The notes beneath the pieces were generated by a model. The model was not told the DNA's origin. It saw nothing but the letters and a program-made list of their open reading frames with translations, and searched no databases. Both the position numbers and the translations under genes were made by a program. This document shows positions 1 to 64,000 of a DNA stretch of 64,000 nt, in pieces. The stretch spans positions 1 through 64,000 of the forward strand of contig UCKS01000005.1 in the NCBI GenBank assembly GCA_900473045.1, written 5' to 3'. Numbering within the stretch: the first letter of the stretch is position 1; each line of letters starts with the position of its first letter. This DNA comes from Hyphomicrobiales bacterium. GTDB taxonomy: Bacteria > Pseudomonadota > Alphaproteobacteria > Rhizobiales > Rhizobiaceae.

Positions 1-480
1 CCCGCCCCAGAAGGACAGGGAGAATCCATTTTCCGGGGCTCTCCTTCCGGTCCGCCTGACGTTCGCAGCCTCCTTATGAGAGACCACGAGGCTTCACGTG
101 GAGCGCCGGGCCTGCCTCGCCGCAAACGTCTTGCGGTGCATCCGTGACAGAACACCCTGATCATCACACGGTTTTTAACGGCGGGGATTCTGGGGAAAGA
201 CAATTTCGATAAAACTGTTCAATTTCAACGCAAAGATATGTAGCATCCCGTTTGAACATGCCCGGAAGGGGAAAAGCCATGCTGTTGAGAAGGGACGCGA
301 AACGTGGCGGTGCCTGTCTTCCGGCCGCTTGGCACGATCTGTACAGGGCGCCAAGATGGGAAGGGCTAGAGCTAATCGCGGCATCGCAAACGCGTAGTTT
401 CGCAGGGCATCAAACTCACGTCAAAGTTAGTTTCTCAGCATCTTGCACGTCATTTGGGAAATATGCGATTGCCAAACTCT
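1..480. other. Left-edge stretch without a recognised gene
   Basis: No gene is assigned in this 480-base stretch. On the plus strand one frame is open from the window edge to a TGA at about 144-146, so a gene tail entering from the left is possible, but its translation matches no family I recognise. The same stretch can form two short hairpins: CCACG at 84-88 with CGTGG at 97-101, and CCGCAA at 120-125 with TTGCGG at 131-136. That would also fit a structured RNA or an mRNA end. The rest shows nothing recognisable. Confidence 0.3.
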
Positions 481-598
481 CCGTCATTCCTGTGCTCGTC
501 ACAGGAATCCAGTCAGCTCAAGTCCTTGAGCTGAAAGAATCTTTTGACCCGACAGACGTCGGGTCACTGGATCCCCGCCACAAGGGCTGACATGACGG
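481..598. repeat. RIME-like intergenic palindromic repeat
   Basis: The element begins CCGTCATTCCTGTG and ends ATGACGG, so its termini are inverted repeats. Inside are stacked smaller palindromes: CCTGTG...CACAGG, CAGCTCAAG...CTTGAGCTG, GACCCGAC...GTCGGGTC and the CTGGAT box. The element at 43806-43942 has the same termini and organisation. This matches the rhizobial intergenic mosaic element class; the class name is from memory and the repeat structure is what is seen. Confidence 0.75.
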
Positions 599-652
599 AG
601 AGTGGAGTGCTGCTCTCGTGAGGTCGCCGAATTTCGGGTTTGTCAGCAAACG

Positions 653-682
653 AAAACGCCCGGCATTTTCGCCGGGCGTTCA
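653..682 (-). terminator. Intrinsic terminator of the rpiB operon
   Basis: A 10-bp GC-rich stem (655-664 with 671-680, core CGCCCGGC/GCCGGGCG) has a 6-nt loop. Read on the minus strand it is followed by a T-rich run. It lies about 60 bases downstream of the rpiB-like stop codon and probably ends the DeoR-TPI-RpiB transcript. Confidence 0.8.
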
Positions 683-739
683 TTCTGCAGGACATGAGGG
701 AGGATCTACATATTCTGCGGAAGGGATTTGATCACAGCG

Positions 740-1177
740 TCACTTGCCGGCGTCGAGACGGTCGATCGCCTCGACATTGCCGGCCGACGAGCCGTTCGGA
801 TCGAATTCGGATTCCAGCCACTTGTCGACGATGGCCTTGGCGAGTTCCGGCCCGATGACGCGGGCGCCCATGGTGATGATCTGGGCATTGTTGGACTTGG
901 CGGCGCGCTCGGCCGAATAGGTGTCGTGGGTGAGGGCGGCGCGGATGCCCGGCACCTTGTTGGCGGAGATCGAGACGCCGATGCCGGTGCCGCAGATCAG
1001 GATGCCGCGGTCGTTCTGACCGTTGACGATGGTTTCGGCCAGGCCCTTGGACAGGTCGGCATAGAAGCCGGACTGGCTGAGATTGCTGACTTCAAGGCCG
1101 CTCTTGGTGGCGAGGTGGGCTTCGATGATGTCGAGAAGCGGCTTGCCTGCGCTGTCGGCGCCGATTGCGATTTTCAT
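740..1177 (-). CDS. rpiB: RpiB/LacAB-family sugar-phosphate isomerase
   Basis: This 145-residue protein has the full length of the RpiB/LacAB family. It starts MKIAIGAD, carries the phosphate-binding and active-site segment [13 protein letters not shown] around residue 63, and has the conserved [15 protein letters not shown] and ITMGARVIG segments. The family interconverts aldose and ketose phosphates such as ribose-5-P and ribulose-5-P. It is the last gene of a three-gene minus-strand operon after a TPI homologue and a DeoR regulator. In Brucella and Sinorhizobium that order belongs to erythritol catabolism, where the RpiB homologue makes D-erythrose-4-phosphate from D-erythrulose-4-phosphate. 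Family assignment is firm; the erythritol role is inferred from gene order, as no other ery genes are in the window. Confidence 0.9.
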
Positions 1178-1205
1178 GGCTTTAATCCTTCCGTTGACGT
1201 TTGTT

Positions 1206-1973
1206 TCAGAGCGCCGAGGCGACGCGTTTCAGGATGTCGAGATAACCTGCGATGTCCCAGGCCGAGCGGCCGATGAACAGGCCGTCGATATGCGGCTTGG
1301 CAATCAGCTCCTCGCAATTGCCGGGATTGACGCTGCCGCCGTAGAGAACGGGCACGGAAACGCCAAGACTTGCCTTGGCCCACTCGGCAATCAACGCGTG
1401 GCGCTCGTCGGCATAATCGGAGGAGGCCGGAATGCCGTTGACGCCTATCGCCCAGACCGGCTCGTAGGCCAGCAGCACCGGCTTGGCCTTGTCGTCCACT
1501 TCGAGCAGCGCCAGGGCGCCTTCGACCTGGCGGCGCAGGACGATGTCAGCCTGTCCCGCTTCGCGCTCGGCCAAGGTCTCGCCGATGCAGATCAGCGGGA
1601 TCAGGCCGTGGCGGACAGCGGCTGCCGTCTTCAGGCCCACCGTGCGGTCCGTCTCGCCAAAATGTTCGCGCCGCTCGCTGTGGCCAAGCTCGACGATATC
1701 GAGATTGCAATCCTTGAGCATGACCGGTGAAATTTCACCGGTCCAGGCGCCGGCATCGTCCCAGTGCATGTTCTGGGCGCCGACCTTGACGCTGGTTGCG
1801 GCAAGCCGTTCCTTGACCTGGCGCGTGGCGGTGAATGGCGGAATGACGAAACGCTGGACGCGGTTGTCACGCGTGGCATCGGCCTCCGCCAGTCCATCGG
1901 CAAAAACCATCGCCTCGGCGAGCGTCTTGTTCATCTTCCAGCTGGTTCCAACCCAGACCAATGTCTTTGTCAT
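1206..1973 (-). CDS. Triosephosphate-isomerase homologue (TpiB/EryH type)
   Basis: A 255-residue TIM-barrel protein with the TPI signatures: N-terminal WKMNK (substrate lysine), LGHSERR with the electrophilic histidine around residue 98, and YEPVWAIG with the catalytic glutamate. The C-terminal YGGSVNPGN and GLFIGRSAW form the phosphate site. Canonical TPI interconverts dihydroxyacetone phosphate and glyceraldehyde-3-phosphate. In Brucella the paralogue EryH instead isomerises L-erythrulose-4-phosphate. The start overlaps the DeoR stop as ATGA (1970-1973), implying translational coupling, and rpiB follows 28 bases later. The paralogue in an ery-type operon is the likelier reading, but a housekeeping TPI cannot be excluded from motifs alone. 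Confidence 0.88.
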
Positions 1974-2755
1974 GCTGTTTCCTCCGCGGTTTTACCGCTA
2001 ATCTTCTGAAGCTTGATGCCGGCCTCCTTGAGGCCCTGCTCGACGGACGGCTCGATTTCCGCACCGGTCAGGACCATGTCGAATGCGTCGAGCCCGGTCA
2101 GGAAGTGCAGGGCGGATTTGCCGAATTTGCCGTGATCGACAAGCAGGACGGTCCGCGCCGCCGATTTCATCATCTGCCGCTTGGTCTGGACGACTTCCTG
2201 GTCCTGATGGAAGGCGGATGCGCCATGGATGGCAGAGCTCGACAGGAAAGCCATGTCGGCCCTCAGCGAATCCAGCGCCTCTTCCGTGGTGATGCCGAAG
2301 AAGCCGTTGAACTTCTTCGAGTACTGGCCGCCGAGCGAAATCACGTCGATGCCAGCGACGGCCGCCAGCTTGTTGATCACACCGAGATTGTTGGTGATGA
2401 CCGTCAGCGGCCGGATATCCCTCAGATTATCCGCTATGCCTCCAGCCGTCGAGCCGTCGTCGATGATGATGATCTGGCCGGGCTCGATCAGCGTCGCGGC
2501 ATGCTGCGCCAGCCGCCGCTTTTCTTCGGCGGCAATTTTTTCGCGGTAGCGGAAATCGCTCTCGAACTGCGGGCTCGACTGGATCGACGCGCCGCCATGC
2601 ACCTTGCGCAACAGGCCGGCCTGCTCAAGGTCGTCGAGGTCGCGATGCACGGTCATCTTGCTGACGACGAACCGGCCGGCAAGGTCCTCGACCGACGCCG
2701 AGCCCGTTTCCATCAGGATATCCATGATCGCCTGGCGCCGGTCTTCGGGCTTCAT
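1970..2755 (-). CDS. DeoR-family transcriptional regulator (EryR-like)
   Basis: This protein of about 261 residues has an N-terminal DeoR helix-turn-helix (MKPEDRRQAIMDILMETG, with SKMTVHRDLDDLEQAG as the recognition region at about 30-50). A DeoRC sugar-phosphate sensor domain follows, with the typical IDDGSTAGGIADNLRD and VITNNLGVINKLA motifs. An upstream in-frame ATG exists at 2821, but the DeoR family begins at MKPEDRR, so 2755 is chosen. It heads the operon with the TPI- and RpiB-type isomerases. By analogy with EryR it probably represses them and responds to a sugar phosphate; this is inference from family and position. Confidence 0.88.
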   Translation of the reverse strand: MKPEDRRQAIMDILMETGSASVEDLAGRFVVSKMTVHRDLDDLEQAGLLRKVHGGASIQSSPQFESDFRYREKIAAEEKRRLAQHAATLIEPGQIIIIDDGSTAGGIADNLRDIRPLTVITNNLGVINKLAAVAGIDVISLGGQYSKKFNGFFGITTEEALDSLRADMAFLSSSAIHGASAFHQDQEVVQTKRQMMKSAARTVLLVDHGKFGKSALHFLTGLDAFDMVLTGAEIEPSVEQGLKEAGIKLQKISGKTAEETA

Positions 2756-3062
2756 CGGGATGCTTTCGCAGGGTTGATGCTGCCCTGAAGATAACGATCT
2801 CCATGAGAATTTCAACCACATATATGGTGTTTTGTGATATTTTATTGTTATAGTGTGATTTCTCCCGATCCATTTTCGGCGGCAAACGCGCCCCCGCCGG
2901 GCTTTCTGCTTTTGGAGATTTGCTTTGTTGCATCAATCTGTTGCGGCAAGGCCAAATGCCGTGTCATGACTGCAGGGTGAACCATGTGCATAGGGATGCA
3001 CCGGGCGCATAGTAATGCACCGGGAGCATCGCCATACAGTGCCGGAGCGGGAGAGACCTTTC
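2756..3062. promoter_or_regulatory. Divergent promoter region between deoR and pncB
   Basis: This 307-base gap separates two divergent genes. Its left part is AT-rich (around 2815-2860) and is the likely promoter area for the minus-strand deoR operon. Its right part holds the tandem GCATA/ATGCACCGGG repeats listed separately and a GGGAGAG ribosome-binding site just before the pncB start. No coding sequence is supported here. Confidence 0.55.
2986..3029. repeat. 19-bp tandem repeat upstream of pncB
   Basis: A unit of the form GCATA(3 nt)ATGCACCGGG occurs twice with a 19-base period (2988-3005 and 3007-3024), followed by a third GCAT at 3026-3029. The spaced half-sites are also inverted: GTGCAT at 2986-2991 with ATGCAC at 2996-3001, and GCAT at 3007-3010 with ATGC at 3015-3018. 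Such phased palindromic half-sites ending about 35 bases before the pncB start suggest an operator for an NAD-metabolism regulator. No specific regulator can be named. Confidence 0.5.
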
Positions 3063-4367
3063 ATGACCAAGACGGACATCGCTCGCCGGGTCTACGACAA
3101 TGCCTGGAAACTCGACCCGGTGGTGCGCAGCCTGCTCGATACGGATTTCTACAAGCTTTTGATGCTGCAGATGATCTGGCGCCTCTATCCGGAGGTCGAT
3201 GCAACCTTCTCGGTGATCAACCGCACCAAGACAGTGCTGTTGACTGACGAGATTGACGAGCAGGAACTGCGCGAACAACTGGATTATGTTCGCGGTCTGC
3301 GGTTTACCAAGAAGGAAATGATCTGGCTCGCCGGCAATACGTTCTATGGCAAGAAGCAGATCTTCGCCCCGGACTTCCTCGCCTGGCTCACTGACTTCCA
3401 GCTGCCCGACTACGAGTTGTCCCGCAAGCATGGTCAGTATGAGCTGACCTTCCCCGGCAAGTGGACCCACACCTCCATGTGGGAAATCCCGGCGCTGGCG
3501 ATCATCAACGAATTGCGCTCCCGCACCGCGATGAAGGACATGGGGCCGTTTGCGCTCGATGTGCTCTATGCGCGTGCAAAAGCCAAGATGTGGTCGAAGG
3601 TCGAGCAGCTCAAGGCCCATCCAGACCTGCGCATTTCCGACTTTGGCACCCGCCGCCGCCACAGCTTCCTGTGGCAGCGCTGGTGCGTCGAAGCGCTGAA
3701 GGAAGGCATTGGCAAGTCGTTCTCCGGCACCAGCAATGTGCTTCTCGCCATGGATACCGATCTCGAAGCGCTCGGCACCAATGCGCACGAGTTGCCGATG
3801 GTCGTGGCGGCGCTGGCGCGCAACGATGAGGAACTCGGCCTGGCACCCTACAAGGTCCTGCAGGACTGGAACAGGCTCTATGGCGGCAACCTGCTGATCG
3901 TTCTGCCCGATGCCTTCGGCACGGCGGCTTTCCTGCGGAATGCCCCCGAGTGGGTTGCCGACTGGACCGGCTTTCGCCCCGACAGCGCCCCCCCGATCGA
4001 AGGCGGTGAGAAGATCATCGCCTGGTGGAAGAAGATGGGACGCGACCCCCGGGAAAAGCTGCTGATCTTTTCGGATGGCCTGGATGTCGAAACGATCCTG
4101 GAAACCTACCGGCATTTCCAGGGCCGGGTGCGCATGAGTTTCGGTTGGGGGACCAACCTGACCAACGATTTTGCCGGGTGTGCGCCGACCCAGATCAGCG
4201 GTCTCAATCCGATCTCCATCGTCTGCAAGGTCAGCGATGCCAACGGCCATGCGGCCGTCAAGCTCTCGGACAATCCACGCAAGGCGACGGGAGAGCCTTC
4301 CGAGGTCGAACGTTATCTCAAGTTCTTTGGTACGGAAGATTTTGCCGAACTGGACGTCAAGGTCTGA
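3063..4367 (+). CDS. pncB: Nicotinate phosphoribosyltransferase
   Basis: This 434-residue enzyme converts nicotinate and PRPP, with ATP hydrolysis, to nicotinate mononucleotide in the NAD salvage pathway. Seen are the N-terminal [11 protein letters not shown] substrate loop, [17 protein letters not shown], and TNAHELPM at about residue 240 with the histidine (H242) that is phosphorylated in the family. C-terminal FSDGLD and [11 protein letters not shown] form the PRPP site. The length is typical of PncB. The start at 3063 is preceded by GGGAGAG; an upstream in-frame ATG at 3015 lacks a comparable site and adds a non-family tail. It is single-gene, bounded by a repeat-rich promoter and a strong terminator. 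Confidence 0.96.
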
Positions 4368-4401
4368 GCGGCAGCTCACCGACGAGCATTGCCACAAACA
4401 A

Positions 4402-4437
4402 AAACCCAGCCGGCGGAGGTGCCCGGCTGGGTTTCTT
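4402..4437 (+). terminator. Intrinsic terminator of pncB
   Basis: A 12-bp stem AAACCCAGCCGG / CCGGCTGGGTTT (4402-4413 with 4423-4434) encloses a 9-nt loop and ends in a short T-rich run. It lies 35 bases after the pncB stop codon. Confidence 0.85.
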
Positions 4438-4478
4438 GCGCATTCTGTTGAGGGATGCGCCGGGAGAACTTTGTTTCG

Positions 4479-4742
4479 TTACGCGCTCATGCGTAAGCAG
4501 TCGGAGCGCGAAGCGAGCGGGTGGACCATCGACAGCAGGCGGCGCTTGGGAGCCGCCAGCAGGTTGGCCGTATGATTTTTGGCGCTCACCGTTCCCGGCT
4601 GCATCTGGCGAAGCGCACTGGCAGCGGAATAGAGAAGCGTTTTCATTTCATTGGTCGTGACGCCATCCGCACGCATAACGGCACGGATCATCGGGTCTGT
4701 CAGGACCTCATGGATGGTCAGATCGCTGTTTGCCTGGTGCAT
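4479..4742 (-). CDS. Small conserved-looking protein of unknown function
   Basis: An 87-residue protein with an acidic, leucine-rich N-terminal half (around TIHEVLTDPMIRAVMRADGV) and a basic C-terminal tail. The half resembles a type of short rhizobial protein with a DPxIRxVMxADGV core, which I recognise only as a pattern. The start ATG has an AAGGA site about 8 bases upstream. It is divergent from the TetR gene, so both share a 127-base promoter region containing TetR-like palindromes and could be co-regulated. There is no signal peptide or membrane segment. Function unknown. Confidence 0.6.
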   Translation of the reverse strand: MHQANSDLTIHEVLTDPMIRAVMRADGVTTNEMKTLLYSAASALRQMQPGTVSAKNHTANLLAAPKRRLLSMVHPLASRSDCLRMSA

Positions 4743-4824
4743 TGGGGTATTCCTTGGGGTTTATCGTCTTTTCCGGCGGTGTATCCCGTCCGGTGTCTTA
4801 ACCTTGACATCGTTGCTGTGTGGT

Positions 4825-4863
4825 GTTACCAGTAAGTAACATTTGAATAGTTACCGACCGGTC
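4825..4863. promoter_or_regulatory. Palindromic operator candidates upstream of tetR
   Basis: Two palindromes lie between the small minus-strand gene and the TetR start: GTTAC at 4825-4829 with GTAAC at 4836-4840, and a perfect GACCGGTC at 4856-4863 within TTACCGACCGGTCAC. The ACCGACCGGT core resembles sites commonly found before autoregulated TetR genes. The second palindrome is only 6 bases from the chosen ATG at 4870, so binding would block transcription or initiation. Confidence 0.55.
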
Positions 4864-4869
4864 ACACCT

Positions 4870-5559
4870 ATGTCAAGAACTCTCGTCAATAAAAATGCAA
4901 AATCCGTATCGTCTGCGAAACCGGCAGATGTAAGGCTGGAAAATGGTGACGGTGTGCAGGCGCGCCAGGCGCCGCGAGATCGTATTGTTTCAACGGCTTG
5001 TGAGCTTTTTCGGCAACATGGGATTCGCGGTATCGGCGTCGATGCGATCGCCGAGGCCGCCGAGACCAACAAGATGACGCTCTACCGTCATTTCGGCTCG
5101 AAAGACGACCTTATCTGCGAGGCATTGCGGTTCACCTCGGAAAAAACCGCAGCTTTTTGGGACCAGCTCGAAGCCTCCCATCCAAACGACCCGATGGCCC
5201 AGCTTCACAGTTGGGTAAAAGCCCGGGCGCAGTGTCTGGCCGACAATAAATATGGCTGCGATCTTGCCAATGCGGCCGTTGAACTCAAGGAGCAGGGACA
5301 TCCGGCCCACGCGGTGATCGAAAACTTCAAGCTTGCCCAGCAACGGCGTCTTGAAAAGCTCTGTCGCGATGCCGGCGTCAGCGAACCGGAACTGCTCTCC
5401 GATACCCTGTCGATGCTGATGGAAGGTGCGCAGGTCAGCAAGCTTGCGAGCGGTAGCGAAGGCCCGTCCATGCGCTTCATGCGCGCCTGCGAGGCCGCCA
5501 TCGCCTCCTTCCGCCAGCCGGCCAAAGCTATGGCCGAAGCAGTCGGCTCCGAAGTTTGA
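4870..5559 (+). CDS. TetR/AcrR-family transcriptional regulator
   Basis: This protein of about 229 residues has a poorly conserved basic N-terminal tail and then a TetR DNA-binding domain (RDRIVSTACELFRQHGIRGIGVDAIAEAAE, recognition helix NKMTLYRHFGSKDDLI, about residues 35-85). A helical ligand domain with a C-terminal helix of small residues follows. An alternative TTG start lies at 4843; ATG 4870 is preferred. It precedes the amidohydrolase, metallopeptidase and ATP-grasp genes on the same strand, 140 bases upstream of the first. It probably controls them and itself through the flanking palindromes. The ligand is unknown and could be the product or substrate of the cassette. Confidence 0.88.
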   Translation: MSRTLVNKNAKSVSSAKPADVRLENGDGVQARQAPRDRIVSTACELFRQHGIRGIGVDAIAEAAETNKMTLYRHFGSKDDLICEALRFTSEKTAAFWDQLEASHPNDPMAQLHSWVKARAQCLADNKYGCDLANAAVELKEQGHPAHAVIENFKLAQQRRLEKLCRDAGVSEPELLSDTLSMLMEGAQVSKLASGSEGPSMRFMRACEAAIASFRQPAKAMAEAVGSEV

Positions 5560-5604
5560 GGTTTCGCCTGCACGATCCTGCTCGCATAGGCTGATTGGCG
5601 TTCG

Positions 5605-5621
5605 CATCGAAGCTTTCGATG
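5605..5621. promoter_or_regulatory. 17-bp palindrome before the amidohydrolase gene
   Basis: CATCGAA (5605-5611) and TTCGATG (5615-5621) form a perfect inverted repeat around GCT. It sits in the 140-base gap between the TetR gene and the first enzyme gene, a position suited to an operator for the enzyme genes. It overlaps a weak alternative ATG (5619), a further reason to prefer the start at 5700. Confidence 0.45.
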
Positions 5622-5699
5622 GAACAAACTTGCGTCGCGTCCATTTACTCGTTGACTGAAAAGCGCAGCCCCGAGCTGCCCGTCAACGAGAAGGACCGT

Positions 5700-6521
5700 A
5701 TGCCCCCCCTCCAGGAATTCATGGCCGATCCGGACCCTGCGGACTGGTGGTCTGCCCATCGCGGCGCCTCGCCGATTATCGGCACGGCCATTCACAATGG
5801 TCGTCATATCCGCAGTGACTTGCAGGACTTCCTCGGTCTCAGCGAGGATCAGCGGCTGCGGGAAGAGGACCCGTTCACGGAGTTCTTCATTCGCGATCTA
5901 TCCAACCGCATCGTCTTCCACCGCTCCCGCTTCGAGATCGATATCAACCGGGCCCGCGAGGGGGCGATCTATCTCACCCCGGACCAGGCCTGGGGATTGA
6001 AGGTCTGGGCGCAGAAATTGCCGGATGATGCCATCGCGTCCTCGCTTGGCGTGCACGATGCCTATTATGCCATGCTGGAAACCTATCTCCGGGGTATCGA
6101 ACACCAATACGGCGCCTTCGTCCTTCTCGACATGCACAGCTACAATCACCGTCGTGACGGTGCCGACGGTGCCGAAACGCCGTTTGAAAAAGCGCCGCAG
6201 ATCAATATCGGCACATCCTCGATGGATCGCGAGCGCTGGGCGCCGGTGCTGGATGTCTTCATCGAACAGTTGCGCAGCTTTGAATTTCGCGGCCAGCGCA
6301 TGGATGTGCGCGAAAACGTCGCCTTTCAGGGCAAGGGCGAGCAGACGCGTTTCGTCCACGAACGGTTCCCGGAAACCGGCTGCGCCATCGCCATCGAGTT
6401 CAAGAAGTTCTTCATGGACGAGTGGACCGGCGAGCCGGACATCGAAGCGCTGAAAGCCATGCGGGAAATGATCCGCCTGTCGCTGCCTGTTCTGCACGAG
6501 ACTTTGCGGGCACGGTCATGA
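5700..6521 (+). CDS. N-formylglutamate amidohydrolase-family enzyme
   Basis: This protein of about 273 residues belongs to the N-formylglutamate amidohydrolase family, zinc hydrolases related to M14 carboxypeptidases that cleave N-formyl-L-glutamate to formate and glutamate. Visible motifs are HNGRH (H32), DPFTEFF, SRFEIDINR, LDMHSYNHR (D144, H146) and IEFKKFFMDE, consistent with an intact metal site. Start 5700 has AAGGA upstream; in-frame TTG 5595 and ATG 5619 would add a tail without family features. The stop overlaps the next start as ATGA. No histidine-utilisation genes are nearby. The partners are a QEGLA peptidase and a GshB-like ligase, so hydrolysis of a glutamyl or acyl-glutamate-like conjugate is likelier than histidine breakdown. 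Confidence 0.85.
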   Translation: MPPLQEFMADPDPADWWSAHRGASPIIGTAIHNGRHIRSDLQDFLGLSEDQRLREEDPFTEFFIRDLSNRIVFHRSRFEIDINRAREGAIYLTPDQAWGLKVWAQKLPDDAIASSLGVHDAYYAMLETYLRGIEHQYGAFVLLDMHSYNHRRDGADGAETPFEKAPQINIGTSSMDRERWAPVLDVFIEQLRSFEFRGQRMDVRENVAFQGKGEQTRFVHERFPETGCAIAIEFKKFFMDEWTGEPDIEALKAMREMIRLSLPVLHETLRARS

Positions 6522-8416
6522 CCAGCCCGCGCCGCAAGCATGGCGATACCAACGCCAGCCATCCACAATGGCTGGACGACATCCTTGACTGCATCCGCAC
6601 GGACAAATCGGTGCGCAAGGATTTCGACAATGGCGGCCGCCTTCACATCGATCGGCCATTGCCCTTCCTGTCCGTGCATATCGGCAGGGGCAGGGACGAT
6701 CTTGCCGCAAGAGACATCGCCGCTGCCAATGCGTCCTATCTGATCGTCAATGACATCCAGGAAGCCCTGCCGGTCATCGAGGCGGTCGGGGCGGTTCTGA
6801 GCGAGCGTTTTGGCGCGTTCCTGCTGCTGGACATTGACGAACTCGATCACGACACGCTGATCACCGACGATGCGCCCTACCTTCCACCCTTCGAAATCAG
6901 GATCGCGTCGACGGATGACGTCGCCGCGCAAAAAGCCGCTGCCGCACTGGCCGAAGGCACCGATATCCGCCAGGTAAAGTTCCGAACGCCACATATCAAT
7001 TGGTTCGGCATCAAAACGGATACCCAGGCAGCACGGTTGATCGAGCAAACCGGCTTTCCCCTGGTCGCCGTCCGGTTCGCGCCGATCTACCGGCAGCCGG
7101 AATCCGGAAACACTTACCCCGATCTGCGCGAGCGCCTTGTTGCCAATATCTTCGACGCCGGACTGAAGGCCTTTGCGGCGTTTGTCGGCGCAACCCAGAG
7201 TCTGAAACTGACGACGCACCGGGCGCTGGGCCGCAAGGCCTTCGTTGATGCCGTCAGCCGCGCCGACCGTAGCATCGATGATGTGGCTTCCAGCTTCGAT
7301 TTCCTGCTGGCCGTCACGCCGATCAATACCGATGCTGCCTGGCAGGCGTTCAAGGCGGGCAAGTTCAAGCAGGAACCGCAATTCCTCTACCGGCCGCTGT
7401 CGGTGCAGGTCGAGAGCGAAAAAAGGAAACTCTTTTCCGTCGCTTTCGATCGCTTCGAAGACCCGGTCCTTTACCATCTCTACCGTGAAAAGCAGCAGGA
7501 ACTGGACCTGCAGCTGTCGCTGATCTCGGCGCGCGAAACCAGCCGGTTCGTCGAATATGGCCGTGCCCTCTATGGCCCGGTGGAACCGTCGCTCTATCGG
7601 GTGGCCACTGAGATCCTGGCGAAAACGGCAGTGCTCGCCGATGATGGCGATGATATCGAGAGCGATCCGGCGACAGTCGATTGCGATGAGGTCGAAGCTG
7701 CGGCCCGTGCGATGATTGCCGATTATCAACGGCAATATCCGGGTTTTGCGGCCGAAGTCGAACTGCGCGACGACCTGCCGTCCGGCATGCTGGTTTCGGG
7801 AGAACGCCTGCTGATCTCGCGCCAGACCCTGATGCCGAGGGGGCGGGTGCACGCGCTTTTGAGCCACGAGATTGGCGTGCATCTTCTCACCTATTTCAAC
7901 GGCTCGGCGCAGGGTCTGCGGCTGTTCCGCTCCGGCCTTGCCGGTTATGAGGGCATGCAGGAGGGGCTCGCCGTGTTCTCCGAATACATGGCCGGCGGCA
8001 TGACCGTCGGGCGCCTGCGGCTGATCGCGGCCCGGGTCGTCGGCTGCGCGGCGATGCTGGACGGGCGGCCGTTTACCGAGACCTACAGCCTGCTTGTCGG
8101 CGAACACGGGTTCGGGCCGGTCGCTGCCTTCCATCTGGCCATGCGGCTCTATCGCGGCGGCGGGCTCGCCAAGGACGCGATTTATCTGCGTGGCCTGCTG
8201 GAGTTGCTGAGCCATCTGAAATCCGGCGGTGCGCTTGATCCGTTCTGGATGGGCAAGATTTCCGCCTCGCATTTCCGGGTGATGCAGGAATTGAGCCTGC
8301 GCGGCCTGCTCAAGGCGCCGGTCATCCGCCCTGCCTTTCTTACCCATCCGCAAGCACAAGCCCGCCTCGACAAGGCGCGGCAAGGACTGAACCCCCTGGA
8401 TATGATCATCAGTTAG
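6518..8416 (+). CDS. QEGLA-motif zinc metallopeptidase (DUF1704/MATCAP-like)
   Basis: A 632-residue protein whose C-terminal half carries HEIGVH (H450-H454, an HExxxH zinc site) and MQEGLAVFSEY about 28 residues later, where E482 is the expected third ligand. This is the signature of the family annotated as flavohemoglobin expression-modulating QEGLA protein. Its eukaryotic relatives include the tubulin tyrosine carboxypeptidase MATCAP. The N-terminal part (1-300) is a domain I cannot assign. The start overlaps the amidohydrolase stop (ATGA), and the ATP-grasp gene begins 8 bases after the stop. Likely role: removing a C-terminal residue or processing a peptide made or modified by the neighbouring ligase. 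That role is inference; the protease motif is seen. Confidence 0.85.
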   Translation: MTSPRRKHGDTNASHPQWLDDILDCIRTDKSVRKDFDNGGRLHIDRPLPFLSVHIGRGRDDLAARDIAAANASYLIVNDIQEALPVIEAVGAVLSERFGAFLLLDIDELDHDTLITDDAPYLPPFEIRIASTDDVAAQKAAAALAEGTDIRQVKFRTPHINWFGIKTDTQAARLIEQTGFPLVAVRFAPIYRQPESGNTYPDLRERLVANIFDAGLKAFAAFVGATQSLKLTTHRALGRKAFVDAVSRADRSIDDVASSFDFLLAVTPINTDAAWQAFKAGKFKQEPQFLYRPLSVQVESEKRKLFSVAFDRFEDPVLYHLYREKQQELDLQLSLISARETSRFVEYGRALYGPVEPSLYRVATEILAKTAVLADDGDDIESDPATVDCDEVEAAARAMIADYQRQYPGFAAEVELRDDLPSGMLVSGERLLISRQTLMPRGRVHALLSHEIGVHLLTYFNGSAQGLRLFRSGLAGYEGMQEGLAVFSEYMAGGMTVGRLRLIAARVVGCAAMLDGRPFTETYSLLVGEHGFGPVAAFHLAMRLYRGGGLAKDAIYLRGLLELLSHLKSGGALDPFWMGKISASHFRVMQELSLRGLLKAPVIRPAFLTHPQAQARLDKARQGLNPLDMIIS

Positions 8417-8424
8417 GAGCCACC

Positions 8425-9471
8425 ATGCGCGTCGCATTCTTCATCAATTCGATCGAGAGCGAGGAACCTCATTTCACAACCACCGCGCTGGCCATGGCAG
8501 CACTCGCCCGTGGCCATGACGTCTGCTACATCGCGCCGGGCGATTTCGTGCTACGGCCGGATGATAGCCTGATGGTGCGGGCGACCACGGTCGCCGCCGG
8601 AAAGTACAAGAACGCCCAGGCGTTCCACGAAGGCTTCCAAGGCAAGGATGCCAAGGTCCAGACGATCGACGTCCGTGAGGTCGATATCATCTTCCTGCGC
8701 AACGATCCGTCGCTTGATTCCGACGACCGGCCGTGGGCCGCCCATATCGGCGCCATGTTCGGGCGGCTGGCCAGCGAGCGCGGATCGATCGTCGTCAACG
8801 ACCCTGCCGGTTTGGCACTCGCCCAGAACAAGCTCTATTTCCAGGGGTTCCCCGAAGCGGTACGCCCGGAAACATTGATTTCAAAGAGCATTGAGGAAAT
8901 CCGCGCCTTCATCGCCGATCACCGCAAGGGCGTCATCCTGAAGCCGCTGCAGGGCTCCGGCGGCAAGAACGTCTTCAAGATCGCCACGCCCGATGACGCC
9001 AATCTCAATCAGATTTTCGAGGCCGTCAGCGGTGAGGGCTATCTGATCGCGCAGGGCTATCTGCCGGAAGCCAAGGCCGGTGATATCCGCTTCTTCATGA
9101 TGAATGGCAAGCCGCTGGAACGGGACGGCGCCTATGCCGCATTCCGCCGCGTTCCGGCCAAGGGAGAGGTCCGCTCCAACATGCACGCAGCCGGAACGGC
9201 CGAGGCCGTCAAGATCACCGACGACATCCTCGCTGTCGCGGAGATGGTCCGCCCCAAGCTGATCGAAGACGGCATGTTCCTTGTAGGCCTCGACATCGTC
9301 GGCGACAAGATCCTTGAGATCAACGTGTTCACGCCGGGCGGTCTTCCGGAAATCGCCTCCATGCACAAGGTGGATTTCTCCGAAGACATTATCGAGGCTT
9401 TGGAAAAGAAGACCGCGATCCGCAAGGCCTATGGCGGCGCGATGTCGAACCGGGCGCTGGCAACGCTTTAG
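8425..9471 (+). CDS. GshB-like ATP-grasp ligase
   Basis: A 348-residue ATP-grasp protein resembling bacterial glutathione synthetase. Features include N-terminal MRVAFFINSIESE, VNDPAGLALAQNKLY, the ATP-binding LKPLQGSGGKNVFKI, DIRFFMMNGKPL, and the magnesium-binding GLDIVGDKILEINVFTPGG near the C-terminus. ATP-grasp enzymes of this group join a carboxylate to an amine through an acyl phosphate. Glutathione synthetase itself is normally encoded elsewhere with gshA. Its position 8 bases after the QEGLA peptidase and in operon with an amidohydrolase points to a specialised ligase that builds or attaches a small peptide or amino acid. Substrates cannot be read from the sequence. Confidence 0.85.
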   Translation: MRVAFFINSIESEEPHFTTTALAMAALARGHDVCYIAPGDFVLRPDDSLMVRATTVAAGKYKNAQAFHEGFQGKDAKVQTIDVREVDIIFLRNDPSLDSDDRPWAAHIGAMFGRLASERGSIVVNDPAGLALAQNKLYFQGFPEAVRPETLISKSIEEIRAFIADHRKGVILKPLQGSGGKNVFKIATPDDANLNQIFEAVSGEGYLIAQGYLPEAKAGDIRFFMMNGKPLERDGAYAAFRRVPAKGEVRSNMHAAGTAEAVKITDDILAVAEMVRPKLIEDGMFLVGLDIVGDKILEINVFTPGGLPEIASMHKVDFSEDIIEALEKKTAIRKAYGGAMSNRALATL

Positions 9472-9527
9472 GCTGTTTTCGCGGGCCATCTGTGCTATCG
9501 CGGGCGCCTCAACGATTGGAAGCGCCC

Positions 9528-10208
9528 GTGATACCCTGGACCCTGATTGACACCGCGATAATGCCCGACGGCGGCGGCGAACTGCGCCTCAAGCAGCGCG
9601 GCGGTGAATTCTCCATCATGCTCGGTACGATCGAATTGATGAACAGCCGGTTGAGCGGTTCGGAAGAGGCGCTGGCCCGCCTGTCCTACGAGCGGGTTCG
9701 CAGCCACCCACGGCCACATATGCTGATCGGCGGGCTCGGAATGGGCTTTACGCTGAGAGCGGCACTCAAAGAGCTTCCGACGGACGCGCGGATAACGGTC
9801 GGCGAACTGGTGCCTGCGGTGGTCGCCTGGGCGCGTGGTCCCATGGCCGAGGTGTTTGCTGGTTGTCTTGATGATGCAAGGGTCTCGATCCGCGAAGGTG
9901 ATGTCGGCCGTCTCATCCAGTCGGGAACCGGCGAATATGACGCGATCCTGTTGGATGTCGACAATGGCCCGGAAGGGCTGACCCGCCGGGCAAACGATGC
10001 TCTATACAGCGTCTCCGGTCTTCGCGCGGCGCGTACGGCAATGAAGCCGAACGGCGTTCTTTCCGTCTGGTCGTCGGCGCCCGATGCCGGCTTCACCCGC
10101 CGGCTGAAGGAAGCCGGCTTTGCTGTTGAGGAGCTCTCGGTTCGCGCCAGCACCAAGGGTAAAGGTGCCCGCCACGTGATCTGGATGGCGATGAAGACAG
10201 GGCGTTAG
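9528..10208 (+). CDS. Spermidine-synthase-like protein
   Basis: This protein of about 226 residues has a Rossmann methyltransferase-like fold of the spermidine synthase superfamily. Seen are LIGGLGMGFTLRAAL (nucleotide-binding glycine loop), VGELVPAVVAWARG with the acidic residue, and YDAILLDVDNGPEGL, where the aspartate replaces the usual catalytic region. It lacks the N-terminal beta domain of true spermidine synthases, so it is probably not a polyamine synthase. GTG 9528 is chosen with GGAAG upstream; another GTG lies at 9492. It follows the ATP-grasp gene by 56 bases and might be a fourth cistron, but it is common in rhizobia and may be independent. Confidence 0.7.
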   Translation: MIPWTLIDTAIMPDGGGELRLKQRGGEFSIMLGTIELMNSRLSGSEEALARLSYERVRSHPRPHMLIGGLGMGFTLRAALKELPTDARITVGELVPAVVAWARGPMAEVFAGCLDDARVSIREGDVGRLIQSGTGEYDAILLDVDNGPEGLTRRANDALYSVSGLRAARTAMKPNGVLSVWSSAPDAGFTRRLKEAGFAVEELSVRASTKGKGARHVIWMAMKTGR

Positions 10209-10222
10209 CCATTGTCTTGCCG

Positions 10223-10603
10223 TTAGAGGCCTTCGCGTTCCAACAGGATGCGGACCTCGTCAAAGCGACGTTTATTTTCTTCGTTCTTTTCGTCGGCCGA
10301 ATAGCACGTGCTGGCCAGGCAGAAACGCTTCAGCCCGAAGGGCGCCTTGGCGTTGTCGAACTGGCATTCGATCGTATCGACCATATTCTTCTTCTCCACG
10401 CCATCGCGGGTGGAATAGGTCATGCGCGCGCCGGGCGGCTTGAGCTCGGGAAACGACTGGACGACGCCGGTGTGCAGGGTGTCGGTCATCAGCAGATTTT
10501 TGGCCACCTTCACGCAGAGGTCTTCAACCTTCATCGACTGGGCGGCGGCTGGGGAGGCCACGGGCAAGGCCAACAGCACCAAGGCAAACACGATTTTTCG
10601 CAT
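10223..10603 (-). CDS. Small secreted protein of unknown function
   Basis: A 126-residue protein with a clear Sec signal peptide (MRKIVFALVLLALPVASPAAAQS, cleavage probably after AAA or AQ near residue 22). The mature domain contains four cysteines (DLCVKV, IECQFD, FCLASTCYS), suggesting disulfide bonds in the periplasm. AGGAG lies about 7 bases before the start. It converges with the spermidine-synthase-like gene 14 bases away. No family is recognised. A longer in-frame extension to 11203 is rejected because the signal peptide and ribosome-binding site fix the start. Confidence 0.75.
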   Translation of the reverse strand: MRKIVFALVLLALPVASPAAAQSMKVEDLCVKVAKNLLMTDTLHTGVVQSFPELKPPGARMTYSTRDGVEKKNMVDTIECQFDNAKAPFGLKRFCLASTCYSADEKNEENKRRFDEVRILLEREGL

Positions 10604-10933
10604 AACACACTCCTGAAGCGCCGACCCCCAAAAGCCGCTGCGCGGATCATAACGGCGCTGGTTGCATTTGGTTCCACAGAAGGTGTGTAAAACGCCGTCC
10701 TGGGTTGTGAATTCGTTCGCCTGCACGTCCATTGAGCGTAGCATTGCGATGCGAATCGTTTTTTGACCGCGTCCATTTCGCAATCTTGGGAGCGTGCAGG
10801 TCCGTTGTAAAACTCCTGGTTCAGTCGTCGCAAAGATTCCGGGCGATATAATTTCGCGAAGGGATTTTCCGGCGGAACCAAGCGCTCTCTTCGCAGTTTC
10901 TACTTGGCCACTTTGACAAGGGGAGAGAAGCAG
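10604..10933. other. Intergenic region between secreted protein and DUF2934 gene
   Basis: This 330-base gap separates two divergent genes. It must hold both promoters. A GGGGAGAG ribosome-binding site for the right-hand gene ends it. I see no convincing palindrome or reading frame. Confidence 0.4.
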
Positions 10934-11170
10934 ATGACGGATATCAGCGAAGACGACATCAGACGACGGGCTTACGCTCTTTGGGAAGCCGATGGCCGGC
11001 CGGACGGCAGCCATGACGCGCATTGGCTGCTGGCATTGCGGGAATTGACGGAGGAGGCCAATGCGGCGGCAAACGAAACGCCGGCGCCGGTCAAGACCTC
11101 CAAACTTTCCGTCGTGAAAAACGACGCGCCCATCGAACCTGTTTCTCGCAAGCGCAGCAAGACCGCGTGA
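10934..11170 (+). CDS. DUF2934 protein
   Basis: A 78-residue protein with the DUF2934 core near its N-terminus (EDDIRRRAYALWEADGRPDGSHDAHWLLA, residues about 6-33) and a charged lysine-rich tail. DUF2934 is a short domain of unknown function found widely in rhizobia, often beside glycogen, trehalose or stress genes. A TTG at 10904 is in frame, but ATG 10934 with GGGGAGAG upstream is clearly better. It lies 250 bases before glgA on the same strand, the only contextual hint of a link to glycogen metabolism. Confidence 0.8.
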   Translation: MTDISEDDIRRRAYALWEADGRPDGSHDAHWLLALRELTEEANAAANETPAPVKTSKLSVVKNDAPIEPVSRKRSKTA

Positions 11171-11422
11171 TTTCCTCGGTTCGTGGGGTGCCGGTGACGG
11201 CACTCCACGTCTCGATACTCCGGCCTCGCGACACCGGTGGCATGCGCGAGCAGACGAAAACTCTTACATTTCTGGGGCGTTATTTTGCGGCGCAAAATTT
11301 TTTGCACCGCAGTGCGCTTTTCTGCGGACATCGACTGCGCTTTGCAACATCATGGGCCTCTGCGGCGTGCTTTGTGCAACTGCGTCGCCGTGACAACCGG
11401 TGGTAAAAGGAACGTGACCTGC

Positions 11423-12901
11423 GTGAAGATACTTTCGGTGACGTCGGAAATTTTTCCATTGATCAAGACCGGCGGGCTTGCGGATGTGACCGGCTCGCTG
11501 CCGAAGGCCCTTGAGGGCTACAAGTGCTACACACGCACGCTGGTGCCCGGCTATCCGCAGCTGTTTGCAAAGCTTACCGATGCGCGGCAGATCTATTTCT
11601 TCCCGGACCTGTTTGGCGCCCCGGCTTCACTGCTCGAGGCCCGCTATGAGCAGCTCGATCTGCTGATCCTGGATGCGCCTGCCCTCTACAATCGCCCCGG
11701 AGGTCCCTATCTCGACGAGACCGGCCACGATCATCCGGACAACTGGAAGCGTTTTGCCGTCTTGTCCTATGTTGCCTCGGCCATTGCCGGCGGATTGCTC
11801 GCTGGCTGGTCTCCGGATGTCGTCCATACCCATGACTGGCAGACCGCACTGACCTCCGTTTACATGCAGTATTCGAGCAATGCCAAGACAGTGCCCAGCG
11901 TCCTGACGATCCACAACCTGGCATTCCAGGGGCAGTTTCCAACCTCGGTCGTCAGCCAGATCGGCCTGCCGCCGGAAAGCGTTTCGCTCGATTGCCTGGA
12001 ATATTACGGCGATGTCAGCTACCTGAAGGGCGGTATCCGAACCGCCAGCGCCATCACCACGGTTAGCCCCACCTATGCGCGCGAAGTCATCGGGCCGGAA
12101 CTGGGCATGGGCATGGCCGGCGCACTGAGTTCGCGTCCGCGCACGCTGACGGGCATTGTCAACGGTATCGACATGGATGTGTGGAACCCGGCCACGGACG
12201 ACTATCTGCCGGTCAATTACGATCACAAGCGGATCAGGCTGCGGGGACAGAACCGCGCCAAACTGCTGGAAACCTTTCGGCTGGACGACGGACCGGGACC
12301 GGTCTTTGCTGCCGTGACGCGGCTAACCTGGCAGAAGGGCGGCGACATGCTGGCCGAGGTGGCGGAGGAAGTCGCAGCCCTCGGTGGCCGGCTGATCGTG
12401 CTCGGCAAGGGCGAAGAGCATATCGAGAATGCACTTCTGGCCATAGCCGGCCGGCACCCCGATCGCATCGGCGTCCGCATCGGCTATGACGAGGCGACGG
12501 CCCATCTCATTCATGGCGGCTCGGATGTCATCATCCAGCCGTCGCGCTTCGAGCCCTGCGGCCTCACCCAGCTTTATGCCCTGCGATATGGCGCGGTGCC
12601 GGTGGTCTCGCGCACCGGCGGCCTGTCGGAAACCATCATCGATGCCAATGACGCGGCAATTTCCGCCCGTGTTGCAACCGGTTTCCAGTTTCATCCGGCC
12701 ACGGCCGAAAACCTGCGGCTCTCCATCCACCGCGCCTTTGCCGCCTATCGCGAACCGAAGAAATGGGCGCGTCTGCAGAACCAGGGTATGAAGGCCAATT
12801 TCTCTTGGGAGCGGAGCGCCGAGCAATATGCAGCGCTCTATGCCCAGCTTATTCCCGGTCGCAAGGCTCGGCCGGTTCCCCGGGCGAAGGCTGCGCAATA
12901 A
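11423..12901 (+). CDS. glgA: Glycogen synthase (ADP-glucose)
   Basis: This GT5 glycosyltransferase of about 492 residues elongates alpha-1,4-glucan from ADP-glucose. Motifs: ILSVTSEIFPLIKTGGLADVTGSLP with the KTGGL donor-binding loop at the N-terminus, HTHDWQT, TVSPTYAREV, NGIDMDVWNP, and the C-terminal PSRFEPCGLTQLYALRYGAVPVV with the catalytic glutamates. GTG 11423 is selected because family proteins start at this point and AAGGA lies 11 bases upstream; GTG 11414 is an alternative. It converges with glgX. The usual rhizobial partners glgB, glgC and pgm are absent, so this may be a second glgA copy. Confidence 0.93.
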   Translation: MKILSVTSEIFPLIKTGGLADVTGSLPKALEGYKCYTRTLVPGYPQLFAKLTDARQIYFFPDLFGAPASLLEARYEQLDLLILDAPALYNRPGGPYLDETGHDHPDNWKRFAVLSYVASAIAGGLLAGWSPDVVHTHDWQTALTSVYMQYSSNAKTVPSVLTIHNLAFQGQFPTSVVSQIGLPPESVSLDCLEYYGDVSYLKGGIRTASAITTVSPTYAREVIGPELGMGMAGALSSRPRTLTGIVNGIDMDVWNPATDDYLPVNYDHKRIRLRGQNRAKLLETFRLDDGPGPVFAAVTRLTWQKGGDMLAEVAEEVAALGGRLIVLGKGEEHIENALLAIAGRHPDRIGVRIGYDEATAHLIHGGSDVIIQPSRFEPCGLTQLYALRYGAVPVVSRTGGLSETIIDANDAAISARVATGFQFHPATAENLRLSIHRAFAAYREPKKWARLQNQGMKANFSWERSAEQYAALYAQLIPGRKARPVPRAKAAQ

Positions 12902-12948
12902 CAGCGCCCGTAGGAGCGCCGTTGGGGATCATCCGTCCTTCCACTGCT

Positions 12949-15036
<2,088 letters not shown>

Positions 15037-15282
15037 TGCGGAAAATCCCCTCTTTGCAAAATCTGCCCAATGTAATTGTGCAACGCACTATTTGTTCCAT
15101 TCGAAGGCGCATGAATGGAAATATTTCAGGGATTTTCAAGGCTCGGTTCCGCTCTTTGTGGCCACCGCTAAAAAATGGCGAAAATTTGTCAAAGCCCGAT
15201 TGATGTACCCGTGAAACGCGCTATCTAGCACGTGCTGACGATTGACTTCGCAGCTGGGGCTCCTCTTTCATTTCGGGTTTTC

Positions 15283-18200
15283 ATGCAACCGCCTGCATCC
15301 GACACACGCTACCCGTTCCTGGCCGAGGGGGGCGAGATTGCGTCGCTGATCCGCCATTTCGACTGGGCAAAGACATCGATCGGCCCGCTTGCCAGCTGGC
15401 CGGCGTGCCTGAAGTCCGTCGTTGCCATCATCCTGCTCGCCAAGGTGCCGATGATCCTGCTCTGGGGCGAGGATGGCGTGATGATCTACAATGAAGGTTA
15501 CGCCGAATTTGCCGGCGCGCGCCATCCGGTTTCGCTCGGTTCGAATGTGCGGGAACATTGGCCCGAGGTCGCGGACTTTAACAGCAACGTATTGAAGGTC
15601 GTGCTGGGTGGCGGGACGCTTGGCTATCGCGATCAGCATCTGGTTATCGAGCGCAACGGGTCGCCGGAGGATGTCTGGCTGAATCTCGACTACAGCCCGG
15701 TGCCGGATGAAAACGGCGTGCCGGTCGGAGTCATGGCGATCATCAAGGATACGACGCAACGGGTCCGCACGGAACAGCGGCTGCGCATCGCCCAGGAAGC
15801 CGGCGGCATCGGTACGTTCGAATGGTATCCGCAAACCGGCATGCTGGATGTCTCCGACGAATATCGCCGGATCTGGGGTCTCGCACCGGATGTCGTGGTC
15901 ACGGACAAGCTTCTGGTCGGTCTGCTGCACCCGGAGGATCGTGCCAATACCGGTCCGGCGAAACTCAGCCAGAGCAACCCACTCGACTATGTCGAATATC
16001 GCCGCATCGATCCCGAAACCGGAGAGGTTCGCTGGATAGCCCGGCGGGGCGAGGTCGTCTCCAGCCCGGAAAGCGGCCAGCGCCGGTTCATCGGCATTGC
16101 CTTCGATATCACCGATCGCAAATGCGCCGAGGCTGCGGTTCGCGAAGGTGAGGCGCGGTGGCGTGGGCTGTTCGAACAGATGCAGGAGGGCTTTTTCGTC
16201 GGCGAAGTCATGCGTGACCACCGGGGCCTGATCCACGATTTCCGCTTTGTCGAAGTCAACCCGGCTTTCGAAAGGCACTCCGGCGTGCCGGCCGCGGGTG
16301 CGCTGGGGCGCAGCGTCCGCGACGTTATTCCAGCGATTTCAGATGACGTTTTCGAAGCCTATGCCGAGGTCGTCAACACCGGGGTTTCCAAGGTTTTCGA
16401 GGTCCAGGTCACGGCTTTGGAGGGCCGCTGGTTCGAGGTCCGGGCGCGCAAGGCTGGGCCGGACAGATTTGCTGCCCTCTTCGTCGATATCTCCAGCCGC
16501 AAGCTTGTCGAGCAGGCGGTTGCCGAAAGCGAGGCGCGGTTTCGCAATCTGGCGCAATCGATGCCCAATCACGTCTGGACTGCTTCGCCTGATGGCCTGT
16601 TGGATTGGTTCAACGACCGCGTCTACCGCTATAGCGGTGCGCCTGCCGGTACGCTCGATGGGGATAGCTGGGGCGCCATCGTGCACCCCGACGACATCAA
16701 CGATGCCGCCGAAGCCTGGGCTGCAGCGCGCCATACGGGCGACAAGTACGAAACCGAGTTTCGGCTTCGCCGCCACGATGGCGCCTATCGCTGGCATATT
16801 GCCCGTGCCGTTTCGCTGCGGGATCGCTCCGGCAAGATCGAAAAGTGGATCGGCACGAACACCGATATCCAGGAGCAGAAGATCGCCGAAGCCGCACTTG
16901 CGGAGCTGGCGGCAACGCTCGAACAGCGGGTCGAGGCGCGCACTTCCGAATTGCTTCAGACCCAGGATGCCCTGCGCCAGAGCCAGAAGATGGAATCGAT
17001 CGGTAATCTGACCGGCGGCGTCGCTCATGACTTCAACAATCTCCTCCAGGTGATCAGCGGCAATCTTCAGCTTTTGGTCAACGAAGTGCCGGGTAACGAG
17101 CGCGCCGAACAGCGCATCCAGAATGCCATGGCCGGCGTCGCGCGCGGATCGAAACTCGCTTCGCAATTGCTGGCGTTCGGCCGCCGTCAGCCGCTTGCGC
17201 CGAAGGTGGTCAATATCGGCCGTCTGGTGCGCAATCTCGATGACATTCTGCGCCGGTCGCTGGGCGAGGCGATCGAAATCGAGACCATCGTTGCTGGCGG
17301 TCTTTGGAACACCCATATCGATCCGGGCAATGTCGAAAACGCTATCCTCAATCTCGCCATCAATGCGCGCGATGCGATGAATGGTAGCGGCAAACTGACG
17401 ATCGAGGCGGGCAATGCCTATCTCGATGCCAAATACACCGAGGCTTACGCCGATGTCCCGCCCGGGCAATACGTTCTGCTTGCCGTGACCGACACGGGAA
17501 CCGGCATGTCGCCGGAGACGCTGGAGAAGGTTTTCGAACCGTTCTTCACCACCAAGCCCGAGGGCCGGGGCACGGGGCTCGGCTTGTCGATGGTCTATGG
17601 TTTCGTCAAGCAGTCCGGCGGCCATATCAAGATCTACAGTGAACTGGGCCATGGCACGACGATCAAGCTCTATCTGCCGCGGTCGACGCAATCGGAAGAC
17701 GTGCTCATCGAACGGGATTCCGGCCCGATCACCGGCGGCAGCGAAACCATCCTGGTGGCCGAGGACGACGAAGCCGTGCGCGAAACCGTGGTCGCCATCC
17801 TCAGCGATCTCGGTTATCGGGTATTGAAAGCCAAGGACGCACAAAGTGCGCTGACGGTCATCGAAAGCGGCGCTTCCATCGACTTGCTGTTCACCGATGT
17901 CGTCATGCCGGGCACGTTGAAAAGCCCGGAACTGGCGCGCAAGGCAAGGGAACGGCTGCCGCAACTCGGCGTGCTGTTCACCTCCGGCTATACCGAAAAC
18001 TCCATTGTTCATTCCGGCCGGCTCGACGAAGGCGTCGAGCTGTTGAGCAAGCCCTACACCCGCGAGGCGCTTGCCCGCCGGATCCGCCATGTGCTGGCAA
18101 AAATACCGGTTGCCGAGCCACCGGCGAAGCAGGCGCAGGCCGGCCGGTTACCGGATGGCAAGCAGACGATCCTGGTGTGCGAGGATGACTGGCTGATCCG

Positions 18201-18510
18201 CGCAAGCATGATCGACATGCTGGAGGATCAAGGGCATACGGTTTTCGAGGCAGCCGACGCCAAGACGGCACTTGCGGTTCTGTCCCAGCAGTCGATCAAC
18301 GTTCTTGTCACCGATGTCGGTCTTCCGGATATGTCGGGGGTAATGCTGGCCGAACGCGCCAAGGCACTGGTGGCCGACCTCCCGGTGATTTTCGCCACGG
18401 GCCATAGCGAGATCGACGGCGTGACGCCGGGGCCAGGCGTACAACTGGTGGTCAAGCCCTTTTCCGGCGAGATGCTGGCCGCAGCCATCGCGCTGGTCAC
18501 AAGAGGTTAA
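15283..18510 (+). CDS. PAS hybrid sensor histidine kinase with two receiver domains
   Basis: This kinase of about 1075 residues has no membrane segment and is probably cytoplasmic. An N-terminal PAS-like region (FDWAKTSIGPLASWP) is followed by about three more PAS/PAC units (ITDRKCAEA, ISSRKLVEQ and TDIQEQKIAE ends). Next come a coiled linker, the dimerisation domain GGVAHDFNNLLQ (H582), and a HATPase domain with NLAINARDAM, TDTGTGM and GTGLGLSMVYGFV. Two C-terminal receiver domains follow (AEDDEAVRET... FTDVVMP and CEDDWLIRAS... VTDVGLP). The FDWxxTxLGP motif occurs in soluble, often light- or redox-responsive kinases of rhizobia. No response regulator gene is adjacent. GTG 15232 is an alternative start. 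Confidence 0.88.
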   Translation: MQPPASDTRYPFLAEGGEIASLIRHFDWAKTSIGPLASWPACLKSVVAIILLAKVPMILLWGEDGVMIYNEGYAEFAGARHPVSLGSNVREHWPEVADFNSNVLKVVLGGGTLGYRDQHLVIERNGSPEDVWLNLDYSPVPDENGVPVGVMAIIKDTTQRVRTEQRLRIAQEAGGIGTFEWYPQTGMLDVSDEYRRIWGLAPDVVVTDKLLVGLLHPEDRANTGPAKLSQSNPLDYVEYRRIDPETGEVRWIARRGEVVSSPESGQRRFIGIAFDITDRKCAEAAVREGEARWRGLFEQMQEGFFVGEVMRDHRGLIHDFRFVEVNPAFERHSGVPAAGALGRSVRDVIPAISDDVFEAYAEVVNTGVSKVFEVQVTALEGRWFEVRARKAGPDRFAALFVDISSRKLVEQAVAESEARFRNLAQSMPNHVWTASPDGLLDWFNDRVYRYSGAPAGTLDGDSWGAIVHPDDINDAAEAWAAARHTGDKYETEFRLRRHDGAYRWHIARAVSLRDRSGKIEKWIGTNTDIQEQKIAEAALAELAATLEQRVEARTSELLQTQDALRQSQKMESIGNLTGGVAHDFNNLLQVISGNLQLLVNEVPGNERAEQRIQNAMAGVARGSKLASQLLAFGRRQPLAPKVVNIGRLVRNLDDILRRSLGEAIEIETIVAGGLWNTHIDPGNVENAILNLAINARDAMNGSGKLTIEAGNAYLDAKYTEAYADVPPGQYVLLAVTDTGTGMSPETLEKVFEPFFTTKPEGRGTGLGLSMVYGFVKQSGGHIKIYSELGHGTTIKLYLPRSTQSEDVLIERDSGPITGGSETILVAEDDEAVRETVVAILSDLGYRVLKAKDAQSALTVIESGASIDLLFTDVVMPGTLKSPELARKARERLPQLGVLFTSGYTENSIVHSGRLDEGVELLSKPYTREALARRIRHVLAKIPVAEPPAKQAQAGRLPDGKQTILVCEDDWLIRASMIDMLEDQGHTVFEAADAKTALAVLSQQSINVLVTDVGLPDMSGVMLAERAKALVADLPVIFATGHSEIDGVTPGPGVQLVVKPFSGEMLAAAIALVTRG

Positions 18511-18666
18511 CGCCACAATGCTCCCGCAACGCACCGAAATGGCACAAAATACCATGCCTTCTGATTCGCCGCGTGGTTGCTGGTGACAAAGGTCCCGGTG
18601 AATGATCTAACTCTCTAAAATGCACGAAAGTGCAATTGGGGTGATATGAGCTGGGGGATTCGGCGC

Positions 18667-20817
18667 ATGAAAAAGTCTGGCGATATCAGGCTGTTGGTGT
18701 TGCGGTTTTGGTTTGTTGTGGCCTTGGCGTTTGGTGCGGGACTTGTGTCCATCCATCCAGTCCTTGCGCAGGCGGCGAGTCCGCCGGCATCGGCAGACAA
18801 GGTCGATCAGCTGATCAAACTGCTGGACGATCCCGAGATTCGCGCCTTGCTCAACAAGCAGACGGCCGCGCCGGTTGCAGAGCCCGACACGGATATGTCG
18901 GCGACGGAATTCAACGCCTGGGGCGACCGGATCCGGGATCACCTACGTCACATCGCGCAGGCCATTCCGATGGTTCCGTCCGAATTCATGCGGGCCGGCG
19001 CAACGATCGCCTCAGATATCAATGGACACGGTCCTTTCGGCGTCTTCGTGCTGTTTCTAACTTTGGTTCTGATCGGCTTGGGTGCCGAATGGTTGTTCCA
19101 CCGCATCGCGCGCCGCAGCCGCGTGCATGCGACCTTGGCGCACGCGGACGGTACGCCCGAAAGCCCCTTGTACGCCGCCGGACGTCACCTGTTTGCCCTG
19201 TTGGCACCGCTCGTCGCCTTCAGCATTGCCAGTCTTGGCTTGTTCATGGCCATGACATGGCCGCCGTTGCTTGATGCGATGATGCTGCCTCTGCTTCTGG
19301 GCGTCATTGCCTGCCGTTTCGTCATCCGTGTTGCGAGGCTGTTGCTGGTTGGCCCGGATACAGCCAAACGCGTTGAAGGCGCAACCGGGCTGGCGTCGGC
19401 CGACCAAGCATCCGGGATCTTCTGGTATAGGCGCATCTTCCGGCTCGCCTGTATCCTGTTTGCCGGTTGGGCTCTGGTCGGCGTGATGGAGGCTTTGAGC
19501 ATCACGCCTGCCGTAAGGGCTGTGGTTGTCTATGCACTTGGTCTCGGCTTGCTGCTGGTTGGCATTGAAACCACCTGGAACCGGCCTGCAGCGATCGCCC
19601 GGCCTCACGGTCGCGGCGCCATGGAGTGGGCGCTGACATTCTATCTTTGCCTGCTCTGGGCGCTCTGGGTTGCCGGCCTCGTCATCGTTCTGTGGCTGGG
19701 TATCTACGCACTGATCTTGCCGGGCCTGCTGAAGGCAACCACCGCAATGGCGCGACATGCGTTCGCCGGCCAGCCCGACATGCCCGGCAGCGGCAATCCC
19801 GTTATCGAGGTGCTGGTGGAACGGGGTGCGCGGGCGCTGATCATCACGCTCGCGGTACTCTGGCTCGCCTTCCTTGTCGGCAGGCGATCGGCGATGTTTA
19901 CCGGCGACGCAATGGCCGACCGGCTCCTTCAGGGTGTTTTGGCAGGTGCGGTCATTCTGCTGGTCGCCGATATCCTCTGGCAGATCGTCAAGGCAGTGAT
20001 CAACCGCACATTGGAGAACGCGCGGTCTTCCGCCACTGGCGACACGGCGCATGCGGCGCGAAACGGGCGGCTGCTGACGCTGTTGCCACTGTTGCGCACC
20101 GTGTTGGCCGTCATTATAGCGGTGATTGCAGTGTTGATGGTCCTCTCCGGTCTTGGCGTTCAGGTCGCCCCGCTGATTGCCGGTGCCGGCATCTTTGGTG
20201 TCGCCATCGGTTTTGGTTCGCAGACCCTCGTCAAGGATGTGATCAGCGGCGTCTTCTACATGATGGACGATGCTTTCCGGGTGGGGGAGTACATCCAGAG
20301 CGGCAGCTACAAGGGCACCGTGGAATCATTCAGCATCCGTTCGGTGCGGCTACGCCACCACCGTGGCCCGGTTTTCACCGTGCCCTTTGGCACGCTGGGC
20401 GCGGTGCAAAACATGAGCCGCGACTGGGTGATCGACAAGTTTACGATCTCGGTCGGTTACGATACCGACATCAACAAGGTCCGCAAGATGGTCAAGGCTG
20501 TCGGTGCAGCCCTTCTCGAGGATGAGGAGTATGGGGCAATGATCCTGGAGACGCTGAAGATGAAGGGCGTCGAGCAATTCGGCGATTACGGTATCAACCT
20601 CAGTTTCGCGATGATGACCAAGCCAGGCTACCAGACGACGATCCGCCGGAAGGCTTATATGATGATCCGGGAGGCGTTTACAAAGAATGGGGTCGTCTTC
20701 GCCTCGCCCACGGTCCAGGTGGCCAGCAACGACCCATCGGCGGCGGCGGCGGCGGCGGCGACCGTGAAGGCGGCGATGGATCAGAAAAAGCTGGCAGAGA
20801 GCGGGGAGGGCGCCTGA
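18667..20817 (+). CDS. Large MscS-family mechanosensitive channel
   Basis: This protein of about 716 residues has a signal peptide (MKKSGDIRLLVLRFWFVVALAFGAGL...VLAQA), a periplasmic helical stretch, and many transmembrane helices. A C-terminal MscS core follows: pore helix region GLGVQVAPLIAGAGIFGVAIGFGSQTLVKDVISG and beta domain YIQSGSYKGTVESFSIRSVRLRHHRGPVFTVPFG. It resembles YbdG/YnaI-like large channels that release solutes on hypo-osmotic shock. GGGGGA lies 8 bases before 18667; ATG 18646 is an alternative. A run of ten alanine codons (GCG) near 20742-20760 marks the disordered C-terminus. Confidence 0.9.
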   Translation: MKKSGDIRLLVLRFWFVVALAFGAGLVSIHPVLAQAASPPASADKVDQLIKLLDDPEIRALLNKQTAAPVAEPDTDMSATEFNAWGDRIRDHLRHIAQAIPMVPSEFMRAGATIASDINGHGPFGVFVLFLTLVLIGLGAEWLFHRIARRSRVHATLAHADGTPESPLYAAGRHLFALLAPLVAFSIASLGLFMAMTWPPLLDAMMLPLLLGVIACRFVIRVARLLLVGPDTAKRVEGATGLASADQASGIFWYRRIFRLACILFAGWALVGVMEALSITPAVRAVVVYALGLGLLLVGIETTWNRPAAIARPHGRGAMEWALTFYLCLLWALWVAGLVIVLWLGIYALILPGLLKATTAMARHAFAGQPDMPGSGNPVIEVLVERGARALIITLAVLWLAFLVGRRSAMFTGDAMADRLLQGVLAGAVILLVADILWQIVKAVINRTLENARSSATGDTAHAARNGRLLTLLPLLRTVLAVIIAVIAVLMVLSGLGVQVAPLIAGAGIFGVAIGFGSQTLVKDVISGVFYMMDDAFRVGEYIQSGSYKGTVESFSIRSVRLRHHRGPVFTVPFGTLGAVQNMSRDWVIDKFTISVGYDTDINKVRKMVKAVGAALLEDEEYGAMILETLKMKGVEQFGDYGINLSFAMMTKPGYQTTIRRKAYMMIREAFTKNGVVFASPTVQVASNDPSAAAAAAATVKAAMDQKKLAESGEGA

Positions 20818-20826
20818 GGCATCGTC

Positions 20827-21147
20827 TTATTCTTCGTAAAGCTCTCGTAGCGTCCTGAGCGTCTGTCTGAGGACGGCGGCTGGGACAGTGCCCAGACGTT
20901 TGACGAGCCGTTTTTTGTCGAGGGCGCGGGATTGTTCCAAGAGGATAAGCCCATTGACGCCCTGGAAACTGACGGGGACCCGAAAGCCCGCTGGATGGCT
21001 ACCGGGCGTCATCGGGGCTACGATGACGGTGCGCAGGTGGTCGTGGATTTCCGCCGGAGAGATGATCAGACACGGCCGGGTTTTCTGAATTTCGCTACCA
21101 ATCGTGGGATCGAGTGCTGCGAGCCAGACTTCACCGCGCGTTACCAT
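20827..21147 (-). CDS. mazF: MazF/PemK-type toxin
   Basis: A 106-residue MazF-fold endoribonuclease toxin: MVTRGEVWLAALDPTIGSEIQKTRPCLIIS holds the RGEVW and KTRPCLI motifs, and VIVAPMT and LLEQSRALDKKRL form the remainder of the RNA-binding core. MazF proteins cut mRNA at short sequence motifs. Its start lies inside the end of the antitoxin gene (7-base overlap, ATGGTAA). It ends 9 bases from the MscS stop on the opposite strand. The pair appears intact. Confidence 0.9.
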   Translation of the reverse strand: MVTRGEVWLAALDPTIGSEIQKTRPCLIISPAEIHDHLRTVIVAPMTPGSHPAGFRVPVSFQGVNGLILLEQSRALDKKRLVKRLGTVPAAVLRQTLRTLRELYEE

Positions 21148-21395
21148 GTCAGGGCAGCATCGTCTTCATTGCCAAATTCAGGCCATTCGGGGATATCGTT
21201 CCCGGCCGCAGCCAGTTTCTTGGCATCCTCGGCCCAACCCTGGCGGCGTGGATTGATCACGCGCTCGATGACGATCCGCCCGGCTTCTACCTTGAGCTCG
21301 ACACTGTCGCCGGCTTCGACACCGAATTCGGCAAGAAGTGGCTTGGGAATGATGACGCCCGCCGAACTGCCGAATTTTTTCACCACGCTCAACAT
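21141..21395 (-). CDS. mazE: MazE-type antitoxin (SpoVT/AbrB fold)
   Basis: An 84-residue AbrB-type DNA-binding antitoxin: MLSVVKKFGSSAGVIIPKPLLAEFGVEAGDSVELKVEAGRIVIE is the swapped-hairpin domain, and the acidic C-terminus (WPEFGNEDDAALTW) would wrap the toxin. GGGAGAG lies just upstream of 21395. It overlaps mazF by 7 bases, the usual antitoxin-toxin coupling, and probably autorepresses the pair. Confidence 0.88.
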   Translation of the reverse strand: MLSVVKKFGSSAGVIIPKPLLAEFGVEAGDSVELKVEAGRIVIERVINPRRQGWAEDAKKLAAAGNDIPEWPEFGNEDDAALTW

Positions 21396-21501
21396 CACAC
21401 TCTCCCATTCGTCCGGTTGATGTCTATCATCCAAACGGCGTCGCTGCAGCAATGTGGTAGCGGGCTTGAAGAGGGTGCGGGAGTTTTCGGCTATGGAGCC
21501 A

Positions 21502-21530
21502 AAGAGGAGGCCGGACGTTGGTCCGGCCTT
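21502..21530 (-). terminator. Terminator after the DUF6481 gene
   Basis: A perfect 9-bp stem AGGCCGGAC/GTCCGGCCT (21508-21516 with 21521-21529) has a GTTG loop. On the minus strand it is followed by a pyrimidine-rich tract. It lies 10 bases after the DUF6481 stop and before mazE, separating the two units. Confidence 0.75.
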
Positions 21531-21539
21531 CACTCGTGA

Positions 21540-21920
21540 TTAGCGCTGGCGGGCCTTGCGGGCGGCATAGCGGCGATCGCGCTCGGCCTTGCGTTCGGCT
21601 TCGTCGGCGACAACGCGGGCGATGCGGTCACGGGCGGCTTCTTCGCGAGCGATGGCTTCAGCGCGCGATTCCAGTTCTGCGGCTGCCGTCAATGCTGCGG
21701 CTTCCGCGAGTTGGCGCTCGTTTTCTTCCTGCTTCAGGCGGTCGCGTTCGGCACGGCGGGCTTCGCGCGCAGCCGTATTGGCCTGCCGCTCGGCGAGCTT
21801 GGCTGCCAGTTCCGGGTCGTCAGCCTTCGGTGCCGTTGCAAACTTCTTCAAAAGCTGCTGCTTAGCTTCGGCTGCGGCTTTGCGCCGATCGGCAAAGCCA
21901 TTATCGGATGCGTGTCTCAA
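21540..21920 (-). CDS. DUF6481-type charged coiled-coil protein
   Basis: A 126-residue, extremely charged protein made almost wholly of Ala, Arg, Glu and Lys, predicted as one long helix or coiled coil (about residues 30-126). The N-terminal NGFADRRKAAAEAKQQLLKKF resembles DUF6481 proteins of rhizobia, whose function is unknown. The start is TTG at 21918-21920 with AAGGA about 9 bases upstream; no ATG fits. It is in the same direction as a second small charged protein and the cold-shock gene, but with its own terminator. Confidence 0.7.
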   Translation of the reverse strand: MRHASDNGFADRRKAAAEAKQQLLKKFATAPKADDPELAAKLAERQANTAAREARRAERDRLKQEENERQLAEAAALTAAAELESRAEAIAREEAARDRIARVVADEAERKAERDRRYAARKARQR

Positions 21921-22139
21921 TCTTCGTGGTCCTTGTTTGCAGATTTAGGGTTGGTCGGGATTGGCCGGGAAAGAATTCGTCGCCATGCCAGCCGACATAA
22001 GTCTCGTTTCGCATTTTGCGCATTCCCAAGATAGAGTGGAAGCAGCAAAAAAATAGATAGGCGGCCGTCTTTTCCGTCCTATTTTACTAGGACTGAATGA
22101 TTACAGCTATATGGCGGCCGGGGAAGCCACGCCAAACAA

Positions 22140-22361
22140 TCAGCGTTTTGCTGGTTTCTCTGCTGCTGCAGCCTTGGCGGTTGCTTCAGCTTCTTTTTCC
22201 AGCCGCAATTCGCGCAACCGCTGTGTCTTCGCATCCCGCTCGGCTGCGACCGCATCGATTTCTGAAATCGTCCGGGTACGGGCCATGAACTGGGTCTGTG
22301 TGCGGCTGAATGCCGATTCCGCCTGATCGCGGGCTTTTGTCGAATTATCGGTCAAAATCAT
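22140..22361 (-). CDS. Small helical protein of unknown function
   Basis: A 73-residue protein (MILTDNSTKARDQAESAF...) with a charged amphipathic helix and an Ala/Lys-rich C-terminus. An AGGAT sequence immediately precedes the ATG. It shares its composition with the DUF6481-type protein downstream, and the two may be paralogous or functionally linked. It follows the cold-shock gene and its terminator. A longer in-frame extension to 22526 runs through that terminator and is rejected. Confidence 0.55.
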   Translation of the reverse strand: MILTDNSTKARDQAESAFSRTQTQFMARTRTISEIDAVAAERDAKTQRLRELRLEKEAEATAKAAAAEKPAKR

Positions 22362-22437
22362 ATCCTGGTGCTGTCGCACCGGCGTTTCGTCCAGATCGTT
22401 CTGTCGAATACGGTGCGTGTGTTGGCTGTTCAGCCAA

Positions 22438-22471
22438 GAAAAAAGGCCAGGCGATTTGCCTGACCTTCCGT
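22438..22471 (-). terminator. Terminator of the cold-shock gene
   Basis: A 10-bp stem AAGGCCAGGC/GCCTGACCTT with one G-T type mismatch has a GATTT loop. On the minus strand it is followed by six T residues. It lies about 65 bases downstream of the cold-shock stop codon. Confidence 0.85.
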
Positions 22472-22532
22472 TGGATTTTGCCTCGTCAACGATGCCAGTA
22501 CATCCGTGGTCACCGGAGAGACTCAATCCGAT

Positions 22533-22742
22533 TTAGGCAGCCTGGAGCTGGCAAGCGGACATTTTGCCCGACTTGTTGTCGCGTTCCATCTCGTAGCCGA
22601 TCTTCTGGCCTTCGACGATTTCGCGCATGCCTGCACGCTCAACAGCGGAGATGTGGACGAAAACGTCCGCGCCGCCGTTGTCAGGCTGAATGAAGCCGAA
22701 GCCCTTGGTGGAATTGAACCATTTAACTGTGCCAGTGGTCAT
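22533..22742 (-). CDS. Cold-shock-domain protein
   Basis: A 69-residue OB-fold RNA/ssDNA-binding protein with [16 protein letters not shown] (RNP1), [16 protein letters not shown] (RNP2) and a standard end. It is a CspA-family nucleic-acid chaperone. Start MTTGTVK at 22742 is fixed by family alignment; an upstream in-frame ATG at 22766 adds only 8 residues. A long untranslated leader precedes it, as is usual for cold-shock mRNAs, and a strong terminator follows. Confidence 0.95.
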
Positions 22743-23209
22743 AACGAACCCTTTCAATAGCAACATGTATCCATCACCGTACGACGCACAGTGACCAGTA
22801 GTCTCGATTTTTGAAGGGGGAAGTTCGTCAGAGACGCGACAAGCGCGGGCAGAAACAAATATCAGTCAAACAACTATCGATGAATGCAGATGTAGTTGGT
22901 TGTTTGCGGTCTGTCAACTTTTAGTTTTTGTTGTTACGCCCAATATTACTTTAGGTTGTGCTTATCTTTTTTTCCCGCGCTTTCCATGATCCGCAAATGC
23001 CACGGTTCATCAGGCCTTCGAGCGCTCATCAATCTTATGCGGCGATGACAATTCAGACGCGGCAAATCGGCCTTTCCTTGAACACTGAATTTTGACTGTT
23101 CAATAAACGAAGACAATGCGTCCAGCTCTGCACGCCTATCGCTGTTGCCGGAATGGGCACATCTATAGCGGCGACAGGAAGCCCAGCTCGGGCAGAAAGG
23201 GATGAGATC
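22743..23209. promoter_or_regulatory. Divergent promoter and leader region (csp / ring-cleaving dioxygenase)
   Basis: This 467-base non-coding gap lies between the minus-strand cold-shock gene and the plus-strand dioxygenase. The side near the cold-shock gene probably holds its long 5' leader. The middle (22860-22980) is AT-rich and likely contains the promoters. No gene or clear palindrome was recognised. Confidence 0.45.
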
Positions 23210-24142
23210 ATGCTCACTCAGATCAAAGGACTGCATCACGTCACCTCGATGGCGGCAGACGCCCGGACCAACAATCAATTCTTTACCGGCACGCTCGGCC
23301 TGCGCCGCGTCAAGAAGACCGTCAATTTCGATGCACCGGATGTCTATCATCTCTATTACGGCGACGAGACCGGTGCTCCCGGTTCGGTGATGACCTATTT
23401 TCCGTTCCCCGACATGGGGCCAGGCCGGCCGGGAACCGGCGAAGTCGGCACCACAGTGTTTTCAGTTCCTCAAGGCTCGCTGGGTTTCTGGGGCGACCGC
23501 CTGTCTCAGCGCGGCGTGTCAGGAATGAAGGCGGAGGAGACCTTTGGTGAAAAGCGCTTGAATTTTGCGGGGCCGGATGGCGACGGTTTTGCGCTGGTGG
23601 AAGTCCGCGACGACAACCGCCCGGTCTGGACTGCCAACGGCGTTTCCGAAGATCACGCAATCCGCGGGTTTCACTCGGTCGCCATGCGTCTTCGCGACGA
23701 AGGGGCCACAGTCGAACTGTTGAAATTCATGGGCTATGAGACGCTGGACGCCAAGGATGGCGTCACCCGGCTGATCGTGCCCGGCGGCAATGGCGCGGGT
23801 CTGATCGACCTTGAAACCATGCCGAACATCCAGCGCGGCCTGCAGGGCGCGGGCTCAGTGCATCACGTCGCCTTCTCGGTCGAAAACCGGGAAAAGCAGC
23901 TGGAAGTGCGCAAGGCGCTGATGGACACGGGCTACCACGTCACGCCGGTGATCGACCGCGACTATTTCTGGGCGATCTATTTTCGCACGCCGGGCGGCGT
24001 CCTGTTCGAGATCGCCACCAGCGAACCGGGCTTCGACCGCGACGAGGATACCGCACATCTTGGCGAGGCACTGAAACTGCCGCAGCAGCACAAGCATCTG
24101 CGGCCGATCCTCGAGCAGCACCTGGCAAAGCTGGAAGGCTAA
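23210..24142 (+). CDS. Ring-cleaving dioxygenase (MhqO-like, VOC fold)
   Basis: A 310-residue protein with two vicinal-oxygen-chelate domains. It starts LTQIKGLHHVTSMAADARTNNQFFTGTLGLRRVKKTVNFD, with the first metal histidine in HHVTS. The second half has GSVHHVAFSVENREKQ, and LFEIATSEPGF supplies the glutamate. This matches the MhqO/MhqA family, which handles hydroquinone or quinone stress and chlorinated hydroquinones. It is followed 12 bases later by an MhqD-like hydrolase. No MhqR-type MarR regulator is adjacent. The start is supported by family alignment and an AAAGGGATGA site. Confidence 0.88.
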   Translation: MLTQIKGLHHVTSMAADARTNNQFFTGTLGLRRVKKTVNFDAPDVYHLYYGDETGAPGSVMTYFPFPDMGPGRPGTGEVGTTVFSVPQGSLGFWGDRLSQRGVSGMKAEETFGEKRLNFAGPDGDGFALVEVRDDNRPVWTANGVSEDHAIRGFHSVAMRLRDEGATVELLKFMGYETLDAKDGVTRLIVPGGNGAGLIDLETMPNIQRGLQGAGSVHHVAFSVENREKQLEVRKALMDTGYHVTPVIDRDYFWAIYFRTPGGVLFEIATSEPGFDRDEDTAHLGEALKLPQQHKHLRPILEQHLAKLEG

Positions 24143-24154
24143 GGGAGAGATACA

Positions 24155-24754
24155 ATGACTGATTATGGCTATGTGCACCGGTTGAAGGCCGGTGCACCCG
24201 GAAAACCGATCTTCTTCGTTTTCCACGGAACCGGAGGCGACGAGCGGCAGTTCTTCGATTTCGGTGGTGACGCCCTGCCGGAGGCGACGATCGTCTCGCC
24301 GCGCGGCGATGTTTCCGAGCACGGGGCGGCGCGGTTCTTCCGCCGTACCGGCGAAGGCGTCTACGACATGGCCGATCTTGCCCGGGCAACCGGGAAGATG
24401 GCCGAGTTCGTCAGCACGTTGGCTGCCGAACACAAGGCATCCGAGGTCGTCGGCCTTGGCTTTTCCAACGGCGCCAATATTCTCGCCAACCTGCTGATCG
24501 AGACGAACCTGTTCGACAAGGCGATCCTTTTGCATCCGCTCATTCCCTTCAAGCCGAAGGACAATGCAGCACTTTCGGGCAAAAAGATCCTGATCACCGC
24601 CGGCCAGCGCGACCCGATCTGCCCGGCTCCGTTGACCCAGGCCCTTGCCGACTATTTTACGGCCCAGAAGGCGAGCGTGGAAACTGAATGGCACACCGGC
24701 GGGCATGACATCCGCCCGAACGAGATCGAGGCGATTAAGCAGTTCGTGGGGTAG
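24155..24754 (+). CDS. Alpha/beta hydrolase, MhqD-like carboxylesterase
   Basis: A 199-residue alpha/beta hydrolase of the phospholipase/carboxylesterase group: FFVFHGTGGDERQFF (oxyanion hole), VVGLGFSNGANIL with the nucleophile serine in GFSNG, and C-terminal AGQRDPICP and TGGHDIRP with the acid and histidine. In Bacillus, MhqD is co-expressed with the ring-cleaving dioxygenase MhqO against quinones and diamide. The 12-base spacing to the dioxygenase supports the same pairing here. Confidence 0.85.
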   Translation: MTDYGYVHRLKAGAPGKPIFFVFHGTGGDERQFFDFGGDALPEATIVSPRGDVSEHGAARFFRRTGEGVYDMADLARATGKMAEFVSTLAAEHKASEVVGLGFSNGANILANLLIETNLFDKAILLHPLIPFKPKDNAALSGKKILITAGQRDPICPAPLTQALADYFTAQKASVETEWHTGGHDIRPNEIEAIKQFVG

Positions 24755-24780
24755 TCGCCTCACATGCGGTTGAGATTGGG

Positions 24781-24923
24781 GACGCTTTACCCCTCTGTCG
24801 GCGACGCCGACATCTCCCCCACAAGGGGGGAGATCAGCCGCTGACTTTACGCTCGCAAGGGAAAAGAATGAACTCCCCCTTTGTGCGGGAGATGTCACGC
24901 AGTGACAGAGGGGGGTAAGCGTC
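24781..24923. repeat. Long imperfect inverted repeat, mosaic type
   Basis: The left arm (GACGCTTTACCCCTCTGTC...CATCTCCCCCACAAGG) is mirrored by the right arm ending ...GACAGAGGGGGGTAAGCGTC at 24923. It shares the CCCCACAAGGGGG-type core with the elements at 36843-36938 and 58517-58652. It lies between convergent genes, so it may serve as a terminator in both directions. Confidence 0.7.
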
Positions 24924-24933
24924 GCCGATCGCC

Positions 24934-26679
24934 TCAATATCCTCTCGCCGCCCCCGAGGTCGCGCGGCTGTCCATCGCGCCGTTGTAACGAGCGCCGTCG
25001 CCTTCCTCGATCTCGGCCAGATTCTTACCTCCCACGAGGATGCCGGCCGCTTGCCCCCAGATGGTCCAACTCGGATCGACAGCGACGTCATGGCCCATCT
25101 CGGTCAGCAGCTTCAGCGTATCCGAGGAGAGGGCAAAGGGTTCCATGTAGACCTTGTCGGGCAGCCATTGGTGATGAATGCGCGGGGCGTCGATGGCTTC
25201 CTGGAGGCTCATGCCGTGGTCGATGACGTTGATGATCGCCTCCAATGTAATCGTGATGATGCGGGCACCGCCGGGGCTGCCGATGACCATGAACGGCTTG
25301 CCGTCCTTGGAGATGATCGTCGGGCTCATCGACGACAGCGGCGTCTTCTTCGGCGCGATCGCGTTGGCTTCGCCCTGGACCAGGCCGTAGAGATTGGGCG
25401 AACCGGGCTTGGACGTGAAATCGTCCATCTCGTTGTTGAGCAGGATACCGGTTCCGGGCGCGACCACACCGGCGCCGAACGAGCCGTTCAGCGTGTAGGT
25501 GACGGCGACCGCATTGCCGTCATTATCGATGATCGAATAATGCGTCGTCTCGGTGCTTTCGCCCATGCCCTTCGGCATCAGGTCCTGCGAAATGCCGGCC
25601 TTGAACGGATTGATCTTGGCGCGGATCTCTTTGGCATAGGCCTTGTCGGTTAGCTTTTCGACCGGGTTTTCGACGAAAACCGGATCGCCGAGCGCCGAGT
25701 TGCGGTCGACATAGGCATGGCGCATCGCCTCGACCATGACATGCACGGTTTCAGCCGATCCATAGCCGAGATGGGACAGCGGGTAGCCTTCCAGCACATT
25801 GAGGATTTCGCAGATGATGACGCCGCCCGAACTTGGCGGCGGCGAGGAGGCGATCTCGTAGCCGCGATAATTGCAGGTCACGGGTTTGAGTTCGCGCACC
25901 GTATATTGCTCGAAATCAGCCTTGGCGAGGATGCCGCCGGTGGCAGCGCTCGCCTTGACGATATCGTCGGCAATCGCGCCCTTGTAGAAGGCGTCCGGGC
26001 CTTTTTCCGAAATGCTTGAAAGGCTCGCCGCCAGCTCCGGCTGGACCAGCGTCTCGCCGATCGAAAAGGTCTTGCCATCCGGTTTGAGGAAGATCGCGGC
26101 GGCCGCCTTGTCCTTCGACAGTTTTTTCGTACCATTCTGCAGCGAGGCGACGTCGCCCTGGTCGAGGACGAAACCGTCCTTGGCAAAGCGGATGGCGGGC
26201 GCCAGCAGTTCCGCGCGCGATAAAGTTCCGTATTTTTCACGGGCCGTTTCGAAGCCCAGGACGGAGCCGGGAACGCCGACGGCCAGATAGCCGGCGGTGC
26301 TGGCACCTTTGACGATCTCGCCCTTATCGTCGAGATACATGGTCTTGGTGGACGCCAGCGGCGCGCGTTCGCGGAAATCGAGGAAGGTGGTCTTGCCGTC
26401 CTTCAACCGGATGGTCATGAACCCGCCGCCGCCGATATTGCCGGCGGTCGGGTAGACGACGGCCAGCGCATAACCGACGGCAACCGCCGCATCGACGGCA
26501 TTGCCGCCCTTCTTCAACACCTCGACCCCGACATCCGAAGCGAGATGCTGGGCGGTGACGACCATGCCATGCTCGGCCTTGACCGGCTCGGGCGAGGCGG
26601 CGAGCGCCGGCGGCAGGGGCAAGAGGGCGATGGAAACGATAAGCGCGGCAATCGCGCCGGTACGGGGTAGAGGCAGCAT
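24934..26679 (-). CDS. ggt: Gamma-glutamyltranspeptidase
   Basis: A 581-residue secreted Ntn-hydrolase precursor. It has a signal peptide (to about residue 28, ...LPPALAA), ASPEPVKAEHGMVVTAQHLAS, NIGGGGFMT and DFRERAPL. The autocleavage site ESTETTHYS places the catalytic Thr at about 378, followed by the small subunit with LNNEMDDFTSKPG and SSMSPTI (SS glutamyl-binding). It transfers or hydrolyses gamma-glutamyl groups of glutathione and related compounds in the periplasm. It is downstream of two hydroxyacid dehydrogenase genes on the same strand (113-base gap). Confidence 0.94.
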   Translation of the reverse strand: MLPLPRTGAIAALIVSIALLPLPPALAASPEPVKAEHGMVVTAQHLASDVGVEVLKKGGNAVDAAVAVGYALAVVYPTAGNIGGGGFMTIRLKDGKTTFLDFRERAPLASTKTMYLDDKGEIVKGASTAGYLAVGVPGSVLGFETAREKYGTLSRAELLAPAIRFAKDGFVLDQGDVASLQNGTKKLSKDKAAAAIFLKPDGKTFSIGETLVQPELAASLSSISEKGPDAFYKGAIADDIVKASAATGGILAKADFEQYTVRELKPVTCNYRGYEIASSPPPSSGGVIICEILNVLEGYPLSHLGYGSAETVHVMVEAMRHAYVDRNSALGDPVFVENPVEKLTDKAYAKEIRAKINPFKAGISQDLMPKGMGESTETTHYSIIDNDGNAVAVTYTLNGSFGAGVVAPGTGILLNNEMDDFTSKPGSPNLYGLVQGEANAIAPKKTPLSSMSPTIISKDGKPFMVIGSPGGARIITITLEAIINVIDHGMSLQEAIDAPRIHHQWLPDKVYMEPFALSSDTLKLLTEMGHDVAVDPSWTIWGQAAGILVGGKNLAEIEEGDGARYNGAMDSRATSGAARGY

Positions 26680-26792
26680 GGTGTTCTCCCGGTTCCGGTT
26701 TTCGGATCAACCATCCTCGCCGAGATTGGCCGGCAATGCCAGCCTTTGCTGATGCCGCAAGCCGGATGTCGCCGGAAGCTTCTGATTAAGCG

Positions 26793-28169
26793 CTATCGCG
26801 GCGGGATCACCTTGCCGGGGTTCATGATGCCGTTGGGGTCGAGTGCCGTCTTGATCCGCCGCATGACGCCGATTTCGGCCTCGCTGCGGGAATGGCCGAG
26901 GAAGTCGCGCTTCAACGTGCCGATGCCGTGTTCGGCGGAGATCGAGCCCTTGTAGGCTCGCACCAGATCATAGGCGATGGCATCGATGTCGTGCAGGTCG
27001 TGTTCGCTCGGTGTCTCGACAGCGATCGCTACATGCAGGTTGCTGTCGCCGACATGGCCGAAGAAGGAGACATGGGCGGCGGGAAAGCGGGCAAGCAGCG
27101 CTTTCTCGCAATCGCCGGCGAAATCGTCGAGCTGGCCGACCGGCAGGCTGACGTCGAGATTGATCAGGCCGGGCAGCAACTGATCCATCATGTGCCCCTC
27201 GCGCACCGACCAGAAGGCGCGGGCCTCCTTTTCCGACTGGGCAACAAGCGCGTCGGTGACAAGACCATCTTCGAAAGCCTGAGCGAGGAAAGCTTCGAAA
27301 CGCTCCTTGTCCTCGTCGCTGCCATCGACATCCTGCTCGATGATAACGAAAAACGGATAGGCCTTGTCGAAGAATACCAGGCTGAGCGCCTCGGCATTGA
27401 AGCGGAAATAGCTTTGCCACATGGCCTCGAAGGCCGATAGGCCGGGCAGGCCGCGCTGGGCGGATTTCAGCAGCGCGACGACGGACGCGTAGCTTTCTAT
27501 GGCGCACAGCGCCGTCAGCCGGGCGGCAGGCAGGGGTTTCAGGCGCAGCACGGCGCGGGTGACGATGCCCAGCGTGCCTTCAGAGCCGATGAACAACTGG
27601 CGCAGATCATAGCCTGTGTTGTTCTTGGTCATCCGGTTGAGCGACGACAGCACGGTGCCATCGGCAAGTACGGCCTCAAGACCGAGCACATTGTCGCGGG
27701 TGACGCCATGGCGGATGACGCGGATGCCGCCGGCATTGGTGGAGATATTACCGCCGATCTGGCAGGAGCCGCGGGCACCCAAATCGATCGGCAGCAGAAA
27801 GCCGGCGGTTTCGGCCACCAGTTGTGCCACTTCCAGCGGTGTGCCGGCCAGAACGGTCATGGTGCCAGCGGCGGTATCGATCTCCTCGACGCCGGACATG
27901 CGCTCCAGCGACATCGCTATATCGCCTGCGCGCGCATTGGCGCCGCCGGCAAGGCCGGTGAGGCCGCCCATCGGCACGACGGGCTGGCGGTGGCGGTCGC
28001 AGATGGCGAGTGCAGCCGAGACCTGTTCGGTGCTTCCAGGACGCAGCACGGCAAGCGGCAGGAATGTGCCGGTACCACTGGCATCGCTGCGGTAGCGGCC
28101 GCCAATGGCCTCGCCGGTCAGCACCACGTCTGTGCCAAGGGCTTCAATCAGGTCGTCGATGACGGTCAT
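26793..28169 (-). CDS. FAD-linked D-2-hydroxyacid dehydrogenase (GlcD/D-LDH family)
   Basis: A 458-residue flavoprotein of the vanillyl-alcohol oxidase family. The PCMH FAD domain has PVVPMGGLTGLAGGANA, LPIDLGARGSCQIGGNISTNAGG and FIGSEGTLGIVT. The C-terminal substrate domain has HVGDSNLHV and SAEHGIGTLKR metal and substrate motifs. Relatives oxidise D-lactate, glycolate or D-2-hydroxyglutarate with electrons passed to quinone or ETF. It lies 17 bases after the L-hydroxyacid dehydrogenase gene, so the operon could use both enantiomers. The exact substrate is not decidable. Confidence 0.88.
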   Translation of the reverse strand: MTVIDDLIEALGTDVVLTGEAIGGRYRSDASGTGTFLPLAVLRPGSTEQVSAALAICDRHRQPVVPMGGLTGLAGGANARAGDIAMSLERMSGVEEIDTAAGTMTVLAGTPLEVAQLVAETAGFLLPIDLGARGSCQIGGNISTNAGGIRVIRHGVTRDNVLGLEAVLADGTVLSSLNRMTKNNTGYDLRQLFIGSEGTLGIVTRAVLRLKPLPAARLTALCAIESYASVVALLKSAQRGLPGLSAFEAMWQSYFRFNAEALSLVFFDKAYPFFVIIEQDVDGSDEDKERFEAFLAQAFEDGLVTDALVAQSEKEARAFWSVREGHMMDQLLPGLINLDVSLPVGQLDDFAGDCEKALLARFPAAHVSFFGHVGDSNLHVAIAVETPSEHDLHDIDAIAYDLVRAYKGSISAEHGIGTLKRDFLGHSRSEAEIGVMRRIKTALDPNGIMNPGKVIPPR

Positions 28170-28186
28170 GGTTCAGGTCTCCGCTT

Positions 28187-29359
28187 TCAGGCCCGCCGGG
28201 CATTGAGAGGGGCGGGGGCATAGAGGAAGGAGGGCAATTCGGCAACTGTGCGGCAGCCGAGCTGGGCCATGGCGCCGGACAGTTCGGCCTTGAGGATATC
28301 CATCAGGTGATCGCCGCCGCCGGCACCCATTGCAGCGCTGGCAAAGATGAAGGGGCGGCCGATCAGGACGAAATCGGCGCCGAGCGCCAAAAGACGCGCG
28401 ACATCAAGGCCCGAGCGGATACCGCCATCGGCGGCGATTAGCACATCCGGGCCGATGGCGCGGCGGATGGCCGGCAGGACGGAGACGGCGGTCGGGGCGG
28501 CATCTAGCTGGCGGCCGCCATGATTGGAGACGATCAGGCCGTCGGCGCCCATCCCCAGATAGGCCTGCGCTTCCGAAACGTCGAGCACGCCCTTGATCAG
28601 CAGCCTGCCCTTCCAGGCATCGCGGATGCGGCGGACACGCTCGGCGCCGAGATGACCGGTCATGACGCGGCCGACGAATTCCGCCGACTGCTTCAGCGAC
28701 GAACCCTTCGGATAATAAGGCGACAGGTTTTCGAAATCGGGAATGCCGTGCCTCAGCACATGGCTTGCCCAGTGCGGATGAGTGGCGATCTGGAACATCG
28801 TTCTGAGATCAAGGATCGGCGGCACGGACATGCCGTTGCGGATATCGCGTTCGCGGCGGGTCGGGGCGGGGATATCGACGGTCAGAACCAGCGTCTGATA
28901 GCCGGAGCGGGCCGCACGGGCGAGCATATCGGCTTCCATGGCCGGATCGTTGGGCGGATAGAACTGGAACCAGCCATTGTCGCCGGTGATCGGGCCGATG
29001 GTTTCCATGGCGCGGTTGGCAAAGGTCGAGAGCACATGCGGGATATTATGGGCTTTGGCCGCCGTGGCCAACGGCACTTCGCAGCCGGGCCAGAGCAAGC
29101 CGGCAAGACCGAGCGGGGCGACGCCGAACGGCGCGTCGAACCGTTTTCCGAGCAGCGTGACGCTCAGATCAGGCGAGGGCGCTTCCGAGAGATAGCGCGG
29201 CATCAGTTCGATCGTGTCGAAGCTGTCGGCGTTGCGCCGCACGCCGCTTTCCCGGCCAAGGCCGCCGATCAGATAGTCATGCACAAACCCCGGCATGCGC
29301 CGCGCGGCCGCTTTTTCCATGTCGGGGATGCAGGGGAAACGTCTGTGAAGGTCTGTCAT
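28187..29359 (-). CDS. FMN-dependent L-2-hydroxyacid dehydrogenase (LldD family)
   Basis: A 390-residue TIM-barrel flavoenzyme of the lactate/glycolate/mandelate family. Seen are APLGLAGLLWPG (FMN site), QFYPPNDPAM, TVDIPAPTRRERDIRNG, LLIKGVLDVSEA (lysine) and IVSNHGGRQLDAAP with the catalytic histidine. ADGGIRSGLDVARLLALGADFVLIGRPF binds the FMN phosphate. It oxidises an L-2-hydroxyacid such as L-lactate to the oxoacid. ATG 29359 begins at the family N-terminus MTDLHRRFPCI; an upstream extension to 29461 is rejected. It is first in the run toward the D-enantiomer dehydrogenase. Confidence 0.9.
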   Translation of the reverse strand: MTDLHRRFPCIPDMEKAAARRMPGFVHDYLIGGLGRESGVRRNADSFDTIELMPRYLSEAPSPDLSVTLLGKRFDAPFGVAPLGLAGLLWPGCEVPLATAAKAHNIPHVLSTFANRAMETIGPITGDNGWFQFYPPNDPAMEADMLARAARSGYQTLVLTVDIPAPTRRERDIRNGMSVPPILDLRTMFQIATHPHWASHVLRHGIPDFENLSPYYPKGSSLKQSAEFVGRVMTGHLGAERVRRIRDAWKGRLLIKGVLDVSEAQAYLGMGADGLIVSNHGGRQLDAAPTAVSVLPAIRRAIGPDVLIAADGGIRSGLDVARLLALGADFVLIGRPFIFASAAMGAGGGDHLMDILKAELSGAMAQLGCRTVAELPSFLYAPAPLNARRA

Positions 29360-29469
29360 GTTTGGTCCGGATATTCCTCGATTCGAGCGCGAGCTTAGCG
29401 GCTTTGAAGGGGTGGCGGAAAGGCCCTGCTGGGCCTTGCTTGCTATCCCGGTATTCTGCAAGCCCGCAT

Positions 29470-30216
29470 TTAGCCAGGGCTGCTCTTTGATGGTTCGGTG
29501 CTGGACATGCGAAGGAGATAGAGGCCGTAAATTGGGAGGACCGAGGCCAGAATGTAGAGTTCTGCAACGCTCCAGAGCTGGCCTCCGGGACTGGCATCAA
29601 GCATGAATATGCAGAAATCCCAGCTCGCGTGCAGCAGGATCACGGGGTAAAGCGAACCTGTCCTGATCCGGACGGCGATGAACAGAACGCCAAGGCAAAA
29701 GGTGAAAATCGCCTGCGGGATTGCTGAGACGAGACCTGTCGAAAACCCGTTCAGCAGGTGCACGAAACCGAACAACAGGCTGGAAATCAACACGGTCGAC
29801 CGGATCGAGCCGCGTGATCGCAATGCCTTGAACAGGATGCCGCGGAACATCATTTCCTCGGAAATGCCGATCAGGAGCGTGTTGGTCAAGATGGAAGCCG
29901 TAACACCTGGGGCAGGCACACCAAACACCAGCATCACGCAGCAGAAGAACGCGATGTAGACCAGCGGCAGCCATAGCACCGATAGCGATCGTATCGAGAC
30001 CGGCGCATTGAACCCGAGATCGTTCCAGCGGCAGATGAACGAAACACCCAGGAGAAAGACGATCGCAGCGACAAAGGCTATGTGTACGCCATAGCCGAGC
30101 GGATCGGGAGCGGAGCCATCGAAGCCGGTGCTGATTGCGCCGCCGATGACGGTGATCGCGGTCCATAGCGCAAGGACAAGCAGGGACAAGCCCAATCGGT
30201 TTCTCGATATGCCCAT
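29470..30216 (-). CDS. CPBP-family intramembrane metalloprotease
   Basis: A 248-residue membrane protein with about seven helices and the CPBP (Abi) motifs EEMMFRG, FGFVHLLNG and LLHASWD, which hold the glutamates and histidines of the intramembrane active site. Bacterial members have roles in prenyl-protein-type proteolysis, bacteriocin immunity or signalling. ATG 30216 is chosen for the AGGAG 10 bases upstream. It is divergent from the cupredoxin and unrelated by function to the following dehydrogenases as far as seen. Confidence 0.85.
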   Translation of the reverse strand: MGISRNRLGLSLLVLALWTAITVIGGAISTGFDGSAPDPLGYGVHIAFVAAIVFLLGVSFICRWNDLGFNAPVSIRSLSVLWLPLVYIAFFCCVMLVFGVPAPGVTASILTNTLLIGISEEMMFRGILFKALRSRGSIRSTVLISSLLFGFVHLLNGFSTGLVSAIPQAIFTFCLGVLFIAVRIRTGSLYPVILLHASWDFCIFMLDASPGGQLWSVAELYILASVLPIYGLYLLRMSSTEPSKSSPG

Positions 30217-30368
30217 CGGCTTGCCTACTCCTCGCATCGCTTTCCAGCAAGCTCCAGACCCGGCTCCAATCAGCACAGTTGGCGTGCGGCGCATGTTCAG
30301 CCCCTTGTCAGGTGAAACGTTGAGAGAGGCAAGCGGCACCTGTCGCCACGTAAAGAAGGACGTTTCAC

Positions 30369-30803
30369 ATGGTTAGAATTCCACGCGCTATCCTGGCTAC
30401 CATCGCAACAACCGCTTTGACGTTCATGGCCTCTTCCTCCTGGGCCGACACGACGATCAAGGTTCTTGAAAGTGGCGAGGGCGGCGGCGCAATGTCCCTG
30501 AAGCTTGATCCGGCAACGGTCGGCCCCGGCCCGATTACCTTTTCCGTTCACAATGATGCCGTCTCCGAAGAGCACGAAATGGTTGTGGTGAAGCTCAAAT
30601 CTGCGGATCAGAAGATTCCCTTGATCAGGGCCAAGCATCGGATCGATGAAGATCAACTCAAGAGCATGGGCGAAGTCTCCGACTTGAAGCCGGGCGCCAG
30701 CGGCGAGTTGAAAGCAAACCTGAAAGCTGGAACCTATCTTGTCTTCTGCAATCTCAAAGGTCACTACGAAGCCGGTATGCAGACGATGCTGACGGTGAAG
30801 TAA
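30369..30803 (+). CDS. Periplasmic cupredoxin-like copper protein
   Basis: A 144-residue protein with a signal peptide (to about residue 26, SSSWADT) and a cupredoxin domain. The first histidine lies in SEEHEMVVV, and the C-terminal loop FCNLKGHYEAGMQ supplies Cys, His and Met of a type 1 copper site. It is probably a periplasmic electron carrier or copper-handling protein. It stands alone, with a large hairpin between it and the convergent downstream gene. Confidence 0.85.
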   Translation: MVRIPRAILATIATTALTFMASSSWADTTIKVLESGEGGGAMSLKLDPATVGPGPITFSVHNDAVSEEHEMVVVKLKSADQKIPLIRAKHRIDEDQLKSMGEVSDLKPGASGELKANLKAGTYLVFCNLKGHYEAGMQTMLTVK

Positions 30804-30864
30804 ACAACGGAAACGAAATGCAATCGGGCAATATTCAGTCCCTGAACAGCGTTTTCGGCTATTG

Positions 30865-30906
30865 CAGCCGGCATGGTCTGCGTGGATGCGGAGACAATGC
30901 CGGCTG
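30865..30906. terminator. Long hairpin between convergent genes
   Basis: CAGCCGGCAT (30865-30874) and ATGCCGGCTG (30897-30906) form a perfect 10-bp stem with a 22-nt loop that can itself pair (GTCT/AGAC). It lies between the stops of the cupredoxin and the amidinotransferase-fold gene and may act as a bidirectional terminator, though no strong T run follows. Confidence 0.5.
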
Positions 30907-30919
30907 ATCGATTGACGTG

Positions 30920-31837
30920 TTAGGCCGCTTCCCGTACCAGCGCCTGCGCCATGCAATGAATACCGCCGCCGGTCTTGGAGATTTCGCTCATGTCGATGGC
31001 GGCGACCTCGAAGCCGCGGGCGCGCAGGTTTTCGATCAAGGTCTTTGACGATGTCGGGGCGATGACGCGGTCGCGGCCGAGCGACATGAAGTTGCAGCCG
31101 AGCGCCATCGTGTCCTGGAAGGGCACGTCGATGATCTCGTGGCCCTTGGCTTTCAGCCAGTCGACGATGCCCGGTTCCGTGCAGGCAAGGCACACGGCCG
31201 TCAGCTTCGGGGCGATCGGCACGACCATCAGGTCGATATGGACGTAATACTCGTCGATAAAGGCAAGGCGGGTTTCCCAGCCTTCTCGCCTGAACCAGTC
31301 CTCCACCTGCCGCGCGCCTTCCTCCTGCGTGCGGGCGCCGCCACAGCCGATCAGCACGACGCCGTCCTCGATGACGTTGAAATCGCCGCCCTCGAAGGTC
31401 CCGGCCGTCACCATGTCGTAGATCGGAATGCCGAGCTTTTCATAGGTCCGGATGGCCGCATAGTTTTCGCCGCGCCGCCACCAGTTGGCCATGGCGGTGA
31501 TGATCGCGCCATAGGGCGTCATGACGCTCGAATCGCGCGAATAGACCTGCATCGGCAGTTCCGGCGTCGGCTCGTGCCAGTGGATTTTCACGCCGAACTG
31601 CTCATAAGCCGACACCAGTTCCTTATGCTGCGACTGTGCCACCTGGATGTTGCAGGGCGCCTCGCGCAGATGCTTGCGCGACAGCGAACTGGTGGAGAGG
31701 TGTCTGAGATGCGCCGGCGAGCCGAGCAGCACGTCGGTCAAAGGGTCGGTCTCGTTCTTGAAGCCCCAGCGGGTGAGCGGCGCGGTGCCGCCCTTGGGAT
31801 TGCGGCGCTGAAGCGAAAAGGGCTCGTTGAACTGCAT
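30920..31837 (-). CDS. Amidinotransferase-fold guanidino hydrolase (DDAH/arginine-deiminase-like)
   Basis: A 305-residue protein of the guanidino-modifying superfamily. The catalytic set is visible: GTFEGGDFNVI with the substrate-binding acid, EYYVHIDLM with the histidine, and GGGIHCMAQ near the C-terminus with the nucleophilic cysteine. Relatives are dimethylarginine dimethylaminohydrolases, arginine deiminases and citrullinase-like hydrolases. It is translated directly after an M20 amidohydrolase with one base between stop and start. Across the locus are a polyamine-type importer and an AruI-like decarboxylase, which together point to a guanidino substrate. Confidence 0.83.
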   Translation of the reverse strand: MQFNEPFSLQRRNPKGGTAPLTRWGFKNETDPLTDVLLGSPAHLRHLSTSSLSRKHLREAPCNIQVAQSQHKELVSAYEQFGVKIHWHEPTPELPMQVYSRDSSVMTPYGAIITAMANWWRRGENYAAIRTYEKLGIPIYDMVTAGTFEGGDFNVIEDGVVLIGCGGARTQEEGARQVEDWFRREGWETRLAFIDEYYVHIDLMVVPIAPKLTAVCLACTEPGIVDWLKAKGHEIIDVPFQDTMALGCNFMSLGRDRVIAPTSSKTLIENLRARGFEVAAIDMSEISKTGGGIHCMAQALVREAA

Positions 31838-31838
31838 G

Positions 31839-33425
31839 TCATGCCTCCGGGGTTGAGGGTTTGGGGATCCACCAGTCTCGGCCACGGGCTGTGGTCACAT
31901 ATTCAGGCCAGCGGAAGTGGATGGGTGGTTGGTAGTCGCAAAGCGGTGGGATCCATTTGGATCCGCCGATGCCGCCGCCGGTGCGCTCGATGAATTCGGT
32001 TTTGGCGGCGGCGCGAACCGTTTCATCTTCCAGAAGCCGGATTGCGGACAATGCGAGGGTCTTCGCCGCGCAGAGCACGGTGGGGTCGATGGTGGCGGGG
32101 ATGCCGCCGAGGGCATTGGAGACCCAGACGGGATAGGTGTAACCGGCAGGTGCCTTCAGGGCCGGGCGGGCGATGTAGAAGCGGGCGGTCGGCGCATGCC
32201 AGCTCATGTCGGTGTAATCGTCCGAAGTGGAGTTCAGCTGCGATGGTGCCAGATCGCGCCGCAGGATCGCCTCGGCGTCCTGCGGTGCAATCAGCTTTTC
32301 CATCTCATCGATGAAGGGCTGCTCCATTACCTCAACGCCGAGAGTGGCCTGGATTTCGCGGGCGGTGGCTTTCGCGGCCTCATCCCAGCGCGGCGGACCG
32401 GCGGTCTGGAGCGCGTCCCAGACGAGATTGGCCATTGCGTGGTTGGCAAGGCCGGGGCGGGATTTCGAAACCCAGTGGCGCTCGGTGCGGCAGCCGGTCA
32501 TGGCGGCGGCCGCCGCCGCATTGCGGTCGAGCACAGAGGTCACCTGTTCGGCCATGGCGATGGTCGGCACGCGGATCATATATTGGATTTCGGCAAGCCC
32601 GGCCGGAAGATTGTCGGCGGTTGCCTGGCCGGCCGTCAGGATGGCCTCGCTGATCGACCAGCCGCCCTGGTGGGTGAGCATTGAGTCCCGAAGGGCCTTG
32701 GATGCCATGTACATCGTCATCAGCGCATCATTGGCGCCGGGTGCGCGCACGGCGGAGTGCGACTGCGGGATCGGCGCGTCGTCGCTGCGGCCCCACGCTT
32801 CCGGCTGGTCGCAGACGAAGCGGTAGATCATCGAATAGGCTGCGCCGCAGTGGGTATCCCAGCGCACCGTATTGCACATTGGCAGCATGTAGAACGGGTG
32901 GAACGAAAACATGCCGTCGAGGCCGTCATAATAGCCTTTGGCCGCATGGATCGGCTTGGAGCCGCGCACTTTTTCCGCCGGTTCGCCGGTAAAGCGCAAG
33001 GTGCCCTTGATATCATGCCGCTGCATGGCTGCCTTGGTGGCGAGCAGGCCGCCGAGCGCGCCGATACCCAGCGCTGAATGCGGATCGGTGTGGCCGCCGG
33101 CTTCGAAGCTCAAGTTGTCGCGCGGCTGTCGCCTCGTCGTTGCCGCCTGACAGTTGCCCGGAACGGCGTCGTACTCCGCATACATGCCGATGACGGGGCC
33201 GGGGCCGTTGCTCCATTCGGCGCAGAAAGCCGTCGGCATGCCGGCCGAACCTTCCTCGACGGAAAAGCCTTGTTTGCGCAGCAGGTCGACATACCAGGCG
33301 GCGGATTCGTATTCGCGCCAGGCTGTTTCCCCAAACGAGAAGATCCGGGCCGTCCAGTCCGACAGGTCGGTCCGGATGGTCTCGACATAGGTCAGCGCGG
33401 ATGCCTGGGCAGTGGATATCGGCAC
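31839..33425 (-). CDS. M20-family amidohydrolase (AbgB-like)
   Basis: A 528-residue zinc peptidase/amidohydrolase: GMYAEYDAVPG, GGHTDPHSALGIGALGG, FTGEPAEKVRGSKPIHAAKG and SFHPFYMLP carry metal ligands and the catalytic glutamate region. A dimerisation lid domain lies in the middle. It resembles AbgB, which hydrolyses p-aminobenzoyl-glutamate, and other enzymes cleaving N-acyl amino acids. The start is GTG (33423-33425). It leads the amidinotransferase-fold gene and is divergent from the LysR gene, implying co-regulation. Likely role: releasing a guanidino amino acid from a conjugate. Confidence 0.85.
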   Translation of the reverse strand: MPISTAQASALTYVETIRTDLSDWTARIFSFGETAWREYESAAWYVDLLRKQGFSVEEGSAGMPTAFCAEWSNGPGPVIGMYAEYDAVPGNCQAATTRRQPRDNLSFEAGGHTDPHSALGIGALGGLLATKAAMQRHDIKGTLRFTGEPAEKVRGSKPIHAAKGYYDGLDGMFSFHPFYMLPMCNTVRWDTHCGAAYSMIYRFVCDQPEAWGRSDDAPIPQSHSAVRAPGANDALMTMYMASKALRDSMLTHQGGWSISEAILTAGQATADNLPAGLAEIQYMIRVPTIAMAEQVTSVLDRNAAAAAAMTGCRTERHWVSKSRPGLANHAMANLVWDALQTAGPPRWDEAAKATAREIQATLGVEVMEQPFIDEMEKLIAPQDAEAILRRDLAPSQLNSTSDDYTDMSWHAPTARFYIARPALKAPAGYTYPVWVSNALGGIPATIDPTVLCAAKTLALSAIRLLEDETVRAAAKTEFIERTGGGIGGSKWIPPLCDYQPPIHFRWPEYVTTARGRDWWIPKPSTPEA

Positions 33426-33584
33426 GGAGGCTTCGTTTCGCTGGAGAGATCGGCTGAGCGGTTGCGGTCAGTTAAGCGCCGATCCAATCTTCGAAAAAGT
33501 GAAATGTTTTCCCGCCTTCGACAAATTAAGTTCGCCAATGCTCAAAATCCGGACTAGCCTTTCACCCTGAGCAGGAGGGCACCG

Positions 33585-34481
33585 ATGCAGAGAATTCCAT
33601 CGACACAGGCTTTGCGTGCGCTCGAAAGCTTTGCACGCCACGGTACGGTCTGGAAGGCTGCCGACGAGTTGAACCTGACACGCAGCGCTATCAGCCATCA
33701 GCTACGCCTGCTGGAGCGGGAACTGGGTTTCCAGATCTTCAACCGGGTCGGCACCCGCATCGAGCTGACCGAGCAGGGGTTGGGCTATGCTGCCGATATC
33801 AGGCAGGCACTGAACGCCATTGCCGGGTCCGCATCGCGCCATGCAAGCCGTGGTGTCAGCGGTTCGATCACCGTCAGCTGTCCGCCGGGCTTCGCCTCCA
33901 ACTGGCTGTGCAACTACATTTCGCATTTCCGCGATGCCTATCCGGACGTGCGCATTTCCATCGTCACGCCGCGGCGGCTCGACGATATCAGCAATCCTGA
34001 TGTCGATGTCTTCATCGCGTTCGGTACGGGAAACTGGCCGTCGATGCAGGTGGAGTTGATCATCGAAGTGGAGTTTGCTCCCCTCTGCAGCCCGGTGCTC
34101 TTGAACAAGATCGGTGGGCTGAACGAGCCCGGCGACATCAAGAAGATGTGCCTGTTGCACCTCACGGATTATGAGGATTGGGAGACCTGGCTGGCGCTGG
34201 CGGGCGTTGACCAGAGCTACGCTTCGACCGGCATCGTCTTCTCCGACATGAACCTGGTGTTTGCCGCGACATTGTCGGGGCAGGGCGTTGCGGTGGGCGA
34301 TCGTTTCACCTGCCGGCACGCCATGAACAGCGGCCAGTTGGTACAGCCGTTCGATATCAGCATCAATTCCAGCCGCTCCTATTACCTGGTGACATCGGAG
34401 GCCAAGGCCGACAATCAGGCCGTCGTCGCCTTCAGTTCCTGGCTGCGTTCCGAGATGCTTAAAAATGACGCAGATGCCTAG
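33585..34481 (+). CDS. LysR-family regulator (GcvA-like)
   Basis: A 298-residue LysR regulator with the winged HTH at 6-65 (TQALRALESFARHGTVWKAADELNLTRSAISHQLRLLERELG) followed by an effector-binding domain (SGSITVSCPPGFASNWL). The SISHQLR-type recognition helix places it with the GcvA/AmpR subgroup. GGAGGG precedes the start. It is divergent from the M20 gene (159-base gap) and upstream of the ABC transporter on its own strand, with a terminator between. It is probably the switch for the guanidino locus. Confidence 0.9.
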   Translation: MQRIPSTQALRALESFARHGTVWKAADELNLTRSAISHQLRLLERELGFQIFNRVGTRIELTEQGLGYAADIRQALNAIAGSASRHASRGVSGSITVSCPPGFASNWLCNYISHFRDAYPDVRISIVTPRRLDDISNPDVDVFIAFGTGNWPSMQVELIIEVEFAPLCSPVLLNKIGGLNEPGDIKKMCLLHLTDYEDWETWLALAGVDQSYASTGIVFSDMNLVFAATLSGQGVAVGDRFTCRHAMNSGQLVQPFDISINSSRSYYLVTSEAKADNQAVVAFSSWLRSEMLKNDADA

Positions 34482-34486
34482 CCGCC

Positions 34487-34511
34487 CGCCCATGGATCGG
34501 GCGGGTTTTGG
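34487..34511 (+). terminator. Terminator after the LysR gene
   Basis: CCCGCCC (34487-34493) and GGGCGGG (34501-34507) form a stem with a 7-nt loop followed by TTTT. It ends the LysR transcript before the ABC operon. Confidence 0.8.
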
Positions 34512-34513
34512 CA

Positions 34514-34526
34514 AATTATATTTGTC
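34514..34526. promoter_or_regulatory. 13-bp palindrome before the ABC operon
   Basis: CAAAT and ATTTG flank TAT to form a 13-base inverted repeat, the usual size of a LysR-type box. It lies 74 bases before the ABC ATPase start and just after the LysR terminator. A likely LysR-regulated promoter for the transport genes. Confidence 0.4.
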
Positions 34527-34599
34527 CAAGCGGGGAAAAGATTTCGTTTGTCCTGTTGCTAAAACGCCCATACGATTTCGATGTTGAAAAGGAGCGTCG

Positions 34600-35673
34600 A
34601 TGAAGAGCGGACACGAGGCGGCCGAAATCACAGCAAGCGGGATAGGCAAGGCCTATGGCGATTTCCATGCCCTGCGTGATATCTCGCTGACGATCGGCTC
34701 CGGTGAATTCCTGACGCTTCTCGGCCCTTCCGGCTCCGGCAAGAGCACATTTCTGATGATCCTGGCCGGTTTCGAAACGCCGACATCCGGAACCTTACGC
34801 AAGAACGGTGCCGATATTACCGGCGTGCCAGCCGAGAAGCGGGCGTTCGGTATGGTCTTCCAAGGATACGCGCTGTTTCCGCATATGACGGTCGAGCAGA
34901 ATATCGCCTTTCCGCTGCAGGTGCAGGGACGGGCTGACGCCGATATCAAGCGGAGCGTCAATACGATCATCGATCGCGTCGGGCTGCGCGGACACGAGAA
35001 GAAACGGCCGTCCGGATTGTCCGGCGGCCAGCAGCAGCGCGTCGCGCTGGCCCGTGCACTGGTATTCGAGCCCTCTGTTCTTCTGCTCGACGAACCATTT
35101 TCGGCGCTCGACAAGAACCTGCGTTCCTCGATGCAGGAGGAGGTCCGGCGGCTGCATCAGGAGACCGGCACGACCTTCGTCTTCGTCACCCACGACCAAT
35201 CCGAAGCCCTGGCGCTGTCGACCCGCATCGGCATCTTCAATCATGGGCAGTTGCAGCAGATCGGCACGCCGAAAGATGTTTACGAGCGGCCAGCCAACCG
35301 GTTCGTGGCGGAATTTCTGGGCGACGTGAATTTCCTGTCGCTGTCTGGGGTGAAGGCTACGGCAGATGGTGCCGAGGGGCTGTTTGAAGGGCATCCGATG
35401 CGGATTTCAGCGCCTGGCCAGTTTGTCAGCGAGCATTTCGCCATCCGGCCGGAGCACATGGTGATGTTCGAGCAGGCGCCGGCCGAGGGTAATATGCTGA
35501 AGGCAGAGATTGGCGACATCACCTATCTCGGCGCCGAAACGCGCTTTGGGCTGAAGACGCCGGGCGGCATCGATCTCGTTTTGCAAATGCCGACGCGCGA
35601 GGTGAAAAGCGCCTTCCAGCCGGGGCGGCAGGTCTGGGCCGGATGGCCCGCCAATCAGGGTTTCTTTCTGTAA
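34600..35673 (+). CDS. Polyamine/opine-type ABC transporter ATPase (PotA-like)
   Basis: A 357-residue ABC ATPase: Walker A GPSGSGKST, Q-loop FQGYALFPHMT, signature LSGGQQQR, Walker B VLLLDEPFSALD, H-loop VTHDQSEAL, and a C-terminal TOBE domain (about 270-357). The length and TOBE domain match PotA/FbpC-type subunits. AAGGAG precedes the ATG. It heads an operon with a binding protein and two permeases of spermidine/putrescine type. Confidence 0.93.
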   Translation: MKSGHEAAEITASGIGKAYGDFHALRDISLTIGSGEFLTLLGPSGSGKSTFLMILAGFETPTSGTLRKNGADITGVPAEKRAFGMVFQGYALFPHMTVEQNIAFPLQVQGRADADIKRSVNTIIDRVGLRGHEKKRPSGLSGGQQQRVALARALVFEPSVLLLDEPFSALDKNLRSSMQEEVRRLHQETGTTFVFVTHDQSEALALSTRIGIFNHGQLQQIGTPKDVYERPANRFVAEFLGDVNFLSLSGVKATADGAEGLFEGHPMRISAPGQFVSEHFAIRPEHMVMFEQAPAEGNMLKAEIGDITYLGAETRFGLKTPGGIDLVLQMPTREVKSAFQPGRQVWAGWPANQGFFL

Positions 35674-35751
35674 GTGCTTTGAACGTGCCTAAACGTGCAT
35701 GACACGAGCGACGCCGATAAAGGCGCGCCGCAAAAACCAGAGGAGAACGGC

Positions 35752-36831
35752 ATGAGCGAAATATTGGCAAATGGCGGCATGTCCCGCCGCAGATTTACCC
35801 AGCTGGCAGCACTGTTTCTGTCGGTCAGCCCGATCGCGCTTGGCGCGACGCGTGGCTGGGCGGCGGAAGGCGAACTCGTCTTCGTCAACTGGGGCGGCGA
35901 TGCCGGTCCGGCCTATGACAAGGCCTATGGCGCACCATTCAAGGAAGAAGCCGGCATCACGGTGAAAGAGGACGGCTCCGGTCCGACGGAAGGTGCGGTC
36001 GCAGCGCAATTCTCAAGCGGCAAGCCCGCCTGGGATATCGTCGATATCGATCCCTTCTCGGCTGAGGCGCTCGGCAAGAAGGGCATGATGGAGCCGATCG
36101 ACTATGCCATCGTCGACAAAACGAAGATGCGCGAAGGCTTCGGCTGGGAATATTCCGCTTCGACCTATTTCTTCTCCTATATTATCGCCTACGACGCCTC
36201 GAAATTCGGCGACAAGGTGCCGACCGGCATGGCCGATTTCTTCGACGTTGAAAAATTCCCCGGCAAGCGCTCGCTCTACAAATGGGGTGCCGGCATGTGG
36301 GAAGCAGCACTTCTCGCCGATGGCGTCGAGCCCGCAAAGCTCTATCCGCTCGACCTCGAACGCGCCCACAAGAAGATCGCCGCCTTCAAGGACAATGTCG
36401 TTTCCTATTGGGGTGGCGGCGCCGAAAGCCAGTCAGTTCTTCTGAACGGCGAAGCCTCGATGGCGCTGATCTGGTCAACCCGCGCCGGCCTGATCGAAAA
36501 GGATTCCGGTGGCTCGATCAAGTTCATCTGGGATCAGGGGCTGATCTCCCCGGGTGCCATGGGCGTGATCAAGGGCAATCCCGGCGGCAAGGATAACGCG
36601 ATGAAGTTCATCGCCTCGGCGCAGGACCCGAAGAAGCAGATCATCATGTTCGAGATGCTCGGCCAGGGCCCGGCAAACCCGGCTGCCGATGCGCTGCTGT
36701 CGCCCGAACAGGCGCGTCTCAGTCCGGTTGATCCGGCCAATATGTCGAAGCAGATCGCATTGGATATGGCCTGGTACGAGACGAATTACGGTCCAGCTCT
36801 GGATGAGTATACGAAGATTATTTCGGCTTAG
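35752..36831 (+). CDS. Polyamine-type ABC substrate-binding protein with Tat signal
   Basis: A 359-residue PotD-family binding protein. The N-terminus GGMSRRRFTQLAALFLSVSP is a twin-arginine signal (SRRRFTQL), so it is exported folded. The mature part begins EGELVFVNWGGDAGPAYDKA, typical of the PotD/spermidine type. GAGGAG lies before ATG 35752. In this family cationic amines and guanidino compounds are frequent ligands, which suits the neighbouring guanidino enzymes. A palindromic repeat separates it from the permease genes. Confidence 0.9.
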   Translation: MSEILANGGMSRRRFTQLAALFLSVSPIALGATRGWAAEGELVFVNWGGDAGPAYDKAYGAPFKEEAGITVKEDGSGPTEGAVAAQFSSGKPAWDIVDIDPFSAEALGKKGMMEPIDYAIVDKTKMREGFGWEYSASTYFFSYIIAYDASKFGDKVPTGMADFFDVEKFPGKRSLYKWGAGMWEAALLADGVEPAKLYPLDLERAHKKIAAFKDNVVSYWGGGAESQSVLLNGEASMALIWSTRAGLIEKDSGGSIKFIWDQGLISPGAMGVIKGNPGGKDNAMKFIASAQDPKKQIIMFEMLGQGPANPAADALLSPEQARLSPVDPANMSKQIALDMAWYETNYGPALDEYTKIISA

Positions 36832-36842
36832 CTCGGATAACT

Positions 36843-36938
36843 CCCTCCCCCTTGTGGGGAGGGTTGGGGAGCGGACTTCCTTTTCAGTTGCAAAACCCCT
36901 CCCGGCCCTTCGGGCCACCCTCCCCACAAGGGGGAGGG
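36843..36938. repeat. Palindromic repeat between binding-protein and permease genes
   Basis: A 21-bp arm (36843-36863, CCCTCCCCCTTGTGGGGAGG + G) is repeated exactly inverted at 36918-36938. A smaller GGCCCTTCGGGCC palindrome lies inside. It begins 11 bases after the stop of the binding protein and is followed 68 bases later by the first permease. It shares its core with the repeats at 24781 and 58517. Confidence 0.85.
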
Positions 36939-37006
36939 CTCGCTCCGTACCCGCTGTCACCTCCTGCACGAACCATTTGATCCCGCATCCAGAAAGGAGA
37001 GCCGCC

Positions 37007-37834
37007 ATGAAATCCGACAGACTGAAACCGGCGCTCCTGCTCGGCCCCCTCGTCCTGTTTCTCGGCCTTGCCTATCTCGTTCCGTTCCTCGGCGTCATGC
37101 AGTGGAGCGTGACGCTGCCGGAGACCGGGTTTTCGCAGTATGGCAAGGCGGTCAGCGATCCGCTGATCCAGTCGGTATTCCTGCGAACCTTCCGCATCTG
37201 CCTGATCGTCACCCTCTGCGCGGTCGCGGCCGCCTATGCGATTGCCTATGTCTGGGTGCGGGGTACGCCGGCGCAGCGGTTGGTGACGGAGCTCTGTATC
37301 CTCATTCCGTTCTGGATTTCGGTGCTGACCCGCGCCTTTGGCTGGGTGGCGCTTTTGTCCAATCGCGGGTTGATCAACACCTGGCTGCAAGCCGCCGGCA
37401 TCATTTCCGAACCCTTGACCATGGTGCGCAACGAGTTTGGCGTCGTGCTCGGCATGATGCATTTTCTCATACCGTTCGCGGTGTTTCCGATCGCATCCGC
37501 CATGCGCAGCCTGGACGAGCGGGTGTTTCTGGCTGCCCGCGGCATGGGGGCATCGCGGCTCAGGATCTTCTGGTCGATCTTCGTGCCGATGACGCTGCCG
37601 GGTATTCTCGGTGCCGGGCTAATGGTCTTCGTCTTCGCGCTCGGCTTTTTCATCACACCGGCGATCCTGGGTGGCGGCCGCAGCGTCATGATTGCTGAAC
37701 TGATCTACCTGCGCCTGTTCCAGAGCCCGGACTGGGGTCTGGGTGCTGCCATCAGCGTCATCCTCATGCTGATTGTCGGTGCTCTCCTTGTCCTGATGCT
37801 GCGGCTGGTGCGGCCGAACAAGATGCTGGGGTGA
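37007..37834 (+). CDS. ABC permease (PotB-like)
   Basis: A 275-residue inner-membrane permease with six predicted helices and the EAA-type loop LAARGMGASRLRIFWSIFVPMTLPGI. Starts MKSDRLKPALLLGPLV with AAAGGAG upstream. It is the first of two permeases; its stop is 4 bases before the next start. Confidence 0.9.
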   Translation: MKSDRLKPALLLGPLVLFLGLAYLVPFLGVMQWSVTLPETGFSQYGKAVSDPLIQSVFLRTFRICLIVTLCAVAAAYAIAYVWVRGTPAQRLVTELCILIPFWISVLTRAFGWVALLSNRGLINTWLQAAGIISEPLTMVRNEFGVVLGMMHFLIPFAVFPIASAMRSLDERVFLAARGMGASRLRIFWSIFVPMTLPGILGAGLMVFVFALGFFITPAILGGGRSVMIAELIYLRLFQSPDWGLGAAISVILMLIVGALLVLMLRLVRPNKMLG

Positions 37835-37838
37835 GCCG

Positions 37839-38645
37839 ATGTCGATGAAGCCCACGCCGATTGCCGTTTTCCTCGCCTTTACGGTGGCACTGTTCCTGCT
37901 CCTACCGCTGATTGCGGTCGTGCCGGTATCGTTCACGCCGGCGCGCTTCCTGTCGATGCCGACCGATGTCTGGTCGCTCCGGCACTATCAGGCGTTGCTC
38001 GACAATCCGGCTTGGCTGCAGAGCATCTGGCTCAGCCTGCGCATCGGCATCCTGAGCTCGGTGATCGCGACGCTGCTGGCGCTGATGTTCAGTCTTGGCA
38101 TCTGGATGTTCCGGCCCTGGTTCGGCAGCTTGCTGTTCGGCTTCGTGCTGTTGCCGATGGTGGCGCCGCCTGTCGTGTCGGCGATCACGCTCTATTTCTT
38201 CCTGACGACGCTGTCGAAGGTCAACGATGTCGTCGCCTATGATACCTGGGTGGGTGTCGCCATCGCCCATGCTGTGATGATCGCGCCGTTCGCGGTTGTC
38301 ATGGTCACTGTCGCCCTGGCGCAGGTGGACCGGCGTATCGATCTGGCTGCGCGCGGGTTTGGCGCCTCCGTCAGCCAGAGGGTGTTCAAGGTCATCCTGC
38401 CGAACATCAAGTTCGGCGTCTTTACCGCTTTCTTCCTTTCTTTCGTCCTCTCCTGGGAGGAGATCGGCGTGACGCTGTTCATCACCAGCGTCGATGCGGT
38501 TACCCTGCCGCGGATGATGTGGATGGGGTTGCGCGACAACATCGATCCAGCCATTGCAGCGATCTCGGTGATCCTGATCATTATCGTCATCACGGTCATC
38601 CTCGCAAAGACCGCAGTCACCTTCAAACTTTCCCGAAAGACCTGA
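37839..38645 (+). CDS. ABC permease (PotC-like)
   Basis: A 268-residue inner-membrane permease with an N-terminal hydrophobic helix and the EAA-loop LAARGFGASVSQRVFKVILPNI. It closes the transport operon before the decarboxylase gene, which has its own operator-like palindrome. Confidence 0.9.
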   Translation: MSMKPTPIAVFLAFTVALFLLLPLIAVVPVSFTPARFLSMPTDVWSLRHYQALLDNPAWLQSIWLSLRIGILSSVIATLLALMFSLGIWMFRPWFGSLLFGFVLLPMVAPPVVSAITLYFFLTTLSKVNDVVAYDTWVGVAIAHAVMIAPFAVVMVTVALAQVDRRIDLAARGFGASVSQRVFKVILPNIKFGVFTAFFLSFVLSWEEIGVTLFITSVDAVTLPRMMWMGLRDNIDPAIAAISVILIIIVITVILAKTAVTFKLSRKT

Positions 38646-38677
38646 GAATAAACCCGTGCGATCTTGCGCGCGGGCCA

Positions 38678-38695
38678 ATTATACAATTGTATAAT
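38678..38695. promoter_or_regulatory. Perfect 18-bp palindrome before the decarboxylase gene
   Basis: ATTATACAATTGTATAAT reads identically on both strands with no central spacer. It lies 33 bases after the permease stop and 25 bases before the decarboxylase start. AT richness and position suit an operator overlapping a promoter. The binding regulator is unknown. Confidence 0.6.
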
Positions 38696-38720
38696 AATAA
38701 AGAAGACGAGGACGATCCGC

Positions 38721-40334
38721 ATGATCAGCACCGGCATGTATCTGACGAAACTGCTCACATCCTATGGCGTCGATACCGTCTTCGGCATTCCGGGCGTTCA
38801 TACGGTCGAGCTCTATCGTGGGCTCGCCGGCAGTACGATCCGGCACGTGACGCCGCGTCATGAGCAGGGGGCGGGGTTCATGGCGGATGGGTATGCGCGG
38901 GCGACCGGCAAGCCGGGTGTCTGCTTCATTATCACCGGGCCGGGCATGACCAACATTGTTACCGCGATGGGCCAGGCCTATGGTGACAGCATCCCGATGC
39001 TGGTGATCTCGACGGTCAATGCCCATGGCCGGATGGGCTCGGGCGAGGGCTGGCTGCACGAACTGCCAAACCAGCAGGCGCTGGTGAGTGGCGTCTCTGC
39101 TTTCAGTTGCACCGTCAACCGGCCGGAGGACCTGGCGCCGGCTTTGGCGCGCGCGTTTGCCATCTTCGACAGTGCGCGGCCGCGGCCAGTGCATATCGAG
39201 CTGCCGATTAATGTCATGCTGGCTTCGGCGGATCACTTGGCCGTGCCGGAAAAGCCGGTGCGCCTGTCGCGGCCGGCCGGTGACGCCTGCGCATTGAGGG
39301 CAGCGGCAACATTGCTGGACGGTGCGAAGGCACCGGTCATCCTGGCGGGCGGCGGCGCCATAGGTGCGGCAGCGCAAATCCGCGTGCTGGCGGAAAGGCT
39401 CGATGCGCCGGTGGTGATGACCACCAATGGCCGGGGCATCCTGCCGTCGGGGCATACGCTGGCGGTCAACCTTTCGGCCAGCATGCCGGCCACCCGCGCG
39501 CTGATCGAGGCAGCTGACGTGGTGCTCGGGATCGGTACTGAGCTCGGGCCGACCGACTACGATTTTTATGAGGACGGGTTCTTTTCCATTCCCGGAGCTT
39601 TTATCCGCATCGATATCGATCCGGCGCAGGTGATGCGGACGCGCGCACCGGAGATCGGCATCGTCGGTGATGCGGGGGCATGCGCGGCGAGCCTGCTGGA
39701 TTTGGTCTCAGTGGGATCGCGGGACGGTGCGGCCCAGGCCGCACAGGTGGAAACGCTCGTCCATCGCGACGTTCCAGCCGCCATGCTCGACGACCTGATC
39801 ATTCTCGAAACGATCCGCGATACACTGCCGGACGTGCTGATTGCCGGGGATTCGACCCAGCTCGTTTATGCCGGCAATACGGCCTACGAGGCGGCCTCGC
39901 CGGGCTCCTATTTCAACTCGGCGACCGGTTACGGCACGCTCGGCTATGGCCTTCCGGCAGGCATCGGCGCCAAGATCGGACGGCCGGAGCGGCGGGTCGT
40001 GGTGCTCGCTGGAGACGGCGGTCTGCAGTTCTCGCTGGCCGAGCTTGCCACGGCAATGGAGGCAAGGGCGCCTGTCATCCTGATGCTGCACGACAATGGC
40101 GGCTATGGAGAAATCAAGTCCTATATGGTGTCGAAGAACATCCCGCCGCTCGGCGTCGATCTGCACACGCCGGATTTCATCGCCATCGGCCGCGCCTATG
40201 GCTGGCATGCGGAACGGCTGGACAGTTTTGAAGCCTTGAAACCGGCGCTTGAGGCGGCGCAGGCCAGGAACCTTCCCACCATGCTGGTGTTCGGCGACGC
40301 CTTTCGCGCGCAGGCAGCAGGCGGCGAACGTTAA
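38721..40334 (+). CDS. Thiamine-diphosphate decarboxylase (AruI-like)
   Basis: A 537-residue ThDP enzyme with the three-domain acetolactate-synthase layout: N-terminal VDTVFGIPGVHTVELYRGLA with the conserved RHEQGAGFMADGYAR glutamate, a central FAD-like domain (APVILAGGGAIG), and C-terminal GDGGLQFSLAELATAMEARAPVILMLHDNGGYGEIK ThDP motif. The start has GAGGACG upstream. It is closest to the type annotated as 5-guanidino-2-oxopentanoate decarboxylase (AruI of the arginine transaminase route), making 4-guanidinobutyraldehyde from 2-ketoarginine. Its place after a polyamine-type importer and near guanidino hydrolases supports this. No transaminase is seen nearby. A true acetolactate synthase would normally have a small-subunit gene, absent here. 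Confidence 0.75.
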   Translation: MISTGMYLTKLLTSYGVDTVFGIPGVHTVELYRGLAGSTIRHVTPRHEQGAGFMADGYARATGKPGVCFIITGPGMTNIVTAMGQAYGDSIPMLVISTVNAHGRMGSGEGWLHELPNQQALVSGVSAFSCTVNRPEDLAPALARAFAIFDSARPRPVHIELPINVMLASADHLAVPEKPVRLSRPAGDACALRAAATLLDGAKAPVILAGGGAIGAAAQIRVLAERLDAPVVMTTNGRGILPSGHTLAVNLSASMPATRALIEAADVVLGIGTELGPTDYDFYEDGFFSIPGAFIRIDIDPAQVMRTRAPEIGIVGDAGACAASLLDLVSVGSRDGAAQAAQVETLVHRDVPAAMLDDLIILETIRDTLPDVLIAGDSTQLVYAGNTAYEAASPGSYFNSATGYGTLGYGLPAGIGAKIGRPERRVVVLAGDGGLQFSLAELATAMEARAPVILMLHDNGGYGEIKSYMVSKNIPPLGVDLHTPDFIAIGRAYGWHAERLDSFEALKPALEAAQARNLPTMLVFGDAFRAQAAGGER

Positions 40335-40347
40335 CCGGACACGCCGT

Positions 40348-41556
40348 TCACGCGGCAGGCTGCACCCGGGCACGCGACATCGCGGCGTAGCCGCCTGATG
40401 TCAAAAGGATGATGACGCAGACATAGATATCCGCAGTCATGGTCAGCCCGACGGCACGCGACAGGAATCCGGCGAGGATGGCAGGAATGCTGAAGGCGAG
40501 ATAACTCTGGACATAATAGGCTGACAACAGCCCGGCGCGCTCCTCCGGCTTGGCCAGCGGCATGATCGTGCTGACCGCGCCGAGGAAGCAGGAGCCGAAA
40601 CCGGTGCCGGCGACGATCGTGCCGGAAAATAGCAGTGCCACGAGACCGGTATGGACGCCGGCGACGACGATCAGCAGGCCGGCCATCATCGTGAAGACGC
40701 CAAGCGTCAGGTTGGCGCGTGCCGGCTTCTGGCGCCGGAAGAAGACAGCGAGTGCGCCGCTCAGCGTAAGGGCCGCAACGGTCAGGCCGCCGGTCATCGG
40801 CGAATGATTGCCGGTGGCGGCACCCACGAGCGACGGCATCAGCGAGAGGTAGAAACCACCGAGCGACCAGATCGAAATATTGATCGGGGTGATCGCCATC
40901 AGCGACGAGCGGACCTGCGGCGGCACGCCGACATGCGGGCGTAGCGATGCCAGTGCGCCGGGCTTGGAGACCGCCGTTTCGGGAACGCTCCAGACGAAGA
41001 CGGCCTGCGCCAGCAGGGTTGCGAAGAGGACGAGATAGACCAGGCGCATCGGGTCGGGCGCAAACTGGACGAGCGCGCCGGCACCCAACGCACCGGCTGC
41101 CATGCCGAGCAACGGTGAAATGCTGTTAACGATCGGGCCTGTTACCTTGTTGGCATCGACCAGTGCTGCGCCGATGGCGCCGCTGGCAGCACCCGTGGCG
41201 ATGCCCTGGACGATGCGGGCGGCGATCAGCCAGGAGGGACTACCTGCCAGCATGAACAGCAGCATGGAGGCGGCCTGCAGCAGGATGGCGGCGAAGATGA
41301 CGGGGCGCCGGCCGATATGATCGGACAGGGAACCGACGATCAAAAGCGTCGTCAGCAGGCTGAAGGCATAGACGCTGAAGATGAAGGTGAGCAGGATCGG
41401 CGAGAAGTGCCAGTTCTCCTGATAGAGATGATAAAGCGGCGTCGGTGCTGCGGATGCGGCGAGGAACGTGACCAGCGTCGTCGCATGGAAGCCTAGGGCC
41501 CAGCGCCGTTTGGCGGGTGAGAGGCTGCCGGAAACAGGTTCACTTTTGCTCGACAT
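40348..41556 (-). CDS. MFS drug/metabolite efflux transporter
   Basis: A 402-residue major-facilitator protein with 12 predicted helices. The A motif appears as GSLSDHIGRRPVIFAAI after helix 2 and LFMLAGSPSWLIAARIVQGIATG marks helices 3-4. It is divergent from a TetR gene over an intergenic region with two palindromes, the classic regulator-pump arrangement. It converges with the decarboxylase gene (13-base gap), but regulation points to the TetR gene instead. Confidence 0.9.
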   Translation of the reverse strand: MSSKSEPVSGSLSPAKRRWALGFHATTLVTFLAASAAPTPLYHLYQENWHFSPILLTFIFSVYAFSLLTTLLIVGSLSDHIGRRPVIFAAILLQAASMLLFMLAGSPSWLIAARIVQGIATGAASGAIGAALVDANKVTGPIVNSISPLLGMAAGALGAGALVQFAPDPMRLVYLVLFATLLAQAVFVWSVPETAVSKPGALASLRPHVGVPPQVRSSLMAITPINISIWSLGGFYLSLMPSLVGAATGNHSPMTGGLTVAALTLSGALAVFFRRQKPARANLTLGVFTMMAGLLIVVAGVHTGLVALLFSGTIVAGTGFGSCFLGAVSTIMPLAKPEERAGLLSAYYVQSYLAFSIPAILAGFLSRAVGLTMTADIYVCVIILLTSGGYAAMSRARVQPAA

Positions 41557-41574
41557 GGCGCTATTGTCCCTAAA

Positions 41575-41636
41575 AGCTAAAATATTGCGTTAGCTCTTGT
41601 AGCGTGAGGCAGGCCTAAAAGCAAATTATTTGCTTT
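41575..41636. promoter_or_regulatory. Two operator palindromes for the MFS/TetR pair
   Basis: AAAGCAAAT and ATTTGCTTT flank one T (41618-41636), a perfect 9+1+9 palindrome. A second inverted repeat has AGCTAA at 41575-41580 and TTAGCT at 41590-41595. They lie between the divergent MFS and TetR starts and would let TetR repress both. Confidence 0.7.
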
Positions 41637-41667
41637 AGTGGCTGCGTTCGATGGGCGGAAAGCGACG

Positions 41668-42243
41668 ATGGCGCCGATGAACATACGGGAAAACATCCGG
41701 CCGGGCGGGCGCAGCGCCCGCGTGCAGGCCTCGGTGCACAAGGCGGTGCGCGGCCTCCTGTCGACCATGGACCGGAGCGACGTGACGATCCCGCTGATTG
41801 CCACGCAGGCTGGCGTGACGCCGTCAACGATCTACCGGCGCTGGGGCGACTTGCAGGAGCTGCTGGCCGACGTGGCCGTCGAGCGGCTGCGTCCGGATGC
41901 GCCGCCGAAGGATACCGGATCGGCGCACACCGACCTTGCGCAATGGGCCGAGCAATATGCCGATGAAATGGCCTCCGGGCCGGGCCGGGCGATGATCCGC
42001 GACGTGCTCGCCAGCGTTGGCGCGGATACGCGCAACGCCGGAAAATGCTGCGGTTACACGCGTGAGCAACTGCAGGTGATCGCTGACCGTGCGCGCGAGC
42101 GCGGCGAGGCGTTTCCGGATGTGGAAACGGTGATCGACACGCTCGTCGCCCCGATCATGTACCGCATTCTCTTCGACGACGTGGCGCCAACTTCCGAGAA
42201 GGTTTTGGCTTTGGTCGAGTGTTTGATGTCGCCGCAGCGGTAG
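41668..42243 (+). CDS. TetR-family regulator of the MFS pump
   Basis: This protein of about 191 residues has the TetR HTH at the N-terminus (VTIPLIATQAGVTPSTIYRRWGDLQELLADVA) and a C-terminal domain of the TetR_C group. GGAAAG lies upstream of ATG 41668; GTG 41638 and ATG 41677 are alternatives. It is divergent from the MFS gene and shares operators with it. Confidence 0.87.
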   Translation: MAPMNIRENIRPGGRSARVQASVHKAVRGLLSTMDRSDVTIPLIATQAGVTPSTIYRRWGDLQELLADVAVERLRPDAPPKDTGSAHTDLAQWAEQYADEMASGPGRAMIRDVLASVGADTRNAGKCCGYTREQLQVIADRARERGEAFPDVETVIDTLVAPIMYRILFDDVAPTSEKVLALVECLMSPQR

Positions 42244-42351
42244 GCGCGTGAACCGAGTGCCGATCTATTGACAGAATCTATAGGGAATTGCCGCTAGGGT
42301 TGTGACTTTGCCGGGGCGGTATTGTGTCGCCCGAGGCGAGCGGGAGCGCCG

Positions 42352-42954
42352 ATGCTGCACGGTAGAATAGATGGAAAGGCGGCCATACCGGCGCGTGATG
42401 GGCGAACGATCGCGCGCATCGTCCGGGTCAATCATGCTGGAGAATTCGGCGCGATCCGGATCTATTCGGCGCAGATTGTGGTTTCGAGATGGTTCTGGCC
42501 TGATTGTGTCCCGGCGCTCGTCGATATGCTCGAGGATGAAAGGCGTCATTGCGACCTGCTTTTCGATGCCATGCCGGAGCGGAAATCGCGGCCGTGCCGG
42601 GTGATGCGTTTCTGGAGCTATGGTGGCTGGCTCCTCGGGTTTCTGACGGCGCTGCTTGGGCGTCAGGGCATATGGGCCTGTACGGCTGCTGTCGAGGCGG
42701 TGGTGCATCGGCATCTCGACGACCAGCTGCATTTCCTGAAAGGGCGCGATCCCGACTTGAGTGACATCATCCTGTCCATTCGCGACGAGGAAATCGCGCA
42801 CCTGCGCCATGCCGAAGAACGGTTGGTGTCGCGGAGCGTCGCTTTTGTTGCGCTGAGGGGTATAATCTCCTTAGCGACGGACACCCTGATCTGGTTGTCG
42901 ACCTGGGGGGATTCGACACGGATGGCGCGGGCTTTGGAGGCTGACGGCCGGTAA
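42352..42954 (+). CDS. Coq7-family demethoxyubiquinone hydroxylase
   Basis: This diiron protein of about 200 residues has the Coq7 ligands in order: RVNHAGEFGAIRIY (E), LEDERRHCDLL (E..H), AVEAVVHRHLDDQL (E) and IRDEEIAHLRHAE (E..H). The family hydroxylates the ring at C6 in ubiquinone synthesis and is membrane-associated. No ubiquinone genes are adjacent, so it is isolated. Start ATG 42352 (MLHGRID) is chosen; an in-frame extension from 42322 is unlikely. Confidence 0.85.
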   Translation: MLHGRIDGKAAIPARDGRTIARIVRVNHAGEFGAIRIYSAQIVVSRWFWPDCVPALVDMLEDERRHCDLLFDAMPERKSRPCRVMRFWSYGGWLLGFLTALLGRQGIWACTAAVEAVVHRHLDDQLHFLKGRDPDLSDIILSIRDEEIAHLRHAEERLVSRSVAFVALRGIISLATDTLIWLSTWGDSTRMARALEADGR

Positions 42955-43048
42955 CGTCACCCGGCTTATGGCGCGTCGGCAGACCACCGCATCTTGAAGT
43001 CGGCCACCCGATGTAATACCTTTGTAAAAACATTCCTTACCGAGGTGC

Positions 43049-43285
43049 ATGATGAGCGCGACAGTGACGACGAAGGGGCAGGTGACCATTCCGAAGCCGG
43101 TACGGGATTTTCTCGGCATCGTGCCAGGGACGCGGGTGGATTTTCAGCGTGCCGCCGACGGCAGCGTCGTGCTGACACGCGCCGATGAAAAACGCCCGGC
43201 CAGCCGCTTCAGCAAGCTGCGCGGCCATGCCGGCAAGGGTTTGAGCACCGATGCCATCATGGCGCTGACGCGCGGTGACGAGTGA
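43049..43285 (+). CDS. AbrB-type antitoxin (VapB-like)
   Basis: A 78-residue SpoVT/AbrB antitoxin: SATVTTKGQVTIPKPVRDFLGIVPGTRVDFQ is the DNA-binding domain and the C-terminal half is charged. ATG 43049 is directly followed by a second ATG at 43052. Its stop overlaps the toxin start as GTGA. The pair likely autoregulates. Confidence 0.9.
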   Translation: MMSATVTTKGQVTIPKPVRDFLGIVPGTRVDFQRAADGSVVLTRADEKRPASRFSKLRGHAGKGLSTDAIMALTRGDE

Positions 43286-43686
43286 CGCTGATCGATACCA
43301 ATGTCCTGCTCGACGTGGTGACCGACGATCCGAACTGGTCTGACTGGTCGATCGAACAGCTCGAAGCCGCCGCCCTGCGCGGCCCGCTTCTGATCAACGA
43401 TGTCGTCTATGCCGAACTGGCGGTGCGTTACGAGCGGATCGAGCGGCTGGAGGCGTTTCTCTCAGAGGCCGGCATCGAGATCGCGGCGATGCCGCGTGCG
43501 GGGTTGTTCCTGGTCGGCAAGGTCTTCCAGAAATACCGCAAGGCGGGTGGATCACGTGCCGGCGTGCTGCCGGATTTTTTCATTGGCGCGCATGCGGCTG
43601 TCGACCGGCTGGAGCTTTTGACCAGGGATAAGGCGCGGTATCGGACCTATTTTCCGACGGTGGTGCTGATTACGCCGGATCGGTAG
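43282..43686 (+). CDS. PIN-domain toxin (VapC-like)
   Basis: A 134-residue PIN-domain ribonuclease: N-terminal LIDTNVLLDVVTDDP (first acid), VVYAELAVRYERIERLEAF, and VLPDFFIGAHAAVDRLELLTRDKARY with the C-terminal acids. The start is GTG 43282, overlapping the antitoxin stop. VapC enzymes cut specific RNAs. Confidence 0.9.
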   Translation: MTLIDTNVLLDVVTDDPNWSDWSIEQLEAAALRGPLLINDVVYAELAVRYERIERLEAFLSEAGIEIAAMPRAGLFLVGKVFQKYRKAGGSRAGVLPDFFIGAHAAVDRLELLTRDKARYRTYFPTVVLITPDR

Positions 43687-43805
43687 GGGTGTGGGATTGT
43701 GGCCAGGATAGCGCCCCACCGAACAAGCCGTTCGGAGTTTGACGATCGTCGAAAGCGCCACACCTTGACGCGAATTGTTTCCCGTTTTTGGTACGCTTCT
43801 GTTCG

Positions 43806-43942
43806 CCGTCATCCCGGACTTGTTCCGGGATCCAGCCACGGCGCGTCTGCGCCGTGAACAGACTTAACCCAACGTAAAAACAGTTCTTTCACCGCGCGGA
43901 CGCGCGGTGGCTGGATGCCTGTGACAAGCACAGGCATGACGG
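43806..43942. repeat. RIME-like intergenic palindromic repeat
   Basis: Same class as 481-598: begins CCGTCATCCCGG and ends ATGACGG, with inner palindromes CCCGGACTTGTTCCGGG, CACGGCGCGTCTGCGCCGTG and CACCGCGCGGACGCGCGGTG, plus GCCTGTGACAAGCACAGGC. It lies between the VapC-type gene and the RND operon. Confidence 0.8.
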
Positions 43943-44026
43943 AGGAGAGTTTGGCAATACCCCTCAAAGGAGCCACTGGCTATCCATCATCGAAAAGCTA
44001 GGCAATCTCCCCCGGCCTATTACTCT

Positions 44027-47000
44027 TCAAATCATCCCCGATTCCGGCGGGATCGGTTTTTCCTTTGGCTTGTAGCCGACCGACCGGAGCGCGACGTAGA
44101 ACACCGGGGTGAGGAACAGGCCGAGGATGGTGACGCCGAGCATGCCGGAGAAGACGGCGGTGCCGAGCGACTGGCGCATTTCAGCGCCCGGGCCCGTGGC
44201 GATCATCAGCGGCACGACGCCGAGAATGAAGGCAAAGGCCGTCATCAGGATCGGCCGCAGGCGCAGGCGGCTGGCTTCGATTGCCGCATTGACCGGGTTC
44301 ATTCCGTCATCCTGCGCTTGCCGGGCGAACTCGACGATCAGGATGGCATTCTTGGCTGCAAGGCCGATGAGGACGATCAGTCCGATCTGGGTCAGGATGT
44401 TGTTGTCCTGCCCCCTCAAGTGAACGCCGACCAGCGCCGCCAGCACCGCCATCGGCACGACGAGAATGATCGCCAGCGGCAGGATCCAGCTTTCATATTG
44501 AGCAGACAGCGCCAGGAACACGAAGATCACCGAGAGGGCGAAGATGAAGATCGCCGTATTGCCGGTGTTGCGCTCCTGGAAGGCAAGGTCGGTCCACTCG
44601 AAAGAGGTACCCGGCGGCAGGATCTTCGCCGCGAGGTCCTCCATCTTGTCGAGCGCGGTGCCGGTCGAGACACCGGGGGCGGGGTTGCCCTGGATCGGGA
44701 CCGAGACGTACATATTGTAGCGCTGGACGAGCGAGGGGCCGGTGGTATCGCGGATATCGACGAGCGTTCCGAGCGGCACCAGGGCACCGGTGGCCGAGCG
44801 AACCTTCAGGTCGAGAATATCCTCCCGCTCCAGCCGGAACTGCTGGTCGGCCTGCGCCCGAACCTGATAGACGCGGCCGAACGCGTTGAAATCGTTGACA
44901 TAGGACGTGCCGAGATTGATCGACAACGTTTCGAAGATGTTGGGGATCGGCACGCTCAGTGCCCGCGCCTTGTCACGATCGATCGCCAGGAAATATTGCG
45001 GGCTGGAGGCCGAGAAAGTGGTGAAGACGCCGGTCAGGCCTTCCGTCTGGTTGGCGGCGCCCATCATCTGGTAGGCGAGACCGAGCGCCCGGCGCATGTC
45101 GGAGCTTTCGCGATCGACGATCTGCATCTTGAAGCCGCCGGAATTGCCGATGCCGCGGATCGATGGTGGCGGCACGGCGATGATGAAGGCTTCCTCGATG
45201 CTCTGCATCGTGCCGTAGAGCTGGCCGATGATCTGGTCGGCGCTATAGCCGTGCTTCAGGCGTTCCTCGAATGTGTCGAAGGCGGCAAAGACCACGCCGG
45301 AATTGGATGCATTGGTAAACGTCGCGCCGTTGAAGCCGGAGAAGGCGACGGCATTCTTGACGCCCGGGACCTTGAGGATCATGTCGGACGCGCGCTGGAT
45401 GACCGCGTCTGTCCGGGCAAGCGACGCGCCTTCGGGCAATTGTACGACAACGATCGCATAACCCTGGTCCATTGTCGGCACGAAACCGCGCGGCACGATC
45501 TGCGCCATGTACCAGGTGCCCGCCAGCAATCCGAAAAAGACGATCAAGCTGGCGCCGAGCGCGATCCGTGTCGAAACCAGATGACGGACAACCCAGGAAT
45601 ACCCCCGGGTCATCCGGTCAAAACCGGTGTTGAAACCGTCGGCAAGGCCTCTGGCGGCACGTGTGAACGGATTGCGGGTTGCGTGATGTTCCTGATGCGG
45701 CCGCAGAATCAAGGCGGCCAGCGCTGGCGAAAGCGTCAGCGAATTCAGGGCGGAAATCGCCGTCGCCACCGAAATCGTGACTGCGAACTGCAGGTAGAAC
45801 TGCCCGGATATGCCGGGGATGAAGGCTGTTGGTACAAAAACGGCGATCAGTACCAGCGAGATGGCGATGACGGCGGTGCCGACCTCATCCATCGTCACAT
45901 GCGCCGCCTGTTTCGGCGTCATTCCCTTGGCCAGGTTTCGCTCGACATTCTCGACCACGACGATCGCGTCATCGACGACGATGCCGATCGCCAGCACCAG
46001 GCCGAACAAGGTCAGCATGTTCAGCGAGAAGCCGAAGGCCAGCAGCAGCGCGAAGGTGCCGATCAGCGATACCGGGATGGCGATGATCGGGATCAGCGCG
46101 GTGCGCCAGGACTGCAGGAAAATCAGCACCACGATGGCAACCAGAATGGCGGCCTCGAGGATGGTCTTGTAGACCTCGTTGATCGATTCCGAGATGAATT
46201 CCGTCGGGTTGTAGACGATGGTGTATTCGAGGCCGGGCGGGAAATCCTTTTTCAGGGTTTCCATGGTGGCCTTGATCTGCTCGGCAGCCTCAAGCGCGTT
46301 GGTGCCCGGGCGCGAGAAGATACCCATGGCGACGGCGGCCTTGCCGTTCAGATAACTGTTGGTAACGTAGTCCTTGGCGCCGAGCTCGATACGGGCGACA
46401 TCTTGCAGCTGGACGAGACGGCCACTTGCCGTCGATTTGACGATGACATAGCGGAACTGCCGGGCATCGCTGAAGCGGCCCTCGGTGGTGACGGTGTACT
46501 GGAAGGCATTGTCGCCGGCGTTCGGCGGTCCGCCGATCGAACCACCGGAGACCTGGACGTTCTGGTCGCGAAGCGACTGCACGACATCGCCTGACGTCAT
46601 GCCGTAGGAGGCCAGTTTTTCCGGATCGAGCCAGATGCGCAGCGCATATTCGCGCTCACCGAACAGGATGACGTCGCCGACGCCCTCAAGCCGGACCAGC
46701 TGATCGCGGGCACGGCTGCGGGCATAGTTGGAGACATACAGCTGGTCGTAGCGATCGTTTGGCGAGATCAGGTGGACGACCATCATCAGGTCGGGTGAAC
46801 TCTTTGCCGTGGTGACGCCGATGCGGCGGACTTCCTCCGGCAGGCGCGGCTCGGCGATCGAGACACGGTTCTGGACGAGCACTTGCGCCTTGTCGAGATC
46901 GGTGCCGAGCTTGAAAGTCACAGTCAGCGCCATCGAGCCATCGGCAGTCGAATAGGAGGACATGTACAGCATGTCCTCGACGCCGTTGATTTCCTGCTCC

Positions 47001-47200
47001 AACGGGGTGGAAACCGTATCGGCGATGGTCTCGGCATCGGCGCCGGGATAGGCGGTACGGATGACGATGGTTGGCGGTGCGATTTCCGGATATTGCGCGA
47101 CGGGCAGCTGGAAATAGGCGATGCTGCCGACAATCAGGAACACAATCGACAAGACCGACGCGAAGATCGGCCTGTCCACGAAGAAATGGGCAAATCTCAT
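44027..47200 (-). CDS. RND efflux pump inner-membrane transporter (HAE1)
   Basis: A 1057-residue AcrB/MexB-type proton-drug antiporter with 12 helices. It begins MRFAHFFVDRPIFASVLSIVF and carries the helix-4 acid pair GIVVDDAIVVVENVERNLA. It exports amphiphilic compounds with a periplasmic adaptor. The start overlaps the adaptor stop (ATGA at 47197-47200). No outer-membrane channel gene is present, so a TolC elsewhere is presumably used. Confidence 0.95.
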   Translation of the reverse strand: MRFAHFFVDRPIFASVLSIVFLIVGSIAYFQLPVAQYPEIAPPTIVIRTAYPGADAETIADTVSTPLEQEINGVEDMLYMSSYSTADGSMALTVTFKLGTDLDKAQVLVQNRVSIAEPRLPEEVRRIGVTTAKSSPDLMMVVHLISPNDRYDQLYVSNYARSRARDQLVRLEGVGDVILFGEREYALRIWLDPEKLASYGMTSGDVVQSLRDQNVQVSGGSIGGPPNAGDNAFQYTVTTEGRFSDARQFRYVIVKSTASGRLVQLQDVARIELGAKDYVTNSYLNGKAAVAMGIFSRPGTNALEAAEQIKATMETLKKDFPPGLEYTIVYNPTEFISESINEVYKTILEAAILVAIVVLIFLQSWRTALIPIIAIPVSLIGTFALLLAFGFSLNMLTLFGLVLAIGIVVDDAIVVVENVERNLAKGMTPKQAAHVTMDEVGTAVIAISLVLIAVFVPTAFIPGISGQFYLQFAVTISVATAISALNSLTLSPALAALILRPHQEHHATRNPFTRAARGLADGFNTGFDRMTRGYSWVVRHLVSTRIALGASLIVFFGLLAGTWYMAQIVPRGFVPTMDQGYAIVVVQLPEGASLARTDAVIQRASDMILKVPGVKNAVAFSGFNGATFTNASNSGVVFAAFDTFEERLKHGYSADQIIGQLYGTMQSIEEAFIIAVPPPSIRGIGNSGGFKMQIVDRESSDMRRALGLAYQMMGAANQTEGLTGVFTTFSASSPQYFLAIDRDKARALSVPIPNIFETLSINLGTSYVNDFNAFGRVYQVRAQADQQFRLEREDILDLKVRSATGALVPLGTLVDIRDTTGPSLVQRYNMYVSVPIQGNPAPGVSTGTALDKMEDLAAKILPPGTSFEWTDLAFQERNTGNTAIFIFALSVIFVFLALSAQYESWILPLAIILVVPMAVLAALVGVHLRGQDNNILTQIGLIVLIGLAAKNAILIVEFARQAQDDGMNPVNAAIEASRLRLRPILMTAFAFILGVVPLMIATGPGAEMRQSLGTAVFSGMLGVTILGLFLTPVFYVALRSVGYKPKEKPIPPESGMI

Positions 47201-48351
47201 TGACCGTTCTCCGTCGTCACGGCGGCTTCAGGCGGCAGCACGACCAGCTTGGGAGCGACGATCACGCCGGGACGCAACCGTGTCAGGCCGTTGACGACGA
47301 GCGTCTCGTCCCCGGTGAGGCCTTCGCGAATGACGCGATAACCATAGAGCCTCGGTCCAAGGCGAACCGGTTTGGTCGTGAAGCTACCGTCATCGGCAAC
47401 CACATACACGACGCGCTGATCCTGATCCGCGCCGATCGCTTCATCGGGAACGAGTATACCTTTGTAGGAGTTTGAGGCGCGGACCTCGACGCGGCCGAAC
47501 AGACCGGGCTGCAGTACAAAATCCGGATTGTCGAAACGGGCGCGCACACGCATCGTACCGGTCTCCTGATCGACGCGGTTTTCGGCGAAATCGAGCTTGC
47601 CCTTGAAGGGCTTTTCGGTGCTGTCGGCGATGGTCACCAGAACCTCGAGCGAGCCTCCACCTTCCTGCAGATTGCTGCCATGTTCGCGTGCCTGCTGGGC
47701 GTAGTTGAGCAGCCGCCGCTCATCGACATCAAAGTAGAAGTCGATCGGATCGAGGGAGACGATCGTCGTCAGCGCCGTCTGGTCGGCCTGCACAAGGTTG
47801 CCGACCGAGATCAGGCGCCGGTCGATACGGCCGCTCAGCGGAGCAAAGATCGTGGTATATTCCATATCGAGCTTGGCACGGGCAAGACTTGCTTCGGTGC
47901 CGCGGACATTGGCCTGCGCCGACAAAAGTTCGCGCCGGCGATCATCCAGGGTGGATATCGACAGTGTTCCCTTCTGCACCAGTGCTTCCGTTCGGGTGAA
48001 TTCCGCCTGCGCGAATGTGAGCGTGGATTTCGCGACTTCCAGCGAGGATGTGGCAACGTCGAGCGCCGTCTTGAAAGGGCGCTGGTCGATGACGAAGAGC
48101 GGATCGCCGGTCTTGACCATCGCGCCATCCTTGAAAGCCACCTTGTCGAGATAACCGCCGACGCGCGAGCGCAGTGTCACCTCATCGACGGCCTCGAATC
48201 GGCCGATGAATTCATCGCTATCGACGACATCGCGGACAACCGGCTTGGCAACGGTGACGGAAGCCTTCGGTTGTTCCTGTGCGACAGAGGGGCCTGCGGA
48301 GACTGTCGTTGAAAAAAGCAGTAGTGCCGGAACAAGCCAGTGTCGTACCAT
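47197..48351 (-). CDS. RND periplasmic adaptor (membrane fusion protein)
   Basis: A 384-residue adaptor of the AcrA type, with signal peptide (MVRHWLVPALLLFSTTVSAGPSVAQ), lipoyl halves (VGGYLDKVAFKDGAMVKTGDPLFVID and YTTIFAPLSGRIDRRLISVGNLV), an alpha hairpin, and beta-barrel and membrane-proximal domains. ATG 48351 has AGGGGG at the right distance; ATG 48372 lies upstream without one. Coupled to the pump gene by overlap. No cysteine lipobox is seen. Confidence 0.93.
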   Translation of the reverse strand: MVRHWLVPALLLFSTTVSAGPSVAQEQPKASVTVAKPVVRDVVDSDEFIGRFEAVDEVTLRSRVGGYLDKVAFKDGAMVKTGDPLFVIDQRPFKTALDVATSSLEVAKSTLTFAQAEFTRTEALVQKGTLSISTLDDRRRELLSAQANVRGTEASLARAKLDMEYTTIFAPLSGRIDRRLISVGNLVQADQTALTTIVSLDPIDFYFDVDERRLLNYAQQAREHGSNLQEGGGSLEVLVTIADSTEKPFKGKLDFAENRVDQETGTMRVRARFDNPDFVLQPGLFGRVEVRASNSYKGILVPDEAIGADQDQRVVYVVADDGSFTTKPVRLGPRLYGYRVIREGLTGDETLVVNGLTRLRPGVIVAPKLVVLPPEAAVTTENGQ

Positions 48352-48936
48352 GGGAAGCCCCCTGAAGTGCATGAAACACGTTGTCTCACGCGTTTGCGCA
48401 GGACAGTTCTTGATGTTTTCGAATGGTCAGGCTTGCCGGACTTTATGTGATTTCAGGCAGTCTGGGCAAGGGTATGACCAAGTCGCGGGTCGTTCAAAAT
48501 CAGCAATCATTTCAAGTCGTAAAATGCTTTACCTGCAGGCCGCCCCCAGCCATTTAAGCCGCAGCTATATCAAGCAGGCAAGGCTATCTTCATCCTCAAC
48601 TTACATCATTCGGACATCGTGTCATCAAGGAAAAATGGGATCGGGCCTGGGCAGGTCTTTTCGGTGTTTGCTTCTTTTGGTCATTCTAAAGCCGGGCTGG
48701 CGGAGCCCGGCCTCATGTTTGTCCTTGTGCCTTCCCCGTCAATTTTCCGGGAAGATTTTGGTTTGTAGCCGATGGGTCGTCCAGCCGGCATGGAGCCCGG
48801 GTCACTGACGGCGGCAAGATCGGAGACGGCGAGGATGCGCGGTTCGATCGGTTGGATCGACGCTGTGGATGTACGGTTGTCTTTGATTGCCGGCGGCGCG
48901 GCGGAGATCGACCTTCGGCGCAGTCCTTCCTGAAGG
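48352..48936. other. Intergenic region of about 585 bases
   Basis: No gene is recognised between the adaptor start and the SDR stop. The left part must contain the RND promoter, and no regulator gene for the pump is adjacent. A GC-rich hairpin lies at 48690-48710. Confidence 0.5.
48690..48710 (-). terminator. Possible terminator hairpin downstream of the SDR gene
   Basis: GCCGGGCT (48690-48697) and AGCCCGGC (48703-48710) form an 8-bp stem with loop GGCGG. Read on the minus strand it is followed by TTTAG. It lies about 230 bases after the SDR stop, so its assignment to that gene is tentative. Confidence 0.45.
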
Positions 48937-49668
48937 TCAGATCATTCCGCCATTGGCGCGCAGGACCTGGCCGTTGATCCAGGAGCCGTCAGGGCCGACG
49001 AGGAAGGCGACGGCGGAGGCGATGTCTTTCGGCGTACCGAGCGGGTTCATCTTCGCCATGCGGGCGATCAACTCGTCGCTCTTGCCGTTGAGGAAGAGGT
49101 CCGTAGCGGTCGGGCCGGGGGCCACCGCATTGACTGTGATTGAGCGGCCGCGCAACTCCTTCGACAGGATGGCGGTCAGCGTTTCGACGGCCGCCTTGGT
49201 GGCGGCATAGATGCCATAATTTTCGAGCTTCAGGCCGACGACGCTGGTCGAGACATTGACGATGCGGCCGCCGTCGCGCAGGCGCTTTGCCGCTTCTCTC
49301 AACGTATTGAACGTGCCCTTCAGGTTGATGGCGATCTGTCGGTCGAACAGGGCATCGGTGCTTTCGGCCAGTGAAGAGAGTGCCATGATGCCGGCATTGT
49401 TGACCAGCACATCGACGCCGCCGAAGGCTGCTTCCGTCGCGTCGAACATTTGACCCACGGCCTCGGCGTCGCTGACATCGGCCTTTGCGGTCAGCGCGCG
49501 GCCGCCTTTGTCTTCGATCTTCCGGGCCAGTGCCTCGGCCGGAGCGGCATCGCCTGAATAGTTGATGACGACGGTGAAACCGTCCTTGGCGAGGCGCTCG
49601 GCGACGGCGGCGCCGATGCCGCGCGAGGCGCCGGTGACGATGGCGACTTTGTTGCTGTTGTCGGACAT
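48937..49668 (-). CDS. Short-chain dehydrogenase/reductase
   Basis: A 243-residue classical SDR: NAD(P) loop TGASRGIGAAVAERLA, NNAG at about 90, catalytic YGIYAATKAAVE (YxxxK), and C-terminal NAVAPGPTATDLF. Oxidoreductase with unknown substrate, probably NADPH-dependent (basic/NYS after strand 2). It is divergent from a LysR gene with a palindrome between them, so likely its regulator's target. Confidence 0.92.
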   Translation of the reverse strand: MSDNSNKVAIVTGASRGIGAAVAERLAKDGFTVVINYSGDAAPAEALARKIEDKGGRALTAKADVSDAEAVGQMFDATEAAFGGVDVLVNNAGIMALSSLAESTDALFDRQIAINLKGTFNTLREAAKRLRDGGRIVNVSTSVVGLKLENYGIYAATKAAVETLTAILSKELRGRSITVNAVAPGPTATDLFLNGKSDELIARMAKMNPLGTPKDIASAVAFLVGPDGSWINGQVLRANGGMI

Positions 49669-49740
49669 TTTCTTTCTCCTTGATTAACCACGCCGCAGCG
49701 CGTTTTCGATGAGGAGAAGATGCAGCTTTTCATTCTGCGG

Positions 49741-49755
49741 ATAATGAACCATTAT
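49741..49755. promoter_or_regulatory. LysR-type operator candidate
   Basis: ATAATG and CATTAT flank AAC. The inner 13 bases fit the T-N11-A motif of LysR regulators. It sits between the divergent SDR and LysR starts, 36 bases before the LysR ATG. Confidence 0.6.
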
Positions 49756-49790
49756 TCGGCATCACTATTCGAAAATGGCGAACAATCCGG

Positions 49791-50690
49791 ATGGACAGAT
49801 TTGAAGCGATGCGGGTGTTTTCGCGCGTGGTGGAGCGGCGCAGTTTCACGCTGGCTGCCGAAGACACCGGCCTTCCGCGTTCGACCGTGACCGATGCGGT
49901 CAAACAGCTGGAAGCCCGGCTGGGCGTGCGCCTTCTTCAGCGGACGACCCGCCATGTCAGCCCGACGCTCGACGGCGAGGCCTATTACCGGCGCTGCCTG
50001 ACGATCCTGTCCGATATCGAGGATGCCGAAGGTGCGTTTGCCGGCGCCAAGCCGAAAGGGCTGCTGCGGGTTGATGTGCACGGCAAGCTGGCGCGGCATT
50101 TTGTTCTGCCGGGGCTGCCGGCGTTCCTCAAGGAATATCCGGATATCCAGATCTACATGAGTGAAGGCGACAGGCTGGTCGATCTGATCCGCGAGGGGAT
50201 CGACTGCGTGCTGCGCGTCGGCGATCTGCAGGACAGCGACATGATCGCGCGGCGGGTCGCCCTTCTCGAAGAGGTGACATGCGTCTCGCCGGACTACATC
50301 GCTCGCTTTGGTCTGCCGCAGAGCATTGACGATCTGAGCGGGCACCAGATGATCGGTTTCTGGTCGACGGCTATCGGCGGGTTGCTGCCTCTGGAGTTCA
50401 CGGTCGCAGGCGGCATCCGCACCGTTTCCCTGCCGGCGGTGGTGTCGGTCAACGGTGCCGATACGCTGGCGGCGGCGGCGCGGCTCGGGCTCGGCATCAT
50501 GCAGGCGCCGCGCTATTCGCTGGAGGAAGACCTGAAACAAGGCACGCTTGTTGCCATCCTGCCGGACAATCCGCCGTCCCGCACGCCGGTTTCGCTGCTT
50601 TATCCCCGCAGCCGCCAGCTATCGCCGCGCGTGCGCGTCTTCATCGACTGGCTGTCCCGCGAATTTGTCACACGCCAGGATGAAATTTAA
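49791..50690 (+). CDS. LysR-family regulator of the SDR gene
   Basis: A 299-residue LysR protein of the CrgA/DsdC-like large group: MDRFEAMRVFSRVVERRSFTLAAEDTGLPRSTVTDAVKQLEARLG is the winged HTH, and the effector domain follows. Divergent from the SDR gene with the T-N11-A palindrome between, so it probably controls SDR expression and its own. Confidence 0.92.
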   Translation: MDRFEAMRVFSRVVERRSFTLAAEDTGLPRSTVTDAVKQLEARLGVRLLQRTTRHVSPTLDGEAYYRRCLTILSDIEDAEGAFAGAKPKGLLRVDVHGKLARHFVLPGLPAFLKEYPDIQIYMSEGDRLVDLIREGIDCVLRVGDLQDSDMIARRVALLEEVTCVSPDYIARFGLPQSIDDLSGHQMIGFWSTAIGGLLPLEFTVAGGIRTVSLPAVVSVNGADTLAAAARLGLGIMQAPRYSLEEDLKQGTLVAILPDNPPSRTPVSLLYPRSRQLSPRVRVFIDWLSREFVTRQDEI

Positions 50691-50875
50691 AAAGGCTGCG
50701 GGTCTACCTTGCCTTTTGACGGCTGCCTACCCACATGGGCGGCAGCTTCAAAGACCCTCCCTTGCACGTTTTCCCCGCACGGCCCGTCGATCCGGCCGCC
50801 ATCCCTTAAATCGATTCCGCGTCGATGGGTTCTGCGCTAAATGTGTGAATGTCCGCAGGAATCAAGGAAATCGAC

Positions 50876-52096
50876 ATGAACGCAGACGATATCAGCGAGA
50901 TTTCCGCCTGGTTGACGACGCAGGGCCTGAAGGGCACCGATGAGATGGACATCGTCAACGGCTTTTGTCAGCGCGTCCGCGCTGCGGGGCTTCGGCTTGA
51001 TCGTGGCCTGGCGCTGATCGACACCCTGCATCCGGTCTACGAGGGGCGGGCCTTCCAGTGGGACAGCACGGAACCGGTGAAGGCGGCCTTCGAATACGGA
51101 CCGACCAACGAGGGTGTTTCGGCTGAAAACTGGGAGCGCTCGGCGTTCTTCCACCTGCGTGAGAAAAATCAGAACGAGATCCGCCGCCGCCTCGGTTTCG
51201 GCGATCCGGCCGATTTCTACATGCTGGATGTGATGCTGGCGGCCGGCCATAAGGACTACATTGCGATGATCCATCGCTTCGCCCAGGACAGCCATATCGG
51301 CGACATGGACTGTTTCTACTCGCACTGGACGACGATGGACGAGGAAGGTTTTCGCGACGAGGACCTGGCGATACTGCGGCAACTGGTGCCGGTTCTGGCG
51401 CTGGCGATCAAGGCGGGCTCGCTGACACGTATCTCGCGCACAATTGCCGAGGTCTATCTGGGCGAGGACGCCGCCAAGCAGGTGCTCGAAGGGCGCATCT
51501 CGCGCGGCAAGGCCGAGCGGATTTCTGCGGTTCTGTGGTTCTCCGACCTGCAGAACTACACCCGTATTTCCGACAACCTGCCGCCGGACGAGATCATCCC
51601 CTTCCTCAATGATTACGCCGACGCCGTGATTTCCTCCATCCATGAGGCGGGCGGCAATGTGCTGAAGCTGATCGGTGATGGCACGCTGGCGATCTTCAAG
51701 GCCGAGGAACGCGAGGATGCCTGCTCCCGCGCGCTGCTGGCCGAGCATAATCTGCGCGAGAAGCTGAGGGGCTTGAACCAGCAGCGCATGCTCGAAGGCC
51801 GCCCCGTCACCGAGGTCTATCTCGGCCTGCATATCGGCGATGTCTTCTATGGCAATATCGGCTCGAGCGACCGGCTGGATTTCACCGTCATCGGACCCGC
51901 CGTCAACGAGGTCAGCCGCATCGCCTCGATGTGCCGTTTCGTCGATCGCAGCGTCATCATGTCATCGCAATTCGTTGCTGCAGCACCACCGCCGCGCAAT
52001 TCGGAAGTGGTCTCCATCGGCCGTTATGCGCTGCGCGGGGTCAAGCGGGCCCAGGAGTTGTTCACGCTGATGCCGCTGGAAAAGGCTGTTGAGTAG
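50876..52096 (+). CDS. Class III adenylate/guanylate cyclase
   Basis: A 406-residue soluble cyclase. The C-terminal catalytic domain has metal aspartates D224 in VLWFSDLQNYTRIS and D268 in LKLIGDGTLAIF, 44 residues apart as in active class III enzymes. GNIGSSDRLDFTVIGPAVNEVSRI carries the transition-state region. The substrate-specifying residues suggest ATP, but this is not certain. The N-terminal 180 residues are an unassigned sensor region, without PAS or membrane motifs that I recognise. AAGGAA precedes ATG 50876. The stop abuts the sigma-factor stop on the opposite strand with no gap. Confidence 0.9.
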   Translation: MNADDISEISAWLTTQGLKGTDEMDIVNGFCQRVRAAGLRLDRGLALIDTLHPVYEGRAFQWDSTEPVKAAFEYGPTNEGVSAENWERSAFFHLREKNQNEIRRRLGFGDPADFYMLDVMLAAGHKDYIAMIHRFAQDSHIGDMDCFYSHWTTMDEEGFRDEDLAILRQLVPVLALAIKAGSLTRISRTIAEVYLGEDAAKQVLEGRISRGKAERISAVLWFSDLQNYTRISDNLPPDEIIPFLNDYADAVISSIHEAGGNVLKLIGDGTLAIFKAEEREDACSRALLAEHNLREKLRGLNQQRMLEGRPVTEVYLGLHIGDVFYGNIGSSDRLDFTVIGPAVNEVSRIASMCRFVDRSVIMSSQFVAAAPPPRNSEVVSIGRYALRGVKRAQELFTLMPLEKAVE

Positions 52097-53335
52097 TCAG
52101 CCGTTTTCAGCAACCTGCACCCGGCGGTGCCTGAGAAAGACGGCATCTGACGGATTGGAAGCAAGGTCTATGGCGCGATCGTGGGCGGCGAGTGCAGCGC
52201 CTGTGCGGCCGCAACGCGACAAAAGTTCGGCATGAGCGGCATGAAACGGCTGGTAGGCATCAAGTCCCGGTGCCAGCATTTCCAAAACACGCAGGCCTGC
52301 CTCCGGCGTTCCGGCCTCAGCCAGAGCCACGGCGCGGTTCAACTGCACCACCGGCGTCGGCTCCATCCGCAACAGGCTGTCATAGAGAAGGACGATCTGG
52401 GGCCAGTCTGGCGGCTCGGACTGCACGTGCAGGGCGGCGATCGCCGCCTTGATCTGGAACGGCCCGGCAGCCCGCCGCGTGATCGCCTGGTCGAGCATTG
52501 CCAGACCTTCGGCAATCCGTCCGTCGTTCCAGAGCTTGCGGTCCTGCGAGGCGATGGGAATGCTGGTTCCGTCGGCGCCCAGCCGCGCCGCCCGGCGGGC
52601 TTCGGTGATCAGCATCAGGGCGAGCAGGCCTTCGATTTCGGGCTCGTCCGGGCGCAGGTTGTTCAGCATGCGGGCGAGATAAATCGCCTCTTCGCCAAGC
52701 TGCCGGATCCGGTCGCCTGCCGCGCAGGAATAGCCCTGATTGAAGATCAGGTAGACGACGGTCAATACGGGTTGCAGCCGTTCCGCCCAGGCTTCCGGGC
52801 CCGGCACCGCATAGGGAATACCAGCCGCAAGGATCTTGGCGCGCGCCCGCGACAATCGCTGGCCCATGGTCATCTCATTGTCGAGAAAGGCGCTGGCGAC
52901 TTCAGGAGTGCTCAAGCCGCCAAGCGTGCGCAGGGTGAGCGCCACCTGGGTCTTGGATTCGAGGGCCGGGTGCCAGCAGGTGAAGATCAGCCGCAGGCGT
53001 TGATCCGGAATATCGTCCGTGCCGTCTTCGGCCGCCTCGTCCAGCGACAGCCGTGCGATCTCGGCGGTCTTGCGGTCTTCGCGGGCGTCCTTGCGCAACA
53101 GGTCGATCGCCTTGCGCAGCGCGACTTTCAGCAGCCAGCGCTGCGGTGAGGCAGGAAGGCCGGTTCGGCCCCAATGCACGACGGCGGACGCCAGCGCATC
53201 CTGCAACGCATCTTCAGCGAGCTGGAAATTCTTCAGCCGGGCGATCAATGCCGATAACAGCCGCCCCCGATCCGTGCGCGCCAGGACATCGATGGCCCGG
53301 GATACGGCTTGAGGATCGGGGGTGGCTCTGTGCAT
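52097..53335 (-). CDS. ECF42-type sigma factor with TPR-like C-terminus
   Basis: A 412-residue ECF sigma factor. Region 2 (LLSALIARLKNFQLAEDALQDALASA) and region 4 (LRTLGGLSTPEVASAFLDNEMTMGQRLSRARAKI) are followed by a long helical C-terminal domain (VVYLIFNQGYSC..., DUF6596-like). This architecture is typical of the ECF42 group, which occurs beside DGPF/YCII proteins. The start shares one base with the stop of the DGPF gene (TGATG). The extension may act as an internal regulatory domain in place of an anti-sigma factor. Confidence 0.92.
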   Translation of the reverse strand: MHRATPDPQAVSRAIDVLARTDRGRLLSALIARLKNFQLAEDALQDALASAVVHWGRTGLPASPQRWLLKVALRKAIDLLRKDAREDRKTAEIARLSLDEAAEDGTDDIPDQRLRLIFTCWHPALESKTQVALTLRTLGGLSTPEVASAFLDNEMTMGQRLSRARAKILAAGIPYAVPGPEAWAERLQPVLTVVYLIFNQGYSCAAGDRIRQLGEEAIYLARMLNNLRPDEPEIEGLLALMLITEARRAARLGADGTSIPIASQDRKLWNDGRIAEGLAMLDQAITRRAAGPFQIKAAIAALHVQSEPPDWPQIVLLYDSLLRMEPTPVVQLNRAVALAEAGTPEAGLRVLEMLAPGLDAYQPFHAAHAELLSRCGRTGAALAAHDRAIDLASNPSDAVFLRHRRVQVAENG

Positions 53336-53688
53336 CAGGAATTATAGTCCATCAACGGCCGCACTTCGACCGTACCATAGGCGGCCGAGGGGATCATCGC
53401 GGCGTAGTGCAGGGCGGTATCCAGATCCGGAACGTTAATGACAAAGAAGCCACCCAGCCGTTCCTTGGTCTCGGCAAAGGGGCCATCCATCGTTTCCACC
53501 TTGCCGCTGCGAACCCGCACGCTTGTGGCTGTGTCGATGTCCTGCAGGCCTTCGCCCGAAACGTAGACACCTGCTGCTTTGAGGGTTTCGTTGAGGGCGA
53601 AGTAGCCGTGCATCATAGTGTCGAATTCGGGCGTGCCATAGGCAGGTTCCAGCGACGGGTCGGAATAGATCAGTGCCATATATTGCAT
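53335..53688 (-). CDS. YCII/DGPF-domain protein
   Basis: A 117-residue YCII-related protein with the diagnostic METMDGPFAETKERLGGFFVI, MQYMALIYSDPS start and an acidic core. DGPF proteins are linked to ECF42 sigma factors, and some regulate or respond to them. It is translationally coupled to the sigma gene. Confidence 0.9.
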   Translation of the reverse strand: MQYMALIYSDPSLEPAYGTPEFDTMMHGYFALNETLKAAGVYVSGEGLQDIDTATSVRVRSGKVETMDGPFAETKERLGGFFVINVPDLDTALHYAAMIPSAAYGTVEVRPLMDYNS

Positions 53689-53726
53689 AGTGGTTCTCCT
53701 CTTTTGCGAAATTTGGACGTGCGGGA

Positions 53727-54119
53727 TCAGCGGTTAAATGCTGCAACGGCAAGCGCGACGGTGAGGGTGAAGGTTGCGAGAATGCAGGCGGAATTGCCGA
53801 TGATCCGCAGGGGATGGGTTGGCGCGTTGGCGCGCAGTCCGAACGGATGCAAAACCCGCCCGGCCACTGTCAAAGCGCCCGCCGTATGCAGCCAGAGCGG
53901 GCCTGCACCCTGTGCCTCGGCCAGCATCATCAGGATCAGGATCATCGGTACCCATTCGACGAAGTTGCCGTGCTGGCGAACACGTTCATGCAGATCGACA
54001 TTGCCGCCGTCGCCGATGGAAAGGCTAAGTGCCGACCGGGTCTTGCTGACATTGATCCATAGAATCAGGAAAATGACGGCCAGAACGATCGCGTAAAGCG
54101 AGGTAATCGGGAAATTCAT
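53727..54119 (-). CDS. MAPEG-family membrane protein
   Basis: A 130-residue four-helix membrane protein of the MAPEG superfamily (glutathione S-transferase-like): VDLHERVRQHGNFVEWVPMILILMMLAE is the characteristic ERxxxNHxE-like motif with GLHPFGLRANAPTHPLRIIG later. Such proteins use glutathione or eicosanoid-like substrates in detoxification. It is first of the MAPEG-DGPF-sigma run (38-base gap), perhaps giving the sigma unit a stress context. Confidence 0.85.
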   Translation of the reverse strand: MNFPITSLYAIVLAVIFLILWINVSKTRSALSLSIGDGGNVDLHERVRQHGNFVEWVPMILILMMLAEAQGAGPLWLHTAGALTVAGRVLHPFGLRANAPTHPLRIIGNSACILATFTLTVALAVAAFNR

Positions 54120-54246
54120 TGCTGTTACTCTTCGGTGTTTCTGTCTCTACCTCCCAAGAACGTTGCCCGGTTCGGGATTTCGACATGGCGTGAAAATTAT
54201 TTTGCATTTTTTGATGCGGCCGCCGGGATCGCGAACCCGGGTGCTG

Positions 54247-54828
54247 TTATACCGGGAGCCTGGAAAAACGAACGTCAACGACCGAAGCAGGGATCGTGAT
54301 CTCGTCACCGAGCGACCATTCCGCTGCCCGCGCCGCCATGCCGGCTGGAACCTTTGCCGATCCGCCGGGACCTGGAGGCACGTCATAGGTCGCGTGTGCG
54401 TCATGCGGCAGGATCACAGCATAACCGCGTTGCATTGCCGCCCGGGCGGTCGATGCCACGCACATTTCGGAAAAAACTCCGCAAAGGGCAACGGTTTGCA
54501 CGGCGGATGCCGCGAGCAGGCCGTGCAGTGATGTGCCATCGAAGCCATCATCTGCGGTTTTCCGCACCACGCTTTCGCCGGAAAGCGCTGGAAAATGAAG
54601 TGTCCAGCCCGGTTGATGCGGCTCATCGGTCGTGCCGGGAGCGCCATCGTTCTGCAGGAAAATCACCGGAACCTTTGCCGCGCGCGCCGCGGCAATCAGA
54701 GTTTCGACGGCCTTGAGCAATCCGGCATGGTCCGGGACCGCTTCGATCCCGGTGACGAATGCCACTTGGACATCGACAACGACCAGGGCATCCGCCGTCG
54801 CCTCAACGCTCTCTGATTGCTCCACCAA
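54247..54828 (-). CDS. Isochorismatase-family cysteine hydrolase
   Basis: A 193-residue hydrolase with the D-K-C triad: ALVVVDVQVAFVTG (D), SVVRKTADDGFDGT (K) and CGVFSEMCVASTARAA (C). Family members hydrolyse amides such as nicotinamide or ureido compounds, or isochorismate. The substrate is unassigned. It follows the methyltransferase gene by 54 bases. Confidence 0.88.
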   Translation of the reverse strand: MVEQSESVEATADALVVVDVQVAFVTGIEAVPDHAGLLKAVETLIAAARAAKVPVIFLQNDGAPGTTDEPHQPGWTLHFPALSGESVVRKTADDGFDGTSLHGLLAASAVQTVALCGVFSEMCVASTARAAMQRGYAVILPHDAHATYDVPPGPGGSAKVPAGMAARAAEWSLGDEITIPASVVDVRFSRLPV

Positions 54829-54882
54829 AAAGTACCTCGTTCGCTTTTATCACATCGCAAAGATCGGGAAGTCGTATGGAGA

Positions 54883-55479
54883 TCAGGACCGTTTCGTCGC
54901 CAGGACGTGGAGCCACTCGGTCGGCTTATTGTCATAGCCGCTTCCCGACCGAGCCTCGATCGAGACCGATGCCCAGTCCACCTTGGCGTAGATGTCTCTC
55001 AACCAGCTTTGAGAGGGATAGTTGTAATACCGGTCGAACTCGTCGCGGCCTTCGGTTTCCCCCGCCTTGAAGCTGGCGTAAAACACACCGTCTGCTTTAA
55101 GTGCTGCGTGGATGCGGGCGAGGATATCCGGCAGTTCGGCTCTGGGGATGTGCAGAAGGCAGGCATTGGCCCATATGCCATGATAGGCGCCTTGCTCGTC
55201 GAGATCGCCGAACAGCAATGTGGCGACGGGAATTCCAAGGCGTTTTTCTGCTTCGCGGGCAATTTCCGGGGTACCGTCCGTCGGGCGGACGTCAAACCCC
55301 TTTGCCAGCATGAACTCGCTGTCCTGCCCGCCACCGCACCCGAGTTCAAGAATGGTGGCGTGCGGCTGCAGCTGCGAAAGAAAAAGCTCGATCCGGGCCC
55401 GGCTAGGCTCCACGCCTCTGGATGTGTATTTGGCGGCTTCCATTTCATAGAAGCGCAGGGTGTTGGGATCGTGAGACAT
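54883..55479 (-). CDS. Class I SAM-dependent methyltransferase
   Basis: A 198-residue methyltransferase: ILELGCGGGQDSEFMLAKGFDV is motif I, FGDLDEQG and WANACLLHIPRAELPDIL follow. Substrate unknown. Probably in operon with the isochorismatase-like gene. Confidence 0.88.
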   Translation of the reverse strand: MSHDPNTLRFYEMEAAKYTSRGVEPSRARIELFLSQLQPHATILELGCGGGQDSEFMLAKGFDVRPTDGTPEIAREAEKRLGIPVATLLFGDLDEQGAYHGIWANACLLHIPRAELPDILARIHAALKADGVFYASFKAGETEGRDEFDRYYNYPSQSWLRDIYAKVDWASVSIEARSGSGYDNKPTEWLHVLATKRS

Positions 55480-55584
55480 TGCTCTTTCAGGATTTTCTCA
55501 TAAACTATTGTTTATATTGAAAATACTGGAAGTCCTCGTCAATGTCAAAACCAGAAGTTGAACCCCGTCATGGCGACCAGAAAG

Positions 55585-56655
55585 TCAGACCTTCCGGCCG
55601 GCCTCGTTGAAGAAATGTAGATTTTTCACCGGAAGCTTGACATCGACTTCACCGTGCATGCCAAGGAAACGGCGATCCAGCGTGAAGGCTTTGAAGGCGA
55701 CGGGGCCAAGTTTCAGGTGGACGATGATACCGAAGCCGGTGGGCTCGACCAGATCGACGGTGGCCTTGAGAACGTCCGGGCCTTCGGCGCCGAGAACGAC
55801 ATGTTCAGGGCGGATGCCGAGCGTGGCGCGGCTGCCATCGGCAAGGTTGGCAACGCCACTGAGCGGCAGAACGACGCCGCCGGTCAGCGCAAAATTCGCG
55901 GTATCGCCGGTCGCCATGTAGCGGCCCTCGAAGAAGTTCATGCCCGGCGAGCCGATGAAACCGGCAACGAACAGGTTGGCGGGGTTGTCGTAGAGTTCGA
56001 GCGGGCTGCCGACCTGCTGGATGACGCCGCCATGCATGGCGACGATCCGGTCGGCCAGCGTCATGGCTTCGATCTGGTCGTGGGTGACGTAGATCGAGGT
56101 GGCGCCGAGGTCCTGGTGCAGCTTCTTGATTTCGGCGCGCATCTGCTCGCGCAGGCGGGCGTCGAGATTGGACAGCGGCTCGTCGAACAGGAACGCCTTC
56201 GGCTCGCGCACGATGGCGCGGCCCATGGCGACGCGCTGGCGCTGGCCACCGGAGAGCGCCTTCGGGCGGCGTTCCATCAGCGGATCGAGGCCGAGTTTCG
56301 TAGCAGCGTTGGCGACGACGGAGGCGATCTTTTCTTTCGCGGTCTTCCTCAAACGCAGGCTGTAGCTCATGTTCTTTGCCACGCTCATATGCGGATAGAG
56401 CGCGTAGGACTGAAACACCATGGCGATGTCGCGGTCCTTTGGAGCGAGATCGTTGACGCGCTTGCCGTCGATGCGGATTTCGCCATCGGTGACGGCTTCG
56501 AGGCCAGCGATCATCCGCAACAGCGTGGACTTGCCGCAGCCGGACGGACCGACCAGAACGACGAACTCGCCGTCCTTGATCTCCAGATCGATGCCGTGCA
56601 GCACTGGATGGATGCCATAGGATTTGTGGATGGCGGCGATATCGATGGATGCCAT
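55585..56655 (-). CDS. Sugar-type ABC transporter ATPase (UgpC/MalK-like)
   Basis: A 356-residue ATPase with Walker A GPSGCGKST, signature LSGGQRQR, Walker B AFLFDEPLSNLD, VTHDQIEAMTLADRI and a C-terminal TOBE/OB regulatory part. Typical of carbohydrate importers. It is last in the GntR operon, 4 bases after the second permease. Confidence 0.94.
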   Translation of the reverse strand: MASIDIAAIHKSYGIHPVLHGIDLEIKDGEFVVLVGPSGCGKSTLLRMIAGLEAVTDGEIRIDGKRVNDLAPKDRDIAMVFQSYALYPHMSVAKNMSYSLRLRKTAKEKIASVVANAATKLGLDPLMERRPKALSGGQRQRVAMGRAIVREPKAFLFDEPLSNLDARLREQMRAEIKKLHQDLGATSIYVTHDQIEAMTLADRIVAMHGGVIQQVGSPLELYDNPANLFVAGFIGSPGMNFFEGRYMATGDTANFALTGGVVLPLSGVANLADGSRATLGIRPEHVVLGAEGPDVLKATVDLVEPTGFGIIVHLKLGPVAFKAFTLDRRFLGMHGEVDVKLPVKNLHFFNEAGRKV

Positions 56656-56659
56656 GGGA

Positions 56660-57493
56660 TCAGCCTTTCACGGCGCCGGCCGTCAGGCCCTGCACGAGGT
56701 AACGTTGGATCAACAGGAAGAACAGGCAGGCCGGGATGAGCGCCATGACGCCCGCCGCCATCATCTGTCCGAAGTCGACCGAGAATTTCGATACGAAGGA
56801 GAGTAGCCCAACCGGGAAGGTCGCTGAATCGTTTCCGGAAATCAGCATCAGCGAGAACAGAAGCTCGCTCCAGGCGGCCGTGAAGACGAAGCCGAGGGTC
56901 GCGGCAATACCGGGCAGCGTCAGCGGCAGGATGATCTGGCGAAATGCGACAAACTGGGTGGCGCCGTCGATCATCGCGGCTTCCTCAAGGTCCTTCGGAA
57001 TACCATCAAAGAACGACTGCATCAGGAACGTGGCAAACGGCACGTTGAAGGCGGTGTAGACGATGACGAGGCCTGTCAGGCTGTTGGTCAGACCGAGCGG
57101 CGAGAGGATCTTGAAGATCGGCGCCACCAGCATGACCAACGGGAACATCTGGGTGAGCAGCATCAGCGTGATGATCCAGTACTTGCCACGGAAATTGAAG
57201 CGCGACATGGCGTAACCGGCAAGCGAGGCAAGGACTGTGACGATGACGGCAGTCGAGCCGGAGACGATCAGGCTGTTCTTGAAGAAGGTCGGGAATTCAC
57301 TGTGTTTCAACACGAAGTCGAAATGCTCGAAGCTGGTCCGCGACGGCCACATCTTGATGCCCTCGGAATAGAGCAGCTTGTTCGGCGTGACCGAGACTTT
57401 CAACAGCCAGTAGAGCGGGAACAGCGCAAAGACGACATAGGCGAGGATGGCCAGACGATGGGCGAGAACGGAGAGGATGCGTTTGCCGGTCAT
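56660..57493 (-). CDS. Sugar ABC permease (MalG-like)
   Basis: A 277-residue permease with six helices and the EAA-type loop EEAAMIDGATQFVAFRQIILPLTLPGI. Belongs to the carbohydrate-uptake-1 family. Stop and start are 4 bases from the neighbouring permease and ATPase genes. Confidence 0.92.
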   Translation of the reverse strand: MTGKRILSVLAHRLAILAYVVFALFPLYWLLKVSVTPNKLLYSEGIKMWPSRTSFEHFDFVLKHSEFPTFFKNSLIVSGSTAVIVTVLASLAGYAMSRFNFRGKYWIITLMLLTQMFPLVMLVAPIFKILSPLGLTNSLTGLVIVYTAFNVPFATFLMQSFFDGIPKDLEEAAMIDGATQFVAFRQIILPLTLPGIAATLGFVFTAAWSELLFSLMLISGNDSATFPVGLLSFVSKFSVDFGQMMAAGVMALIPACLFFLLIQRYLVQGLTAGAVKG

Positions 57494-57497
57494 GATC

Positions 57498-58439
57498 TCA
57501 ATCCTTGCTCAACAGCCACTGACGCAGGATCACGATCAGCATCGAATAGGTGATCAAAAGCGCCAGCAGCACCAGCGCGATAGCCGAGGCATAGCCGAAA
57601 TCCAGCCGCTTGAAGGCCTGGGTGAAGATGTAGCTGGCGACGATCTGGCTGCGGTCGGCCGGCCCGCCGTTGGTCATGACGATGATCAGGTCGGCGAAAT
57701 TGGAAATCCAGACGGTGCGCAAAAGCACGGTGATGGCAATCGTCGGGGCGAGGAAGGGCAGGGTGATCGAGATGAACCGCTGCACCGGCCCGGCGCCATC
57801 GATACTGGCTGCCTCATAGAGATCGCGCGGGATCGCCTGCAGGGCCGCCAGAAGCGTGATGGCGAAGAATGGAATGCCCCACCAGACATTGGCGATGATC
57901 GGCCCCCACGTCGACAGCTGCGGATCCGACAGGATGTTGTAGGGCTCGTTCATCAGGCCAAGCGCAAACAGCCAATGGGGAATGGGGCCGACGACCGGAT
58001 TGAACAGCCAGGCCCAGTTGAGACCGGCGAGAAAGCTTGGAACCGCCCATGGCAGGAAGACCAGCGCCTGGACGATGGCTCGGCCATAGAATGGCTTGTC
58101 GAGCAACAGCGCAAGGATCAGGCCGAAGACGAACTGCAGCAACACGGACCAGCCGGTCCACCACAGCGTGTTCTTCAAGGCCCGGTAGAAATTCTGGTCC
58201 TCATAGAGCGTCCGGAAGTGATCGAGCCCGATGAAGCCGCCGGACATCGGATTGAGCAGCTGGATATCGCGGAAGGCGTAGGAAATGCCGAGCACCAGCG
58301 GCACCAGCATGACGGTGACGATCAGGATCAGCGCCGGCGCGCTATAGAGATAGGGGGCGGAGGCATCGGCAAGGCGCTTCTTCAGCGGCCGCTGGTCCCT
58401 GCGCGCGCCGCCGTTGCGGGCTGCTGCATGTGAAGCCAT
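57498..58439 (-). CDS. Sugar ABC permease (MalF/UgpA-like)
   Basis: A 313-residue permease with six helices and the loop YEAASIDGAGPVQRFISITLPFL. ATG 58439 (MASHAAARNGG) is chosen, because an in-frame ATG at 58550 lies inside the repeat region. It is separated from the binding-protein gene by the repeat at 58517-58652. Confidence 0.9.
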   Translation of the reverse strand: MASHAAARNGGARRDQRPLKKRLADASAPYLYSAPALILIVTVMLVPLVLGISYAFRDIQLLNPMSGGFIGLDHFRTLYEDQNFYRALKNTLWWTGWSVLLQFVFGLILALLLDKPFYGRAIVQALVFLPWAVPSFLAGLNWAWLFNPVVGPIPHWLFALGLMNEPYNILSDPQLSTWGPIIANVWWGIPFFAITLLAALQAIPRDLYEAASIDGAGPVQRFISITLPFLAPTIAITVLLRTVWISNFADLIIVMTNGGPADRSQIVASYIFTQAFKRLDFGYASAIALVLLALLITYSMLIVILRQWLLSKD

Positions 58440-58516
58440 CGTCAAATATTTCCGTTTCGCAATCGTTCGCCAGTCAGTGGATGCAGGAACCGCGTTTCGC
58501 AACGCTGTGGCTCGGA

Positions 58517-58652
58517 AAACCCCCTCTGGCCTGTCGGCCATATCCCCCACGAGGGGGGAGAAGACCCGTGGCGACCATCTCGGCTCAAGCGTCTGATGGT
58601 GCGGCAGGTGGAGCCCCTCCCCCTTGTGGGGAGGGGGTGGGGAGGGGTCTTA
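58517..58652. repeat. Palindromic repeat between binding-protein and permease genes
   Basis: A GC-rich block with arms built on CCCCTC...CCCCCACGAGGGGGGAG on the left and CCCCTCCCCCTTGTGGGGAG...GGGG on the right. It fills most of the 230 bases between binding protein and first permease. Same core as 24781-24923 and 36843-36938. Confidence 0.75.
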
Positions 58653-58669
58653 CCAAACGTAGGTCCGAC

Positions 58670-59929
58670 CTATTTGCTCGCGAGGAACTTCTGTTGAGCC
58701 TTGGTCATGTAGTCAGCCCATTGCTTGGCCATTTCTTCCGGCGTGATATCGCCAAGCATGGCTTCCTGGCTGGTCTTGATCGCCATGGAATCCTTGAAGA
58801 AGGCGAATTCTTCGAGGTAAGTCGGCATGACGGTCGGAACGGCATCCTTGTCGGCCAGTTCCTCGAACCAGCCCTTGAACTGATCCGTGGCAAAGAAAGG
58901 ATCCTTCTCGGCAGACTTGAGGGCCGGCAGGGCGCCGATCTTCTTGTTCCACTCGATATTGCCTTCCGGGCCTTCGAGCGTGGCAATCAGCTTCCAGGAC
59001 AGATCCTTGTTGGCGCTTGCCGACATCATCGACCAGCCGGCAAAGCCGATGGTCGGGAATGTCTTGCCGGATGGACCCTTCGGCATGGTGGTGACGCCGT
59101 AATCGGCGGCATCCATGCGTTCGGCGATGGCGATCAGCGCATCCGGGTCCTGATCGAGCATCGCGCAGGTGCCGGTATAGAAGCCGGCGACGATCTCGTT
59201 GAAGCCCCAGTTGACGCTGTCCTTCGGCGCATAGCCCTTCTTGTAGAGGTCGATCAGCCAAGTGAAGCCCTTGATCCAGCCTTCCTCGGAGAATTTCGAG
59301 GTGCCGTCTGCGTTGAAATAGGTGTTGTCGCCTGCCATCGTGGCGCCCATCATCATCCAGCCGTTCAGGCCGCCTGGACCGCCGCGCATGCAATAGGCAT
59401 ATTTGCCCGGCAGCTTCTTGATCTTTTCGGCCGCTGCGACGAAATCGTCCATCGTCTTCGGCGGGCCGTCGACGCCGGCTTCAGCGAAGATCTTCTTGTT
59501 GTAGAACATGGCGCGCAGATAGAAGCCGTAAGGCAGCATATAGGCCGTGTCCTTGACGTCGCGGCCAAGTTCAAGGGCGCGATCCGTCAGTTCCGGCGTC
59601 TGGTCCCAGGTCTTCAGGTAAGGCTCGAGGCTTTCGAGCATGCCATTGTTGGCATAGAGCGACAGCCAGGTATCCGGCATTTCCATCACGTCGGGGATTT
59701 CGCCGGCAGACACCATGGTGGCAAACTTCTGGAACGCCTCGCCCCAGGGCAGCGAGATGATCTCGACCGTCGTGCCGGGGTTGGCGGCTTCGAATTTGGC
59801 GACGATCGACTTCAGCGTTTCGGTGCGTTCCGGGCTGGTAATGACTTCCACCAGCTTGAGCTTGGTATCGGCAAAGGCAGTGCCTGCCATCAGCGTTGCG
59901 ACCAAGGTCGCGGCAATCAGTTTCCTCAT
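58670..59929 (-). CDS. Sugar-type ABC substrate-binding protein
   Basis: A 419-residue periplasmic binding protein of the extracellular solute-binding family 1. Signal peptide MRKLIAATLVATLMAGTAFA; SPERTETLKSIVAKFEAANPGTTVEII starts the mature lobe. AAAGGGAAACG lies before the start. The ligand is unknown; the family binds oligosaccharides, glycerol phosphates and other polyols. Confidence 0.92.
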   Translation of the reverse strand: MRKLIAATLVATLMAGTAFADTKLKLVEVITSPERTETLKSIVAKFEAANPGTTVEIISLPWGEAFQKFATMVSAGEIPDVMEMPDTWLSLYANNGMLESLEPYLKTWDQTPELTDRALELGRDVKDTAYMLPYGFYLRAMFYNKKIFAEAGVDGPPKTMDDFVAAAEKIKKLPGKYAYCMRGGPGGLNGWMMMGATMAGDNTYFNADGTSKFSEEGWIKGFTWLIDLYKKGYAPKDSVNWGFNEIVAGFYTGTCAMLDQDPDALIAIAERMDAADYGVTTMPKGPSGKTFPTIGFAGWSMMSASANKDLSWKLIATLEGPEGNIEWNKKIGALPALKSAEKDPFFATDQFKGWFEELADKDAVPTVMPTYLEEFAFFKDSMAIKTSQEAMLGDITPEEMAKQWADYMTKAQQKFLASK

Positions 59930-59972
59930 TTTCGTTTCCCTTTTATTGTTGGTTTAAGTTGTTGCTGTCGTG

Positions 59973-61145
59973 TCAGCCTATCGATGCGGCAGCGATTGCC
60001 GCTTCGATATCGCTCCAGAGGGCCTCCGTTCCCTCCAGGCCGACATGGAGCCGTACCGACCGCGGACTGATGCCGAAGGCGACCGCGGAATTGGGTTGTG
60101 CTTTTTGTGAAAGGACGACTTCGCCCGGCACGATCAGGCTTTCGTGGCCGCCCCAGCTGACACCGAGCTTGAACAGCTCAAGGTGATCTGAGAAGGTGCG
60201 GATATTGACGCCGTCCTTGAAGATGAAGGAGAACAGGCCGGACGTGCCCTTGAGACCGGGCGGCAGGTGATTGGCAAGGCCGGGATAGTTGACCGATTCA
60301 ACTGCATCATGCGCCTGCAGGCGCTTGGCGATCTCGACGGTCGATTGCTCATGCGCCTTCATGCGGATCGGCAGCGTCCGCATGCCGCGGATCAATAGCC
60401 AGGCATCGAATGGCGACAGCTTGCCGCCGAGATAGGGGTAGGCCTCCGAGCGTATGCGCCCGATCAGTTCCTTGGAGCCAGCGACCACGCCGGCGACGAC
60501 GTCGCTATGGCCGCCGAGATATTTCGAGGCCGAATGAATGACCAGATCGACGCCGAGCGAAATCGGCTGCTGGAAGATCGGGCTCGCCCAGCTGTTGTCG
60601 ATGGCGGAGATGATGCCATGGGTCTTGGCCAGCGCTGCGAGCGTTGCGACATCGTGCGTTTGCATCACCCAGCTCGTCGGGCTTTCGAGATAGAGAAACT
60701 TTGCGCCGGGCAGGGCCTTTGCGACTTCTTCCTCATCGCGGCCATCGACATAGGTTACCTCGATGCCCATGCGCTTGAAGAACGTGCCGAATAGGCGATA
60801 GGCGTCCGGATAGAGGTGCTTGACCGCAACGATGCGATCGCCCGGCTGGACGAAGGACAGAACCGTCGAGGAGATCGCCGACATGCCGCTGGCAAAGCCG
60901 ATGGCGTCTTCCGCGCCTTCGAGTTTCGCCAGCATTTCCTCGAATATCCGCACGGTCGGATTGAGGCCCCGCGTATAGATCGGCCGGACTTTTTCGCCGC
61001 GATAGGAGGCGACCATGTCGTCATAATCGGTGAAGGTGAACAGCGACGTCTGCACGATCGGCGGCACGACGGCGTCATAGGCATTGCTCACGTCGTGGGC
61101 GACGATGCGGGAAGCTTCCTCGAACGGATCAAACCCGTTGCTCAT
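59973..61145 (-). CDS. Cys/Met-metabolism PLP enzyme (cystathionine lyase/synthase type)
   Basis: A 390-residue fold-type I PLP enzyme: YTRGLNPTVR (Y58, R60 phosphate contacts), GFASGMSAISSTVLSFVQPGD, LESPTSW, AIDNSWASPIFQQP with the PLP-ring aspartate and SASKYLGGHSD with the Schiff-base lysine K208. This family does beta- or gamma-elimination or replacement on sulfur amino acids. It begins in the GntR stop (ATGA overlap) and is 43 bases before a sugar-type ABC operon, a combination not typical of methionine synthesis. It may cleave a sulfur or amino conjugate that the importer brings in. Confidence 0.9.
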   Translation of the reverse strand: MSNGFDPFEEASRIVAHDVSNAYDAVVPPIVQTSLFTFTDYDDMVASYRGEKVRPIYTRGLNPTVRIFEEMLAKLEGAEDAIGFASGMSAISSTVLSFVQPGDRIVAVKHLYPDAYRLFGTFFKRMGIEVTYVDGRDEEEVAKALPGAKFLYLESPTSWVMQTHDVATLAALAKTHGIISAIDNSWASPIFQQPISLGVDLVIHSASKYLGGHSDVVAGVVAGSKELIGRIRSEAYPYLGGKLSPFDAWLLIRGMRTLPIRMKAHEQSTVEIAKRLQAHDAVESVNYPGLANHLPPGLKGTSGLFSFIFKDGVNIRTFSDHLELFKLGVSWGGHESLIVPGEVVLSQKAQPNSAVAFGISPRSVRLHVGLEGTEALWSDIEAAIAAASIG

Positions 61146-61861
61146 TTGGACATTTCCTTGATGTCTTCCTCGACGATCGCGAGGATTTTCAGTGTTTCAG
61201 CACGCGCGGCTTCAGGGTCCTGGGCAGCGATCGCATTGAAGAGGGTGCGGTGGAACGGAAAGGAGCGGCGGGCGAAATCCAGCCGGTCGAAAGGCCATTC
61301 CCAGAAGCGCTCGAAAGCGCCGCGCATCTGTTCGAGCAACTGCTTGAACAGCGGATTGTGGGTGGCGTCGTAGATAGCGAGGTGGAAGGCCAGGTCTTCC
61401 GGGCCGGATGTGCCCTTGGATAGGTGCACCCGCTCCATCTCATTGAGCTTTTCCTCGATCATCCGGAGGTCTTCCGGCGTGCGGACGCGGGCTGCGACCA
61501 TACCGGCCTCCGCCTCGATACCCCGGCGCACTTCCAGCGTCATCAACAGCACGTCGCGCAGATGCGTCGTTTCCAGCGATAGCGGCATGTGGATCGTTGT
61601 GCCGGAAATCGGCTTCAGCAGATAGGTTCCGCTGCCCTTGCGGGCCTCGACAACGCCGAGCGCCTGAAAATGGCGGATGACTTCGCGGATGGTCGAGCGG
61701 CCGACGGCAAGCGCCGTCATCAATTCCCGTTCGGCCGGAAGACGGTCGCCAGGAACGAGGTTTGAGCGCTGGATGTAATCGGCAAGCGCTGCCGTCACCT
61801 GCTGCGCCCGGTCGGCCGGGGGCAGGGGGGCGAGCGCCGCTCTTGCATCCTTGTGCTTCAT
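61142..61861 (-). CDS. GntR-family regulator (FadR/FCD subgroup)
   Basis: A 239-residue regulator: winged HTH (YIQRSNLVPGDRLPAERELMTALAVGRSTIREVIRHFQALGVVEARKGSGTYL) and an FCD effector domain (RRGIEAEAGMVAARVR..., HLAIYDATHN). The stop overlaps the PLP gene start (ATGA), so it is first in the operon and probably autoregulated. A FadR-type half-consensus lies 27 bases upstream. Confidence 0.92.
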   Translation of the reverse strand: MKHKDARAALAPLPPADRAQQVTAALADYIQRSNLVPGDRLPAERELMTALAVGRSTIREVIRHFQALGVVEARKGSGTYLLKPISGTTIHMPLSLETTHLRDVLLMTLEVRRGIEAEAGMVAARVRTPEDLRMIEEKLNEMERVHLSKGTSGPEDLAFHLAIYDATHNPLFKQLLEQMRGAFERFWEWPFDRLDFARRSFPFHRTLFNAIAAQDPEAARAETLKILAIVEEDIKEMSK

Positions 61862-61887
61862 CGTCCGCTTTCCAGTTCAACCAGAAT

Positions 61888-61898
61888 TGGTCTGACAT
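61888..61898. promoter_or_regulatory. GntR (FadR-type) operator candidate
   Basis: TGGTCTGACAT matches the FadR-subgroup consensus TnGTnnnACnA except for its last base. It lies 27 bases before the GntR start, where an autoregulatory site is expected. Confidence 0.45.
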
Positions 61899-62094
61899 CT
61901 GAGCAATAGTGCAAATCACAGCGCTGCCGTCAAGCGCGTTTATACGTGACAGGAAAAATACGCAGGGGCTTGAATGGATGGGAGGTGGAGACGGGATGGC
62001 GCCGCATCTCGTGTGTGCGGCACAACGATCAGGCGAGAGGGCGCGGCCGCGCTAATCATACGGGTGATGCCTTGCCTGCTAGTTAGCCATTCAT

Positions 62095-63093
62095 TCAGGG
62101 AATGGGATTAGCCGTTTCTACCGCCAAGTCCGAAAGTCCGGCGGGATAGGTGCGGCCGCTGAGAGGGACCGCGTCGATCGCTGCAATCAGCCTGTCGACC
62201 AGCAGGTTTTCGGCGCGGCTGCCACGCGCAAACCGCCGGGTGACCAGGTAGACGTCGGCGGCCGGCGGGTTCTCGTAGGGCGGCAGCTGCCAGAGGTGCC
62301 GCGCCTCAATATCGGCAGAAACGACATGGATCGGCAAGGGGCCGAATCCGAAGCCAACCTTGATCAGCCGCTTGACCTCTTCGAGGTTGGTGAAAAGGCC
62401 AAGCACCTGGCCGCTGAAGTTTTCCCGCTGCCGCAGCCGTGCGACCGGTGCCAGAGCGCCACCGAGATGGTCGGTCTTGAAGGAGACATAGTCGAGTGTG
62501 GCGAGATCGGCGGTCTCCGTCCCGCGCTTGCCGAACAGCGGGTGACCGGGGGCGCAGAAAAAGCCGAAATGCTCGCGATACAGCACCGTATAATCCAGCT
62601 CCGGGTGCTTTTCGTGGGCAAGGCAGATGCCGAGGCAGGCCTCGCCGGACAGAACGTTATCGATGACCGTCTGGCTGGCGGACACCGTGGTGGAGAAACT
62701 GACCCGCGGAAATGTCCTGTGAAAATCGGCCAGGAACCGATCGAGGAACGGGCATTCGATATGGCTGGCAAAGGCCATTTCAACATGGCCGGTCACCAGA
62801 TCCCGATCGTCCTTGACGAGATCCGGCAGGCCGTTGACGATGTTGAACATGGTCTGGCATTCGGCATAGAGCCGCGCCCCGGCTGGCGTCGTGCGGAAAT
62901 GGTTGGAGGAGCGGTCGATCAGGCGGCAGGCCATGTGCTCTTCGAGGCGACGCAGCGCATTGCTGATGGTCGGCTGCTTCAGCGACAGGCGGTTGCCTGC
63001 AGCCGTCAGGCTCTTTTCCTCGACGATCACCGTGAAGGTGCGCAACAGGTTCCAGTCGATCTCCCAGACGAAGCGGCGTCTTGGGCTGGCCAT
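62095..63093 (-). CDS. LysR-family regulator
   Basis: A 332-residue LysR regulator with a short N-terminal extension, then IDWNLLRTFTVIVEEKSLTAAGNRLSLKQPTISNALRRLEEHMACRL as HTH and an effector domain with TGHVEMAFASHIECPFLDRFL. Divergent from the dimethylformamidase-like gene across a T-N11-A palindrome, which suggests that gene as its target. Confidence 0.92.
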   Translation of the reverse strand: MASPRRRFVWEIDWNLLRTFTVIVEEKSLTAAGNRLSLKQPTISNALRRLEEHMACRLIDRSSNHFRTTPAGARLYAECQTMFNIVNGLPDLVKDDRDLVTGHVEMAFASHIECPFLDRFLADFHRTFPRVSFSTTVSASQTVIDNVLSGEACLGICLAHEKHPELDYTVLYREHFGFFCAPGHPLFGKRGTETADLATLDYVSFKTDHLGGALAPVARLRQRENFSGQVLGLFTNLEEVKRLIKVGFGFGPLPIHVVSADIEARHLWQLPPYENPPAADVYLVTRRFARGSRAENLLVDRLIAAIDAVPLSGRTYPAGLSDLAVETANPIP

Positions 63094-63102
63094 GGGTCAC
63101 CT

Positions 63103-63119
63103 CATTCATTTGGTGAATG
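63103..63119. promoter_or_regulatory. LysR-type operator candidate
   Basis: CATTCA and TGAATG flank TTTGG; the inner TTCATTTGGTGAA fits T-N11-A. It lies 10 bases from the LysR start and 80 bases before the divergent gene. Confidence 0.6.
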
Positions 63120-63200
63120 CTGGTCCTTCACCTAATGTATTTGTCGGGGCGAGTCCATTGTGGTTTGATCATCGTCATCCGAGACCCAGCGAGGCGTGAC

Positions 63201-64000
63201 GTGACCGACAGTACCCAAGTTTTCCCCGATTTCGGATTGAGCCCGGAGGAGCAGCATCAGGCTGTGCGCGGTCATTACTACGAATACCCAGGTATGGATG
63301 GCGCACGAGGAGAAATCTGGTGCTACACGCGATCCTATGCCTATGCGCGCGGCGCGATGGTCGACCTGCATATCAGTTCGACGGCATACTCTTGCCGGCT
63401 GGAGATCGTTCGCGATGGTGCGGTGCAGACGAGCGTTTATGGCACAGACGATATCGCCACGATATGGCAGGAAACGCCTGATCAGGTTTCAGTGACCGGC
63501 TGCGGCTGGGCGCCGACCTTCACATTCCAGGTCCATGACAGCTGGCCATCCGGCGCCTACCGTATCACGCTGACGGCCGAGGGGCGCGACGGCAAGCCGA
63601 TCCAATGTCATCACATGATCATCGTCCTGCCGAATGCTGGCCCAAAACCCGGCCGTATCCTGCAGGTCGCCGCCACCGGCACCTGGACGGCCTATAATAC
63701 CTGGGGCGGCTCGAACCACTATCAGGGCATCACCGGCCCCAACCGCGACAAATACGCGACCACCGTCAGCATCGAGCGGCCGCTCTGCCGCGGCTTCGTC
63801 GTGTTGCCGCCGGATGCGCCGCGCGTGCCGCTGGAGGTGAGCCTGCCGCCGGGCACCATCCCGCGTTATCCGCACATGGAATGGGCCTTTGCCAACGGTT
63901 ATTCGAAGAAATACACCTCCTCGGGCTGGGCGAGCTATGACAGCCAGTTCTTCCGCTGGGCGGAGCGTCAGGGCTATGGCGTCGATCTCGCCAGCCAACA
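63201..64000 (+). CDS. N,N-dimethylformamidase large-subunit-like protein, 3' truncated by the window
   Basis: A frame open from GTG 63201 to the window end (about 266 residues seen) with GAGG just upstream. It begins VTDSTQVFPDFGLSPEEQ and later shows WCYTRSYAYARGAMVDLHI, then TWTAYNTWGGSNHYQGITGP, a motif I associate with the large (beta) subunit family of N,N-dimethylformamidase, which hydrolyses dimethylformamide to dimethylamine and formate. Many relatives act on other, unknown amides. No small-subunit gene lies upstream. The remainder lies outside the window; the family call is moderate. Confidence 0.7.
   Translation, partial: MTDSTQVFPDFGLSPEEQHQAVRGHYYEYPGMDGARGEIWCYTRSYAYARGAMVDLHISSTAYSCRLEIVRDGAVQTSVYGTDDIATIWQETPDQVSVTGCGWAPTFTFQVHDSWPSGAYRITLTAEGRDGKPIQCHHMIIVLPNAGPKPGRILQVAATGTWTAYNTWGGSNHYQGITGPNRDKYATTVSIERPLCRGFVVLPPDAPRVPLEVSLPPGTIPRYPHMEWAFANGYSKKYTSSGWASYDSQFFRWAERQGYGVDLASQ

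Follow-up and report, generated by a model that had tools for sequence, protein, structure and literature searches.

A conserved amidohydrolase, MATCAP peptidase, and ATP-grasp ligase cassette behind a putative stress-type promoter motif in rhizobia

What might a peptide-type ligase and two hydrolases accomplish when they are encoded side by side? The window we analyzed, a stretch of 64,000 nucleotides from a member of the Rhizobiaceae (contig UCKS01000005.1), raises this question with a trio of plus-strand genes at positions 5700-9471 that encode an FGase-fold amidohydrolase, a 632-aa MATCAP/QEGLA zinc peptidase, and a GshB-like ATP-grasp ligase. A literature search on the peptidase family names and on ATP-grasp together with N-formylglutamate amidohydrolase found no study that addressed the function of the bacterial cassette, and the cassette genes are not named in the passages of PMC6180224, PMC3892343, PMC4431377, and PMC2922099 that came up in a search on the EcfG regulon and amidoligases. 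The arrangement resembles in its logic the amidoligase-peptidase systems that Iyer et al. (2009, Mol Biosyst 5:1636) reportedly described, in which a peptide ligase is encoded beside peptidases, and that survey may already list this neighborhood.

Three genes that travel as one unit

The FGase and peptidase genes meet in a 4-base ATGA overlap, and 8 bases separate the peptidase stop from the ligase start, as the initial annotation had noted when it proposed a tightly spaced operon. Across 81 loci (80 named loci plus the window, with start codons picked by script), 78 have a -4 overlap at the first junction, and in 79 the second gap falls between -1 and 18 bases, an operon-like spacing. Gene order was identical in all 80 named loci examined, which were the best 80 of 174, and when we clustered the ORFs of at least 120 aa from these 80 loci, with flanks of up to 8 kb, all three cassette genes were present in every locus. 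Shadow ORFs overlapping the cassette itself made up the remaining large clusters (80, 61, and 36 loci), and the next largest covered 26/80 loci. In a set of 151 family genomes, the same 14 carried both the ligase subfamily and the MATCAP domain, next to one another in each case; in a sample of the phylum, PF08014 was found in 7/8 genomes with the ligase subfamily versus 22/291 others (Fisher p 3e-7). The three genes thus travel as one unit, which confirms the earlier, sequence-based observation of a three-gene cassette and the conserved co-occurrence for which a neighborhood survey had been proposed. We rejected a known defense system as an explanation, as PADLOC models for anti-phage defense matched 0/3 of the proteins at E 0.01.

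The initial annotation had placed this cassette behind a TetR-family regulator (PF00440; plus strand, ATG 4870 to stop 5559), and this part of its account did not hold. In only 12/80 loci, those of the nearest relatives, is the cassette flanked by the TetR gene and, downstream, by a methyltransferase-like gene, and we therefore rejected TetR as a dedicated regulator and regard it as an upstream neighbor rather than a conserved part of the cassette. The downstream spermidine-synthase-like gene was likewise rejected as a fourth member, as it is linked in the same 12/80 loci only.

Between the TetR gene and the cassette we found an element that the initial annotation had not described, an EcfG/RpoE2-type promoter motif (GGAAC-N18-TT, 5621-5645, plus strand) that starts 79 bases before the ATG at 5700. 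Written as GGAAC-N16-CATT, it differs by one base from GGAAC-N16-CGTT, the R. etli consensus given in PMC3892343. The loose form of this spaced motif, which was picked after enriched k-mers had been seen, lies upstream of the FGase gene in 67/81 loci, the window among them, compared with 41/592 flanking control ORFs, and it appears in 20/29 clusters of similar upstream sequences. The strict form occurs in 27/81 loci, and the window, which carries the loose form only, is not one of these. In most rhizobial relatives, then, the cassette stands behind what is predicted to be a stress-type promoter, and EcfG may induce it. Two NepR matches in this genome count in favor of an EcfG-induced module, while the 14/81 loci that lack the motif, and the merely loose match in the window, count against one. 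A sigma-70 promoter scan of 4400-10300 returned two candidates, both on the minus strand, where shuffled sequences gave an expectation of 2.0.

Two hydrolases, one with a degenerate second domain

The FGase gene (5700-6521, plus strand) encodes 273 aa from the ATG at 5700, which directly follows an AGAAGGA run, although an in-frame TTG at 5595 is also a possible start. The longer, TTG-initiated form scores 79.7 bits against PF05013 (cut-off 28.9), placing it in the FGase superfamily, and the AF2 model (pLDDT 92.2) retrieved the N-formylglutamate amidohydrolase structures 2q7s (Foldseek E 1.2e-11; TM 0.72) and 2odf (E 8e-9). The genome has four other FGases, and a comparison with two of them showed that the shared residues H32, R77, D81, N83, R84, D144, H146, S147, and E233 are kept. 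Fold, score, and residues all agree with the NFGase-type hydrolase proposed earlier. Does it then serve in histidine degradation, as HutG does? This seems unlikely, because four other FGases lie elsewhere in the genome; in addition, the protein reaches 21.6 bits on the HutG equivalog TIGR02017, whose cut-off is 278.75, and we noticed no hut genes beside the cassette. The distinction from histidine utilization that the initial annotation drew is therefore probably correct.

The peptidase gene (6518-8416, plus strand, ATG 6518) contains a MATCAP zinc peptidase domain at 7346-8383 (PF08014, 6.3e-91; 305.5 bits, cut-off 27) and also exceeds the TIGR02421 cut-off (362.6 versus 338.65 bits). Its HEIGVH motif (7865-7882, residues 450-455) is predicted to bind zinc together with E482 of the QEGLA motif (7958-7972, residues 481-485), and the H, E, and H of the former and E482 of the latter are invariant in 25/25 relatives, so the predicted zinc site is as intact as it first appeared. 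The suggested kinship with the tubulin carboxypeptidases MATCAP/TMCP (7z5g, 7z6s) is likewise borne out by the Pfam match and by 7z5g, which the domain matches both in fold (Foldseek E 4.5e-7; model pLDDT 88.2) and in profile comparison (E 2.5e-8). The two share the zinc peptidase domain and the HExxxH plus E site, although identity in the Foldseek alignments is 17-18%. Unlike those enzymes, the cassette peptidase is a long form whose gene shares an operon with those of the ligase and the FGase, and its host is bacterial and therefore has no tubulin.

The additional length includes a region, outside the span of the roughly 330-residue 7z5g chains, that the initial annotation had not recognized. 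Approximately 6518-7222 (plus strand; profile match at residues 84-208) is related to the cassette FGases (hhalign probability 88.6 and E 2.7e-6 for one comparison, versus a probability of 0.2 for an unrelated control). Since the column matching FGase H146 has no His in 25/25 relatives, we read this region as a degenerate FGase-like domain that is predicted to be inactive. Also new is a distant relative (L039) in which an FGase is fused to MATCAP, with the motifs of both domains retained except FGase H220, which is Asn. In another locus (L040), an AstE/AspA-family gene overlaps the start of a long MATCAP gene and occupies the place of the FGase. The AstE/AspA family comprises N-acyl-Glu/Asp hydrolases. 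Among 14 other MATCAP loci (L044-L057), blastp found a ligase or FGase in none of the fetched stretches.

The ligase and the glutathione question

The ligase (348 aa; 8425-9471, plus strand) belongs to the PRK12458/NF009110 subfamily (480.9 bits, cut-off 408), matches PF02955 (181.2 bits) and PF02951 (53.3 bits), and also matches PF08443, the RimK domain found in ligases that attach glutamate to proteins, although it scores 65.1 of the 143.4 bits set for RimK itself (TIGR00768). E. coli GshB (1gsa) is its closest solved relative, with a full-length profile match (6.3e-57). The residues that bind ATP and Mg in GshB are kept, in agreement with the intact ATP-grasp core claimed at the outset, and R86, R225, R233, E281, and N283 of GshB are retained in 86/86 cassette-type ligases. 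The changes concern S286, T288, and E292, which we take to form the acceptor loop: T288 is G in 86/86 ligases, S286 is T in 61/86 and S in 25/86, and the glutamate at position 292 persists in 22/86, the window's own ligase included, which counts against an acceptor other than that of glutathione. In total, 16 positions that are conserved within each group differ from GshB, among them T285F and T288G of this loop. From this comparison, the ligase keeps its ATP/Mg core, and its acceptor loop appears to have changed.

Could the cassette nevertheless provide a second glutathione synthetase, accompanied by two hydrolases that act on glutathione-like peptides or conjugates under stress? The name of NF009110, glutathione synthetase, and the retained GshB residues, with E292 in some, favor this, but the ligase scores under the cut-offs of both GshB equivalogs (212 of 299.05 bits on TIGR01380; 227.1 of 272 on NF003573) and T288 is replaced throughout. 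It is not the sole glutathione synthetase here, because a second, higher-scoring PF02955 gene lies elsewhere in this genome, and a further GshB-type match was present in all 14 cassette-bearing genomes of the family. To this extent the initial annotation was right to set the ligase apart from glutathione synthesis. Four distant genomes (G006, G037, G093, and G113; 99, 99, 99, and 90% complete) are a partial counterexample, as they carry a GCS2 (gshA-type) gene but no strong PF02955 match other than their cassette ligases. However, in 107/299 genomes, including G014, a congener of G006, GCS2 was present while both this ligase and any strong GshB-type match (NF009110 E below 1e-40) were absent. 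We judge a second glutathione synthetase the least probable of the readings considered here.

A possible make-and-unmake cycle and its rivals

The initial interpretation, a ligase and two hydrolases in one cycle, thus retained its co-occurrence, its spacing, its MATCAP kinship, and probably its separation from histidine use, and lost its TetR regulation. The reading we prefer, though tentatively and at somewhat less than even confidence, is a stress-induced cycle that makes and unmakes a small peptide of the N-acyl- or gamma-glutamyl type. An autonomous three-gene module would be switched on through an EcfG general-stress promoter. The ligase would convert the carboxylate of a gamma-glutamyl- or N-acyl-glutamyl-type dipeptide to an acyl phosphate and join to it an amine that is not just glutathione's glycine; the MATCAP domain, as a zinc carboxypeptidase, would take off the residue at the C-terminal side, and the FGase would take the N-acyl group off the remaining acidic amino acid. 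We further propose that the degenerate FGase domain would either hold the substrate or provide a docking site for the active FGase, and that the two hydrolases would therefore act as a pair.

We favor this make-and-unmake reading because of the constant gene order in the best 80 of 174 loci, the adjacency in 14/14 genomes, the EcfG-type motif in 67/81 loci, the homology of the N-terminal domain, the changed acceptor loop, the L039 fusion, which a ligase gene adjoins, and the AstE/AspA gene of L040. Several observations count against it. Both FGase and ligase are missing from L040; in L042 the ligase and the long MATCAP gene are present, and no FGase was found within 13.5 kb; two other genes separate FGase from peptidase in L041; and one ligase copy in genome G367 stands alone. 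The first 50 matches of a fold search with the peptidase model included no FGase chain. Finally, L043, where the cassette adjoins PF05618, PF14402/PF14400, and PF14397 genes, and L039 adjoin other ligase or protease genes, neighbors that are also compatible with protein or polyamine substrates.

In an unlikely but not negligible alternative, the ligase adds an amino acid to the C-terminus or a side chain of a protein or peptide, MATCAP removes it, and the FGase handles an acyl cap. Tubulin ligases and MATCAP act in this way in eukaryotes. According to PMC10499314, MATCAP/TMCP enzymes trim tubulin tails and remove glutamate from them. The RimK-domain match and the L043 genes would fit as well. 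Yet among solved structures the ligase is nearest to a small-molecule enzyme (GshB 6.3e-57 versus 1.7e-16 for the best RimK chain), and no further gene family accompanies the cassette in more than 26/80 loci, although a target need not be linked. Less probable again is a bacterial cycle resembling the tubulin code, in which a ligase and MATCAP, switched on by the general stress sigma factor, would add amino acids to a cellular target and remove them again, with the degenerate FGase domain steering the peptidase and the free FGase cutting back an acyl cap. We are slightly more doubtful still of catabolic salvage, whereby the hydrolases would degrade an acylated peptide derived from outside or from a stored osmolyte and the ligase would re-use the product. 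Hydrolases do outnumber the ligase two to one, and sugar ABC transporter genes follow the S. meliloti cassette, but no transporter is conserved across the 80 loci (the largest other cluster covers 26/80), and the cassette has a stress sigma motif instead of a conserved substrate-specific regulator.

Several records label ligases of this kind "glutathione synthase," and the substrate, if found, could correct that label. Those members of the MATCAP family that have been studied act as editors of tubulin tails; for the bacterial side of the family, the cassette offers a testable setting that combines a ligase dedicated to it, a second hydrolase as partner, a likely inducing condition in EcfG-type stress, and genetically tractable rhizobia. 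If its substrate is found, a stress metabolite or a protein mark would gain a name.

A conserved ligase-hydrolase module

The ligase-hydrolase module of the 6.78-Mb genome containing the window is real and conserved. By its relatives, this genome probably belongs to the Rhizobiaceae. The module comprises genes for an FGase-fold (N-formylglutamate-amidohydrolase-type) amidohydrolase, a QEGLA/MATCAP peptidase of 632 aa and a GshB-like ATP-grasp ligase at 5700-9471 (+), and the 4-base overlap and 8-base gap reported in the initial annotation are both present. A single scan of named genomes for relatives of the long peptidase found 174, and among the best 80, which we retained, the trio occurred in identical order and strand in 80/80. 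These loci are not independent, since they are mainly Rhizobiales and were chosen via peptidase similarity; in the 12 nearest, which include Rhizobium and Pararhizobium, 78-90% of peptidase residues are common to the window. We also examined 151 genomes of the window's family, where PF08014 and above-cut-off matches to the ligase subfamily were each found in the same 14 genomes, with the genes adjacent in 14/14.

Across a phylum sample of 299 genomes, the ligase subfamily was found in 8, PF08014 in 29 and both in 7; a MATCAP match adjoins 9 of 10 ligase genes, and the tenth begins 48 bases from a contig end. Six further long-MATCAP loci that we opened (L038-L043) contained the ligase in five cases and an FGase in four, one of them as a fusion. 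FGase and peptidase are separated by two other genes in L041, L042 lacks an FGase, and L040 lacks both FGase and ligase. By blastp of the stretches retrieved, neither ligase nor FGase was found in any of the other 14 loci opened (L044-L057). A second, solitary ligase copy, 61% identical to that of the window, occurs in G367 (L194 7124-8164), one of the 14 cassette-bearing genomes of the family sample; its neighbors include a NUDIX gene and an ABC transporter, and no peptidase or FGase lies within 15.5 kb.

Beyond the trio, real gene clusters reach at most 26 of the 80 loci, the larger clusters being shadow ORFs at the cassette, and the flanks are lineage-specific. In S. meliloti they are glycosyltransferase, copper-regulator and sugar-ABC genes; in L039 they are two glutamine-synthetase-like genes, an FAD oxidoreductase and an aminotransferase, an arrangement that we take to resemble gamma-glutamyl-polyamine pathways. 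The spermidine-synthase-like gene at 9492-10208, whose PF01564 match is just below cut-off, is found downstream of the cassette only in the 12 nearest of the 80 relatives. In L043, a PF05618 protease, a PF14400/PF14402 membrane protein and a PF14397 ATP-grasp gene (3768-6777) immediately follow the cassette, forming a second ligase-protease set beside it. Similar LysR-type genes, divergent to or near the cassette, were recognized by reading in the distant genomes of L038, L041, L042 and L043 (with Pfam for L043 only), and it is possible that they are local cassette regulators in those genomes.

Two hydrolase-like domains in the peptidase

Pfam, a profile match to 7z5g (2.5e-8) and the fold all identify the C-terminal domain of the peptidase as MATCAP. 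In a single profile comparison, its N-terminal region (residues 84-208) matched the cassette FGases with a probability of 88.6 (E 2.7e-6), compared with 0.2 for an unrelated control. Because none of 25 relatives (0/25) has a His at the site corresponding to FGase H146, this FGase-like domain is predicted to be inactive. When the whole peptidase model was searched against PDB folds, six chains passed E 0.001, five MATCAP and the putative lipoprotein 3o0y, and no FGase chain was among the 50 matches listed. Weak fold matches were to carboxypeptidases and nucleoside phosphorylases; 4oko, 4b6z and 3l2n, listed for this model, also rank after FGase structures with the FGase model, which makes the structural support for the N-terminal domain indirect.

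L039 encodes a direct fusion of MATCAP with an FGase that retains its motifs, and the ligase gene adjoins; in L040 the FGase is replaced by an AstE/AspA-family gene, which overlaps the 5' end of the long MATCAP gene. Together, these findings suggest a common job for MATCAP and an acyl-amino-acid hydrolase.

The ligase and glutathione synthesis

We compared 86 cassette ligases with 24 canonical-type GshB proteins. K125, K160, R210, R225, R233, D273, E281 and N283 are kept in all 86, and E292 is present in 22/86, including that of the window. In contrast, 16 positions differ between the groups while being conserved within each, among them T285F and T288G in the acceptor loop. Based on these residues, the cassette ligase should make amide bonds, although probably with an acceptor other than that of GshB.

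A second GshB-type gene in the window's genome has the higher PF02955 score (238.5 versus 183.2 bits). In G006, G037, G093 and G113, four distant genomes with a completeness of 90% or more, GCS2 is present and the cassette ligases are the only strong PF02955 matches. Yet in 107 of the 299 phylum-sample genomes GCS2 occurs in the absence of both a strong GshB-type match and a cassette ligase, and thus the four-genome pattern neither ties the ligase to glutathione nor speaks against it there.

A stress-type promoter motif

K-mers enriched in the region preceding the FGase gene provided a GGAAC lead, and GGAAC-N18/19-TT is a relaxed version of the RpoE2/EcfG consensus. This loose form occurs within 300 bases upstream of the FGase gene in 67/81 loci and the tighter GGAAC-N16-18-GTT in 27/81, for a pattern picked after inspection of the data and counts that take in related loci, so the p-values overstate the case if read literally. 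The excess over controls is nevertheless large: loose and tight forms were found in 4.5% and 2.2% of random windows from the same loci (cassette regions included), 2.2% and 1.1% of shuffled sequences, and 41/592 and 22/592 flanking-ORF upstream regions of the 80 named loci. At least half of the members carry the loose form in 20 of 29 upstream-similarity clusters, and the 14 of 81 loci without it comprise 3 from Neorhizobium, 1 from Mesorhizobium and 10 from Rhizobium species or other Rhizobiales isolates. Upstream of the window's cassette, only the loose motif is present, at 5621-5645; the genome has two NepR matches.

PMC3892343 gives the R. etli EcfG consensus as GGAAC-N16-CGTT. The window contains two perfect matches, at 58838-58862 (-) and at 10651-10675 (-), the latter ending 47 bases ahead of an ATG (10603, -) that opens a small gene; by reading, the encoded protein starts like a secreted one. 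A loose motif at 15074-15098 (-) precedes a glycogen debranching (glgX-like) gene, 12949-15036 (-), named from reading alone, by about 60 bases. As another osmotic-type link, a table in a Photobacterium damselae low-salinity transcriptome study (PMC10308900) lists a QEGLA-motif gene with a value of 27.51.

A literature search found no functional study of the bacterial cassette; the likeliest earlier prediction, Iyer et al. (2009), lay outside that search. The cassette module is probably stress-induced, and what is new in our analysis is the domain insight it offers into this ligase-hydrolase module.
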